Positions 1 to 44,067 of a DNA stretch of 44,067 bases are shown here, piece after piece. The translations under genes and the position numbers were made by a program. How positions within the stretch are numbered: the stretch's first letter is position 1; each line of letters starts with the position of its first letter. The stretch comes from Lachnospiraceae bacterium (GTDB taxonomy: Bacteria > Bacillota > Clostridia > Lachnospirales > Lachnospiraceae), in assembly GCA_017465845.1 (NCBI GenBank), contig JAFTVH010000018.1, forward strand, positions 1 through 44,067. The letters run 5' to 3'. Below the pieces are notes generated by a model. That model did no database searches. It worked only from the letters and a program-made list of their open reading frames with translations, and was not told the origin of the DNA.

Positions 1-563
1 AAATCAGTAACTATATGGTAGTAACCAATGCATGTGAGTACCCGGAAGTCCTTGCAAGATGGGTAGACACATTATATGATATGGAAACCAGTGCGGAAGT
101 AAACAAGGGTCCTGTAGGTGTTACTATGACAATTACAGAAGGCGGACTGTATGAAATACATGATCCTATCGGGTACAGCATAAACTGGAGTGATTATATC
201 ACAACGGTACATTATGACAGAGTGCCTCATATCGTTCCGACTGTAAGTGATAATTTCTTCCTTCAGAAAGAAGTAGTCGGTAACGACAAGGATGCCCAGG
301 ATATCATGTATGAGGAAGACGGTGCGTTGGTACCTGCCTATCCAAAGGTTATCATGACTGCAGATGAGGAATCTGAGATTGCTCTTCTGGCAACAGATAT
401 TAATAAATATTCGCAGGAAACCATTTGCCGTTGGATCAGTGGTCAGGGTGATATAGACGCTGATTGGGATGAATATATCTCGACCATGAAAACATTTGAT
501 CACGAAAGATTTATTGAGATTTATCAGCAGGCATATGATCGTTATGTAGCTAACAGTCAGTAA
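1..563 (+). CDS. Sugar ABC transporter substrate-binding protein, C-terminal part (5' end outside window)
   Basis: The reading frame is open from base 3, so the gene starts upstream of the window; about 187 residues of the C-terminal lobe remain. The end (residues such as DINKYSQETICRWISGQGD, then a helix ending YDRYVANSQ) resembles the LplA/YtcQ-type family 1 extracellular solute-binding proteins of Firmicutes. These lipoproteins capture oligosaccharides and deliver them to two membrane permeases. Two CUT1 permease genes follow at once, which supports the call. A perfect hairpin at 571-598 lies between this gene and the permeases and may let the binding protein be made in excess. The ligand cannot be read from the sequence; the family 31 hydrolase downstream suggests an alpha-linked sugar. 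Confidence 0.85.
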   Translation, partial: ISNYMVVTNACEYPEVLARWVDTLYDMETSAEVNKGPVGVTMTITEGGLYEIHDPIGYSINWSDYITTVHYDRVPHIVPTVSDNFFLQKEVVGNDKDAQDIMYEEDGALVPAYPKVIMTADEESEIALLATDINKYSQETICRWISGQGDIDADWDEYISTMKTFDHERFIEIYQQAYDRYVANSQ

Positions 564-570
564 CAGGAGA

Positions 571-598
571 GGAGTCAATGCCTTAAGGCATTGACTCC
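571..598 (+). terminator. Intercistronic hairpin between binding protein and permease
   Basis: A perfect 12-bp inverted repeat, GGAGTCAATGCC (571-582) and GGCATTGACTCC (587-598), is closed by a TTAA loop. No T-run follows, only CTCTGTT, so it is unlikely to be a complete intrinsic terminator. It lies 7 nt after the binding-protein stop and 31 nt before the permease start. The likely role is protection of the upstream mRNA 3' end or partial termination, giving more binding protein than permease. Confidence 0.75.
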
Positions 599-629
599 CT
601 CTGTTCCATAGGCTTTAAGGAGGATTAGA

Positions 630-1583
630 ATGTCAAAAAAAACAAGATGCCTGACGGCGGGACAGAACAGTCAGCGCTTTAAAAAAGCAAAGATTATTTT
701 CAGGAAGAACTGGGAATTGTATTTGCTGTTGCTTCCTACGCTTTTATTCTTCGCTATATTTTGTTACTACCCTATGTATGGTGCCCAGATTGCATTTCGT
801 GATTTTAAAATAACGAAGGGTATCTGGGGAAGCGAATGGGTAGGACTTAAGCATTTCAGCCGGTTCATTAACGGACCTTATTTTGGGCAGATATTGAAGA
901 ATACTCTGACGCTCAGTATTTATTCCCTGCTTGTGGGAACGCCGTTTCCCATTCTGTTTGCATTATTGTTGAATCACTGCAGAAGCACACGCTTTGCAAA
1001 GATATTGCAGACGGTATCCTACGCGCCGCACTTTATATCAACTGTAGTTATGGTTGCTATGATCAATATGTTTTTCTCGCCGCAAAGTGGTATTGTGAAT
1101 GTGTTCGTCAAAGCGGTGACAGGAGACACATTCAATTTTATGGGATCACCGGAAGCCTTTCCTCATTTGTACGTCTGGACCGGTATCTGGCAGGGCCTTG
1201 GCTGGAATTCCATTATATATATCGGGGCGCTGACAAGCATCAACCCGGAGCTGCACGAAGCTGCTATCGTAGATGGAGCGACCATCATACAGAGAATCAG
1301 ACATGTGGATATTCCGGGTATCCTGCCTACCGTTATTATTCTTCTGATCATGAATGCGGGACATGTGCTCGGTGTTGGATTTGAAAAAGTATTTTTGATG
1401 TCCAATTCCCTGAATTCCTCTACAGCAGAGGTTATTTCTACATATACTTATAAAATGGGTATGCAGCAGGCGCAATACAGTTTCTCATCAGCCGTAGACC
1501 TTTTTAACTCTGTGATCAATTTTACGATATTGGTTATCGTGAACACGATTTCAAAAAAGGTTTCGGATAATTCTATTTTTTAG
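630..1583 (+). CDS. Sugar ABC transporter permease (LplB-type, CUT1)
   Basis: This 317-residue integral membrane protein is the first of two permeases. After a basic cytoplasmic N-terminus it has a hydrophobic helix near residues 30-50 and a MetI-type core. The EAA loop, which contacts the ATPase, starts EAAIVDGAT at about residue 210 and runs through HVDIPGILP. Length and order match the LplB/YteP family of carbohydrate importers. The start has a good ribosome site (AAGGAGG, 617-623). It is co-transcribed with the second permease, 12 nt downstream. No ATP-binding subunit is encoded nearby; in related systems a shared MsmX-type ATPase serves several importers, and that is inferred here. Confidence 0.9.
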   Translation: MSKKTRCLTAGQNSQRFKKAKIIFRKNWELYLLLLPTLLFFAIFCYYPMYGAQIAFRDFKITKGIWGSEWVGLKHFSRFINGPYFGQILKNTLTLSIYSLLVGTPFPILFALLLNHCRSTRFAKILQTVSYAPHFISTVVMVAMINMFFSPQSGIVNVFVKAVTGDTFNFMGSPEAFPHLYVWTGIWQGLGWNSIIYIGALTSINPELHEAAIVDGATIIQRIRHVDIPGILPTVIILLIMNAGHVLGVGFEKVFLMSNSLNSSTAEVISTYTYKMGMQQAQYSFSSAVDLFNSVINFTILVIVNTISKKVSDNSIF

Positions 1584-1595
1584 TGAGGTGGCGAT

Positions 1596-2492
1596 ATGGG
1601 TAAGAAAAAAATTAAGCTGTCAAAAGAGGACAGGATTTATCACATTATAACCACAGTGATTCTGGCGGTAATCCTGCTGATAGTAGCATATCCCCTTTAT
1701 TTCATTATCATCGCTTCCTTCAGCGATCCCGTCCTGTTGGCACAGGGAAAAGTCAGACTGATTCCAAAGGGCTTTAACTTCCTGGGATATGACAGAACCT
1801 TTGCTAATCAGAATTTGTTTATCGGATACAGAAATACAATCTGTTATACAGTTGTGGGCACCTGCGTCAATCTGGCCTTGACCATGACTGCTGCATATGC
1901 ATTGTCTGTAAAAGAGCTGTATGGCCGAAGGGTGATCATGTTCCTGATTACCTTTACCATGTATTTTGGCGGTGGTATGATTCCAAAATACTTTCTTGTC
2001 AGGGATCTGGGGCTTCTTAACAACTTCTGGTCCATGATTTTACCGGGTGCAGCCAGTGCATATCACCTGATGGTTGCAAGATCCTTCATAGAGAGTAATA
2101 TTCCGAGAGAACTGTATGAAGCGGCAGAAATGGATGGCTGCGGCAGATTAACTTTCTTCAGAAAGGTAGTTCTGCCTTTGTCCGGTACATTGATTGCCAT
2201 GTTGACATTGTTCTTTGGTGTCGGTCATTGGAATGCCTATTTTAATGCACTGATGTATATTCAGGATAGAGAAAAATTCCCATTGCAGGTAATATTAAGG
2301 GAGATCTTACTGCAGAATCAGTTTTCACTGGATGATATTACGGATCCGGAATTGATGACAGCTTTGGCTGAGTTGCAAAATTCCATAAAATATGTAATGA
2401 TTATTGTATCCAGTATCCCTGTCCTGATCATATATCCGTTGCTCCAGAAACACTTTGTGAAAGGTATGATGATAGGATCAGTGAAAGGATGA
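1596..2492 (+). CDS. Sugar ABC transporter permease (LplC/YtcP-type, CUT1)
   Basis: This 298-residue permease is the partner of the preceding gene. A hydrophobic helix near residues 18-40 is followed by the periplasmic-side segment typical of the family. The EAA loop starts EAAEMDGCG at about residue 175, and the C-terminus ends in the usual KGMMIGSVKG-type tail. The start at 1596 is set by a GAGGTG ribosome site 7 nt upstream. The pair would form the membrane channel for the sugar bound by the upstream lipoprotein. The gene for the AraC-type sensor begins 46 nt downstream, consistent with one operon. Confidence 0.9.
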   Translation: MGKKKIKLSKEDRIYHIITTVILAVILLIVAYPLYFIIIASFSDPVLLAQGKVRLIPKGFNFLGYDRTFANQNLFIGYRNTICYTVVGTCVNLALTMTAAYALSVKELYGRRVIMFLITFTMYFGGGMIPKYFLVRDLGLLNNFWSMILPGAASAYHLMVARSFIESNIPRELYEAAEMDGCGRLTFFRKVVLPLSGTLIAMLTLFFGVGHWNAYFNALMYIQDREKFPLQVILREILLQNQFSLDDITDPELMTALAELQNSIKYVMIIVSSIPVLIIYPLLQKHFVKGMMIGSVKG

Positions 2493-2538
2493 TTGCGCCC
2501 GTAAAGGGCTGGTGGTATAGAGAAGGGAGAGGAAGACG

Positions 2539-4746
2539 ATGAGAACAAAATTAAGGAAATGGTTACAGGGATTTCGAACATTATTTATTTCTTATTTCTG
2601 TATCTTGCTGTTTCCATGCCTGCTGCTGATCGTCTTTGTTCAGAATGTCTATATGAAACAGATAGACAGCTATATCATGAATTCATCCCAAAACAGGCTG
2701 AATGTAGTGGTCACAGAGCTGAATCTGCTCTTTGAAAATATGGAGGCTGCTGCTAACAGTATTTTTATGGATTCTGATTTCAGCCAAACACTTGTTCCGG
2801 AAGATTTTGTGGAAGTCAACAGGGTTAAATCAAAACTCGATATGTTGACGCTGAATCAGAAATATATAACGGAGATCGTTATCTATCAGGGTGGAAGTGA
2901 TTATCTGATTTCTTCAAACAGCTCCTATTTAAAAGATATTTTTTGCAATCTATATCGAATGCAGGATGTGACCCGGGAAGAATTTAATGATTATCTGAAA
3001 AATGGTTCTGATCGGGCGTTGGATGCGGTGATGAATAATGGAAATTACAAATTTTTCAGCAGAGTGAGACGATCATTCAGATACTATACCAACGCTATAT
3101 TTGTAGTAGATATGGACAAGTTTGAAGCTGTCATAAGGGAACAAATGAGAGACGGTACAGGCATGTTCTGCATTGAGGATCCGGAGGGAAATGTTTTTGC
3201 ATTTGAGAGTAATGACCGGGAATTTGAGGAGGAATTCTATACGGATATTTTAGAAGAAGCCGGAAAAAAATGGTCCGATGATACTGCAAAGAACAGCGCG
3301 ATCGTATCCCGCAAAGGGACTAATTATGTGGTTTCACAGGAAACTTCCGCTTTAAGCAACTATAAATTCATCATGATAACCAGCGGAGACAGTCTGTCGC
3401 AGCAGGTAAAATCTCAGAATATATTGTGGATGGTATTGATTGTTCTCCTCTTCTTTTCCGGGATTGGATGTATCCTGTATCTGAGCACGCTGTTCTACAG
3501 ACCAATCAACCGAATCAAAGAAAAGGCTGAGAAGGTCTATGTAAAGAGCGAAAAGCAGGAAAAGGGTGTGTATGACATCATCAGCGGCTCGCTGGAATAT
3601 CTGGAGGAGAAAAGTCTGGTCCTGCAGGAGCAGATGAAAAATTACCGAAGATACCTGCTGACAAAGATGCTGCGGGGCGAACTGCGTACGACGGAAGAGC
3701 GAAATCTCGTTTACAATATGCTTGATTTTGATATTCATGAAAGTATCTTATATGTAAGCATCATAACCATGAATTATGATTATTCCGAAGAGGAACTGTC
3801 TGAGTATCTGGTGAGCTGCAAACTGAAATCGATTCATTTCATACTAAATGAACTGGAGTATGGCAGGCGCTTTGTCGTGATATGGAATGTAGACAGAACT
3901 TCTGTGAAGCTGATTCATACCCAGTTGGATGCGATCCTGAGGACAGGAGGAATCGGTAAGATTTCCTGCAGTGAAAGATGCTATGAAATTGGGCAGGTGC
4001 CACTGTCATTTATCCGTGCTGCTATTTTGGATGAAATGACTGAACAGAAGGGAATCCTCTGGTTTGACAGCGAAAATGAAAGCTTGCTTCCGGTGGCTGA
4101 ATGCAGATATATTCAGGAACAGATCAAAGAAAGAAACTGGAGTAATGCCAAAGATTATCTGGACAGTTTACTGAAACTGGCGCATGAGAAAGAAGTATAT
4201 TGGAGCCAGTACGTATGCATGTGGATGGCATACACTTTATCAGATGTAAGAGAATATCAGATGAATCCGGCAGAGAAAGCAGATATTTTACTGTTGCTTA
4301 AGAGTCGGGACAGAAACTTTTATGATGGCTATCTTCGGGAAATTTCAGATTTTCTGGCAAGGGAGGGAGCAAACTTAAGTAAGCAGGAAAACAGTAATCT
4401 GCCAGTGATAGAAAAGATGAAACAGTATCTGGCCGAACGCTATAATGATCCCAATTTTTCTTTCCAGGAGATGGCAGAAGCATATGGTATGAGTCTCCCT
4501 GCGCTGAGTAAATATTTTCATGAAAAGAATGGCATGCCTATCAATGACTATGTAACGGAATTAAAGATAAACCGCGCGAAGTATTTATTGGAAAATACAG
4601 ACATTGCGGCAGCTGAAATCGGTCTTGAGGTAGGATACTACAATGCGAGAAGCTTCAGCAGAAGATTCAGACAGATCACAGGGCTGGCTCCGTCGGAGTA
4701 CCGCAAGAACCTGCGCGGCAGCCGAAAACAGGAAGGGGAAGCGTAG
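2539..4746 (+). CDS. Membrane-anchored AraC-family sensor-regulator (YesN/Cache type)
   Basis: This 735-residue protein has a transmembrane helix near residues 14-36, an extracellular region of about 250 residues, a second transmembrane helix near 294-318, a cytoplasmic linker, and a C-terminal AraC-type double helix-turn-helix (about 623-725, ending in the RRFRQITGLAPSEYRK-type signature). Proteins of this design sense an extracellular sugar, or the loaded binding protein, and activate adjacent uptake and hydrolase genes. That role is inferred from its place between the transporter and the GH31 gene. The ribosome site is GGGAGAGGAAG just before ATG 2539. The extracellular part would be a Cache-like domain, but this was not confirmed. 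Confidence 0.85.
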   Translation: MRTKLRKWLQGFRTLFISYFCILLFPCLLLIVFVQNVYMKQIDSYIMNSSQNRLNVVVTELNLLFENMEAAANSIFMDSDFSQTLVPEDFVEVNRVKSKLDMLTLNQKYITEIVIYQGGSDYLISSNSSYLKDIFCNLYRMQDVTREEFNDYLKNGSDRALDAVMNNGNYKFFSRVRRSFRYYTNAIFVVDMDKFEAVIREQMRDGTGMFCIEDPEGNVFAFESNDREFEEEFYTDILEEAGKKWSDDTAKNSAIVSRKGTNYVVSQETSALSNYKFIMITSGDSLSQQVKSQNILWMVLIVLLFFSGIGCILYLSTLFYRPINRIKEKAEKVYVKSEKQEKGVYDIISGSLEYLEEKSLVLQEQMKNYRRYLLTKMLRGELRTTEERNLVYNMLDFDIHESILYVSIITMNYDYSEEELSEYLVSCKLKSIHFILNELEYGRRFVVIWNVDRTSVKLIHTQLDAILRTGGIGKISCSERCYEIGQVPLSFIRAAILDEMTEQKGILWFDSENESLLPVAECRYIQEQIKERNWSNAKDYLDSLLKLAHEKEVYWSQYVCMWMAYTLSDVREYQMNPAEKADILLLLKSRDRNFYDGYLREISDFLAREGANLSKQENSNLPVIEKMKQYLAERYNDPNFSFQEMAEAYGMSLPALSKYFHEKNGMPINDYVTELKINRAKYLLENTDIAAAEIGLEVGYYNARSFSRRFRQITGLAPSEYRKNLRGSRKQEGEA

Positions 4747-4785
4747 TACTTTAAAGGGGGGAATACACCAAAAAGGGGTGAAAAT

Positions 4786-7173
4786 ATGGAAATGAATATG
4801 TATAGGTTGGAAGCATCTCCCAAAAGTAATGCAGAAGCAATTATTCAGGGGGATAAATATAGAATTACAGTGCTGACAACATCATTAATACGATTAGAAT
4901 ATAATAAAGACGGAAAGTTTGAAGATCGTGCGACCCAGATGGTGTTGAACAGAGACTTTCCGGTACCGGAATTTCAGAAAGATGACAGCAATACGGAATT
5001 AACGGTTTACACGGATATGCTGGAGATTCATTATGATAAAAAAGAGTTTTCTGCCAACGGACTGTATGTTAAAGTGAAGGCAGGAAACGGTTTATCCTAT
5101 ACCTGGTATTATGGGCAGAAACCGATTGCGAATCTTGGAGGAACGGCACGGACACTTGACGGAGCACAGGGAAAAATTCCTCTTGAGAATGGTATCATTG
5201 GCAAGAGAGGCTATTCTGTGATTGATGACAGCCATTCTACGGTAATTTGTGATGATGGGTGGATGGCGCCCAGAGAGAAAGACAGTATCGATCTGTATTT
5301 CTTTGGGTATGGCCACAAGTATTTGGAGTGCTTAAAAGATTTTTACTATTTATGCGGGAAAACACCGCTGTTGCCCAGATATGCTTTGGGAAACTGGTGG
5401 AGCAGATATTACCGTTATGATGAAAAGGAATACATAGAGCTGTTCGACCGTTTTGAAAAGGAAAAAATACCTTTTTCCGTAGCAGTTATCGATATGGACT
5501 GGCATCTTGTAGATTCTGTGGATCCCAAATACGGAAGCGGTTGGACAGGATATACCTGGAACAGAGAATTGTTCCCTGACCCGGTTGGATTCCTGGATAA
5601 ACTTCATAAAAAGGGACTGAAAGTTTCTTTGAATCTCCATCCGGCAGACGGTATCCGTGCGTACGAGGAATGTTATCCGAGAATTGCTGAGAAAATGGGG
5701 ATAGACCCTGAGAGCGAAATACCTGTTGAGTTCGACTTTACGGATCCTGAATTTGTAAAAACGTATTTTAATGAGGTTCTTCATCCTATGGAAGAAGAAG
5801 GTGTTGATTTCTGGTGGTTAGACTGGCAGCAGGGAAGTGTCAGCAAGATTCCCGGTCTGGATCCGCTGTGGATATTGAATCATCTGCACTATCTGGACAG
5901 TAAGTGGAAAAACAGGCGTCCGATCACCTTTTCCAGGTATGCGGGACTGGGCAGCCACAGATACCCGATAGGATTTTCCGGAGATGCCTTTATTTTATGG
6001 CAAACGCTTCAGTTTGAGCCGTACTTTACCAGTACTGCAAGCAACGCAGGCTATGGATGGTGGAGCCATGATATCGGCGGTCATGTAGGCGGTATCAGAG
6101 ATGATGAAATGGTGGTACGTTGGGTTCAGTTTGGCGTATTTTCTCCTATCATGCGCCTTCACAGTACCAATAATCCGTTCATTTCTAAGGAACCCTGGAA
6201 ATTTGATGCGCCGGTTTGTGATATTCTTTCGGATTATCTCAGACTCCGCTATGCGATGGTTCCATACTTATATAGTATGAACAGAAGGGCCAGCAGAGAA
6301 GGGATTCCACTGATCTTGCCAATGTACTATATGGAGCCGGATGAGGAAAGTACCTACCAGGTTCCCAATGAGTATTATTTCGGCTCTGAAATGATAGCCG
6401 CACCCATTACCAGAAAGCTGGATGGTGTCAGCAAGACTGCTGATACAAGTGTATGGCTTCCGGAAGGTCTGTGGGTAGATTTCTTCACGGGTCTTGTTTA
6501 TCGCGGAGGAAGAATGCTGCGTGTTTACAGGGAATTGCAGAACATTCCTGTTTTCATGAAAGCCGGAGCAATTGTTCCCATGAAAAATATGGACACTTTT
6601 GATAATTCCGTAGAGAATCCCGAAAAAATGGAAATCCGCATTTTCCCTGCAGAAGAAGGTTCTTTTGTATTATGGGAAGATGAAGGAGATACACCGGAAG
6701 ATATGGATGATAATTGGGTGTCCACAAGATTATCCTTTACAAAAGGAGAATGTCCTGCATTTACCATTGAAAAGGCTGTTGGGAATGTAAGTGTTATACC
6801 AAAAAAGCGCAGCTGGAAGCTTGTTTTCTATGCAGTTGAAGACGCTGCAGTCAAAGTGATGGCAGGGGACAAGGAGCTTGAAATCAGCAAGCAGTATCAT
6901 CCGGAAGTATCACAGCTCATTCTGGAGATTTCCGATGTGCCTGTAGAAGAGGAAATTTCTGTAATGTTTACGGAGGGCTTACAGATTGCGAATGCAGATA
7001 TACTGGGCCGCTGCCGTGACAGGCTGGAAAAGGCACAGGCAAAATACAATCTGAAAGCCGCTGTCTTCTCAAATATTGAGAAAATGGGTAAAGCATCCAT
7101 TTTATCTTTGCAAAATATGGATCTGGATGCTTCCTTGCTGGGAGAATTGTGTGAAATTTTGTTGGCGCAGTAA
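4786..7173 (+). CDS. Glycoside hydrolase family 31 (alpha-glycosidase)
   Basis: This 795-residue protein has no signal peptide, so it acts in the cytoplasm on imported sugar. It shows the GH31 layout: N-terminal beta-sandwich, a (beta/alpha)8 barrel from about residue 190, then C-terminal beta domains. The motif WWLDWQQG gives the likely nucleophile Asp346, and FSGDAF gives the likely acid/base Asp400. GWWSHDIGGHVGG near residue 425 is the typical barrel loop. GH31 members include alpha-glucosidases, alpha-xylosidases, sulfoquinovosidases and alpha-N-acetylgalactosaminidases. The WWLDWQQG nucleophile motif differs from the WxDMNE-type of common alpha-glucosidases, so specificity is left open. 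Start 4786 has a GGGGTGA ribosome site. It ends the first operon and is followed by a strong terminator. Confidence 0.9.
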   Translation: MEMNMYRLEASPKSNAEAIIQGDKYRITVLTTSLIRLEYNKDGKFEDRATQMVLNRDFPVPEFQKDDSNTELTVYTDMLEIHYDKKEFSANGLYVKVKAGNGLSYTWYYGQKPIANLGGTARTLDGAQGKIPLENGIIGKRGYSVIDDSHSTVICDDGWMAPREKDSIDLYFFGYGHKYLECLKDFYYLCGKTPLLPRYALGNWWSRYYRYDEKEYIELFDRFEKEKIPFSVAVIDMDWHLVDSVDPKYGSGWTGYTWNRELFPDPVGFLDKLHKKGLKVSLNLHPADGIRAYEECYPRIAEKMGIDPESEIPVEFDFTDPEFVKTYFNEVLHPMEEEGVDFWWLDWQQGSVSKIPGLDPLWILNHLHYLDSKWKNRRPITFSRYAGLGSHRYPIGFSGDAFILWQTLQFEPYFTSTASNAGYGWWSHDIGGHVGGIRDDEMVVRWVQFGVFSPIMRLHSTNNPFISKEPWKFDAPVCDILSDYLRLRYAMVPYLYSMNRRASREGIPLILPMYYMEPDEESTYQVPNEYYFGSEMIAAPITRKLDGVSKTADTSVWLPEGLWVDFFTGLVYRGGRMLRVYRELQNIPVFMKAGAIVPMKNMDTFDNSVENPEKMEIRIFPAEEGSFVLWEDEGDTPEDMDDNWVSTRLSFTKGECPAFTIEKAVGNVSVIPKKRSWKLVFYAVEDAAVKVMAGDKELEISKQYHPEVSQLILEISDVPVEEEISVMFTEGLQIANADILGRCRDRLEKAQAKYNLKAAVFSNIEKMGKASILSLQNMDLDASLLGELCEILLAQ

Positions 7174-7186
7174 AGGGCAAACTAAT

Positions 7187-7222
7187 AGGGCGGGGATGTT
7201 CCCTGCCCTGAATTTTTGTCAT
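7187..7222 (+). terminator. Intrinsic terminator after the GH31 gene
   Basis: A GC-rich hairpin lies 14 nt after the GH31 stop: AGGGCGGGGA (7187-7196) pairs with TCCCTGCCCT (7200-7209) around a TGT loop with one G-T pair. It is followed by GAATTTTTGTCATTTTT. It ends the sugar uptake operon. Confidence 0.85.
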
Positions 7223-7250
7223 TTTTATTATTATCCCTGAAAAGGGAGGA

Positions 7251-7284
7251 TGCCAGAGAAGTTGCTCTTCCCTGGCATTTATTA
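7251..7284 (+). terminator. Second hairpin, possible back-up terminator
   Basis: TGCCAG (7251-7256) pairs with CTGGCA (7272-7277) and GAAG (7258-7261) with CTTC (7267-7270), with one A-C mismatch and a TTGCT loop. TTTATTATG follows. Its place 42 nt after the first terminator suggests a tandem terminator. The rest of 7174-7507 (334 bp) holds no gene that I can support. Confidence 0.6.
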
Positions 7285-7436
7285 TGAAAAAGTTATTTAT
7301 GAAAACAATAAACTGTTGTGGCCTTATTTAGTACTTCTTGTGTTCTCTGTATCTTATGGTTATAGTATAGGGCAGAGAAATGGATAATTCGTGATGAGGA
7401 ATTAAAAAAACATTGAATGATTTGTAAACAAAATAT

Positions 7437-7486
7437 GAACGTACAAAAGATTGCGTAAGACTTATCTCACAAGCTTTTGCACGTTC
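7437..7486 (-). terminator. Probable terminator of ppiB (minus strand)
   Basis: GAACGT-CAAAAG (7437-7449) is matched by CTTTTG-ACGTTC (7474-7486): a 13-bp arm with one mismatch and a 24-nt loop. Read on the minus strand it lies about 21 nt beyond the ppiB stop and is followed by ATATTTTGTTTAC. The loop is long, so efficiency is uncertain. Confidence 0.6.
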
Positions 7487-7507
7487 AAAAACAGTTCAGT
7501 CGCGCTC

Positions 7508-8029
7508 TTACATCTTTTCGGGTTCCGGATAGTCAACACCGAAAGTTTCAACAGTCATAGACTTGATAACCTGGTTCTCCAAAGGACGGTCCATGTAATT
7601 GGTTCTGGTCTCTGCGATCTTATTAACCACATCCATACCTTCCGTTACTTTACCGAAAGCAGCGTAGCTTCCGTCAAGATGAGGAGAGGTCTTGTGCATG
7701 ATAAAGAACTGAGAGCCGGCGGAGTTGGGGTTCATGGCGCGGGCCATGGACAGGACGCCTTCTGTGTGCTTTAAGTCGTTGGGAACGCCGTTCTGGGCAA
7801 ATTCACCCTTGATGGAGTAGCCGGGGCCGCCCATACCGTTGCCATCGGGGCAGCCGCCCTGGATCATGAAGCCTTTGATGACACGATGGAAGATCAGGCC
7901 ATCGTAGAACTTCTTGTTGATCAGGCTGATGAAATTGTTGACGGAAATAGGAGCAACCTCAGGATACAACTCGGCTTTGATAATGCCGCCGTTTTCCATG
8001 GTAATCGTTACGATAGGATTCTGACTCAT
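7508..8029 (-). CDS. ppiB: Peptidyl-prolyl cis-trans isomerase, cyclophilin type
   Basis: This 173-residue cyclophilin catalyses proline cis-trans isomerisation during protein folding. Conserved stretches include NFISLINKKFYDGLIFHRVI, IQGGCPDGNGMGGPGY, SMARAMNPNSAGSQFFI and YAAFGKVTEGMDVV, which carry the active-site FHR, QGG and SQFF residues. There is no signal peptide, so it is cytosolic. The start at 8029 (MSQNPIV) has an AAAGGA ribosome site 7 nt upstream. The frame stays open 21 codons further, but that extension (LTHPLGSLLAG) comes from a hairpin-rich intergenic element and should not be annotated as protein. It is transcribed alone. Confidence 0.95.
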   Translation of the reverse strand: MSQNPIVTITMENGGIIKAELYPEVAPISVNNFISLINKKFYDGLIFHRVIKGFMIQGGCPDGNGMGGPGYSIKGEFAQNGVPNDLKHTEGVLSMARAMNPNSAGSQFFIMHKTSPHLDGSYAAFGKVTEGMDVVNKIAETRTNYMDRPLENQVIKSMTVETFGVDYPEPEKM

Positions 8030-8077
8030 AATAAATTCCTTTCTATTATTTTTTATTCCCGCGAGCAATGAACCGAG

Positions 8078-8160
8078 TGGATGCGTGAGCATCCATTTGG
8101 CGGCGATTACTTGTAACGCCTATGCCGCGAGGGTCAATACCCTGCAGTTTGCTGCGAGGG
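8078..8160. repeat. Hairpin-rich intergenic element upstream of ppiB
   Basis: Two stem-loops lie here: TGGATGC-GTGA-GCATCCA (8078-8095) and CCCTGCAG-TTTG-CTGC-G-AGGG (8140-8160, one bulged G). They sit 50-130 nt upstream of the ppiB start, so they could be in its 5' leader. They could also be a dispersed intergenic repeat of this genome; only one copy is in the window, so this is an inference. Confidence 0.5.
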
Positions 8161-8329
8161 GGCGTTGACTGGCATTAGTCACTAAATGGGTTGTTTTTAC
8201 CGAAATGCAATGCAAAATGGACATATTGCATCAAAATATGGGTTCTTTCTGAAATATGGGTGTACGAGACGTTAAATTACGGATATTTTTTCATACCCAG
8301 AATGTCCATATTACCCCTTATAGTGATGC

Positions 8330-8690
8330 TGGCGGATAATAACATTTATTTGAGTTTCATCTGATGAAAATCACCATTTTAAAGCGATACCAACGGATAA
8401 AAACGCTATTTTCCCCAGTTTCATCTGATGAAAATCACCATTTTAAAGCGATACCAACGGATAAAAACGCTATTTTCCCCAGTTTCATCTGATGAAAATC
8501 ACCATTTTAAAGCGATACCAACGGATAAAAACTCTGTTTTTTCCAGTTTCGTCCGACGAAAATCACCACTTTGCAGCAATACCAACGGATAAAAACTTCA
8601 TTTTTTCTGGTTTTATCCGCTGAAAATGCCCAATTTAAAGAAATGTCATCGGATAAAAATATCATTTTTCCAGTTTCTGTCCGCTTCAAG
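8330..8690. repeat. 64-bp tandem repeat array (about 5.5 copies)
   Basis: Units begin at 8353, 8417, 8481, 8545, 8609 and 8672 (spacings 64, 64, 64, 64, 63), preceded by a partial unit from about 8330. Units 1 and 2 are identical, unit 3 differs only near its end, and units 4-6 diverge increasingly. Each contains a short palindrome: TTTCATC-T-GATGAAA in units 1-3 and TTTCGTC-C-GACGAAA in unit 4, where both arms changed together. A second pairing, CGGATAAAA with TTTTATCCG, is exact between units 4 and 5 (8586-8619). There are no spacers, so it is not CRISPR. The period is not a multiple of three, so it is not a repeated peptide. It lies in the 802-bp gap 8030-8831, which has no supported gene. 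Confidence 0.9.
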
Positions 8691-8766
8691 ACTTTATTCA
8701 ACCCACAAATCAATGTCCCGTATACCCATAGTCAAGAAAGAACCGTCGCTCAGTGTATATGTCCAA

Positions 8767-8790
8767 AGAAATCCGACCGTTTGGATTTCT
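8767..8790 (-). terminator. Hairpin beyond the PocR-type regulator (possible terminator, minus strand)
   Basis: AGAAATCC (8767-8774) and GGATTTCT (8783-8790) form a perfect 8-bp stem with an 8-nt loop. Read on the minus strand it lies 41 nt after the regulator stop at 8832 and is followed by a short TTTGG tract. The short T-run makes this a moderate call. Confidence 0.5.
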
Positions 8791-8831
8791 CCGAATATAC
8801 TTGATCAACCTGCTTATGGACTAATACCTTA

Positions 8832-9701
8832 TTATTTTATCCCAAATTGATTCAAAGGTAAAGAGGAAACTGCACATTTCCGAAATTGCAGCGGTGGCAT
8901 GCCGGCCGCCTTACTGAACACAGATATGAAATAATTTGCATCACAAAAGCCGCAGGTATAGGCAATCTCCGTAATACTTAAGTTCGTATCGGTAAGCAAT
9001 TGCCTTGCCTTTTCCATGCGCAGACTGTTCAGATATCTGTTGATCGTAGTCCCTGATTTCTTCTTAAAAAGGTGGCTTACCATGGAGGGACTGCAATAGC
9101 AGGCGGCAGCAATGTCTTCAATTGTCAGTTTCCTGTCAAGGTTGGCATGAATCACAGAAAGAATATGATGGTACAGGGCACTGTCTGCATCAGGCTTATT
9201 GTTTTCCTCCGGATGTTGCAGGAAAAAGACAGTCAGCATGGATGCCAGAGGCTTTACCAAAAGGCGGACCAGCTCTTTGGCCGGTATCTCCGGTTTCAAA
9301 TGCAGATGGTATCTTTCGGCTAACATGTCAGCGGAAAGATTGGCCTGTCCGGCATAGCTTAAGCATTTTTCAGGAGCATTTCCATAGCCGCTTACGCAGA
9401 TAAAGCCCAGCAGGTCAGAACCATATTTTACCGGAAGCACATATTGCCCCACGCCGCACATACAATTCATGTAGAAAATCTCACATTGGCAGTTCTCACG
9501 AATCTTCTGCTGAACGTCCACACACTGCGAGTGGCGCTGTTTATCGGAGGTGATGAACAGGCAGTAGGGATTGCGGTGGATATTGTAGGGGATGAGCCGG
9601 TCAATGACTTTACAATGGCCACGTTCCTTCGCGTGGATGCTGATGCTGAAATCGTATTGTTCTTCCAGGAATCTGATGTAATTCAGAATATCGTCTATCA
9701 T
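8832..9701 (-). CDS. AraC-family regulator with N-terminal PocR-like sensor
   Basis: This 289-residue regulator has a cysteine-rich N-terminal domain (about 1-165; Cys in HSQCVDVQQ, ENCQCEIFYMNCMCGVGQ) resembling the PocR ligand-binding fold. A C-terminal AraC helix-turn-helix pair follows (about 185-280: IEDIAAACYCSPSMVSHLFK, then ITEIAYTCGFCDANYF and the FSKAAGMPPLQFRK end). Such proteins bind a small molecule and activate nearby catabolic genes. It diverges from the FAD oxidoreductase gene (shared gap 9702-9835), which is the likely target. The start has an AGAGG ribosome site. The ligand is unknown. Confidence 0.88.
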   Translation of the reverse strand: MIDDILNYIRFLEEQYDFSISIHAKERGHCKVIDRLIPYNIHRNPYCLFITSDKQRHSQCVDVQQKIRENCQCEIFYMNCMCGVGQYVLPVKYGSDLLGFICVSGYGNAPEKCLSYAGQANLSADMLAERYHLHLKPEIPAKELVRLLVKPLASMLTVFFLQHPEENNKPDADSALYHHILSVIHANLDRKLTIEDIAAACYCSPSMVSHLFKKKSGTTINRYLNSLRMEKARQLLTDTNLSITEIAYTCGFCDANYFISVFSKAAGMPPLQFRKCAVSSLPLNQFGIK

Positions 9702-9764
9702 GGGATACCTCTGTGCAGGATTTCAAAGTTTTTACATTGAATTTTTAAGGCACTTTATATAAGC

Positions 9765-9785
9765 ATATCATATAATAAGTGATAT
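9765..9785 (+). promoter_or_regulatory. -10 box flanked by an inverted repeat, divergent promoter region
   Basis: TATAAT (9771-9776) matches a consensus -10, but the position 17 bp upstream (AGGCAC) is a poor -35, as is common for activator-dependent promoters. ATATCA (9765-9770) and TGATAT (9780-9785) form an inverted repeat around it. It would drive the FAD oxidoreductase gene, possibly under the divergent AraC-type regulator. Operator identity is inferred. Confidence 0.45.
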
Positions 9786-9835
9786 CAAAAAGCAATATAA
9801 AATGCAACATAAAACGTATGGAGGTGTTTCGAAAA

Positions 9836-11605
9836 ATGAACGAAAACTTAAAAAATATGCATCATGAAGCTGACCTGTGTGTCATAGGAGGAGGCTTTGC
9901 GGGGATGTGCACCGCGATAGCCGCAGCAAGGCATGGACTAAAGGTCGTGATCATGCAGGATAGGCCTGTATTTGGCGGCAATGCATCCGGTGAAATCAGG
10001 ATGTGGGTGTGTGGAGCCCATGGTTCCAATAACAGAGAGACAGGTATCATGGAAGAAATCTGCTTGGAAAATCTCTACCGGAATCCATATAGGACATGGC
10101 CTGTATGGGACAGTATCCTGTATGAATTTGTCAAACAGGAGGAAAATATCACTTCCCTTTTGAACTGCTCATGTTTTGACTGTGTCATGGACGGTGATAC
10201 TATCAGGGAAATCGTGGGATGGCAGATGACCACCTATACCTTCCACACTGTATGTGCGAAATTCTTTGCGGACTGCTCCGGTGACAGTATCCTTGCCCCT
10301 CTGACCGGTGCAGAATACACGGCAGGAAGAGAGGGCAGAGAACAGTATGGAGAGAGCATTGCTCCTCAAACTGCCGACAAGAAGACCATGGGCCTTTCCT
10401 GCCTGATACAGGCTCGTGAAATGAAGGAAAAACGCACCTTTATTCCGCCCAAGTGGGCACACAAGTTTACCAAAGAAGATTTTGCGCACCGTTTTGATGG
10501 GAAAATAGACAGACCTCAAGAGAATTTCTGGTATCTTGAGCTGGGCGGAACAAGGGATACCATTGCAGATACGGAAGAGATACGTGATGAGCTCATCAAA
10601 ATTGCTTACGGAATGTGGGATTATATTAAGAACAGCGGTGAATGCAATGCAGATAACTGGGAGCTTGATTTCGTGGGCTTCCTGCCCGGCAAACGCGAGA
10701 GCAGAAGGTACATCGGTGATTACGTTATGACCGAGAATGATGTCCGGGCCTGCGGCAAGTTTGACGATCTGGTGGCCTTTGGCGGCTGGACCATGGATGA
10801 CCATGATCCGGAAGGTATAGGCACAAGAGAACGGCCTAATATTCATCATCCGGCACCATCTCCCTTTGGCATCCCTTACAGAAGCCTGTATTCTAAAAAT
10901 ATCCAAAATCTGTTCTTTGCCGGAAGGAATATCAGCGTGACTCACTGTGCCATGAGCGCTACCAGAGTAATGGCGACCTGCGCCACCATAGGTCAGGCGG
11001 TAGGTACTGCGGCGTCCCTTGCAGTAAAGTATGGGCTCTCTCCCAGAGGCGTGTATAAAGAGCGGATCGGGGAACTGAAGCAGCTTCTTATGGAGGACGG
11101 ATGCTATCTGCCCGGAAATACTTTGCAGTTGCCTGAACTCATGAAAAATGCGCAGATTATGACAAACGGCGAGCATGCAGAGCTTCTGATCAACGGCCAT
11201 GAGCGGCAGATTGGAGAGGAGACCAATTGCTGGAGAGGAAAAGCCGGTGATTACATAGAGATTCGATTCGATCAAAGTCAGTGGGTCGAACAGGTGAGAA
11301 TCGTGCTGGATTCGGACCTCGACCGTAAGACGATTGGCGGCGGAAATTATCTGCCGGAGAAGGCTACGATTGCGAATGTGCCTGCGAACCTTCAACCGGT
11401 GCATGTTCCGGAAACGCTGGTGAAGGATATGAGAATCGAAGTGTTGGATGAGAATGAAGAATACGAGACAGCAGCCGAGGTTCTGGAGAACCATCAGCGC
11501 ATTGTGACTGCGGCAATCGGACGAGAGTGCCGGGGCATCAGAATGACACCTCTTTCTACACACGGCAGTGATGGGGTGAATATTTTCTCGGTTATTGTGA
11601 AGTAA
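9836..11605 (+). CDS. FAD-dependent oxidoreductase (FAD_oxidored family)
   Basis: This 589-residue flavoprotein has the dinucleotide-binding motif VIGGGFAGMCTAIAAARHG near residues 17-35, followed by VFGGNASGEIRMW, typical of the FAD-dependent oxidoreductases often found in gut bacterial glycan loci. FFAGRNISVTHCAMSATRVM near residue 360 is the second FAD-contact segment. The last 130 residues look like an all-beta accessory domain. There is no signal peptide, so it is cytoplasmic; the substrate is unknown. The frame is open from 9779, but the GGAGG site at 9820-9824 points to ATG 9836. Its stop is 4 bp from the stop of the convergent AraC gene, leaving no room for a terminator between them. 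Confidence 0.85.
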   Translation: MNENLKNMHHEADLCVIGGGFAGMCTAIAAARHGLKVVIMQDRPVFGGNASGEIRMWVCGAHGSNNRETGIMEEICLENLYRNPYRTWPVWDSILYEFVKQEENITSLLNCSCFDCVMDGDTIREIVGWQMTTYTFHTVCAKFFADCSGDSILAPLTGAEYTAGREGREQYGESIAPQTADKKTMGLSCLIQAREMKEKRTFIPPKWAHKFTKEDFAHRFDGKIDRPQENFWYLELGGTRDTIADTEEIRDELIKIAYGMWDYIKNSGECNADNWELDFVGFLPGKRESRRYIGDYVMTENDVRACGKFDDLVAFGGWTMDDHDPEGIGTRERPNIHHPAPSPFGIPYRSLYSKNIQNLFFAGRNISVTHCAMSATRVMATCATIGQAVGTAASLAVKYGLSPRGVYKERIGELKQLLMEDGCYLPGNTLQLPELMKNAQIMTNGEHAELLINGHERQIGEETNCWRGKAGDYIEIRFDQSQWVEQVRIVLDSDLDRKTIGGGNYLPEKATIANVPANLQPVHVPETLVKDMRIEVLDENEEYETAAEVLENHQRIVTAAIGRECRGIRMTPLSTHGSDGVNIFSVIVK

Positions 11606-11609
11606 AGCC

Positions 11610-12395
11610 TCAGCTTTTCCGCAGCACCTCCGTCGGAGTGCTCCCCGTTTTCCTCTTAAATAAAGTACTGAAATAATAAATATCTTCAAAGCCGCTCAAG
11701 CGCGCGGCCTCAGTTACATTCACTTCCCCTGACTGTAAGAGGTCGCGTGCATTTTCAATTCTTAAATTCATAATATACTGCATCGGTGAATAACCGTATG
11801 CTTCATTGAACAGGCGTCTGAAATAGGAGACGCTCATATCAATAGAATCGGCCAGCGCTTCTACAGAAATATTCTCCCGGAAATGATCCTGAATCTCAAG
11901 TCTTGCTTTTTCAAGCTTTTTAATATGAGGCACTTTATGATAGGGCATTTCAGCCAGAACAGCTTTGTACAAAATTTGGGAAGCCAGAATGCGGCAGTTT
12001 ACCTGATACAGAGAGTCCTTACCGGTCCAGGCCTTCGACGCCGCTATAAAGAGCTTCCTCATCATGTCGTTGGCATCATGTCGGATAAAAATTGATTTAT
12101 TAAAAAAAGTCTTAGCTTCTTCGTTCATATCCATGCGAAAAATAATCGAAATAAAGCTCCAGGGATTTAACGGGCTGGTCTTGCCGGAGCGCATGATCTT
12201 AGGAGAAAAGATCATAAAATCATTTTTCCTGGCAATATATTTCCTGTCGTGAATTGTATATTCTGTTTCTCCGTTTAAGACGATAACCATCACATATTCT
12301 TCATTATAGCACATATTTTCAATGTGCCAGCCCTTACTGACAGGGCGTTCCACAATACGCACGATCTCTGTAATGTTAAAATCTAAATTCTCCAT
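11610..12395 (-). CDS. AraC-family regulator with N-terminal cupin-type sensor
   Basis: This 261-residue protein has an N-terminal cupin-like sugar-sensing half (about 1-140, with VLNGETEYTIHDRKY and FMIFSPKIMRSG) and a C-terminal AraC double helix-turn-helix (about 165-258: SVEALADSIDMSVSYFRRLF, then VTEAARLSGFEDIYYFSTLF and the KRKTGSTPTEVLRK end). It is read away from the catabolic operon starting at 12538 and is its likely regulator. ATG 12395 is chosen because AGAGG lies just upstream; the longer frame would start at a GTG inside that ribosome site. It converges on the FAD oxidoreductase gene. Confidence 0.88.
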   Translation of the reverse strand: MENLDFNITEIVRIVERPVSKGWHIENMCYNEEYVMVIVLNGETEYTIHDRKYIARKNDFMIFSPKIMRSGKTSPLNPWSFISIIFRMDMNEEAKTFFNKSIFIRHDANDMMRKLFIAASKAWTGKDSLYQVNCRILASQILYKAVLAEMPYHKVPHIKKLEKARLEIQDHFRENISVEALADSIDMSVSYFRRLFNEAYGYSPMQYIMNLRIENARDLLQSGEVNVTEAARLSGFEDIYYFSTLFKRKTGSTPTEVLRKS

Positions 12396-12484
12396 TTTTT
12401 GCACCTCTTTTTCAGTTTACACGGAGTCGCTTGAAAATGCAATGGTTTTGTAGCGATTTATACAAATAATAATCCTTTTGTAAA

Positions 12485-12513
12485 TTGTTACATGAGGTAT
12501 TTTACATTATGCT
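12485..12513 (+). promoter_or_regulatory. Predicted sigma-70-type promoter of the 12.5-18.7 kb operon
   Basis: TTGTTA (12485-12490) and TATGCT (12508-12513) are 17 bp apart, upstream of the ribosome site TAGGAGG (12521-12527) and the start at 12538. The leader would be only about 20 nt. The gap 12396-12537 is shared with the divergent AraC gene and should hold its operator. Confidence 0.55.
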
Positions 12514-12537
12514 AAGACTATAGGAGGTACTTGGCAG

Positions 12538-13218
12538 ATGATTGATTTAACAAAGCTGTGGCGATTTAAGAAAAGAGATGGTTCCTGGGCAGAAGGGAAG
12601 CTGAAATTATTAGATACTTCTGTCTGTCAGAAAGAGGATATCAGGCTGACGCGTTACCAGTATGAAATCTGTGACATCATGGGTTCTATAACACGTGTTC
12701 ATATAGAAGCAGGCGAGAAGGTGGGCTTCGTACTGGATAAGATCATGACAAAAGATGAGGTCTGTGTACATACTAATTTTCGGCTGGAAAATAAAGATGC
12801 AAAAACCTGGTGCAACGTAGCTGACAAACACAGATTGGTAATACGAAATGATGTAAACGCAATGAAACATTTCAGACTGCATTCTGTAATGGATGACAAG
12901 GAAGTAATGGACACTGCAGGATTATTGATGCCGTATGTGATTGATTCTGATCTGGGAATCGGATATTCCATGTATGAAGGCTTATATAATTTTGGTAAGG
13001 AACATTTTACATGCTTTGGCTATTGTATCAACACGCTGGATGGTATTAAACCGTGGCATTTCTACGGTGATCCCGATAAGAAAGCTTTTTGGACCTATCC
13101 TAAAGATCAGTCAGAATATTGGCAACTGGAGCTGCAATTACCGATTATTAAAATCATTGATAAAACGCAGCCTGATAAAAGTATGACGTTTCACATGGTA
13201 AGCGGTGAAATATTGTAA
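12538..13218 (+). CDS. Unknown protein, first gene of catabolic operon
   Basis: I do not recognise this 226-residue protein. It has no signal peptide or membrane helix and seems rich in beta strands, with many aromatic residues (KPWHFYGDPDKKAFWTYP near residues 179-196; EYWQLELQLP near 200). The N-terminus reads MIDLTKLWRFKKRDGSWAEG. The start has a TAGGAGG site. It is separated by 41 nt from the RraA-like gene and is surely co-transcribed with it. The context suggests a role in breaking down the same sugar or sugar acid, perhaps as a small-molecule-binding or cupin-like isomerase protein, but nothing in the sequence proves that. Confidence 0.7.
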   Translation: MIDLTKLWRFKKRDGSWAEGKLKLLDTSVCQKEDIRLTRYQYEICDIMGSITRVHIEAGEKVGFVLDKIMTKDEVCVHTNFRLENKDAKTWCNVADKHRLVIRNDVNAMKHFRLHSVMDDKEVMDTAGLLMPYVIDSDLGIGYSMYEGLYNFGKEHFTCFGYCINTLDGIKPWHFYGDPDKKAFWTYPKDQSEYWQLELQLPIIKIIDKTQPDKSMTFHMVSGEIL

Positions 13219-13259
13219 GAATACGTAAATTGATAGATGTTACAGGAGGTATCAGCGAA

Positions 13260-13967
13260 ATGAACTTAGACAATTTGATTCAGGAAAGAACCCGAAAGAA
13301 AACGTTTGAATTCCCTATCAGTGAAAAGGAGTTGTGCGACCGCTTCGAAAAGGTTACCACTCCCATGGTAAATGATGTTTTGCGGGAAAAAGGACTGCTT
13401 TATCAGACCTTCCCGAACAATATCATGCCCCTTCGTGATGAAATGAAGGTAGTAGGTATCGCGTTTACTATCAAGGGTTCCAAGAACTTAAGCCTGGAGG
13501 ATGAAATGGTAGAGCGTGCCAAGATGCTGGAGGCGATTCCCCAAAACAGCGTATGCGTTTGGGACACCTGTGAGGATGACGAGTCTGCACAGTGGGGCGA
13601 AATTATGACCATGGCTTCCATTCGTCAGGGCTGCCGCGGTGCCATTGTAGATGGCGGTGTGCGCGATACGAACAAGGTGCTGGAGCAGAACTTCCCGGTA
13701 TTTTGCAAATACAGAAGCTCCAATGGTATGTTGGGCCGCTTTCGTCTGATCGGTTACCAGATTCCTGTTGTAATGGGAAAAGTGCATGTTTATCCGGGTG
13801 ATGTGGTCATGGGGGATATCGATGGCTGTATTGCAATCCCTCGCGAAATTGCGTATGAAGTACTGTTAAAGGCAGAACAGATTCGTGACAATGAAGTGGA
13901 GATCAAAGAGATGGTAGGCAGCGGCATGAAACCGACTGAGGTTGTGGAAAACGGCGGCTACTTCTAA
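13260..13967 (+). CDS. RraA-like protein (possible 4-hydroxy-2-oxo acid aldolase)
   Basis: This 235-residue protein belongs to the RraA/HMG-aldolase-like family. The core GAIVDGGVRDTNKV carries the conserved Arg135-Asp136 pair used for substrate and metal binding, and VYPGDVVMGDIDGCIAIP near residue 180 is a second family signature. Family members are metal-dependent retro-aldolases or oxaloacetate decarboxylases, while the E. coli RraA branch binds RNase E; in this sugar operon an aldolase role is more likely. The frame is open from 13230, but AGGAGG at 13244-13249 sets ATG 13260. An aldolase here could split the 2-oxo sugar acid made by the dehydrogenases downstream. Confidence 0.82.
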   Translation: MNLDNLIQERTRKKTFEFPISEKELCDRFEKVTTPMVNDVLREKGLLYQTFPNNIMPLRDEMKVVGIAFTIKGSKNLSLEDEMVERAKMLEAIPQNSVCVWDTCEDDESAQWGEIMTMASIRQGCRGAIVDGGVRDTNKVLEQNFPVFCKYRSSNGMLGRFRLIGYQIPVVMGKVHVYPGDVVMGDIDGCIAIPREIAYEVLLKAEQIRDNEVEIKEMVGSGMKPTEVVENGGYF

Positions 13968-14005
13968 ATTTTTATTGGCCTTAGGAAAGGCAGAATGGAG
14001 GAATC

Positions 14006-14707
14006 ATGATCAATTATAATGGTAAGAACGTAATCGTAACAGGTGCCAGCGGTGGAATGGGTCTTATTTTATGTAAAAAACTGGCTGAGCAGGGTGCAAA
14101 ATTATCCCTGTGTTCCAATGATGAAAAAGCACTGACTGCACAGGCAGAGGAACTTGGCAAGGTAACACAGGTCTTTGCGAAGGCTGTGGATATTACTAAT
14201 GAAGAAGAGGTGGCTGCTTTCTTTGCAGAAGCATATGAAAAGAACGGAGAGTTCCATGCCATGGCAAATCTGGCAGGTCTGTCTATTCCAAGTAAAATTC
14301 CCGAGACGGATGTGAACGTATATGAAACGATCATGGACGTTAACGTAAAAGGAACCTTCCTTGCAGGAAAGTATTTTGCTAAAAATGCTGCAAAGCCTGC
14401 CATTATCGTAAATATCGGCAGCACTGCCGCTAAGACAGCAAATGCAAATGCGCCTCTTTACTGTACCGCAAAAGCAGCAGTTAATATGCTTTCACAGGGC
14501 ATGCTGTTACAGATGGGCTCTCAGGATATCCGCGTAACTACTATTAATCCCGGCGGAACCGACACACCTTTCTGGGGAACAAGAACAGTTGATAAGAGCA
14601 AGCTGATGCAGGCTGAGGACGTAGTGGAAATTATTTTATTTGCACTGACTTCCAGCCCCAGAGTTCAGATTCATGATATTTATTTTGAGAGCTCTGCAAG
14701 ATTTTAA
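14006..14707 (+). CDS. Short-chain dehydrogenase/reductase
   Basis: This 233-residue SDR has the NAD(P)-binding motif TGASGGMG (about residues 11-18), NLAG in place of NNAG, Ser in NIGSTAAKT, and the catalytic YxxxK pair at Tyr152 and Lys156 (YCTAKAA). It is complete and slightly shorter than the usual 250 residues. It would interconvert a hydroxyl and a keto group on a sugar or sugar acid. The start has a TGGAGGA site at 13995-14001. It is the first of four dehydrogenases in the operon. Confidence 0.88.
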   Translation: MINYNGKNVIVTGASGGMGLILCKKLAEQGAKLSLCSNDEKALTAQAEELGKVTQVFAKAVDITNEEEVAAFFAEAYEKNGEFHAMANLAGLSIPSKIPETDVNVYETIMDVNVKGTFLAGKYFAKNAAKPAIIVNIGSTAAKTANANAPLYCTAKAAVNMLSQGMLLQMGSQDIRVTTINPGGTDTPFWGTRTVDKSKLMQAEDVVEIILFALTSSPRVQIHDIYFESSARF

Positions 14708-14723
14708 CCGAATCAAGCAAGTA

Positions 14724-14750
14724 GCGAAGTTCAACGGAGTTGAATTTCGC
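14724..14750 (+). other. Intercistronic hairpin before the GH105 gene
   Basis: A 12-bp stem (14724-14735 with 14739-14750, one G-T pair) closes on a GGA loop. No T-run follows. It lies in the widest gap of the operon (98 nt) and could stabilise or process the mRNA between the SDR and the hydrolase gene. Confidence 0.6.
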
Positions 14751-14805
14751 GGATTGCGAATATCCTCTTGATGACGAAAATGGACTCACAAAGAAAGGAA
14801 AAATC

Positions 14806-15891
14806 ATGAAAAAGATTGAATGTCTGGAGTTGGCCGGCAAATTATTGGAACGCTATGAGACACAGCATGATCGCGTGCACCACTATTTTGGTCTTCTTGC
14901 ATACTATGGTCTTGCACAGGCAGCAGTGGCAGGAGATAACAAGAAATATCTGCAGAAATGTAAGGAATATCTTGCACAATATCCGGATCATTTCGAGCAT
15001 CCACCCTACAATTTTGAATCTTACAGAGTAGGCGGTAACGGTAAGGCGTGGTTATTTTTTAAAGGCGCTGCACCGGAATGGGAAGAAGAAATCCGTGAGT
15101 ATGCAGAAATAACCTATCATGCACCTGCAGACCCAAACGGTATTATGTGTAAGCCTCAGGATGCAGGGAAAGCTGTGCCTCGTATCTGGATTGATGTAGT
15201 GACTTGTACCACACCATTCATGCTTTATGCAGGTCTGGCACTGAAAGAAGAAAAGTATATTGATTTTGCAGCTGATCAATGCTTTAAAATGTACGAGCTG
15301 TTTCTGGATGAGACATGTGGCCTTTTGCATCAGGGCAAAGGCTTTCTGGCCAATCCAAAGCGTATATCCAAGGACCATTGGAGCCGTGGTAACGGCTGGG
15401 GCCTGGTAGGTCTTGCCGAGCTGGTACGCTATCTGCCCGAGGACTCAAAACACAGAGAGAAAGCAGAAACTTATTTCTTGGATATGATAGATTCTCTGCT
15501 GCCATACCAGACTGCCAGAGGACTGTGGCGCCAGGAAATCATAGAGCCACTGGCCTGGGAGGAGTCTTCCGGTACCGGCCTGATCTTATATTGTATGGGT
15601 ATCGGCATGCGTACAGGGCTTCTGAAAGGGGACGTATACAGAAATGCTTTTGAGAAGGGAATTCAGGCATTGGGAACATATTGCCTGACGGATGATTTTG
15701 CCACCTGGCGCTCCTGCCCGGGCTGCTTATGTCCCGGAGAAGGTGATGAAAAGGGTACTGTAAAAGCTTATTTGACAGAAAAAATACCTCAGAAGGATGA
15801 AGTTCATTCCTATGGCTGTATGATGCTTGCTTTTACAGAGGCTTATCGTAATGGCGTTACAGAGGTTGAGATTCAGGGGCGTATCCTTTAA
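14806..15891 (+). CDS. Glycoside hydrolase family 105/88 (unsaturated glycuronyl hydrolase)
   Basis: This 361-residue protein has the alpha/alpha-barrel pattern of the YteR/GH88 group. The motif RIWIDVV contains Asp130, a candidate for the catalytic acid, and HWSRGNGWGLVGLAEL (from His191) is the strongest family signature. These enzymes release the unsaturated uronic acid left at oligosaccharide ends by polysaccharide lyases, by hydration of its double bond. With no signal peptide it works inside the cell on imported fragments. The frame runs from 14740, but GAAAGGA before ATG 14806 sets the start. The nearby KduD-like gene fits processing of the released keto-uronate. The exact substrate (rhamnogalacturonan or another glycan) is not determined. 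Confidence 0.85.
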   Translation: MKKIECLELAGKLLERYETQHDRVHHYFGLLAYYGLAQAAVAGDNKKYLQKCKEYLAQYPDHFEHPPYNFESYRVGGNGKAWLFFKGAAPEWEEEIREYAEITYHAPADPNGIMCKPQDAGKAVPRIWIDVVTCTTPFMLYAGLALKEEKYIDFAADQCFKMYELFLDETCGLLHQGKGFLANPKRISKDHWSRGNGWGLVGLAELVRYLPEDSKHREKAETYFLDMIDSLLPYQTARGLWRQEIIEPLAWEESSGTGLILYCMGIGMRTGLLKGDVYRNAFEKGIQALGTYCLTDDFATWRSCPGCLCPGEGDEKGTVKAYLTEKIPQKDEVHSYGCMMLAFTEAYRNGVTEVEIQGRIL

Positions 15892-15925
15892 GACAGTTTG
15901 TAAAGCCAATGAGGAGGAAGAAATT

Positions 15926-16894
15926 TTGAGTAACAAAAAAATCGTAATTTGTGATCTTGATCATGAGGATGTGGAAACGGAGAGAGCGGTGCTTGAAAAA
16001 GCTGGCTTTGATTTTGACTGGCTTCACTGCAAGACTCAGGAAGAGGTCATTGAAAATTGCAAAGACGCAGTAGTACTGATGAACCAGTACGTAAGAATGG
16101 ACCGCAAGATCTTTGAAGCACTGCCCAAGTTAAAATGTGTGGTTCGTTACGGTGTCGGCGTGGACAATATTAATCTGGATGATGCAGATGAATTTGGTGT
16201 ACAGGCCTGTAATGTTCCGGACTACGGCACCCGCGAGGTGGCAGACCAGGCTCTGGCGCTGATGATGTGCCTGACCAGAAAAGTGGCATTTACCAATTCT
16301 CTGATTCGAAAGGGTGTGTGGGATTACCGAAAGGAGATCCCGATTTACAGAATGAGCGTCATGACAGTAGGTATTTACGGTATCGGCAGGATCGGCAGCG
16401 AGTTTGCGAAGAGAGTGAATGCTATGGGTTGTAAGGTCATTGCGTACGACATTGAAGCGGGCAATAAGAACAGAACCTTCCCGGATTTTGTGGAATTTGT
16501 GTCTGAGGAAGAGCTGATCGCACAGTCCGATATCATTTCGATTCATTGCCCGTTAAGGCCGGACACTTACCATGTATTTGGCAAAGAGCAGTTCAAGGCA
16601 ATGAAGAATTCTGCATATATCGTAAACGTAGCCCGCGGCGGCATTATCGACGAGGAGGCACTTGAGTGGGCTCTTGCCAATAAGGAAATTGCCGGAGCGG
16701 GACTGGATGTAGTAGAGCACGAGCCGCTAACAGCAGATCATCCGCTGCTGAAATACGACAACTTTATCGTCAGCCCTCACACCGCATGGTATTCCGAGGA
16801 GTCTGCTGAAGAGTTGAACAGAAAAGTAGCAGAGGAAGCTGTCAGATTTATGAAAAACGAACCGGTACATTATCCGGTAAATCTTAAAAAGTAA
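15926..16894 (+). CDS. D-isomer-specific 2-hydroxyacid dehydrogenase (C-terminal-binding-protein-like)
   Basis: This 322-residue NAD-dependent dehydrogenase has GIYGIGRIG (about 149-157) and the catalytic triad Arg237 (VNVARGG), Glu266 (VEHEPL) and His285 (SPHTAWY). It would reduce a 2-keto acid or oxidise a D-2-hydroxy acid such as a sugar acid or glycerate. The frame is open from 15827, overlapping the hydrolase gene, but a clear GAGGAGG site (15911-15917) points to a TTG start at 15926 (reads L/M-SNKKIVICDLD). It is tightly spaced with the next gene (14 nt). Confidence 0.9.
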   Translation: MSNKKIVICDLDHEDVETERAVLEKAGFDFDWLHCKTQEEVIENCKDAVVLMNQYVRMDRKIFEALPKLKCVVRYGVGVDNINLDDADEFGVQACNVPDYGTREVADQALALMMCLTRKVAFTNSLIRKGVWDYRKEIPIYRMSVMTVGIYGIGRIGSEFAKRVNAMGCKVIAYDIEAGNKNRTFPDFVEFVSEEELIAQSDIISIHCPLRPDTYHVFGKEQFKAMKNSAYIVNVARGGIIDEEALEWALANKEIAGAGLDVVEHEPLTADHPLLKYDNFIVSPHTAWYSEESAEELNRKVAEEAVRFMKNEPVHYPVNLKK

Positions 16895-16908
16895 GAAGGA
16901 GAAGCATC

Positions 16909-17913
16909 ATGAAAGCAATACAATTTTTAGGTGCAGATCATATTGAAGTATGCGATGTAGCACTTCCCGAAGTGCCGGAAGGCTGGGCATTGATTAAAGT
17001 TTCCCATGCCGGCATATGCGGTACAGATTTAAATATTTATGCAGGCACACACCCTCGTGCAAAGGCTCCTTTAACCATGGGCCATGAATTTTCCGGTGTG
17101 GTGGCACAGGATTGTGAAAGATTCCCTGCAGGTACACGTGTAACGGTATATCCGCTGATTTCCTGCGGCAAGTGTGAGCCTTGCACTTCAGGAAATAAGC
17201 ATGTCTGCAACACACTTGGTCTGTATGGCATCGACACAGCAGGCGGTATGGCAGAATACGTGGCAATCCCTCAGGACCAGCTGATTCCGCTTCCTGAGAA
17301 TGTTTCCTTTAAGGTGGGCGCATTTATCGAGCCGATTGCTGTTACCGTACATACTTTGCGTGAAACAGGCTTTGTTCCCGGTGATAACGCAATCGTTTTC
17401 GGCTGCGGTACCATTGGTCTTTGTCTTGCGTTGACTTTAAAACAGTTCGGTGTCGGCGATCTGCTTCTGGTGGAAACGGATGCTTCCAGACTGGCTCTTG
17501 CAAAAGAACTTGGTTTCGAGGCAGTCAATCCCATGGAAGTAAATCTGGACGACGTAGTGGCACAGCATACAAACGGCAACGGATTCGACAGAGTATATGA
17601 CTGCGCAGGAGCAAACGCTGTTGCTGCCATGCTTTTAGACGTTGTAAAGGTAAGAGGACAGATCGTGATCGTAGCTTCCTACAAGAAGCCGCCTCAGATG
17701 CCGTTCTTTAAGGGTATGGCAAAGGAAGTTTCCATCAATTTTGTAAGAGTTTACAGACAGAAGGATTTTGCGATTGCTGCCCAAATGGCAGAAAAAGAGC
17801 CGTTATTTGAAAAAATCATTACTCATGTACTGCCTGCTGATGAAGCACAGAAAGGCTTTGATCTGCTTTTGACAGGCGGCACAGGTGCAGTAAAGGTAAT
17901 GTTTGAGTTTTAA
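16909..17913 (+). CDS. Zinc-dependent alcohol/polyol dehydrogenase (MDR family)
   Basis: This 334-residue medium-chain dehydrogenase has the catalytic-zinc elements CGTD and GHEFSGVV (near 37-62), the four-cysteine structural zinc loop CGKCEPCTSGNKHVC (about 85-99) and a Rossmann motif VFGCGTIGL near residue 163. Family members oxidise polyols, L-threonine or sugar acids such as galactonate. Start ATG 16909 has an AGAAGGAGAAG site. The cofactor is probably NAD, not proven. It lies 17 nt before the KduD-like gene. Confidence 0.9.
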   Translation: MKAIQFLGADHIEVCDVALPEVPEGWALIKVSHAGICGTDLNIYAGTHPRAKAPLTMGHEFSGVVAQDCERFPAGTRVTVYPLISCGKCEPCTSGNKHVCNTLGLYGIDTAGGMAEYVAIPQDQLIPLPENVSFKVGAFIEPIAVTVHTLRETGFVPGDNAIVFGCGTIGLCLALTLKQFGVGDLLLVETDASRLALAKELGFEAVNPMEVNLDDVVAQHTNGNGFDRVYDCAGANAVAAMLLDVVKVRGQIVIVASYKKPPQMPFFKGMAKEVSINFVRVYRQKDFAIAAQMAEKEPLFEKIITHVLPADEAQKGFDLLLTGGTGAVKVMFEF

Positions 17914-17930
17914 GGGGACGGAGGCAGGAC

Positions 17931-18689
17931 ATGAATTTATTTGATTTAACAGGGAAGACCGCGCTGGTAACAGGCGGCAATAAGGGCCTTGGAAAAGGCA
18001 TGGCAGAAGGCTTGTGTGAAGCAGGCGCAAGGGTTGCAATCATGGGATCCAGTGAAAGCGTTTTTGAAGCTGCAAAGGAATTCTGCGATAAGGGATATGA
18101 TGTGATCGGTGTCCGCTGTGATCTGGGAAACGAAGAAGAAATCAAAAAGGCTTTTGCACAGGTTGTGGAACATTTTGACGGTAAGCTGGATATTCTGGTA
18201 AATAATGCAGGGATTCAGAGAAGAAATCCCAGTGAAGACTTTCTCATGAGCGACTGGGACGATGTCATCAGTGTGAATTTAAGAGCAGTATTTCAATTGT
18301 GCCAGCTGGCAGGCAGAAATATGCTTGCTAACGGCGGCGGTAAGATTATCAACCTGGCTTCCATGCTCAGCTACTTTGGCGGTTATACCGTACCTGCTTA
18401 TGCAGCAGCAAAGGGCGGTGTGGCACAGCTTACAAAGGCTCTGGCAAATGAGTGGGCATCCAAGGGCATCTGTGTAAATGCAATTGCTCCGGGCTACATG
18501 GCAACCCAGATGAACACGAAGTTAATTGAAGACCCGAAGAGAAATACGGAAATTCTGGCCCGAATTCCCATGGGAAGATGGGGGAACGAACAGGATATGA
18601 AGGGCATCGTTATTTTCCTTGCATCGAAAGCAAGCGATTATTTGAGCGGTGCGGTGATTCCGGTAGATGGCGGATATCTGGGAAGATAA
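17931..18689 (+). CDS. KduD-like short-chain dehydrogenase (2-deoxy-gluconate type)
   Basis: This 252-residue SDR has TGGNKGLGKGMA (about 14-25), NNAGIQRR, Ser in LASMLSYFGG, and catalytic Tyr157/Lys161 in AYAAAK. The segments ANEWASKGICVNAIAPGYMA and RIPMGRWGNEQD closely follow KduD, which reduces the 2,5-diketo sugar from unsaturated uronate to 2-keto-3-deoxygluconate. The GH105 gene in the same operon makes this role likely, but no kduI isomerase is recognised nearby. The symbol is withheld because related SDRs act on other sugar acids. It ends the operon; no clear terminator is seen after it. Confidence 0.85.
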   Translation: MNLFDLTGKTALVTGGNKGLGKGMAEGLCEAGARVAIMGSSESVFEAAKEFCDKGYDVIGVRCDLGNEEEIKKAFAQVVEHFDGKLDILVNNAGIQRRNPSEDFLMSDWDDVISVNLRAVFQLCQLAGRNMLANGGGKIINLASMLSYFGGYTVPAYAAAKGGVAQLTKALANEWASKGICVNAIAPGYMATQMNTKLIEDPKRNTEILARIPMGRWGNEQDMKGIVIFLASKASDYLSGAVIPVDGGYLGR

Positions 18690-18716
18690 GAACTGAGATG
18701 ATGCCGGTCCTTTCTC

Positions 18717-18745
18717 TTGCGAAAAGCACCTGACTATGATAAACT
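18717..18745 (+). promoter_or_regulatory. Possible promoter upstream of the decayed ATPase gene
   Basis: TTGCGA (18717-18722) lies 17 bp from TAAACT (18740-18745); an overlapping TATGAT (18735-18740) is a better -10 but lacks a -35. Position fits the remnant gene starting at 18795. Low certainty. Confidence 0.35.
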
Positions 18746-18794
18746 TTAAGCAGTAACAGTCACAAATGGGTGTAAAAAGAAAGCAGGTGAGCTC

Positions 18795-19546
18795 GTGGCA
18801 GAATGGATGAAATTACCGATTGGTATTGAAGATTCCTGCAAAAGTCAGAGTCGGCTACCACAAAGCGTGAGATTGAGCAGTTGATCGCAGGGGAGAGCGT
18901 CCGGAAGGAAATACACCAGGAACTGACTTACAGAGAGTTGGATAACAGCATAAATAATCTTTGGAGTGTTTTGTTTACCACCGGTTATCTGACACAGGAA
19001 GGGGAAGCGAAAGAAGATGTATTTCGTTTGAGGATTCCAAATCTTGGGATTCGAAAGATATTTATCCGACAGATTTATACCTGGTTTCAGGAGACCGCAG
19101 AAGCAGACGGCACGACACTGAGTGCTTTCTGCGAGGCATTTCAAAACGGAGATGCTGCCGGGGTTGAAAAACAGCTGAATGCTTATCTTTGGAATACCAT
19201 CAGCATTAGGGACACGTTTGTAAAGGGCAAAAAGGAAAACTTTTACCATGGGATTCTGCTTGGATTGCTGCGGTACAAGGAAAACTGGGCAGTTTCCTCC
19301 AATCGCGAATCCGGGGAGGGGTATAGTGATATCATCGTTGAAGCCGGCAGGGAAAGAATGGGAATTATTATTGAACTGAAATATCCGGGTGACGGGAATC
19401 TGGATAAAGGATGCGACGAGGCACTGAAGCAGATTGAGAAAAACGATTATGAAGAAGTGCTGCGGAATAATGGTATGAAGACAATTTTGAAATATGGGAT
19501 TGCGTGTTATAAGAAACAATGTAAGGTAGTAAAAGGAACTGTGTGA
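18795..19546 (+). pseudogene. Decayed AAA-ATPase-like / PD-(D/E)XK nuclease family gene
   Basis: The first codons from GTG 18795 (ribosome site AGGTGA) read AEWMKLPIGIED, the conserved N-terminus of the large family with an AAA-ATPase-like domain and a C-terminal DUF1703 (PD-(D/E)XK) domain. After about 12 residues homology stops, and another frame resumes at once with ESATTKREIEQLIAGE, which normally lies some 300 residues later. So the ATPase core is deleted and the two ends are out of frame. The remaining 3' part (open 18881-19546 from TTG) keeps nuclease residues YSDIIVE and IIIELKYPG. A short C-terminal product is conceivable but its ribosome site is poor. Confidence 0.8.
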
Positions 19547-19571
19547 CAAAGGGTAGGAAAAAGCAACTTTT

Positions 19572-20480
19572 ATGAGTAACAGATATATCAGGCAGCTTAA
19601 TATCCGGCTGGAAACAGCGGACAGCGTTATGATGGAGAGGGCAGAGCAGATAGTCGGTTCCTTAAAGCAGCAGGGCATTGCGGTGCAGGTGGCAGCCGGA
19701 ATGCAGATACGGAGCGCAGAAGTTGAAGTGCCCGAAGAAATTTGCAAGTCTCTTTCTATGAAAGGCATATTATGGCTGACTGACAGTGAACATTTTGCCG
19801 AGAAACTTGCAGCGTTACAGCTCCCTGTTATTGCTTGGCTGCACGAAGGGAACCGCCGGAGCAGCTTTCAGAATATCCGTTATGCGGTGGAGGAACCTCA
19901 GGAACTGGATGCAGACTTTTTTGAAAGAATCTACCGCAGATATGCCGGCATCCCCTGGGATATTGCAGAGACTGTCCGGTGCCTCATCAGGGAGACCACG
20001 GTGGAGGATGCGGAGGCTTTTGCCAAAATCTATGAAGAACCGGCCATTACCCGGTACATGGACCCTTTTTGTACGGAAGTGTGCATGGAACGGGAATATG
20101 TGAAAGAATATATAGAAAAAGTATACGACTTTTACGGCTACGGAGTCTGGACTGTAGTGTGGAAAGAAACGGGAGAAGTGATTGGCAGAGTCGGCTTTGG
20201 ACAGGAAGAGATTCCTGCCCTGGGTTATATGATCGCGCTGCCCTGGCAGGGACGGGGGCTGGCACAGGAGGTGTGCAGGGCTGCCCTTACTTTTGCAAAA
20301 GAAGAGCTGGGCTTTGAGCGAGTGCAGGCGCTTATTCATGAAAATAATCTGCCTTCTATAAGACTGGCCCGTAAGTTGGGCTTCTTAAGGCAGGTACAAG
20401 CAGAGAAAACATCCTGCCATGTTTTCCTGCTGGAACTGCCGATGATGGACAGTGCCTCCGGTACTGCAGAGAATTTATAA
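19572..20480 (+). CDS. GNAT acetyltransferase with N-terminal extra domain
   Basis: This 302-residue protein has a C-terminal GNAT domain (about 140-290: RCLIRETTVEDAEAF, VWKETGEVIGRVGF, the acetyl-CoA-binding LPWQGRGLAQEV, and NNLPSIRLARKLGF). It would transfer an acetyl group from acetyl-CoA to an amine. The first 135 residues form a separate unrecognised domain with alpha/beta character (GILWLTDSEHFAEKLAALQL, then VIAWLHEG). The gene stands alone, followed by a strong terminator. Its substrate is unknown. Confidence 0.85.
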   Translation: MSNRYIRQLNIRLETADSVMMERAEQIVGSLKQQGIAVQVAAGMQIRSAEVEVPEEICKSLSMKGILWLTDSEHFAEKLAALQLPVIAWLHEGNRRSSFQNIRYAVEEPQELDADFFERIYRRYAGIPWDIAETVRCLIRETTVEDAEAFAKIYEEPAITRYMDPFCTEVCMEREYVKEYIEKVYDFYGYGVWTVVWKETGEVIGRVGFGQEEIPALGYMIALPWQGRGLAQEVCRAALTFAKEELGFERVQALIHENNLPSIRLARKLGFLRQVQAEKTSCHVFLLELPMMDSASGTAENL

Positions 20481-20495
20481 GTAAATCGGGAAATG

Positions 20496-20526
20496 ACCTA
20501 TGAGCGCAATGCTCGTAGGTTTTTTG
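20496..20526 (+). terminator. Intrinsic terminator after the acetyltransferase gene
   Basis: ACCTATGAGC (20496-20505) pairs with GCTCGTAGGT (20511-20520) around a GCAAT loop (one T-G pair), followed directly by TTTTT. It insulates the capsule locus from upstream transcription. Confidence 0.92.
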
Positions 20527-20584
20527 TGATTCAGGAAGGTAGAGTGAACAGTATAAGGATCCAACTGTAAACATCTGGGAAGCC

Positions 20585-20613
20585 TTGACCCCAAAAGAAA
20601 AATGTTGTATTAT
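20585..20613 (+). promoter_or_regulatory. Promoter of the capsule/exopolysaccharide operon
   Basis: TTGACC (20585-20590) and TATTAT (20608-20613) are exactly 17 bp apart, close to sigma-70 consensus. A start near 20620 leaves a leader of about 115 nt before the CpsB start, with a small hairpin CACCG-CTG-CGGTG at 20690-20702. Such leaders in capsule operons are often control points, but no known RNA motif is recognised here. Confidence 0.8.
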
Positions 20614-20733
20614 GATAAAGTCATATAGTTGGTCGCAATATAGAGATTATTTTTACAGGAATCGGTTGGTCATTGTACTTGATGAGTTTCACCGCTGCGG
20701 TGCTGCCGAGTGGGGATGAGTGGGAGATTCAAA

Positions 20734-21453
20734 ATGAAATATATAGATATTCATTCACATATCCTGCCTTATATGGATGATGGGGCAAGGGATGCTAAGA
20801 TGAGTCTTGCGATGTTACGGCTTGCCGAGAGCGAAGGCATATCAGATATTATAGTGACACCGCATTATAGAAAGGGGCACTACAAGGGAGAACGCAGACA
20901 AATAGATAAGGTGCTCGCAGAGATACGGGACTTGATGAAAGCAGAGGGAATCCAAGTAAATCTGTATCCCGGCAACGAAATTTATTATCACAGTGAGCTG
21001 GAAGAGAAATTGGAATCCGGTGTTTTAAGTACCATGAACAATACAGAATATGTACTGGTGGAATTTTCTCCGATGGAAGATTTTATGTACATTCGAAGTG
21101 CTATTGATCAATTGTTCAGTATCGGATATATTCCGATTATAGCCCATGTCGAACGTATTCAGTGCATTGAAAAAAACATAGAGCGTGCCCGAGATCTAAA
21201 AAAAAGCGGCTGCGATTTGCAGGTAAATGCTGCAAGTGCTATGGGTGAAACGGGATTTAGGTGCAAACGATTTGTGCACAAATTACTCCGTGAGGAGCTT
21301 GTGGACTATATTGGTACTGATGCTCATGATATCGATAAACGACGGCCGGTAATAAAAAAATGCGCAGAAATGTTATATAGAAAATACAACCGGGATTATG
21401 TGGACGAGATATTGTTTCAAAATGCAGCAACTCGACTGCTGGCAAGTAAATAG
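20734..21453 (+). CDS. cpsB: CpsB/YwqE-type tyrosine-protein phosphatase (PHP fold)
   Basis: This 239-residue PHP-fold, metal-dependent phosphatase would remove phosphate from the CpsD tyrosine kinase and so control polymer synthesis. Metal-binding motifs are visible: IHSH (His7, His9), MDDGA, TPHY, the Glu in PGNEIYYH, AHVER and IGTDAHD. Its position just before the CpsC and CpsD genes is the standard order in Gram-positive capsule operons. The frame is open from a GTG at 20710 and an ATG at 20716, but GGGAG 8 nt before ATG 20734 and family alignment (MKYIDIHSH) support the shorter start. Confidence 0.92.
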   Translation: MKYIDIHSHILPYMDDGARDAKMSLAMLRLAESEGISDIIVTPHYRKGHYKGERRQIDKVLAEIRDLMKAEGIQVNLYPGNEIYYHSELEEKLESGVLSTMNNTEYVLVEFSPMEDFMYIRSAIDQLFSIGYIPIIAHVERIQCIEKNIERARDLKKSGCDLQVNAASAMGETGFRCKRFVHKLLREELVDYIGTDAHDIDKRRPVIKKCAEMLYRKYNRDYVDEILFQNAATRLLASK

Positions 21454-21522
21454 TATGCAGTGCCATAGGCCGGGTGCTCAAAGAATAGTACATAAATATC
21501 ACATTATAGGAGATTACAAATT

Positions 21523-22344
21523 ATGCAGAACACAGACGATATAATTGAAATTGACTTAAAAGAAATATTTGTTGTTTTATTGAATAAATTGTGGCTGATT
21601 ATGCTCTGCGGTATCGTGACCGGAGTTATTAGCTTTTGCTATAGTTCCTTTCTGATCACGCCCCAGTATCAGTCTACTACCAAAGTATATATTCTCAATA
21701 ACCAGAACGGTGACAATGTGACTTACAGCGATTTGCAGATGGGGACGATTCTGACCAAGGACTACAAGGAATTGATCAAGAGCCGTAATGTATTGGAAAC
21801 CGTAATAGAAAATTGCAAGCTGGACGAGAAGTATGGCAGTTTGGCCGGGCGTGTGTTGGTGGAACCTATTTCTGATACTCGCATTATTGCTATCACTGTA
21901 GAGGATCCCGATCCTGAGACTGCCCGGTACCTGGCAGACGAGGTTCGTAAAGTGGCAGCGAAGCATATCAAGCAGGTAATGGATATTGAAGCTGTAAATG
22001 TGGTAGAGGAAGCTAATCTTCCGGAGAATCCTGCCAGTCCCAGTGTGGTAAAATGGACAGTTCTGGGATTAGCGTTGGGTATGTGTGCATGTGTTGGTGT
22101 GATTCTGCTGAAATACCTGTTGGATGATACCATAAAAACCAGTGAAGATGTAGAAAAATATCTGGGTCTCAGCACTTTGGCTATGATTCCTGTCATGGAG
22201 GATGAGGTAAGTGCCTCAAAGAAACGTAAAAATAGCAGACAGCGCACATATAATGCGGTGGATTTAGAATCTGAAGATAATAAGCCTCAGCATAAGGTTG
22301 AAGTGGAAGATTTGAAGGAATCTGACACGGAGGAGGGGAAATAG
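21523..22344 (+). CDS. cpsC: CpsC/YveK-type chain-length and kinase modulator (Wzz family)
   Basis: This 273-residue membrane protein has two transmembrane helices (about 20-42 and 176-198) around an extracellular region that carries TTKVYILNNQNGDNVTYSD, plus the proline-rich ENPASPS just before helix 2. These features define the Wzz/CapA-type polysaccharide co-polymerase that sets chain length and activates the CpsD kinase. The cytoplasmic tail of about 75 residues is longer than usual and highly charged. Ribosome site AGGAG lies at 21510-21514. The CpsD start follows the stop codon directly. Confidence 0.92.
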   Translation: MQNTDDIIEIDLKEIFVVLLNKLWLIMLCGIVTGVISFCYSSFLITPQYQSTTKVYILNNQNGDNVTYSDLQMGTILTKDYKELIKSRNVLETVIENCKLDEKYGSLAGRVLVEPISDTRIIAITVEDPDPETARYLADEVRKVAAKHIKQVMDIEAVNVVEEANLPENPASPSVVKWTVLGLALGMCACVGVILLKYLLDDTIKTSEDVEKYLGLSTLAMIPVMEDEVSASKKRKNSRQRTYNAVDLESEDNKPQHKVEVEDLKESDTEEGK

Positions 22345-23040
22345 ATGCAGAACATTGAATTAAAAGAGAGACTTCTGGATTATAGAAGTAAAGAGGCCTT
22401 TAAGATGCTTCGTACCAACATTGAATTTACCGGTGGTGATCTGAAAGTCATCTGCATTACCAGCTGTACTCCCAATGAAGGTAAAAGTAATATTTCCTTT
22501 GAAGTGGCAAAATCCTACGCGCAATTGGGGAAAAAGGTTCTGCTGGTGGACGCTGACTTACGTAAATCTGTGATGCGTCAGCGTCATAAGAAAGGAAAAG
22601 TACGTTTGGGATTAGTAAATTTTCTGGTAGGCAAATGCGAATTCGAGGAAGCTCTTTGCAGTACGGATGAAAAGAATCTGTATATGATTTTTTCCGGTCC
22701 GGTGCCTCCTAACCCCAGCGAACTTCTGAGCAATAAAAGATTTACAGAGATGATTGAGAAAGCTCGTGAAGAATACGATATGGTCATCATTGATACCCCG
22801 CCTTTGGGCAGCGTGATTGATGCTGCAGTGATTTCAAAATGCTGTGACGGTGCAGTGATTGTAATCGCTGCGGGTAATGTTAGCTACCGCTTTGCCCGTA
22901 AAATAAAGGAACAGTTGGAGGTGGCCGAATGTCGCATTTTAGGCTGCGTACTGAATAAGGTGGATCTGTCCGGTAAGAGCTACTATGGAAAATATTATGG
23001 ATCGTATTATGGTCAATACTATGGCAATTATGGAGAGTAA
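22345..23040 (+). CDS. cpsD: CpsD/CapB-type autophosphorylating tyrosine kinase
   Basis: This 231-residue BY-kinase has the Walker A motif PNEGKSN with Lys47, Walker A' VLLVDADLRKS and Walker B VIIDTPPLG. The C-terminal tail is a cluster of YYG repeats (last 20 residues, nine tyrosines), the autophosphorylation sites. It works with the CpsC protein at the membrane and is dephosphorylated by the CpsB phosphatase. Ribosome site GGAGGGG lies within the end of the CpsC gene; the start codon immediately follows that gene's stop, indicating translational coupling. Confidence 0.94.
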   Translation: MQNIELKERLLDYRSKEAFKMLRTNIEFTGGDLKVICITSCTPNEGKSNISFEVAKSYAQLGKKVLLVDADLRKSVMRQRHKKGKVRLGLVNFLVGKCEFEEALCSTDEKNLYMIFSGPVPPNPSELLSNKRFTEMIEKAREEYDMVIIDTPPLGSVIDAAVISKCCDGAVIVIAAGNVSYRFARKIKEQLEVAECRILGCVLNKVDLSGKSYYGKYYGSYYGQYYGNYGE

Positions 23041-23100
23041 AAGCAAGACATGCTCTAAGGATGATTAATACATTTAGTACCTAATGATTGGAGTATAAAT

Positions 23101-24564
23101 ATGCACAAGAAAAATGTGTCGGATTGGCACAAGCATTTGGATTTTATGGTGGTAGATGTAATCTGCCTGCATATAGCATTCTTTCTGGCGTATTTATTCC
23201 GCCACAAGGTGTGGGGGATGTATCAGGAGCAAAATTATCGTCAGATTGTGATTATCATGAGTGTCATAGACGTGTTAGTGGCAATATTGTTTTCTTCTTT
23301 CAAGAACGTACTGAAGCGGGGATATTTTATAGAATTTACAGCTGCATTTAAGCACGTATGTCTGGTGGAGTGTATCACTATTTTTTATGTGTTTACCATG
23401 CAGAAGGGGACAGATTATTCCCGTATTGTATTTTATATTTTCCCGGTCATTTATCTATTGCTGACTACGGTAAGCAGATATCTGTGGAAGAATTATCTGA
23501 AGAAAAATGTAAAGCTTCATAAGATTCGTTCATTATTATTAGTGACCACTATGAAGCAGGCGGAAGAAAGTATTACAGAATTGCAAAATAATCCATATGA
23601 GCATTTTCTTCTAAAAGGTGTAGTATTAATGAAGGAACCGGGTGAGGAGAATGGTCAAATTAAAGAAATTCTGAACGTGCCGGTAATAGCCGGTAGCGCA
23701 GATGTGGCAGAGTATTGCCTGAATGAATGGGTGGATGCAGCTATGATCGTACTGCCTGTCGAGGTTCCCTATCCCAAGGAATTGATCGAAAAATTCCAGA
23801 AGATGGGGATTGTAGTACATAGAGCAATTGCCAGCAAATATAATGATTCTGATTGCAAACAGATTGTAGAGCGAATCGGTAACTACACAGTGTTGACTAC
23901 CAGTATGAATTATGCGTCCTCTGAGGAACTGTTTCTAAAGAGAGCGATGGATATCATCGGTGGTTTGGTGGGATGTATCTTAACAGGTATCATTTGTATA
24001 CTCTTTGGTCCTATTATTTACATGCAGTCTCCGGGACCGATCATCTTTACCCAGACCAGGGTGGGGAGAAATGGACGAAAATTTAAAATCTATAAAATTC
24101 GTACCATGTATATGGATGCAGAGGAACGCAAAAAAGAACTGATGCAGTACAACAAGCTGGGCGATGAAAAGATGTTCAAGCTGGACTATGATCCTCGTAT
24201 TATCGGGAATAAAAAACTTCCCGATGGAACTATAAAAAAGGGAATCGGCAGCTTTCTGCGAGAATATAGTCTGGATGAATTCCCTCAGATGTTCAATATT
24301 TTGCGTGGGGACATGAGCTTGGTGGGTACCAGACCACCGACCGTGGACGAGTGGGAAAAATATGAGCTGCATCATAGAGCACGATTGGCGTTTCGACCGG
24401 GGCTTACCGGTATGTGGCAGGTGAGCGGTAGAAGCAGCATCACAGATTTTGAGGAAGTGGTACGGTTGGATACAAAGTATATCAGTGAGTGGAGTTTGGG
24501 GTTAGATGTGAAGATAATTGCGAAGACTGTGTTAACAGTAGTGAAGAAGAGTGGCGCAGTGTAA
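23101..24564 (+). CDS. Priming undecaprenyl-phosphate sugar phosphotransferase (CpsE/WbaP type)
   Basis: This 487-residue protein starts polymer assembly by moving a sugar-1-phosphate onto undecaprenyl phosphate at the membrane. It has four to five N-terminal transmembrane helices (within 1-135), a soluble middle domain, another helix near 288-310, and the bacterial sugar transferase domain at about 279-487. Conserved stretches include RAMDIIGG, KIYKIRTM, FLREYSLDEFPQMFNIL, LVGTRPPT and RPGLTGMWQVSGRS. Ribosome site TTGGAG lies before ATG 23101. The sugar used (glucose or galactose) cannot be told. A terminator-like hairpin follows. Confidence 0.93.
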   Translation: MHKKNVSDWHKHLDFMVVDVICLHIAFFLAYLFRHKVWGMYQEQNYRQIVIIMSVIDVLVAILFSSFKNVLKRGYFIEFTAAFKHVCLVECITIFYVFTMQKGTDYSRIVFYIFPVIYLLLTTVSRYLWKNYLKKNVKLHKIRSLLLVTTMKQAEESITELQNNPYEHFLLKGVVLMKEPGEENGQIKEILNVPVIAGSADVAEYCLNEWVDAAMIVLPVEVPYPKELIEKFQKMGIVVHRAIASKYNDSDCKQIVERIGNYTVLTTSMNYASSEELFLKRAMDIIGGLVGCILTGIICILFGPIIYMQSPGPIIFTQTRVGRNGRKFKIYKIRTMYMDAEERKKELMQYNKLGDEKMFKLDYDPRIIGNKKLPDGTIKKGIGSFLREYSLDEFPQMFNILRGDMSLVGTRPPTVDEWEKYELHHRARLAFRPGLTGMWQVSGRSSITDFEEVVRLDTKYISEWSLGLDVKIIAKTVLTVVKKSGAV

Positions 24565-24600
24565 CCGGAAAACCTGTACTTATTTAGACGATCAAAGGTT

Positions 24601-24644
24601 AAGCCTGCAAACAGTATCTGCGGATCTGTCACAGGCTTTTTATC
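24601..24644 (+). terminator. Terminator-like hairpin inside the capsule locus
   Basis: AAGCCTG (24601-24607) pairs with CAGGCTT (24632-24638), with an inner ACAG/CTGT pairing, followed by TTTAT. It lies 36 nt after the priming transferase gene. Unless read through, it would cut off the ten downstream glycan genes. Confidence 0.7.
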
Positions 24645-24651
24645 GTAGATT

Positions 24652-24708
24652 AATTTGTCATCAGTGTTGATTGAGCAGGGACTGTTCATTGAATGGTGCT
24701 GACAAATT
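24652..24708 (+). promoter_or_regulatory. Long inverted repeat upstream of the glycosyltransferase block
   Basis: AATTTGTCA (24652-24660) and TGACAAATT (24700-24708) are perfectly complementary, separated by 39 nt. This directly follows the terminator-like hairpin and precedes the GTG start at 24760. It could be an operator or part of an antitermination structure. No clear promoter was seen in the 195-nt gap. Confidence 0.4.
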
Positions 24709-24759
24709 TTAGTAACTAAAAAAATTTGGTTGGCATAAGAATACATGGGAGGTGTTCAA

Positions 24760-25944
24760 GTGAGCCAGAAATTAAATATAGCGATGTTTGGTCATAAACG
24801 GGTGCCTTCTCGTGAGGGCGGTATTGAAGTTGTAGTTGAAGAACTTTGTACAAGAATGGTGAAGGCAGGACACAATGTCTGTTGTTATAACCGAAAAGGA
24901 CATCATGTTAGTGGTGCTGAATATGATCAAAATATCATTGCTGCAAACTATAAGGGTATTCAAATAAAGAATGTTTTTACTATTGAGAAAAAGGGATTGG
25001 CAGCTGTTACATCATCTTTTTTTGCTTCAATAGCCATAGCCTTTGGAAAATATGATGTAGTACATATTCATGCTGAGGGACCAGCAGCTTTTTGCTGGAT
25101 ACCGAAATTATTTGGAAAGAAAATTGTCTTGACAGTACATGGAATTGACCATAGACGTGAAAAGTGGCAGGGGGGATTGGGTGCTAAATTCATTTTGATT
25201 GGAGAAAAATGTGCAGTTCGATTTGCTGACGAGATTATAGTGTTGAGTAGAGGGGTTCAAGATTATTTTAAACAGACCTATGGTAGAGAAACAGTATTTA
25301 TTCCTAATGGTGTAAATCGTCCGAAAGGCCGAGGTGTTGATTTGATAAGTAAAAATTATGGTCTGGAAAAGGACAGTTATATTTTATTTTTGGGAAGGAT
25401 TGTGCCGGAAAAGGGCTTACGTTATTTGATTGAAGCGTACAATAACGTTAGAACAGATAAAAAGCTTGTAATCGCCGGTGGAAGCAGCGATACTGATGAT
25501 TTCATGACAGAGCTTAAAAATATGGCAAATAATGATGAAAGAATCATCTTCACCGGATTTGTACAGGGACAGTTGCTGGAGGAGTTGTACAGTAATGCAT
25601 ACATTTACACGTTGCCCAGTGATTTGGAGGGAATGCCACTCAGTTTACTTGAGGGAATGAGTTACGGTAATTGTTGCCTAACATCTGATATTGAAGAATG
25701 TGCAGATGTAGTAGGGGATTATGCACTCACCTTTAGGAAGGGCAGTGTGGAGGATTTAAAGGAAAAATTACAGATGCTTTGTGATGACGAAAGAACGGTT
25801 CAGAACTATAAAGCTAAAGCTGCTAATTATATTTGCGGAAAATACAATTGGGATAGTGTGGTAGTACAGACTATGCAAATGTATCTGCGGTGTAAAGATA
25901 ATGGAGAAGAACAAAGTGAATTATTAAAATCTTCTGAATTATAA
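24760..25944 (+). CDS. Glycosyltransferase family 4
   Basis: This 394-residue GT-B fold transferase starts with the N-terminal glycine motif KRVPSREGGIEVVVEEL and ends with the GT4 nucleotide-sugar site, SDLEGMPLSLLEGMSYG, where EGMPLSLLE fits the E-x7-E motif. VLFLGRIVPEKG-type residues (ILFLGRIVPEKGLRYLIEAY) mark the second domain. It would add a sugar to the lipid-linked repeat unit; the N-terminus resembles rhamnosyltransferases of capsule loci. The frame includes an ATG at 24745, but that codon lies inside the GGGAGGTG ribosome site, so GTG 24760 is chosen. Confidence 0.88.
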   Translation: MSQKLNIAMFGHKRVPSREGGIEVVVEELCTRMVKAGHNVCCYNRKGHHVSGAEYDQNIIAANYKGIQIKNVFTIEKKGLAAVTSSFFASIAIAFGKYDVVHIHAEGPAAFCWIPKLFGKKIVLTVHGIDHRREKWQGGLGAKFILIGEKCAVRFADEIIVLSRGVQDYFKQTYGRETVFIPNGVNRPKGRGVDLISKNYGLEKDSYILFLGRIVPEKGLRYLIEAYNNVRTDKKLVIAGGSSDTDDFMTELKNMANNDERIIFTGFVQGQLLEELYSNAYIYTLPSDLEGMPLSLLEGMSYGNCCLTSDIEECADVVGDYALTFRKGSVEDLKEKLQMLCDDERTVQNYKAKAANYICGKYNWDSVVVQTMQMYLRCKDNGEEQSELLKSSEL

Positions 25945-25957
25945 AGGTGATTAATAA

Positions 25958-27157
25958 GTGAAAGTTTTAATGATAAATAAGTTCCTGTACGCTAACGGCG
26001 GTTCAGAAACATATATATTTAAATTAGGTGATTATTTAAAGATTTTAGGTCATGAAGTTGAATACTTCGGTATGGAACATAAGGGGCGTTGTGTTGGAAA
26101 TAGAGTAAATGCATACACTTCCGATATGGATTTCCATGGTGGCAGCAAGTTCGCAAAACTGACATATCCGTTGAAGACGATTTATTCTCTGGAAGCACGT
26201 ACACAGTTGCGCAAGGTGCTGGATGATTTTCAGCCAGATGTTTGCCATTTGAACAATTTCAATTATCAGTTGACTCCCAGTATGATTCTGGAAATTGTGA
26301 AGTGGCGCAAACAGACCGGTAAACAGTGTAAGATTGTATTTACCGCACATGACTATCAGCTTATCTGTCCGAATCACATGATGAATAATCCGAATACTCA
26401 TCAGAATTGTGAGAAGTGCCTTGGTGGTAAGTTTACTAACTGTATCAAAGGCAAATGCATCCACGGCTCTATTGCAAAATCTGTGATTGGCATGATGGAA
26501 GCATATTTTTGGAAAATAAATGGGGCATACAAATACATTGATAAGATGATTTGTTGCTCCCAGTTCCTTAAGACAAAGATGGATATTAATCCTTTGTTTG
26601 CAACTAAGACAATTGCTCTTCATAACTTTGTTAATCGTGTAGAATGGAAGCAGACAGAAAAAAAGGATTATGTATTGTACTTTGGTCGTTTTTCTGAAGA
26701 AAAGGGTATTGGTACTTTGATCGAGGTTTGTAAATTTTTGCCTCAAGTGCAGTTCGTTTTTGCGGGAACAGGCCCTTTGGAAGAAACTATTAATGGTATT
26801 TCAAACATTAAAAATGTAGGATTCCAGAAGGGTGAAGCACTGGAAAAACTAATCAGGGAAGCACAATTCAGCATTTATCCTTCTGAGTGGTATGAAAACT
26901 GTCCATTCTCTGTTATGGAATCTCAGATGTACGGCACTCCAGTGCTCGGTGCAAGAATCGGAGGTATTCCTGAACTGATTGAAGAAGGAAAAACTGGTGA
27001 GTTGTTCACAAGTGGTAATGCCGACAATCTTAAAGCAAAAATTAAGGACCTTTGGGAGAATCGTGAAAAGACCGCCCAATATAGCACAAACTGTAAGAGC
27101 ATCACATTCGACACGATTGAAGAATATGTCGAAAAGCTGATGAAGATTTATAAATAA
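25958..27157 (+). CDS. Glycosyltransferase family 4
   Basis: This 399-residue GT-B transferase starts MKVLMINKFLYANGGSETY, a typical GT4 N-terminus. It contains YFGRFSEEKGIGTLIE and the donor-site segment PSEWYENCPFSVMESQMYG. A cysteine-containing insert at about 148-170 (NCEKCLGGKFTNCIKGKC) is common in one branch of the family and may bind metal. Start GTG 25958 has the ribosome site AAAGGTGA. It is co-transcribed with its neighbours; sugar and acceptor are unknown. Confidence 0.88.
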   Translation: MKVLMINKFLYANGGSETYIFKLGDYLKILGHEVEYFGMEHKGRCVGNRVNAYTSDMDFHGGSKFAKLTYPLKTIYSLEARTQLRKVLDDFQPDVCHLNNFNYQLTPSMILEIVKWRKQTGKQCKIVFTAHDYQLICPNHMMNNPNTHQNCEKCLGGKFTNCIKGKCIHGSIAKSVIGMMEAYFWKINGAYKYIDKMICCSQFLKTKMDINPLFATKTIALHNFVNRVEWKQTEKKDYVLYFGRFSEEKGIGTLIEVCKFLPQVQFVFAGTGPLEETINGISNIKNVGFQKGEALEKLIREAQFSIYPSEWYENCPFSVMESQMYGTPVLGARIGGIPELIEEGKTGELFTSGNADNLKAKIKDLWENREKTAQYSTNCKSITFDTIEEYVEKLMKIYK

Positions 27158-27186
27158 GTATTTGTTGAATAGAGGACATTATTATC

Positions 27187-28362
27187 ATGGCTGAAAAGAA
27201 ATTAAATGGTACCGTTATCGTTACCTACCGTTGCAACGCACGTTGTTCTATGTGCAATCGTTATAAAGCTCCGTCCAAGCCGGAAGAAGAGATTTCTATT
27301 GATACTATCCGTAAGCTGCCTAAGATGTACTTTACTAACATTACTGGTGGTGAGCCATTTATTCGTACTGACCTTCCTGAAATCGTTCGTGAGCTTTACA
27401 AGAAGAGTGATCGTATCGTCATCTCTACTAACGGTTTTTTTACCGATCGTATTGTAGCTCTATGTAAGGAGTTTCCCAATATAGGTATCCGTATTTCCAT
27501 CGAGGGTCTGGAGCAGACCAACAATGAAATCCGTGGCTTGCAGGATGGCTACAACCGTGGCTATACTACTCTGAAAAAACTGCGTGAGATGGGCATGAAG
27601 GATGTCGGCTTTGGTATGACTGTTCAGGACAAGAATGCTCCTGATTTGGTGCCTCTGTACGAAATCTCTAATGAAATGGGCATGGAGTTTGCGACTGCAT
27701 CTTTACACAACAGCTTCTACTTTGTTGAAGCAAAGAATATTATTAAGGATCGTCCTATGGTTGCACAGAATTTTGAGAATCTGGTCAACAAACTGCTGAA
27801 GTCAAACAGCCCTAAAAAGTGGATGCGTGCATACTTCAATCACGGTCTCATTAACTACATTTATGGACAGAAACGTCTGTTGCCTTGCGACATGAGCTTT
27901 GATACCTTCTTTATTGATCCATATGGTGATGTTATGCCTTGTAATGGTACTAAGGATAAGGAAGTTATGGGTAACCTGAATCATCAGAGCTGGGATGAGC
28001 TGTGGAGCAGCCCTGAAGCTGAGAGTATCCGTAAGAAGGTTCGTTGCTGTGATCGTGACTGCTGGATGATTGGATCCGTATCTCCGGCAATGCACAAGTA
28101 TATCTGGATTCCGGGGATGTGGGTTGTATGGCACAAATTTAAGGCATTGTTCATGAAGAAACCGTACTCTATGTATGAGAGCAAGATTGTTCGTGATTAC
28201 CGTGATGGCAAGGTTACTAAGGAAGAGCTGGATAAGTGCAGTACCTGTGATATGTGTGCAACAGTCAATGATGGTCTGAGTGAAGCAAGCAAGGCTCAAC
28301 TGGTTGGTAGGACTGGGGAAGAGATAGTGGATGCAGATATTGCTGAGCAGATGAAGGGGTAA
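27187..28362 (+). CDS. Radical SAM protein with SPASM-like C-terminus, in capsule locus
   Basis: This 391-residue protein has the radical SAM cluster motif CNARCSMC (about residues 15-22), GGEPFIR, and a SPASM-type region with CDMSFDTFFIDPYGDVMPC (near 239), CCDRDCW and a further CSTCDMC. It would use S-adenosylmethionine and an iron-sulfur cluster for radical chemistry; auxiliary clusters are suggested by the extra cysteines. Such enzymes modify peptides, sugars or lipids. Placement among glycosyltransferases suggests a sugar or lipid-linked substrate, not proven. Its codon use differs from its neighbours: Arg is nearly always CGT. Its first 25 bases recur at the polymerase gene start (31544). 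Confidence 0.87.
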   Translation: MAEKKLNGTVIVTYRCNARCSMCNRYKAPSKPEEEISIDTIRKLPKMYFTNITGGEPFIRTDLPEIVRELYKKSDRIVISTNGFFTDRIVALCKEFPNIGIRISIEGLEQTNNEIRGLQDGYNRGYTTLKKLREMGMKDVGFGMTVQDKNAPDLVPLYEISNEMGMEFATASLHNSFYFVEAKNIIKDRPMVAQNFENLVNKLLKSNSPKKWMRAYFNHGLINYIYGQKRLLPCDMSFDTFFIDPYGDVMPCNGTKDKEVMGNLNHQSWDELWSSPEAESIRKKVRCCDRDCWMIGSVSPAMHKYIWIPGMWVVWHKFKALFMKKPYSMYESKIVRDYRDGKVTKEELDKCSTCDMCATVNDGLSEASKAQLVGRTGEEIVDADIAEQMKG

Positions 28363-28368
28363 GTATAC

Positions 28369-29451
28369 GTGATAATGAAAATTTTAATGCTTGTAAATTG
28401 GAAAATAGATTATTGTGATAAGGCTCCAATGGACAAGCAACCACCGGACTATTTTGTAAAAGGTCAACCTTATTGGTTCTATCGATACTTTGATGAAAAA
28501 CCAGAAGTAGATATCGTAGATATATCATCATTTGAGTGGTTAGAAAAGTTTGAGAAAAATAAAATTAGATTTTATATATGGCAGACATTAAAAGTATTGA
28601 CTAAAATAAGAAAATATGATTTGATTGTTTCTCATGGTATGCAGAGTGGTGTGGTTTTGAGTCTGTGGAGGAGAATTTTCAAAACAAAGGCAAAACATAT
28701 TGTTTTTGACATTGGCTCATTTAATAGTGCTTCTGAAAGTGGATTTGCATTAAAGTTGATGCAATTTGCTAGTAAGTCTATAGATGGGATCATTTATCAT
28801 ACAAGTAGTCAGATTGCATATTATCAGAAATATTTTCCTTGGATTGTCGATAAATGTAAGTTTATTAAATTTGGAACCGATTTGGAATTTTTTAATGTTG
28901 ATTCATTAAGCGATTCAATAGATAAGGATAGTTATATTATTTGTGTAGGTTATTCTAAGAGAGATTGGCATACTGTTGTAGAAGCATATAAAAGATTAGA
29001 TACATCAATAAAATTGCGCATAGTTGGTCACGTCGACGAACAATTTAAAGGAATTGAAGGAGTGGAACAGATTCCTTTCGTTCCCATAAAAGAAATGATT
29101 GATCAGATTCATAATGCTCTTTTTTGTGTACTCCCGTTAGAATCCTTTAATTATTCATATGGGCAGATGACCTTGATGCAGCAAATGGCTTTGGAAAAAT
29201 GTGTAGTGACGGCAAAGGTACCCAGTTTGGTTGATTATATAGAAGATATGAGTACTGCTATATTGTACGACCCCCAAAATGTTGATGACTTGGCAAATAA
29301 AATGAACATGCTGTTGAAGGATTCAAATATGAGGCGAGAGATCGGTGTAAGAGCTGCAAAGTGTCTGCAGGAGTCATGTAACGAGAGGATTATGACAAGC
29401 CAAATAGAAGATTATTATAAATGGGTAATGAGCAAGGAGGCCCAAAAATGA
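28369..29451 (+). CDS. Glycosyltransferase, GT4-like
   Basis: This 360-residue protein is AT-rich like many serotype-specific genes. It shows a GT-B pattern: an N-terminal domain with LIVSHGMQSGVVLSLWRR, a second domain beginning near DSYIICVGYSKRDWHTVVEA, and a donor-site region LPLESFNYSYGQMTLMQQMA with the spaced glutamate. It would add a sugar to the repeat unit. GTG 28369 is 8 nt after an AAGGGG site; ATG 28375 is the alternative. Its last codon overlaps the start of the next gene (ATGA). Confidence 0.8.
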   Translation: MIMKILMLVNWKIDYCDKAPMDKQPPDYFVKGQPYWFYRYFDEKPEVDIVDISSFEWLEKFEKNKIRFYIWQTLKVLTKIRKYDLIVSHGMQSGVVLSLWRRIFKTKAKHIVFDIGSFNSASESGFALKLMQFASKSIDGIIYHTSSQIAYYQKYFPWIVDKCKFIKFGTDLEFFNVDSLSDSIDKDSYIICVGYSKRDWHTVVEAYKRLDTSIKLRIVGHVDEQFKGIEGVEQIPFVPIKEMIDQIHNALFCVLPLESFNYSYGQMTLMQQMALEKCVVTAKVPSLVDYIEDMSTAILYDPQNVDDLANKMNMLLKDSNMRREIGVRAAKCLQESCNERIMTSQIEDYYKWVMSKEAQK

Positions 29452-30248
29452 AAGGAAAATCATTAGAGATACCTCGTATAATTCATTATTGTTGGTTTGG
29501 CGGAACAGAGCCTACGGAGGAAGTAAAAAGATGTATAAAAAGTTGGGAAAAATATTGCCCGGATTACCAAATCATAAGATGGGATGAATCAAATTACGAT
29601 TATGCGAAATATACCTTTGCCAAGGAAGCCTATGAACGAAAAAAATGGGCGTTTGTTTCGGACGTTGCACGATTGGATGTTGTGTATCAATATGGAGGAA
29701 TCTACCTGGATACTGATGTGGAACTGGTAAAACCAATTGATTTTCTTTTAAAAGAACAAGCGTTTATGGGGATTGAAAGAGGGCGTTTGGTGAATACAGG
29801 GCTTGGTTTTGGTGCACGGGCAGGACATAAGCTGATTGGGGAAAACTTAGATGCCTACAGTCAGATGAAATTTGTAAAGGACAATGGTGAACTGAATTTA
29901 ATACCATGTCCGCAGGTCACTACTGCGATACTTGTACAATATGGATTCAAGCGAAGAGATGAAATGCAGATAATTGAAGACATAAAAATATTCTCGTCAG
30001 AGTATTTTTGTCCAATGCTTTTAAGCGATGGTAGTGCAGAAATAACGAATAAAACAATTTCGATTCATCATTACGCGGGAACGTGGACATCGGATGTAGA
30101 AAAGAAAGGTGTTCAAAAAAGACGGTTGGTATATACATACTTAGGAAAAAGGGGATTGCGGATATATGATGGCTTTGTTTTGCTGAAAACAAAGGGGGTG
30201 CGTGCATTTATAAAAAGGTGTAAGGAAATTATTTGGAAACAAACGTAA
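29448..30248 (+). CDS. Glycosyltransferase with DXD motif (GT32-like, capsular synthesis type)
   Basis: This 266-residue protein starts with IPRIIHYCWFGG and carries FVSDVARLDVVYQYGGIYLD followed by TDVE. This is the DXD sugar transferase signature of the GT32/Gly_transf_sug group, where the aspartates hold the metal and nucleotide sugar. It would transfer a hexose or N-acetylhexosamine onto the growing repeat unit. The AAGGAGG site (29434-29440) sets ATG 29448, in a 4-nt overlap with the previous gene, so the two are translationally coupled. Confidence 0.9.
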   Translation: MKGKSLEIPRIIHYCWFGGTEPTEEVKRCIKSWEKYCPDYQIIRWDESNYDYAKYTFAKEAYERKKWAFVSDVARLDVVYQYGGIYLDTDVELVKPIDFLLKEQAFMGIERGRLVNTGLGFGARAGHKLIGENLDAYSQMKFVKDNGELNLIPCPQVTTAILVQYGFKRRDEMQIIEDIKIFSSEYFCPMLLSDGSAEITNKTISIHHYAGTWTSDVEKKGVQKRRLVYTYLGKRGLRIYDGFVLLKTKGVRAFIKRCKEIIWKQT

Positions 30249-30293
30249 AGAATTGATGCCGTTGTTGGAGCAGATAGGAAGGTTGGATTCAAA

Positions 30294-31469
30294 ATGAAAC
30301 AAAAGGTGGGAATCATCACATTCCATGCAGCATGGAATTATGGAGCAATATTGCAGTGTACGGCGTTGTACCGAAAATTGGAAAGTATGGGGTGCGAGGT
30401 GCAGGTAATTGATTACCAACCTGCGGATAGAGTTGAAAGATTAGTTCGAAATCCAATACGAGAGTCTGTTGCATTATTTAGAGATTTAGAGGGGCGAAAG
30501 TGTGCATATAAGCTGTTTCGTGCTACTCTCAGATTTGTGCGCTGTATATTGGATTTAAAAAAGGTTACTGGAATTAGTAGAAAAAAGCGTGGTTTTGAAG
30601 ATTTTCGGAATAAGTATCTTTCTATGACATGCCGATATGCATCATTGGGTGAACTACAGGAAAATCCTCCGGATTTTGATGCTTATTTTTGCGGTAGTGA
30701 CCAATTATGGAATGCCTCTCTTACCGGAGGGATTTATGACCCCGCATATTTTTTGGCCTTTGGAAAACCGAATGTAAAACGTGCTGCTTATGCAGTTAGT
30801 GCCTGCAATATTCAAAATAAGGATGATGTGACCCTGACAAACCTATTGGGAAATATAGATTATCTATCTTTACGGGAGAAAAAGAATCAAAAAATTATTG
30901 AGAAGCAATCAGGTAAGGAAGTATGTATTTGTCCGGATCCAACATTATTACTTTCAGCGGATGAATATTTGAAAATGGAAAAAACTGTAAAAATAGAGGA
31001 ACCCTATGTATTTGTTTATTTGTTGTCAAAGGAAAATGCAGTTGAACCAGGGAAAGCTTTGGTCAAACTGTTAAAAAATATATGCCATCTTTCTGTGATT
31101 GATGCATCTCCTAATAGATTTTTGGGGAGGAAAGGAATTACTGCAATGCCCAATTTATTTCCGGGTGAATGGTTATATTTGATTCATCATGCTGAATATG
31201 TGATAACCAATTCTTTTCACTGCACAGTATTATCTTCTATCTATAAAAAACAATGTGTTGTTTTACCGTGCCATGAAAGTAACATGGAACGACTGGAAGA
31301 ATTTATGGAAAACGCAGGATTAAAGGAAAGAATTCTTTATACGGGGGAAGAGGCAGAAAGCGTGTTAGGGAACACTATAGAGTATACCAGAATGATGCAT
31401 TATCAAGAAAAAGCGCAAGTGACAGCAGATGCGTATCTAAAAAAGTGTTTGTCTGGAAGTACAAAATGA
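30294..31469 (+). CDS. Polysaccharide pyruvyl transferase family protein
   Basis: This 391-residue protein of the PF04230 type starts VGIITFHAAWNYGAILQ. It has the family signature FCGSDQLWN near residue 138 and ITNSFHCTVLSSIY near 303. Members add a pyruvate ketal from phosphoenolpyruvate to a sugar, giving the polymer a negative charge. In many Firmicutes glycan loci this family occurs with an F420-hydrogenase beta-type protein, and that partner is present here at 34385. Ribosome site GGAAGG lies upstream of ATG 30294. Confidence 0.88.
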   Translation: MKQKVGIITFHAAWNYGAILQCTALYRKLESMGCEVQVIDYQPADRVERLVRNPIRESVALFRDLEGRKCAYKLFRATLRFVRCILDLKKVTGISRKKRGFEDFRNKYLSMTCRYASLGELQENPPDFDAYFCGSDQLWNASLTGGIYDPAYFLAFGKPNVKRAAYAVSACNIQNKDDVTLTNLLGNIDYLSLREKKNQKIIEKQSGKEVCICPDPTLLLSADEYLKMEKTVKIEEPYVFVYLLSKENAVEPGKALVKLLKNICHLSVIDASPNRFLGRKGITAMPNLFPGEWLYLIHHAEYVITNSFHCTVLSSIYKKQCVVLPCHESNMERLEEFMENAGLKERILYTGEEAESVLGNTIEYTRMMHYQEKAQVTADAYLKKCLSGSTK

Positions 31470-31543
31470 GAGGATTGTCTTTCTTTTTGGACAGTATGTG
31501 GCAGGGATTGAGAAGTATTACGAGAATAAGAGGAGAAAATAAA

Positions 31544-32860
31544 ATGGCTGAAAAGAAATTAAATGGTATATCGATGAAAAAAAACCAGCCTGTTTTTGTT
31601 GTGATACCAATAATTTTTTTGGTTTTGCAACAAGCCTTGTTGAATTATACGAGTGGGATTATTAATGCATTAATAAGCTATTTTGATGAATTTTATGTTG
31701 TTTTTCTCTGGATTATAAGTTTATCGAAAAATAAAGGAAAAATAAAATTTAATAAAACGGATTCAACGATTGCTTTTTTGACATTAATTTTTGCAATACT
31801 CGGTCTTTTATCAAATCTTCAAAATGATTTTCAAGAGTCTGTCTTTTGGATATTTATAGATTTTTATACATGCATAAAATTTTCTTTGTGTTATTTAGGT
31901 ATAAGGCAGTATTTATATGATTATGAATCAAATAAAAAAATACTTAATAAATTATATAAATTCGCGAAAAGTTATACGATTATACTTTTTTTATTAAGTA
32001 TGGTTAACATAGTATTACCTATTTTCCCGAAAGCTGATTTTAGATACTTTATGTATAGTATAAGGTTGTTCTACCCACATCCAACATATTTAGCTATTTC
32101 GGCTATTTTTTGTGTTTGTGTTATAATTGCAAAAAATTCATATAATGAAAATAAAAAAGACATTTTGCTAATTGTTTTGGGTTTATTGGTAGCTGCTATG
32201 ACTTTAAGAAGTAAAGCTATTGCAGGAGCATTATGTATTTTATTGTTTTATATTTACTTTGTTGCATTGAAATTGAAAAATAAGGTTGTTATTGGATTGT
32301 CAGCATTTGGGATTGCTTTTTATATAGGATATGATCAATTAGTATTTTATTTTGGTGGAAATTCAAAATATAATTTAAATTTTATTAGAGAAAGATTATT
32401 AATAGACTCTTTTAGTATAGCTAAAGCGTATTTTCCGTTGGGTTCCGGATTTGGTACATTTGCATCTAATGTGGCAGCTGAGCATTGGTCAAAACTCTAT
32501 AATATCTATAATTATAGCTATAATGCATTTCTTTCAGACTCGTTTTGGCCCATTATTATTGCGCAATGTGGATGGATTGGTTGTATTTTATTCATTTTGA
32601 TTTTGGCTAATTATTTAAAAATAGTACTAAATCTACAGAAAGTCAGCATTTATTTGATGTGGGCGGGCATTTCAATTTTAATTTATGAAATTATTTGTTC
32701 TGTTGGTGAATCGGCATTTTTTAATCCGGCAGTTTGTCCGATGTTTTTAATTTTGGGTATTATAATCAATTTGGCTGAACGAAGAGGAGTTTACTGTGAA
32801 AGTATTGATGATCATAAAGTGTTGGTGAAAATTGATGAACAGAACAAAAAAATTTATTAA
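31544..32860 (+). CDS. Wzy-like polymerase / O-antigen ligase-like membrane protein
   Basis: This 438-residue, strongly AT-rich protein has about ten to eleven hydrophobic helices and a large loop before the end containing GSGFGTFASNVAAEHW, as in Wzy polymerases. It would join repeat units outside the membrane. Start 31544 has the site AGAGGAG. The first eight residues (MAEKKLNG) and the first 25 bases equal those of the radical SAM gene; the protein proper seems to begin after them with MKKNQPVF. The end overlaps the flippase gene by 26 nt. Confidence 0.83.
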   Translation: MAEKKLNGISMKKNQPVFVVIPIIFLVLQQALLNYTSGIINALISYFDEFYVVFLWIISLSKNKGKIKFNKTDSTIAFLTLIFAILGLLSNLQNDFQESVFWIFIDFYTCIKFSLCYLGIRQYLYDYESNKKILNKLYKFAKSYTIILFLLSMVNIVLPIFPKADFRYFMYSIRLFYPHPTYLAISAIFCVCVIIAKNSYNENKKDILLIVLGLLVAAMTLRSKAIAGALCILLFYIYFVALKLKNKVVIGLSAFGIAFYIGYDQLVFYFGGNSKYNLNFIRERLLIDSFSIAKAYFPLGSGFGTFASNVAAEHWSKLYNIYNYSYNAFLSDSFWPIIIAQCGWIGCILFILILANYLKIVLNLQKVSIYLMWAGISILIYEIICSVGESAFFNPAVCPMFLILGIIINLAERRGVYCESIDDHKVLVKIDEQNKKIY

Positions 32861-34343
32861 GAATACATTTGCAACAGCCCTTTATCAAATTGTGCTGATG
32901 CTTTCCGGCTTTATACTTCCAAAGATAATCCTGTCTTTTTATGGATCTGAAGTGAATGGATTGGTGACTTCTGTTACGCAGTTCATAAATTACTTTACCC
33001 TGGTGGAAGCGGGGTTGTCCGGTGCTGCAATTTATGCATTATATAAGCCTTTGGCAGAAAATGATTATAAAACCATTAGCGGAATCGTTGTGGCCACGAA
33101 AAAGTTTTATAATATTTCCGGCACTATTTTTTCTGTATTTGTGATTATTCTGGCATTTATATACCCAATGTTTGTGACAGCAGAACGATTGTCCTATTTG
33201 GACGTGGTTTTTCTTGTTTCAATCATAGGCATAAATGGAACGATTGACTTTTTTGTGCTTGGAAAATATCGGGCACTATTAACTGCCGATCAAAAGCAGT
33301 ATATGATATCTTTAGGATCGCTAGGGTATTGTATATTGAATACAGCGCTTATTGCCATATTTGCTTTTTGCGGATTCAATATCGTAATTGCCAGATTAGC
33401 TGCTGTAGCAGCGATCCTATTCAGGTCCGGGATTTTAGCGATTTACTGTAAAAAGCATTATGGGTATTTGGATTATAATCAGCCTCCTATTATAAAGGCA
33501 CTGGACAAACGATGGGATGCATTGCTCCTTCAGATTCTTGGTGTCGTTCATACTGGTGCACCTGTTGTTTTAGCCACGGTGCTTGTATCATTAAAAGATG
33601 TTAGTGTGTACTCTATTTATAACATGGTGATGAATGGAATAAACAGTGTTTTGGGGATTTTTACAACAGGATTAGGATCAGGTTTTGGTGATTTAATAGC
33701 GAGAAAAGAAAAGAAGGCCTTGCAAAATGCATATGGGGAGTTTGAATTTTTATACTATTTGCTTTTATCTTTTGTCTATTCTGTGACGATGGTACAAATT
33801 ATGCCTTTTATAAATTTATATACACAAGGTATGGATGATATTAATTATAATCAGCCTTTACTGGGTGTATTGTTTGTAATAAACGGATATCTATATAACC
33901 TGAAAACACCGCAGGGAATGTTGGTTATTTCGGCGGGTATGTATAAGGAAACGAAAAAGCAAACTATAACACAGGCTGCATTAGCAATTATAATGGGTGC
34001 ATTATTAGGTAGGAAATATGGAATAGCAGGTATTATGATGGGAATGTGTATTTCTAATTTATACCGTGATATAGATCTGCTGTTTTTTATTCCAAAACAT
34101 GTTACAGGTTTGCCGATGGCGAGCAGTTTAAAAAATATTGGTGTATCATTTGGCTGTGCTTTCATTACTTGCACCATTGGGTTGCAGTTGCCATTGGTTA
34201 CACATTCGGTAATGGATTGGATTATAAATAGTATAATCATATGTTGTGTTGCAATTGCGAGTTTGCTTGTATTTTCATTGATTTTCAGAAGAAAGCAACT
34301 TGTTCGCTGCAAAAATAGACTTTTGAATGTATTCAAAAAATGA
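32835..34343 (+). CDS. Wzx-like polysaccharide flippase
   Basis: This 502-residue membrane protein of the polysaccharide transporter (MATE/MVF) superfamily has about twelve to fourteen helices. Family features include an N-terminal LMLSGFILPKIILSFYGSEV and QFINYFTLVEAGLSGA. It moves lipid-linked repeat units to the outer face, where the polymerase acts. The frame begins at TTG 32832, but ATG 32835 with a GGTGA site is preferred. It overlaps the polymerase gene by 26 nt, showing coupled expression. Confidence 0.9.
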   Translation: MNRTKKFIKNTFATALYQIVLMLSGFILPKIILSFYGSEVNGLVTSVTQFINYFTLVEAGLSGAAIYALYKPLAENDYKTISGIVVATKKFYNISGTIFSVFVIILAFIYPMFVTAERLSYLDVVFLVSIIGINGTIDFFVLGKYRALLTADQKQYMISLGSLGYCILNTALIAIFAFCGFNIVIARLAAVAAILFRSGILAIYCKKHYGYLDYNQPPIIKALDKRWDALLLQILGVVHTGAPVVLATVLVSLKDVSVYSIYNMVMNGINSVLGIFTTGLGSGFGDLIARKEKKALQNAYGEFEFLYYLLLSFVYSVTMVQIMPFINLYTQGMDDINYNQPLLGVLFVINGYLYNLKTPQGMLVISAGMYKETKKQTITQAALAIIMGALLGRKYGIAGIMMGMCISNLYRDIDLLFFIPKHVTGLPMASSLKNIGVSFGCAFITCTIGLQLPLVTHSVMDWIINSIIICCVAIASLLVFSLIFRRKQLVRCKNRLLNVFKK

Positions 34344-34384
34344 ATGCCCCCAATTATATAGATTAATATTGGAGATAGTATAAC

Positions 34385-35545
34385 ATGAAAAAAATGTCTA
34401 TATTGTGTAAATCTACAGAATGTACAGGATGCACGGCATGCATGGCGATTTGTCCTGTGGATGCTATAGAGATGAAATATAATGAGCAGGGGTTTTTATA
34501 TCCATCTGTGGATGAAATGAAATGTATCTATTGTGGTGCGTGTAACCTGGTTGTTCAAAAATTGGACCATCATATGGAGGAAGAAACACATAAAGAGCCG
34601 CCAATTCATTATTATGCGGCGAGACTGTGTGATGAAACAGAACGCATGCGAAGTCAATCGGGTGGGTTGTTTTATGCATTGGCATCAATGATCATCCAAA
34701 GTGGTGGGCTGGTTTATGGCTGCGCTTATCTGGAGAATTTTCATGTAGGACATACAGTAGCAGCCACCATGGAAGAATTGCAAAAAATGCGAGGTTCAAA
34801 ATATGTTCAAAGCGATATGAGGAATTGCTATCGACAGATTGAACAGAACTTAAAAGCCGGTAAGGAAGTATTGTTTTCAGGTACGCCGTGTCAGTGTGCA
34901 GGTATTGAAGCATATTTAGAGCAGAAAAGAGTTTCAAAAGATAAATTTTATAGCTGTGACATAATCTGCCATGGAGTACCGAGCCCAGGCATTTTTGAGC
35001 AATATTTGAAATTAATGGAAGCAAAATATCAGGGCAAGTTAGAAAGGGTAAATTTACGGGATAAAGCTGCTGCATCATGGCATAATCCTATTGAAAAACT
35101 GGTGTTTGATAATAATACTGTATATCAGGGTACATTGTTTGGTGAATTGTTTTACTCGAATCTAGCACAACGAATGTGTTGTCAAACCTGTAAATATACA
35201 ACGATTAACCGTCCGTCGGATATTACAATTGGCGATTGCTGGGGAATTGAGAAAATACATCCGGAATTATGGAATGATGAGACAGGGATTTCTGTGGCAC
35301 TGATACAAACGAAAAAGGGGGAAAAGCTATTTGAGAGGGCAATGAGTTATCTGGATGTCATAGAACTGCCATCGTATACACAACCACAATTGGAAAATCC
35401 GGCGGTAGTACCAAAGCAAAAAGAGCGTTTTTGGCGAGATTATCAAAAGTTGAGTTTTGAATGTCTTCTAAAAAAATATACATCATATGGAGGTATCCGA
35501 CTAAAAATCAAGCGAAAGCTGCTTAGGATAATGAATAAATGGTGA
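34385..35545 (+). CDS. F420-hydrogenase/dehydrogenase beta-type iron-sulfur protein
   Basis: This 386-residue protein begins with a ferredoxin-like domain: CTGCTACMAICP is a complete 4Fe-4S motif. The second site reads CIYCGACNLVV and lacks the fourth cysteine and its proline, so only one full cluster is expected there. The C-terminal part has QSGGLFYALA, FSGTPCQCAGIEAYL, CHGVPSPG and CQTCKYTTINRPSDITIGDCWG, the F420-hydrogenase beta C-terminal signature, with further cysteines. In glycan loci such proteins are found with pyruvyl transferase family genes; their reaction is not established. It ends 2 bp from the convergent nucleotidyltransferase gene. Confidence 0.85.
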   Translation: MKKMSILCKSTECTGCTACMAICPVDAIEMKYNEQGFLYPSVDEMKCIYCGACNLVVQKLDHHMEEETHKEPPIHYYAARLCDETERMRSQSGGLFYALASMIIQSGGLVYGCAYLENFHVGHTVAATMEELQKMRGSKYVQSDMRNCYRQIEQNLKAGKEVLFSGTPCQCAGIEAYLEQKRVSKDKFYSCDIICHGVPSPGIFEQYLKLMEAKYQGKLERVNLRDKAAASWHNPIEKLVFDNNTVYQGTLFGELFYSNLAQRMCCQTCKYTTINRPSDITIGDCWGIEKIHPELWNDETGISVALIQTKKGEKLFERAMSYLDVIELPSYTQPQLENPAVVPKQKERFWRDYQKLSFECLLKKYTSYGGIRLKIKRKLLRIMNKW

Positions 35546-35547
35546 TA

Positions 35548-36780
35548 TCACTGTCCCTTGCTCCGGCGGGAGATTTCGAGGCGATCCAGAAGAGAGTCTG
35601 TTTTTTTGATCTTCTTCAGATTGCATAGGAAGCTGCGGATGGGATGTTCTCCGGAAAAGCCTTTGCGAATATAACGGCAGAGCTGATACAGCCAGGCAAA
35701 GGGTTTCAGCCAAGGGTATCTTTGCAATAAGGCCCAATTGCTGATGCCACGCTGCTGGAGATATCGGAAAAAGGCGAATGCATTTTTTGCTACGATCAGT
35801 GTATCAATGGATTTCTGCACGTGCTTTCCGCGTTTACGACCCCAATTACCGCTCTCCATGAGCAGAGTGATCAGCTCTTCGCACAGAGATTCGTCTGCAT
35901 GGCTGCACCAGGTGATATCTTCCCGCAGGCCAAGATAGAGTTGGCACATTCTGGTTACTGTAACGGCCAGGGTTTCAAGGCCAAGCGCCTGGACTATCGG
36001 CTGAAAGCCGGTGGTCCAGAATTCGTCATTTAGTTCCCGGTCTGCGTACATCATCCAATCAATGATCTGGCGTAAGCCGATGCCGCCTTCGATATGCTGG
36101 CAGATATGATCCAGGAAGACAAGACCATTCTCCACCACGGGCAGAGAGGGGAAGGAATAACCATCCAGAGTGATCACCTGTGCATGCGCAAGCCCTTCGA
36201 AAATACGGTTATCGAGCATTGCTGCCTGCTCCCTGTTGTTAAGCAGGGCGAAATAACGGTGCAGTTCGAACAGGACACCGTGATGTTTTAAATGAATATG
36301 ACGGAGATCTTCCACGCCGTCATATTCATAGCCGTTCTCACACAACAGATCAAAGGTGCGTTGGAAGTCATCAGGGCGTACAATAAGATCCACATCGCCC
36401 ATGCAACGATAGGATGGGGTGGGGTAATAGCGGGCTGCGGAGGTTCCTTTTAAGATAACACAGGGAATCCGGGCAGATTGAAGCAGCTGATACACGGTCT
36501 GCTGTTCTTTCAGAATCTGATAATAATGCTTTAGGTTGGGTACTGCAGACTGCATATAAGCAGTTTTGTGCTGTGGATCAGCATGGCAAAGAAGATCCAG
36601 TGGAAGGTTCTGGACCGTCTGGTAGCGAAGCTCTTTGTAGAGTGCTGCCCAGTCAATGGCATCAGGGGAGAACTGCAGCATCGGAAAGCGCTGCTCTCCC
36701 CACAGAGCGGTGCGCAGCAGAGCAAACATAGTATCGTAAACAGGATTTCCTGTAGAAATGAATCTTTTAGTGGTATTCAT
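35548..36780 (-). CDS. Nucleotidyltransferase family protein (PF14907 type)
   Basis: This 410-residue protein belongs to the uncharacterised nucleotidyltransferase group. It has CVILKGTSAARYYP followed by RCMGDVDLIV (Asp pair near residues 130-132), the metal and nucleotide-binding DxD of the fold, and FELHRYFAL downstream. Relatives occur in clusters that make and export modified peptides and near glycan loci. Start ATG 36780 has AAGGAG upstream; the longer frame begins at a GTG overlapping that site. It is read away from the peptidase and ABC genes, from a shared gap 36781-36901, and probably works with them. Substrate unknown. Confidence 0.82.
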   Translation of the reverse strand: MNTTKRFISTGNPVYDTMFALLRTALWGEQRFPMLQFSPDAIDWAALYKELRYQTVQNLPLDLLCHADPQHKTAYMQSAVPNLKHYYQILKEQQTVYQLLQSARIPCVILKGTSAARYYPTPSYRCMGDVDLIVRPDDFQRTFDLLCENGYEYDGVEDLRHIHLKHHGVLFELHRYFALLNNREQAAMLDNRIFEGLAHAQVITLDGYSFPSLPVVENGLVFLDHICQHIEGGIGLRQIIDWMMYADRELNDEFWTTGFQPIVQALGLETLAVTVTRMCQLYLGLREDITWCSHADESLCEELITLLMESGNWGRKRGKHVQKSIDTLIVAKNAFAFFRYLQQRGISNWALLQRYPWLKPFAWLYQLCRYIRKGFSGEHPIRSFLCNLKKIKKTDSLLDRLEISRRSKGQ

Positions 36781-36836
36781 GAACACTCCTTTTTTATAGC
36801 CTTAACACTGGTAACTGATATTTTATTATACACGGT

Positions 36837-36865
36837 TTGCGTAAAGAAAGCTACTATTTTCTAAT
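36837..36865 (+). promoter_or_regulatory. Possible promoter of peptidase-ABC gene pair
   Basis: TTGCGT (36837-36842) and TCTAAT (36860-36865) are 17 bp apart, 37 nt before the peptidase start. On the other strand, TATAAT (36826-36831 complement) could serve the nucleotidyltransferase gene. Moderate to low certainty. Confidence 0.45.
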
Positions 36866-36901
36866 GGAGTTTTCCGGCAAACAAAGAGAAAGAATGATAA
36901 G

Positions 36902-37363
36902 ATGAATATGAATCAGAGAAAAGAAATTGAATTAAAGGAACTGTTACCCTTGATGAAAGAATGTTTTGCTGCCGGCCGGACGGTCAGATTCTCACCGCGG
37001 GGAATCAGCATGCTGCCTATGCTTAGACAGGGAGTAGATTGCGTGATATTATCACCGGTTCCGGAAAAGCTTCATAAATATGATATTCCCTTCTACCGGC
37101 GGGATGATGGAAAGTTTATCCTTCATAGAATTGTCAAGGTGGACGAGACCTATACTTGTATTGGGGACAATCAGTTTGAAAAAGAGCAGGGAGTAAGACA
37201 TGATCAGGTGATCGCGGTTGTCAGCGCCTTTACCAGAGGAGAAAAAGAGCACAGAGTTTCTGAATGGAGTTATCAATTTTACTGTCGTTTTTGGCATTAC
37301 AGCAGGCCGATCAGACATTTTTGGAGACGGGCAAAGGGCTGGCTTAGGAGACATTTTTTATGA
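36902..37363 (+). CDS. S24/S26-type peptidase-like protein
   Basis: This small 153-residue protein has the signal-peptidase/LexA-type core RGISMLPML with the likely catalytic Ser36, and FILHRIVKV with His75 in the place where bacterial signal peptidases have Lys, as in the Ser-His (ER/SipW-like) type. IGDNQFEKEQG follows, matching the usual GDN strand. No membrane helix is present; the C-terminus is very basic (RRAKGWLRRHFL). Homologues are seen beside nucleotidyltransferases and ABC exporters. It may trim a peptide before export, which is inferred. ATG 36908 is an alternative start. The stop overlaps the ABC start (ATGA). Confidence 0.82.
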   Translation: MNMNQRKEIELKELLPLMKECFAAGRTVRFSPRGISMLPMLRQGVDCVILSPVPEKLHKYDIPFYRRDDGKFILHRIVKVDETYTCIGDNQFEKEQGVRHDQVIAVVSAFTRGEKEHRVSEWSYQFYCRFWHYSRPIRHFWRRAKGWLRRHFL

Positions 37364-39081
37364 GAAAAAGTATTATTTATTGGGTACTCGGGAAAATAAG
37401 AAACAGGATAGGCTCGATTATTGTCATGGCTTTGGCAAATGTGGGTTCATCCCTGCTGGGGGTGCTGTTTGCGTTAAATAGCAGGCAGCTGATTGACCGG
37501 GCTGTTACAGGAGACCGGCAGCTTTTCCTATATGCTTGTATTCTCCAGATTCTGCTTATTGCTGGAATGCTCTTCTGCGTATCAATGACCAGAATCCTGC
37601 GCGAAAAGATACTGGCACAACTGGACAGAGACTGGAAAAAGGAATTACTTCATAATCTGCTATGCGGTGATTATGCAGATGTATCTGCTTATCATAGTGG
37701 TGAGTTGATCAACCGTATGACCAATGATGTCCGTATTTTGGATGAGGGCATTGTATCCATCGTACCGAATCTGTCTGCTATGCTGACAAAGTTGATTGCT
37801 GCCTCTGTAGTATTGATTGGTCTGGAACCACTTTTCGGTGCAGTGATTCTGGCAGCAGGCAGTGTGGTAATGCTAGTCATCGGATTGATGAGACAACGTA
37901 TCAAGATCCTGAATAAGGAAGTTAGTCAGGCAGATGGACATGTATCAGGGATGATTCAGGAGGTATTGGAGAAATTGCTGATAGTTCAGGCACTGGATGT
38001 AAGCCGTGAGGTGGAACGGCGCGCTGATAAGCTGATGGAACAGCGTTTTCGGGTACAGATGCGGCGCAAGAATGTGAGCCTGTTTGCCAACACTGCTGTC
38101 AGCATCCTGTCATACGCAGCGAGTTTTGGAACGTTGGTATATGCAGCTGCGGGATTGTTGTATGGAACAATCTCTTTTGGTGAATTGACAGCACTGACGC
38201 AGTTGGTATCTCAGCTTCAGGGACCGGTGGTGCAACTGTCAAGCTTCTATCCCCAATATGCCGCTTTAACAGCTGCTGCAGAACGCTTGAAGGAGTTGTT
38301 CGATTTGAAGGCGAATGAAGATCTGAAAGCCGAAAATGAGATAAATGCGAACTTCACGGATATAACTGAGTATAAGAGCAGCAACTTAAAGGGGCTATAT
38401 GAAGAGATGACCTGCCTGGGGGCAGAGAAGATATCTTACACTTACGGAAGGAATCAGGTACTGGATCATGCCTCTTTTCAGCTGCCTAAGGGCTCCTTTA
38501 GTGTGGTGACCGGCAATTCCGGAATCGGAAAAAGTACCTTGCTGAAATTGCTGATGGGAATCTATCAACCGGATGAAGGTATGTTGTATTTCCGGCGAAA
38601 AGGCGCAGCTGAACAAGAATGTATTAAGTTGACTAAAAATCTGCGAAAACTTTTTGCTTATGTTCCGCAGGGAAATCTATTGTTGAGCGGTACTTTGAAA
38701 GAAAATCTGCTGCTGACCAATCCGGAAGCTACGAAAGAAGAGATTGAAAATGCGCTGTGGGTAAGTGATATGGTAGAATATGTGGCAGAGTTGCCTCAGG
38801 GATTAGATACCGTGCTCAAAGAAAATGCAGGTGGGCTTTCCGAAGGTCAGGCACAGAGGCTTTCCATAGCCAGAGCAATCTTAAGCGGAGCGCCTGTACT
38901 GCTGTTGGATGAGGCTACCTCTGCGCTGGATGAAGCGACAGAGCAAAAGGTATTGACCAGAATTAAAAGCTTAAAGAACCGTACATGTATCATGGTGACA
39001 CACAGGCCGGCTGCTGTAAAATTGTGTGATTACAGGCTGGAAATAGCGGGAATGAAAATTGAAGAAATCAAGGTATGTTGA
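37360..39081 (+). CDS. ABC exporter, fused membrane and ATPase domains
   Basis: This 573-residue half-transporter has six hydrophobic helices in about 1-300 and an ATPase domain with Walker A GNSGIGKST (Lys391), Q-loop YVPQGN, signature LSEGQ (from residue 493), Walker B VLLLDEATS (Asp517, Glu518) and H-loop VTHRP. All catalytic residues are intact. It would work as a homodimer that exports a peptide, lipid or other small molecule. There is no C39 peptidase domain, so any leader removal would fall to another protein, such as the adjacent S24/S26-type peptidase, with which it overlaps by 4 nt. The substrate is not identified. Confidence 0.92.
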   Translation: MRKSIIYWVLGKIRNRIGSIIVMALANVGSSLLGVLFALNSRQLIDRAVTGDRQLFLYACILQILLIAGMLFCVSMTRILREKILAQLDRDWKKELLHNLLCGDYADVSAYHSGELINRMTNDVRILDEGIVSIVPNLSAMLTKLIAASVVLIGLEPLFGAVILAAGSVVMLVIGLMRQRIKILNKEVSQADGHVSGMIQEVLEKLLIVQALDVSREVERRADKLMEQRFRVQMRRKNVSLFANTAVSILSYAASFGTLVYAAAGLLYGTISFGELTALTQLVSQLQGPVVQLSSFYPQYAALTAAAERLKELFDLKANEDLKAENEINANFTDITEYKSSNLKGLYEEMTCLGAEKISYTYGRNQVLDHASFQLPKGSFSVVTGNSGIGKSTLLKLLMGIYQPDEGMLYFRRKGAAEQECIKLTKNLRKLFAYVPQGNLLLSGTLKENLLLTNPEATKEEIENALWVSDMVEYVAELPQGLDTVLKENAGGLSEGQAQRLSIARAILSGAPVLLLDEATSALDEATEQKVLTRIKSLKNRTCIMVTHRPAAVKLCDYRLEIAGMKIEEIKVC

Positions 39082-39116
39082 AAGAAGGGGGAATTCTGCG
39101 AAAAGGCAAGATTTCC

Positions 39117-39145
39117 TTGCATTGAAGCGACGAGTGATGTATAAT
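39117..39145 (+). promoter_or_regulatory. Promoter of the surface-gene group
   Basis: TTGCAT (39117-39122), a 17-bp spacer, and a consensus TATAAT (39140-39145) lie upstream of the SleB-like gene. A start near 39152 leaves a leader of about 55 nt. It likely drives the genes up to at least 43705. Confidence 0.8.
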
Positions 39146-39207
39146 GTGGATGCAAAAGGGATTCTATATGGATTTTGCAGAACAGAAAAGGTGAGGGTGA
39201 GAAGCAG

Positions 39208-39816
39208 GTGAACAAATGGAAGAAAGCAGCTGTGGGAGCGATAGCTTTTGTGGTTATTCTGCAGTGTGCAGTGTTGTGTGTAGTTGCCGCCAATACAGGT
39301 ATGGTTGAGCGTTCGGACGAGCGGAATACTGTTCTCATTGACCTTTATGATGGAACAACAATGGATTTCGTAAAGGAATTCCCGGAAAACTTGTTTTTGA
39401 CCGGGCAAGAGACGGAATCTCCGGTGGTGGATACCCATTGGGATGTGGTGTCTGGCGGGGATTCGGCAGGGGCGCGTTATGAGACTCTGGAACTGACCTA
39501 TGCTGAGAAGCAATTACTGGCCCGTGCGGTTTGTGTTCTTGGTGAGGATGAGTGCGCGGTATGTCAGCAAGTGTTGACTGAGTGTACAGAATGTCAGCAA
39601 GCATTGGTCGAGGTTCTGTTGAACCGAATGTTGTCAGAGGAATTTCCTGATGAGCTGAAAGAGCTTGTTTATGGAAAGGATGCGCTGTGCGATGTGGACC
39701 TTTTGAATGCGGCAGAGGTAACTGAGACAGAGTACGCGGTCGTAACAAGAGCGATTTACGGACCGTATCTATTGAATGAAGATGTAACGGATTTTTCTTA
39801 TACATGCCACAAATGA
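39208..39816 (+). CDS. Divergent SleB-like (cell wall hydrolase_2-like) membrane-anchored protein
   Basis: This 202-residue protein starts with a hydrophobic anchor or signal (about 3-27). From residue 96 it resembles the SleB/Hydrolase_2 fold: LTYAEKQLLARAV and then CQQALVEVLLNRM match the usual helix and NR motif. The segment between is atypical: the conserved catalytic Glu-Ala-x-Gly-Glu is replaced by VLGEDE, and a cysteine-rich insert (CQQVLTECTE) of about ten residues partly duplicates the following CQQALVE. So lytic activity on peptidoglycan is doubtful. GTG 39208 is preferred to TTG 39175 because a purine-rich GGTGAGGGTGAG site precedes it. Confidence 0.7.
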   Translation: MNKWKKAAVGAIAFVVILQCAVLCVVAANTGMVERSDERNTVLIDLYDGTTMDFVKEFPENLFLTGQETESPVVDTHWDVVSGGDSAGARYETLELTYAEKQLLARAVCVLGEDECAVCQQVLTECTECQQALVEVLLNRMLSEEFPDELKELVYGKDALCDVDLLNAAEVTETEYAVVTRAIYGPYLLNEDVTDFSYTCHK

Positions 39817-39866
39817 TGAATTTAGTGGCTCCTGCGTAAGATGTCTGTTATAAGGAGGAAATTATT

Positions 39867-40601
39867 TTGAAGATTTGGAGGAAGCTTTTGGCTGTGCCGG
39901 TGCTGGTGCTGATGTGCTTGACAGTCGGCACGATGCCTACGGTGCAGGCTGCAGAAGCAGACAGTCGCGGCCGGGATTATTCCGAACTGGAACGGCAGAT
40001 TGGAATTGCCAATGGTCTGGAGTACTATGATTATACAAAGGAAAGCTGGGAAGTACTCAGCAGTATGGTGGAGGCCGGCAATAAACGAATGGCTGATGCT
40101 GAGGATCAGAGCAAATTGGATGCAGCTGCGGAAGATATTCAGTATGCCATCGAAAATCTTGTAAAAATGGACTATAGTCCCTTGTTAAAAGCATTGGATA
40201 TGGTGTATGCTAAAATTGACGAGAATCCGGAATTGCACGATGTGTGGTACCGTTTGGACAAGGCCGTAGATAAAGCAAGACCCTTGTTGGTCAGTGGAGA
40301 TCAGGAAGCTGTCAATGAAATGGCAGGACTCCTGAATGAAATCATGGATGAACTTTCTGCATATGATGATGGCACCGTAGAACCGGAGGTTATTGTGCAG
40401 GAGGTGAAGGTGGAAGTACCGCCTACCTCAGATTTTTGCAATATTCCGGGGCATCGTACCTGGCCGGTATTATTTGCAGTCAGTGCAGCACTGAATGTGC
40501 TGTTGTTTGCAGCGCTTAGTTATGTATTGCTTAAGAAACGCAACACTACGGATAATACACCTTTGGTCAATTATGACATTGAGGATGATGTAACTTTATA
40601 G
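39867..40601 (+). CDS. Secreted, membrane-anchored protein with FIVAR-like domain
   Basis: This 244-residue protein has a signal peptide (1-29, ending TVQAAEA), a helical region with one FIVAR-like repeat (about 45-93: YDYTKESWEVLSSMVEAG, then AAAEDIQYAIENL), a second helical stretch, a short spacer, and a C-terminal transmembrane helix (199-222) followed by a 20-residue acidic cytoplasmic tail. FIVAR domains are found in cell-surface proteins and may bind sugars. The start is TTG 39867, fixed by a strong TAAGGAGGA site. It is in the same transcription unit as the HD-GYP/EAL-like gene, 70 nt downstream. Confidence 0.8.
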   Translation: MKIWRKLLAVPVLVLMCLTVGTMPTVQAAEADSRGRDYSELERQIGIANGLEYYDYTKESWEVLSSMVEAGNKRMADAEDQSKLDAAAEDIQYAIENLVKMDYSPLLKALDMVYAKIDENPELHDVWYRLDKAVDKARPLLVSGDQEAVNEMAGLLNEIMDELSAYDDGTVEPEVIVQEVKVEVPPTSDFCNIPGHRTWPVLFAVSAALNVLLFAALSYVLLKKRNTTDNTPLVNYDIEDDVTL

Positions 40602-40671
40602 ATGTATAGATAAGCCTGACTGATCCTGGAATCGGTTGGGCGTAAGGTTTTTATGGAGGTGATGGAAATAA

Positions 40672-42150
40672 ATGGCAGAAATAGAGAATAAATGGAAGCG
40701 AACGGAGTATGAAACCTGGGATGAAGCCTTTCATGGTTTAGCTCCGATGATCAGACAGCAATCTGTTCGTGTCGCTGCCTATACGCAGGTATTGTATGTG
40801 CAGGCCTGTGCTGTGAAATTCTGCATGTATACCAAGGTGGGTACGGAGCGTATGCAAGGCAAATATGCTGATTTGGCATATAAATGTGGATTGTATCACC
40901 AGCTGGGTAAGGCGCTTGTTCCGCATGAGTATCAGATCTGGGTAAGAGACTTTACCGAGGAAGAGCAGGCAGTGTATAAAAAATACACCACCGATGGTCG
41001 AACTTTAGTGGCAAACTTGCAGGCGCGCAGTGAACGTGCTTGGCTAAGACGAAAAGGGGAAGGAGTAGAACAGCCAACAAGAAATATTCCCTGGCTGATG
41101 ATAAGAGAAAGCTGTGAGCAACATATGGAGCGCTGGGATGGCAGCGGTTATCCGCTGCAGCTGGAGGGGGATGATATCAGCCCCATTGCACAGATTGTAG
41201 GTCTTGCCAAAGAACTGGACAGACTGGCTTCAGAAACAAAATCTGAGGATCCCTTTGCAGAAGCTTTTCAAACTCTCGTCGGACAATCAGGTACCCTGTG
41301 GAATCCGGAATTGATTGACATACTTAAGACTTGCCGATCAAAATGTCGGGCTGTCTATACCAAGCATATTCACTATACCATGACACTTCCAAAGACCATT
41401 CATTTGGTAGAGAAGAGAAAGGAACGCCCCATGGGTCTGAGATATCGCCCGATGGTAAGCGATACCCAAGGTACGGTGGTGGCATATGAAGCGATTCCAT
41501 GGTTTGGCGGTATTCAAGGCAGACCGGGGGAGACGGAGGATGCCTCAGAATTAGAGGCCATGCTGGTGCGCAAGAAGCTGGTGGAGGATATCTCATCATA
41601 TTTCCTTTATGAGGCGGCGGATACGGTTCTTCGTATCGAAAACTGTAAACTGCAGATTCAGGCGGTGCTGCTGCAGATGTTGCCAAGCTTTTACCAGCTC
41701 AATACCCAGTTGCAGCAATTTAACCAGTTGTTCAAGGATCAGCCGATCCCAAGAGAAAAGCTGCTGTTGACTGTGCCGGCGCAGACTGTGTTTACATCCA
41801 ATAAGAAGAATATAGAGCAGATAGAGCGATATCTGCGCAATGGAATCCAGTTGGTTTTGGATGGATATGATCCTGAAAAACATGGAGAAAAACTCTCTCC
41901 GGAACAGCTTAAGGCCATGGGATTTACCTATTTGCGCCTGGCACCGGAATTGTATCAGAAGCAGGAAACTGCCAATATGATCATTAAGTTGCAGGAGGCA
42001 GACTTTACCGTCTTAGGTGGAGGTGCTGACAGTCAGGAGATATTGGAGTGGTTGAGTGCCTGCGGCGTTGCTTTTATGAGCGGTACCATCACCGGTGTTG
42101 TGGTGGAAGAAGATGAACTGATCCGTGATGGCTTGAATAGAGAGCGGTGA
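40672..42150 (+). CDS. HD-GYP/EAL-like fusion protein with degenerate active sites
   Basis: This 492-residue soluble protein has an N-terminal half related to HD-GYP cyclic-di-GMP phosphodiesterases: YHQLGK (His76-Gln77 instead of the metal-binding His-Asp) and HMERWDGSGYP (151-161), where GYP is kept. The second half (about 262-485) is EAL-like: YRPMVSD, VAYEAIPW with Glu273 in EAI, LVLDGYDPE and FTYLRLAPELY, but most metal ligands are absent. It is therefore more likely a binding or regulatory protein than an active phosphodiesterase; this is inference. TATGGAGGTGATGG precedes ATG 40672. It ends 4 nt before the TEY-repeat gene. Confidence 0.75.
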   Translation: MAEIENKWKRTEYETWDEAFHGLAPMIRQQSVRVAAYTQVLYVQACAVKFCMYTKVGTERMQGKYADLAYKCGLYHQLGKALVPHEYQIWVRDFTEEEQAVYKKYTTDGRTLVANLQARSERAWLRRKGEGVEQPTRNIPWLMIRESCEQHMERWDGSGYPLQLEGDDISPIAQIVGLAKELDRLASETKSEDPFAEAFQTLVGQSGTLWNPELIDILKTCRSKCRAVYTKHIHYTMTLPKTIHLVEKRKERPMGLRYRPMVSDTQGTVVAYEAIPWFGGIQGRPGETEDASELEAMLVRKKLVEDISSYFLYEAADTVLRIENCKLQIQAVLLQMLPSFYQLNTQLQQFNQLFKDQPIPREKLLLTVPAQTVFTSNKKNIEQIERYLRNGIQLVLDGYDPEKHGEKLSPEQLKAMGFTYLRLAPELYQKQETANMIIKLQEADFTVLGGGADSQEILEWLSACGVAFMSGTITGVVVEEDELIRDGLNRER

Positions 42151-42154
42151 TCCC

Positions 42155-43705
42155 ATGGAAAAGAAGAGAAAATTTGCCTTTAGGCAACCACTGGATCGAC
42201 TGGAAGTATATATGCTGGCTGCCGACAACCCTGTGGGAAAAAGGCAGCTTAGACCGATCTTCAGGAGAAAGCGCAGTAAAACAATTCTGACCCGTGAGCA
42301 GGTGACTGCCATCAAACGTGGACGTCGGGTGCTTCGAAGGGAGATGAAAGAGCGCGGAATCAAGCGCTTAAATGACTTCGACCAGATGGCGACCAGCCTG
42401 GGGCTTTATTTTGATCGTAAAGGTTTGCTCTGGCCTTTGATCCTATGGTTCAGCAAAGGCAACACAGCGCTGAAGATTCTGGCGACCACCACAGTGCTGA
42501 CTACTGTACTGACAGCGACAGAGTATATAACGGAGTATATTACAGAGTATATAACCGAGTATGTGACAGAGTATCTTACAGAATATGTTACCGAGTACAA
42601 GACGGAATATCTGACGGAATATATCACGGAATATCTTACGGAGTTTCTGGATAAGGACAGATTTACCATCAGTCTTTCAGACAAAATGCTGAAGACTGGG
42701 TTTGAATTGAGTGAAAAGCCCTTTGATGATCCCAGTTTCAATGCGGAGAATGACTCAAAACAGGCACTTTTTGCAATTCCGGTTACGAAGATCCCTTGTA
42801 TCTCTATTGCCCAGATTCCTCACTATGTAGACGAATTGGATAACAATACTGTCAAGGAATACCTGACCTACACTTTCTATTGCCGCTATATTAACAAAAA
42901 TGCGGAGAGAGATATGTCCGGAGATCTGGATCAATATGCGGTTAATTATGACTGGGGTATCCGTATTCACACCGAAGGTTTGAATACCACTACCAATCCA
43001 CAGTCCGGTGAAGCGGAAATGTTGGAAGGTGGAGAAGTCCCGGAAGGTCAGGTAAAGGTTTCTGATGCTGTATGGGTTATGGTAATTCAGGATGATGAGG
43101 TGATTCTCTGTGCTAAATCGGAAGTAAATGAAAACGGTGAATTGATTCCTCAGATGCTTCCTACCCAGCATGTTTTAGAGACTCAGCGGATTGCTTATAT
43201 GGACCGATCCATTGAATATATCAATAAGGGGCTTGCCAAGATCCACCCTGATCTGACGGTGGATGATATCTGTGATCTGGAATCCAAATATGGAAACCAG
43301 GCAGACAGCATCAGTGAAAAGATTGAGGCATACTTTGACAAGGAAGGTATTCAGCATCTGACCAGACTGATGCTTCGCACAGAAAACTGGCGTGAACGGT
43401 ACAAGATCGTTGGTGCTTCGGATAACTACAACTACTATCAGGTAATCGCGGAGCAATTCGTTTCGGATGAACTGGTGGTGGAGCGAAAACGTGAACAGGT
43501 TCTTCCCTGGGTCGATAATCGCAATGAAGAGTACCACAAATACACTGTTGTCATCTGGTTGGAGGGTGATGATCCCCAGTGTCAAAATGAATTGATGGAC
43601 GGCTTTATCGGTATGGACTTCCAGATTAAAGCCGAGGGTGAGGACTACGTGGATAGTATCGTAACACCTGCCACTCCCTCTACAGAGGCAGGAGGAACTA
43701 CATAA
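42155..43705 (+). CDS. Unknown membrane protein with 11-copy TEYx repeat
   Basis: I do not recognise this 516-residue protein. Residues 1-95 are basic and probably cytoplasmic. A hydrophobic segment lies near 93-120 and is followed at once by eleven 4-residue repeats of the form T-E-Y-x (residues 122-165), then a large, mostly acidic, probably extracellular region up to a Thr/Pro-rich end (TPATPSTEAGG). The repeat register puts Glu and Tyr at every fourth position, so on a helix they form stripes. The gene follows the degenerate HD-GYP/EAL gene by 4 nt, so they are co-translated. Ribosome site: weak (GAGAGCGG). Function unknown; a membrane-spanning structural or sensor protein of the surface locus is one option. 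Confidence 0.8.
   Translation: MEKKRKFAFRQPLDRLEVYMLAADNPVGKRQLRPIFRRKRSKTILTREQVTAIKRGRRVLRREMKERGIKRLNDFDQMATSLGLYFDRKGLLWPLILWFSKGNTALKILATTTVLTTVLTATEYITEYITEYITEYVTEYLTEYVTEYKTEYLTEYITEYLTEFLDKDRFTISLSDKMLKTGFELSEKPFDDPSFNAENDSKQALFAIPVTKIPCISIAQIPHYVDELDNNTVKEYLTYTFYCRYINKNAERDMSGDLDQYAVNYDWGIRIHTEGLNTTTNPQSGEAEMLEGGEVPEGQVKVSDAVWVMVIQDDEVILCAKSEVNENGELIPQMLPTQHVLETQRIAYMDRSIEYINKGLAKIHPDLTVDDICDLESKYGNQADSISEKIEAYFDKEGIQHLTRLMLRTENWRERYKIVGASDNYNYYQVIAEQFVSDELVVERKREQVLPWVDNRNEEYHKYTVVIWLEGDDPQCQNELMDGFIGMDFQIKAEGEDYVDSIVTPATPSTEAGGTT
42518..42649 (+). repeat. 12-bp tandem coding repeat (11 units)
   Basis: Eleven in-frame 12-bp units of the type ACN-GAR-TAY-NNN encode TEYx. The third positions vary (GAG/GAA, ACA/ACG/ACC) and the fourth residue varies among I, V, L and K, so the repeat is old or under selection at protein level. 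The last unit is TEFL. Confidence 0.95.
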
Positions 43706-43718
43706 AATGTATGTGTTT

Positions 43719-43775
43719 CCGGCGGGCAGTTGTACTTTGCTGCCTTCCGGTGAATATATAGTTCCGGCGGGAACT
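43719..43775 (+). promoter_or_regulatory. Two tandem hairpins before the surface-protein gene
   Basis: CCGG-CG-GGCAG (43719-43729) pairs with CTGCC-TT-CCGG (43740-43750), and AGTTCC-GGCG-GGAACT forms a perfect 6-bp stem at 43760-43775. No T-run follows either one. They could act as a terminator for the upstream gene or a structured leader of the next. Confidence 0.55.
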
Positions 43776-43868
43776 AAAACACGTGGACACTTTTAAATAT
43801 GTGTAACTATTCAGAAATCTATCCTTTGAAATCTGAATGATTACAAACAAGTAGAAATAAAGAAAGGA

Positions 43869-43886
43869 ATGAAAAAAAGGAAATGA
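43869..43886 (+). CDS. Possible 5-codon upstream ORF overlapping the surface-protein start
   Basis: ATG-AAA-AAA-AGG-AAA-TGA runs from 43869 and its stop shares ATGA with the start of the next gene at 43883. AGAAAGGA lies directly upstream, but spacing is very short. It could couple translation; it could also be chance in an A-rich ribosome-site region. Confidence 0.3.
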   Translation: MKKRK

Positions 43887-44067
43887 ACAAGAAAACTTTA
43901 AAGCGTCAGCAGGACTTAAAAACCAAGCTGATGGCTGCAATCAGCATGTTGTTGGTATCTTCCCTGATGATGGTTACCAGTACATATGCATGGTTCACTC
44001 TGTCTACAGCACCTGAAGTAACAGGTATCACAACTGCTGTTGGCGCGAATGGTAACTTGGAAATGGC
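43883..44067 (+). CDS. Surface protein with YAWFT-type leader (3' end outside window)
   Basis: The first 61 residues are seen. A basic start (MNKKTLKRQQDLKTK) is followed by a hydrophobic stretch (about 17-33) and STYAWFTLSTAPEVTGI, then VGANGNLEMA. The TYAWFT motif after the hydrophobic core resembles the leader of TasA/camelysin-type proteins, which are cut by SipW-like signal peptidases and form fibres or matrix. That parallel is inferred from the leader alone. The ribosome site is the A-rich AAAGG only 2 nt before ATG 43883. It lies after a 177-nt gap with two hairpins, so it may have its own transcript. Confidence 0.8.
   Translation, partial: MNKKTLKRQQDLKTKLMAAISMLLVSSLMMVTSTYAWFTLSTAPEVTGITTAVGANGNLEM

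Follow-up and report, generated by a model that had tools for sequence, protein, structure and literature searches.

A predicted helical stalk of four-residue units in a membrane-anchored relative of SipW-type subunits from a Lachnospiraceae bacterium

The stalk gene and its TEYx array

The DNA analysed here, called the window throughout, is a stretch of 44,067 nucleotides from a Lachnospiraceae bacterium. Near its end lies an open reading frame of 516 aa with an array of four-residue units beside its best hydrophobic segment, preceded by two genes and followed by the start of another (Table 1).

Table 1. Features of the stalk gene and its surroundings, in window coordinates
Feature	Position	Strand	Basis or remark
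244-aa protein, syntenic member of the same cluster	39867..40601	+	homologue upstream in relatives
HD_5 + EAL protein, upstream	40672..42150	+	Pfam; 4 nt before the stalk gene
Membrane-anchored protein of a clostridial family without Pfam match; bears the TEYx stalk	42155..43705	+	516 aa
N-terminal alpha domain, probably cytoplasmic, residues ~16-92	42200..42430	+	AF2; charge
Membrane segment, Thr-rich, weakly hydrophobic, residues ~104-121	42464..42517	+	Kyte-Doolittle; AF2 helix start
Stalk, ten TEYx tetrads + TEFL, residues 122-165	42518..42649	+	register, codon and period analyses
Predicted beta-sandwich ectodomain, residues ~168-498, terminal family motif HKYTVVIWLEGDDPQC	42656..43648	+	alignment, hhalign, AF2
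Helical insert within the ectodomain, residues ~352-415	43208..43399	+	alignment, AF2
Secreted subunit gene start, SipW-type signal (STYAWF)	43883..44067	+	cut by contig end

An earlier note on this DNA had described 44 residues with Thr-Glu-Tyr in strict four-residue register next to a membrane segment, and both observations are borne out. In order, the units are TEYI (three times), TEYV, TEYL, TEYV, TEYK, TEYL, TEYI, TEYL and TEFL, with Ile, Val or Leu in the fourth column of ten units and Lys in one. Three or more consecutive TEYx units never appeared in 20000 shuffles of the 516-aa protein. At the DNA level, Tandem Repeats Finder reports degenerate arrays of 12, 24 and 36 nt with 75-82% matches. 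Departures from the consensus unit affect 11 of the 33 third positions in the TEY codons, against 1 of 66 first and second positions (Fisher p 1.4e-5), so that the codons have drifted while the residues were kept. Recent slippage of a 12-nt DNA unit was rejected, since the codon departures are concentrated at third positions; the TEYx array is a real feature of the gene.

Residues 1-92 of the protein contain 27 K+R and 10 D+E, while the part downstream of the stalk contains 32 K+R and 66 D+E. This excess of basic residues before the membrane segment and of acidic ones after the stalk points to an extracytoplasmic position of the stalk. The segment itself is weak, with a best 19-residue Kyte-Doolittle mean of 1.26 (residues 104-122) compared with 1.69-1.97 in five stalk-bearing relatives. 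In the AF2 model, the N-terminal domain forms a block of pLDDT 84-96 (residues 21-90), and helices 104-147 and 150-166 span the membrane segment and the stalk. In the relative at locus L101, membrane helix and stalk are modelled as a single helix (103-155; block pLDDT 91-95 over 111-150), and both modelled stalks are thus predicted to be helical. As a helix rises 1.5 Angstrom per residue, 44 helical residues would measure about 66 Angstrom. Among the five stalked relatives, the helical insert of the ectodomain is found in L100 only. No domain was recognised in the N-terminal part of the window protein, where all Pfam rows were below cut-off; the family profile had zero matches among the sequences of solved structures, and Foldseek found nothing in the PDB at E<=0.001.

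A large anchored family, its secreted relatives and its gene neighbours

The author of the earlier note knew of no family with this design. The family is in fact large, since a profile scan of named genomes gave at least 567 relatives, and what stands of the remark is that, of 65 members scanned against Pfam, none had a match at E<=0.001. NCBIfam gave no model at E<=0.1 in the three members scanned, and the literature among the matches listed held nothing on this anchored family or on four-residue helical repeats. Whole-protein searches returned one match in the window's own genome, 7 of 101 genomes in the genus and 25 of 299 in the family, the own genome being included in both counts and the matches in relatives being weak; 7 of the 25 genomes matched through TE-rich runs alone and were left out. 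A profile search of the class matched 15 of 391 genomes, the same kind of search in the family of genome G751 matched 1 of 16, and the ten stretches of named genomes that fitted a pattern in a single-protein scan encode no relative. The named loci used below are the best 80 of at least 567, ranked against L008, and therefore lean towards L008-like members. Twenty-three relatives that were aligned have 237-358 residues, one hydrophobic segment and a terminal motif like DKYTVVIWLEGEDPEC.

Within the genus of the window, the family occurs in just 7 other genomes of 121, and the six that were aligned are other subtypes. In a 50-row tree, the window gene groups with MAGs labelled Oscillospiraceae. 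This placement may reflect horizontal transfer or patchy loss.

The anchored proteins are related to secreted proteins encoded next to them. When the family was compared by hhalign with twelve secreted neighbours, the probability was 97.3% (E 2.3e-11, 140 columns, 14% identity). A [TS][YF][AT]W site is present in all twelve secreted rows, which were picked partly for that site. By sequence pattern, no SipW-type cleavage site is found at the junction of the window protein; 10 of the 104 anchored rows (named rows being the best 80 of at least 567) fit a loose cleavage pattern and none has the [TS][YF][AT]W form. Given the profile homology and the lack of a site at its junction, the window protein appears to be a paralogue of the secreted subunits that stays anchored and unprocessed. 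The secreted subunits gave no NCBIfam match at E<=0.01 in any of the twelve, one weak Pfam match (DUF6520, E 0.0068) and one chance-level match among the sequences of solved structures. PF12389 has 0 matches in the window's genome, the control B. subtilis being matched.

The upstream neighbours are shared with many relatives. Among the best 80 of at least 567, 54 of 75 loci have an HD homologue upstream at a distance of less than 500 nt, and 36 of the 69 loci with enough flank have an upstream homologue of the 244-aa protein. HD-GYP proteins carry an HD-x-GK motif and EAL domains carry EAL and DDFG-like motifs. The HD_5/EAL protein of the window looks catalytically degenerate, with HQLGK, AYEAI and no DDFG-like motif in the stretch examined; it may bind c-di-GMP as a receptor instead of acting as an enzyme.

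Downstream, the secreted subunit gene starts 177 nt after the stalk gene, and its start is very like those of its homologues at L100 and L047. The contig stops before the peptidase, AAA+ and DUF2357 genes would come, and the counts for these refer to relatives only. Of the 61 named loci with at least 8.5 kb downstream (from the best 80 of at least 567; plus-strand frames; seeds mostly from loci of the same family, one of them, L050, being apparently the same contig as L103), 60 contain a secreted-type subunit, 56 a SipW-like peptidase, 55 an AAA+ protein and 54 a DUF2357 protein, the last three occurring together in 54; within 10 kb, the corresponding numbers are 60, 54, 53 and 52. At some loci, such as L126 and L136, the peptidase-AAA-DUF2357 part sits upstream of the anchored gene. 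Both peptidases scanned score above the TIGR02228 cut-off and under that of NF046067. The DUF2357 protein of L050 matches PF09823 with 41.2 bits (cut-off 23.3), and that of L100 has no PADLOC match. Two AAA+ proteins were scanned, in which AAA_5 remained under the Pfam cut-off, and that of L100 matches the PADLOC candidate PDC-M26A (E 1.2e-41). In CoCoPALM systems (see below), the McrB-like GTPase has an NxD instead of an NxxD motif and is fused to an FtsB-like transmembrane/coiled-coil part. The motif region of seven AAA+ proteins of the relatives reads GT-x-N-N-D-D, compatible with both NxD and NxxD, and the N-terminal part of one AAA+ protein gave a sub-cut-off MscL match only. Queries with AAA+ and DUF2357 proteins found nothing in the rest of the window's own assembly, which is 85% complete; such an empty result says little.

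Regarding the origin of the contig, the tetranucleotide profile of window positions 1-20 kb has a mean correlation of 0.72 with 12 other contigs of the assembly, which give 0.68-0.78 among themselves (8 of 20 assembly stretches, under 10 kb, were left out). A mis-binned contig was thus rejected for the contig as a whole. The profile of 24-44 kb correlates at 0.59, which does not exceed the 0.59 of the L100 locus, and that of the last 5 kb, a short stretch, at 0.38. From the values for 1-20 kb and 24-44 kb, the contig appears native overall, and its stalk-gene end could be acquired DNA. Two other features of the window were observed: an intergenic tandem array at 8353-8659 (64-bp unit, 4.8 copies, 88% matches) whose first copies are near-identical and whose later ones have drifted, and a group of capsule-type genes at 21523-24564, namely Wzz, a CpsD-type AAA_31 and a bacterial sugar transferase.

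The stalk across relatives

The window protein was aligned with the best 80 of at least 567 named relatives and 23 others (104 rows, 100 distinct). The junction is exactly 7 residues long in 98 of these rows, and the other six have a stalk, of 28 residues in L096, L097, L098 and L100, 32 in L101 and 44 in the window. Among the stalkless members is that of Anaerosporobacter faecicola (L103). Eleven further class-level loci were checked (ten from the class profile search and one from the genus survey); L042, L144 and L145 gave no readable junction, and the eight readable ones have no stalk. In the tree of 50 rows, for which columns filled in less than 30% of rows were dropped, the six stalked rows form one clade (SH-aLRT 100) that adjoins the stalkless L077, and the window groups with L100 within it (99). 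The window protein is 42-49% identical to the other stalked members.

The stalk sequences differ considerably in their residues (for instance, VTQYITEYIQEFIDRIVERIVTE in L101, VEYIQQIVTEYIEKIVEQIVQQ in L096 and VTQTITQTITETITETITET in L100) and share a pattern in which a pair of positions that are mostly hydrophobic, aromatic or Thr alternates with a polar pair. Hydrophobic periodicity peaks at 4.00 in the window, 3.95 in L100 and L101, 4.05 in L096 and L098, and 3.85 in L097, each estimate being rough because the stretches are short. Power at period 4.0 exceeds that of 5000 shuffles in each of the six (p 0.0046 or better), and every one has its maximal hydrophobic moment at 90 or 95 degrees per residue. 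The clade keeps the spacing and not the tyrosine. The number of units is 7, 8 or 11. Measured from the conserved TT to DRF, the span is 50 residues in the window and 34 in L100 (a difference of 16), 40 in L101 and 36 in L096-L098 (a difference of 4), while L100 and L096-L098 differ by 2. Stalk length differs by whole units inside each subclade and not strictly so between subclades.

The earlier note had named, as a sign of neutral expansion, homologues that lack the repeat and share the context. Such homologues do exist (the 98 of 104 rows, named rows being the best 80 of at least 567), but the conclusion attached to them is not favoured: codon substitution, conserved period and largely unit-wise lengths together argue for selection on the protein. 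The suggestion of a stiff stalk survives, on alignment, period and AF2, in the form of a helical spacer of variable length that separates membrane and ectodomain. The array may also act as an interaction zipper, as the note had suggested.

Similar runs are found elsewhere. A search with the 44 stalk residues alone matches 9 of 391 genomes, one of them the window's own. Among the other eight, TEYx units occur in L193 only (21-residue frame); SEYI units stand in a 70-residue frame of L189 and EYAK/EYAE units in a 310-residue frame of L196, L194 encodes a long TE-rich protein, and the unit-pattern scan returned nothing for L190-L192. Four-residue runs of the EYAKEYAE and VTEEVTER types are present in apparently unrelated proteins of related genomes (L196, L016 and L015). 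The V-T-E-x runs of L016 and L015 resemble the stalk in their tetrads, which combine Thr and Glu with one hydrophobic and one variable residue; the proteins that bear them have no visible relation to the family and were matched through the repeat alone.

Interpretation and comparison with known systems

In terms of protein kind, the window encodes a stalked variant of the SipW/TasA-type subunits in a little-studied type of locus. On the computed anatomy, the homology to secreted subunits and the operon context of relatives, the reading that we favour, with somewhat more confidence than doubt, is an anchored, uncleaved fibre-type subunit acting as a base, whose ectodomain is raised in one clade by a selected helical stalk. 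The window protein would then be the membrane-anchored, uncleaved member among paralogous fibre-type subunits, laid out as an N-terminal cytoplasmic domain, one membrane helix, the stalk and an ectodomain of the secreted-subunit type. It would most likely form the base for the addition of the secreted, SipW-processed subunits, probably by donor-strand exchange as in TasA. In the stalk clade, the membrane helix would continue as a helical spacer of four-residue units, holding the ectodomain, and by analogy the base of a surface fibre, off the membrane. In a more ambitious version, which we regard as decidedly unlikely, the stalk would be a helical rod with an exact four-residue repeat that assembles, possibly as a strongly right-handed bundle or through pi-type turns, at a periodicity until now considered out of reach for coiled coils, and it would form the adjustable foot of a fibre machine powered by a McrB-like AAA+/DUF2357 pair.

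Other explanations deserve consideration. The stalk might couple the ectodomain to the cytoplasmic domain and report fibre assembly to the HD-EAL protein or the AAA+ complex. This agrees with the conservation of the N-terminal domain in the stalk clade and its confident model (pLDDT 84-96, residues 21-90), with the continuous helix from membrane into stalk predicted for L101, and with the HD homologue that immediately precedes the gene in 54 of 75 loci (from the best 80 of at least 567), 4 nt away in the window. Nevertheless, the stalk is absent from most members that have an HD neighbour, and the Pfam rows for the N-terminal part are all below cut-off; such signalling appears unlikely. A neutral or nearly neutral, microsatellite-like expansion with no function of its own would account for the 98 stalkless rows of 104 (named rows from the best 80 of at least 567) and the eight further stalkless class-level loci, for the TE-rich four-residue runs in unrelated proteins of related genomes, and for the two-residue length difference between stalk subclades. 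It is made markedly improbable by units that vary at third codon positions and hardly at first and second ones, by a period near 4 kept with different residues in five relatives, and by the confinement of the array to one precise junction.

Two further proposals concern the residues themselves. As a beta-rich or amyloid-like zipper, the T/Y/I-rich array would form extended strands associating between molecules, and mean Chou-Fasman values are indeed slightly higher for beta than for alpha in four of six stalks (1.11/1.05 in the window, 1.16/1.03 in L100, 1.17/1.14 in L096 and 1.15/1.11 in L101), that of L100 being (TITE)n-like; such a zipper is very improbable, as both AF2-modelled stalks are helical and all six stalks have a low hydrophobic moment at 160-180 degrees. 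The other proposal is a tyrosine-modification platform served by a CpsD-type kinase. The gene to which the earlier note referred does lie about 19 kb upstream of the stalk gene (AAA_31, 22345-23040), and the acidic-aromatic units are regularly spaced. CpsD-type kinases are cytoplasmic, and the charge pattern would place the stalk outside the cell, away from the enzyme. Tyrosine is not conserved either: L100 has Thr in most positions where the window has Tyr, and the other stalks mix Tyr mainly with Ile and Phe. Moreover, of 80 family loci (the best 80 of at least 567), 3 have a CpsD homologue within flanks of up to 10 kb, and no such homologue flanks any of the five loci with a stalk. Both the modification and the link to CpsD are thus barely credible.

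If the anchored, stalk-raised base is the correct reading, the family would provide a candidate anchor subunit for the widespread, uncharacterised CoCoPALM-like surface-fibre loci of gut Clostridia, and through it the attachment of fibres on Gram-positive cells becomes a testable question. The stalks of 7, 8 and 11 units are a ready series for studying period-4.0 coiled-coil packing and length versus display distance.

Among known stalks, those of the YadA type with non-heptad repeats are the closest in design, being extracellular, membrane-proximal helical spacers built of repeats. The part of PMC4786415 consulted gives about 3.33-3.9 as the hydrophobic periodicity accessible to coiled coils and places 4.0 outside the range; its most extreme case is YadA, with a local period of 3.8. 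Unlike these, the stalks described here have a period of about 4.0; five of the six estimates, all from short stretches, are above the 3.9 limit and that of L097 (3.85) is within it. With regard to oligomeric state, they would be either single helices with a winding hydrophobic stripe or assemblies with a packing beyond those described in that part of the paper.

The subunits recall the TasA/TapA/SipW system of Bacillus subtilis. According to the sections of PMC9674648 and PMC10151520 used here, the N-terminal strand of each TasA subunit completes the next one, and TapA is thought to give the first strand and to share in anchoring. In contrast, the window protein looks uncleaved and single-pass, with a cytoplasmic domain and a tetrad stalk; the clusters of its relatives add AAA+ and DUF2357 genes, and its genome has no PF12389 match. 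Another clostridial example is the sipW-bsaABCRSD locus of Clostridium perfringens, which likewise comprises SipW-dependent polymer-forming subunits and accessory secreted proteins and which, as described in the portion of PMC7395162 considered, lacks both an anchored paralogue and a McrB/DUF2357 pair. The CoCoPALM systems, named in one passage of PMC11090510 and deferred there to a later paper, share with the clusters of the relatives a signal peptidase family protein and a McrC-type DUF2357 protein, next to an AAA+ protein that is McrB-like in CoCoPALM and possibly so in the relatives; unlike CoCoPALM as that passage describes it, the loci analysed here also have the anchored subunit and, in one clade, its stalk.
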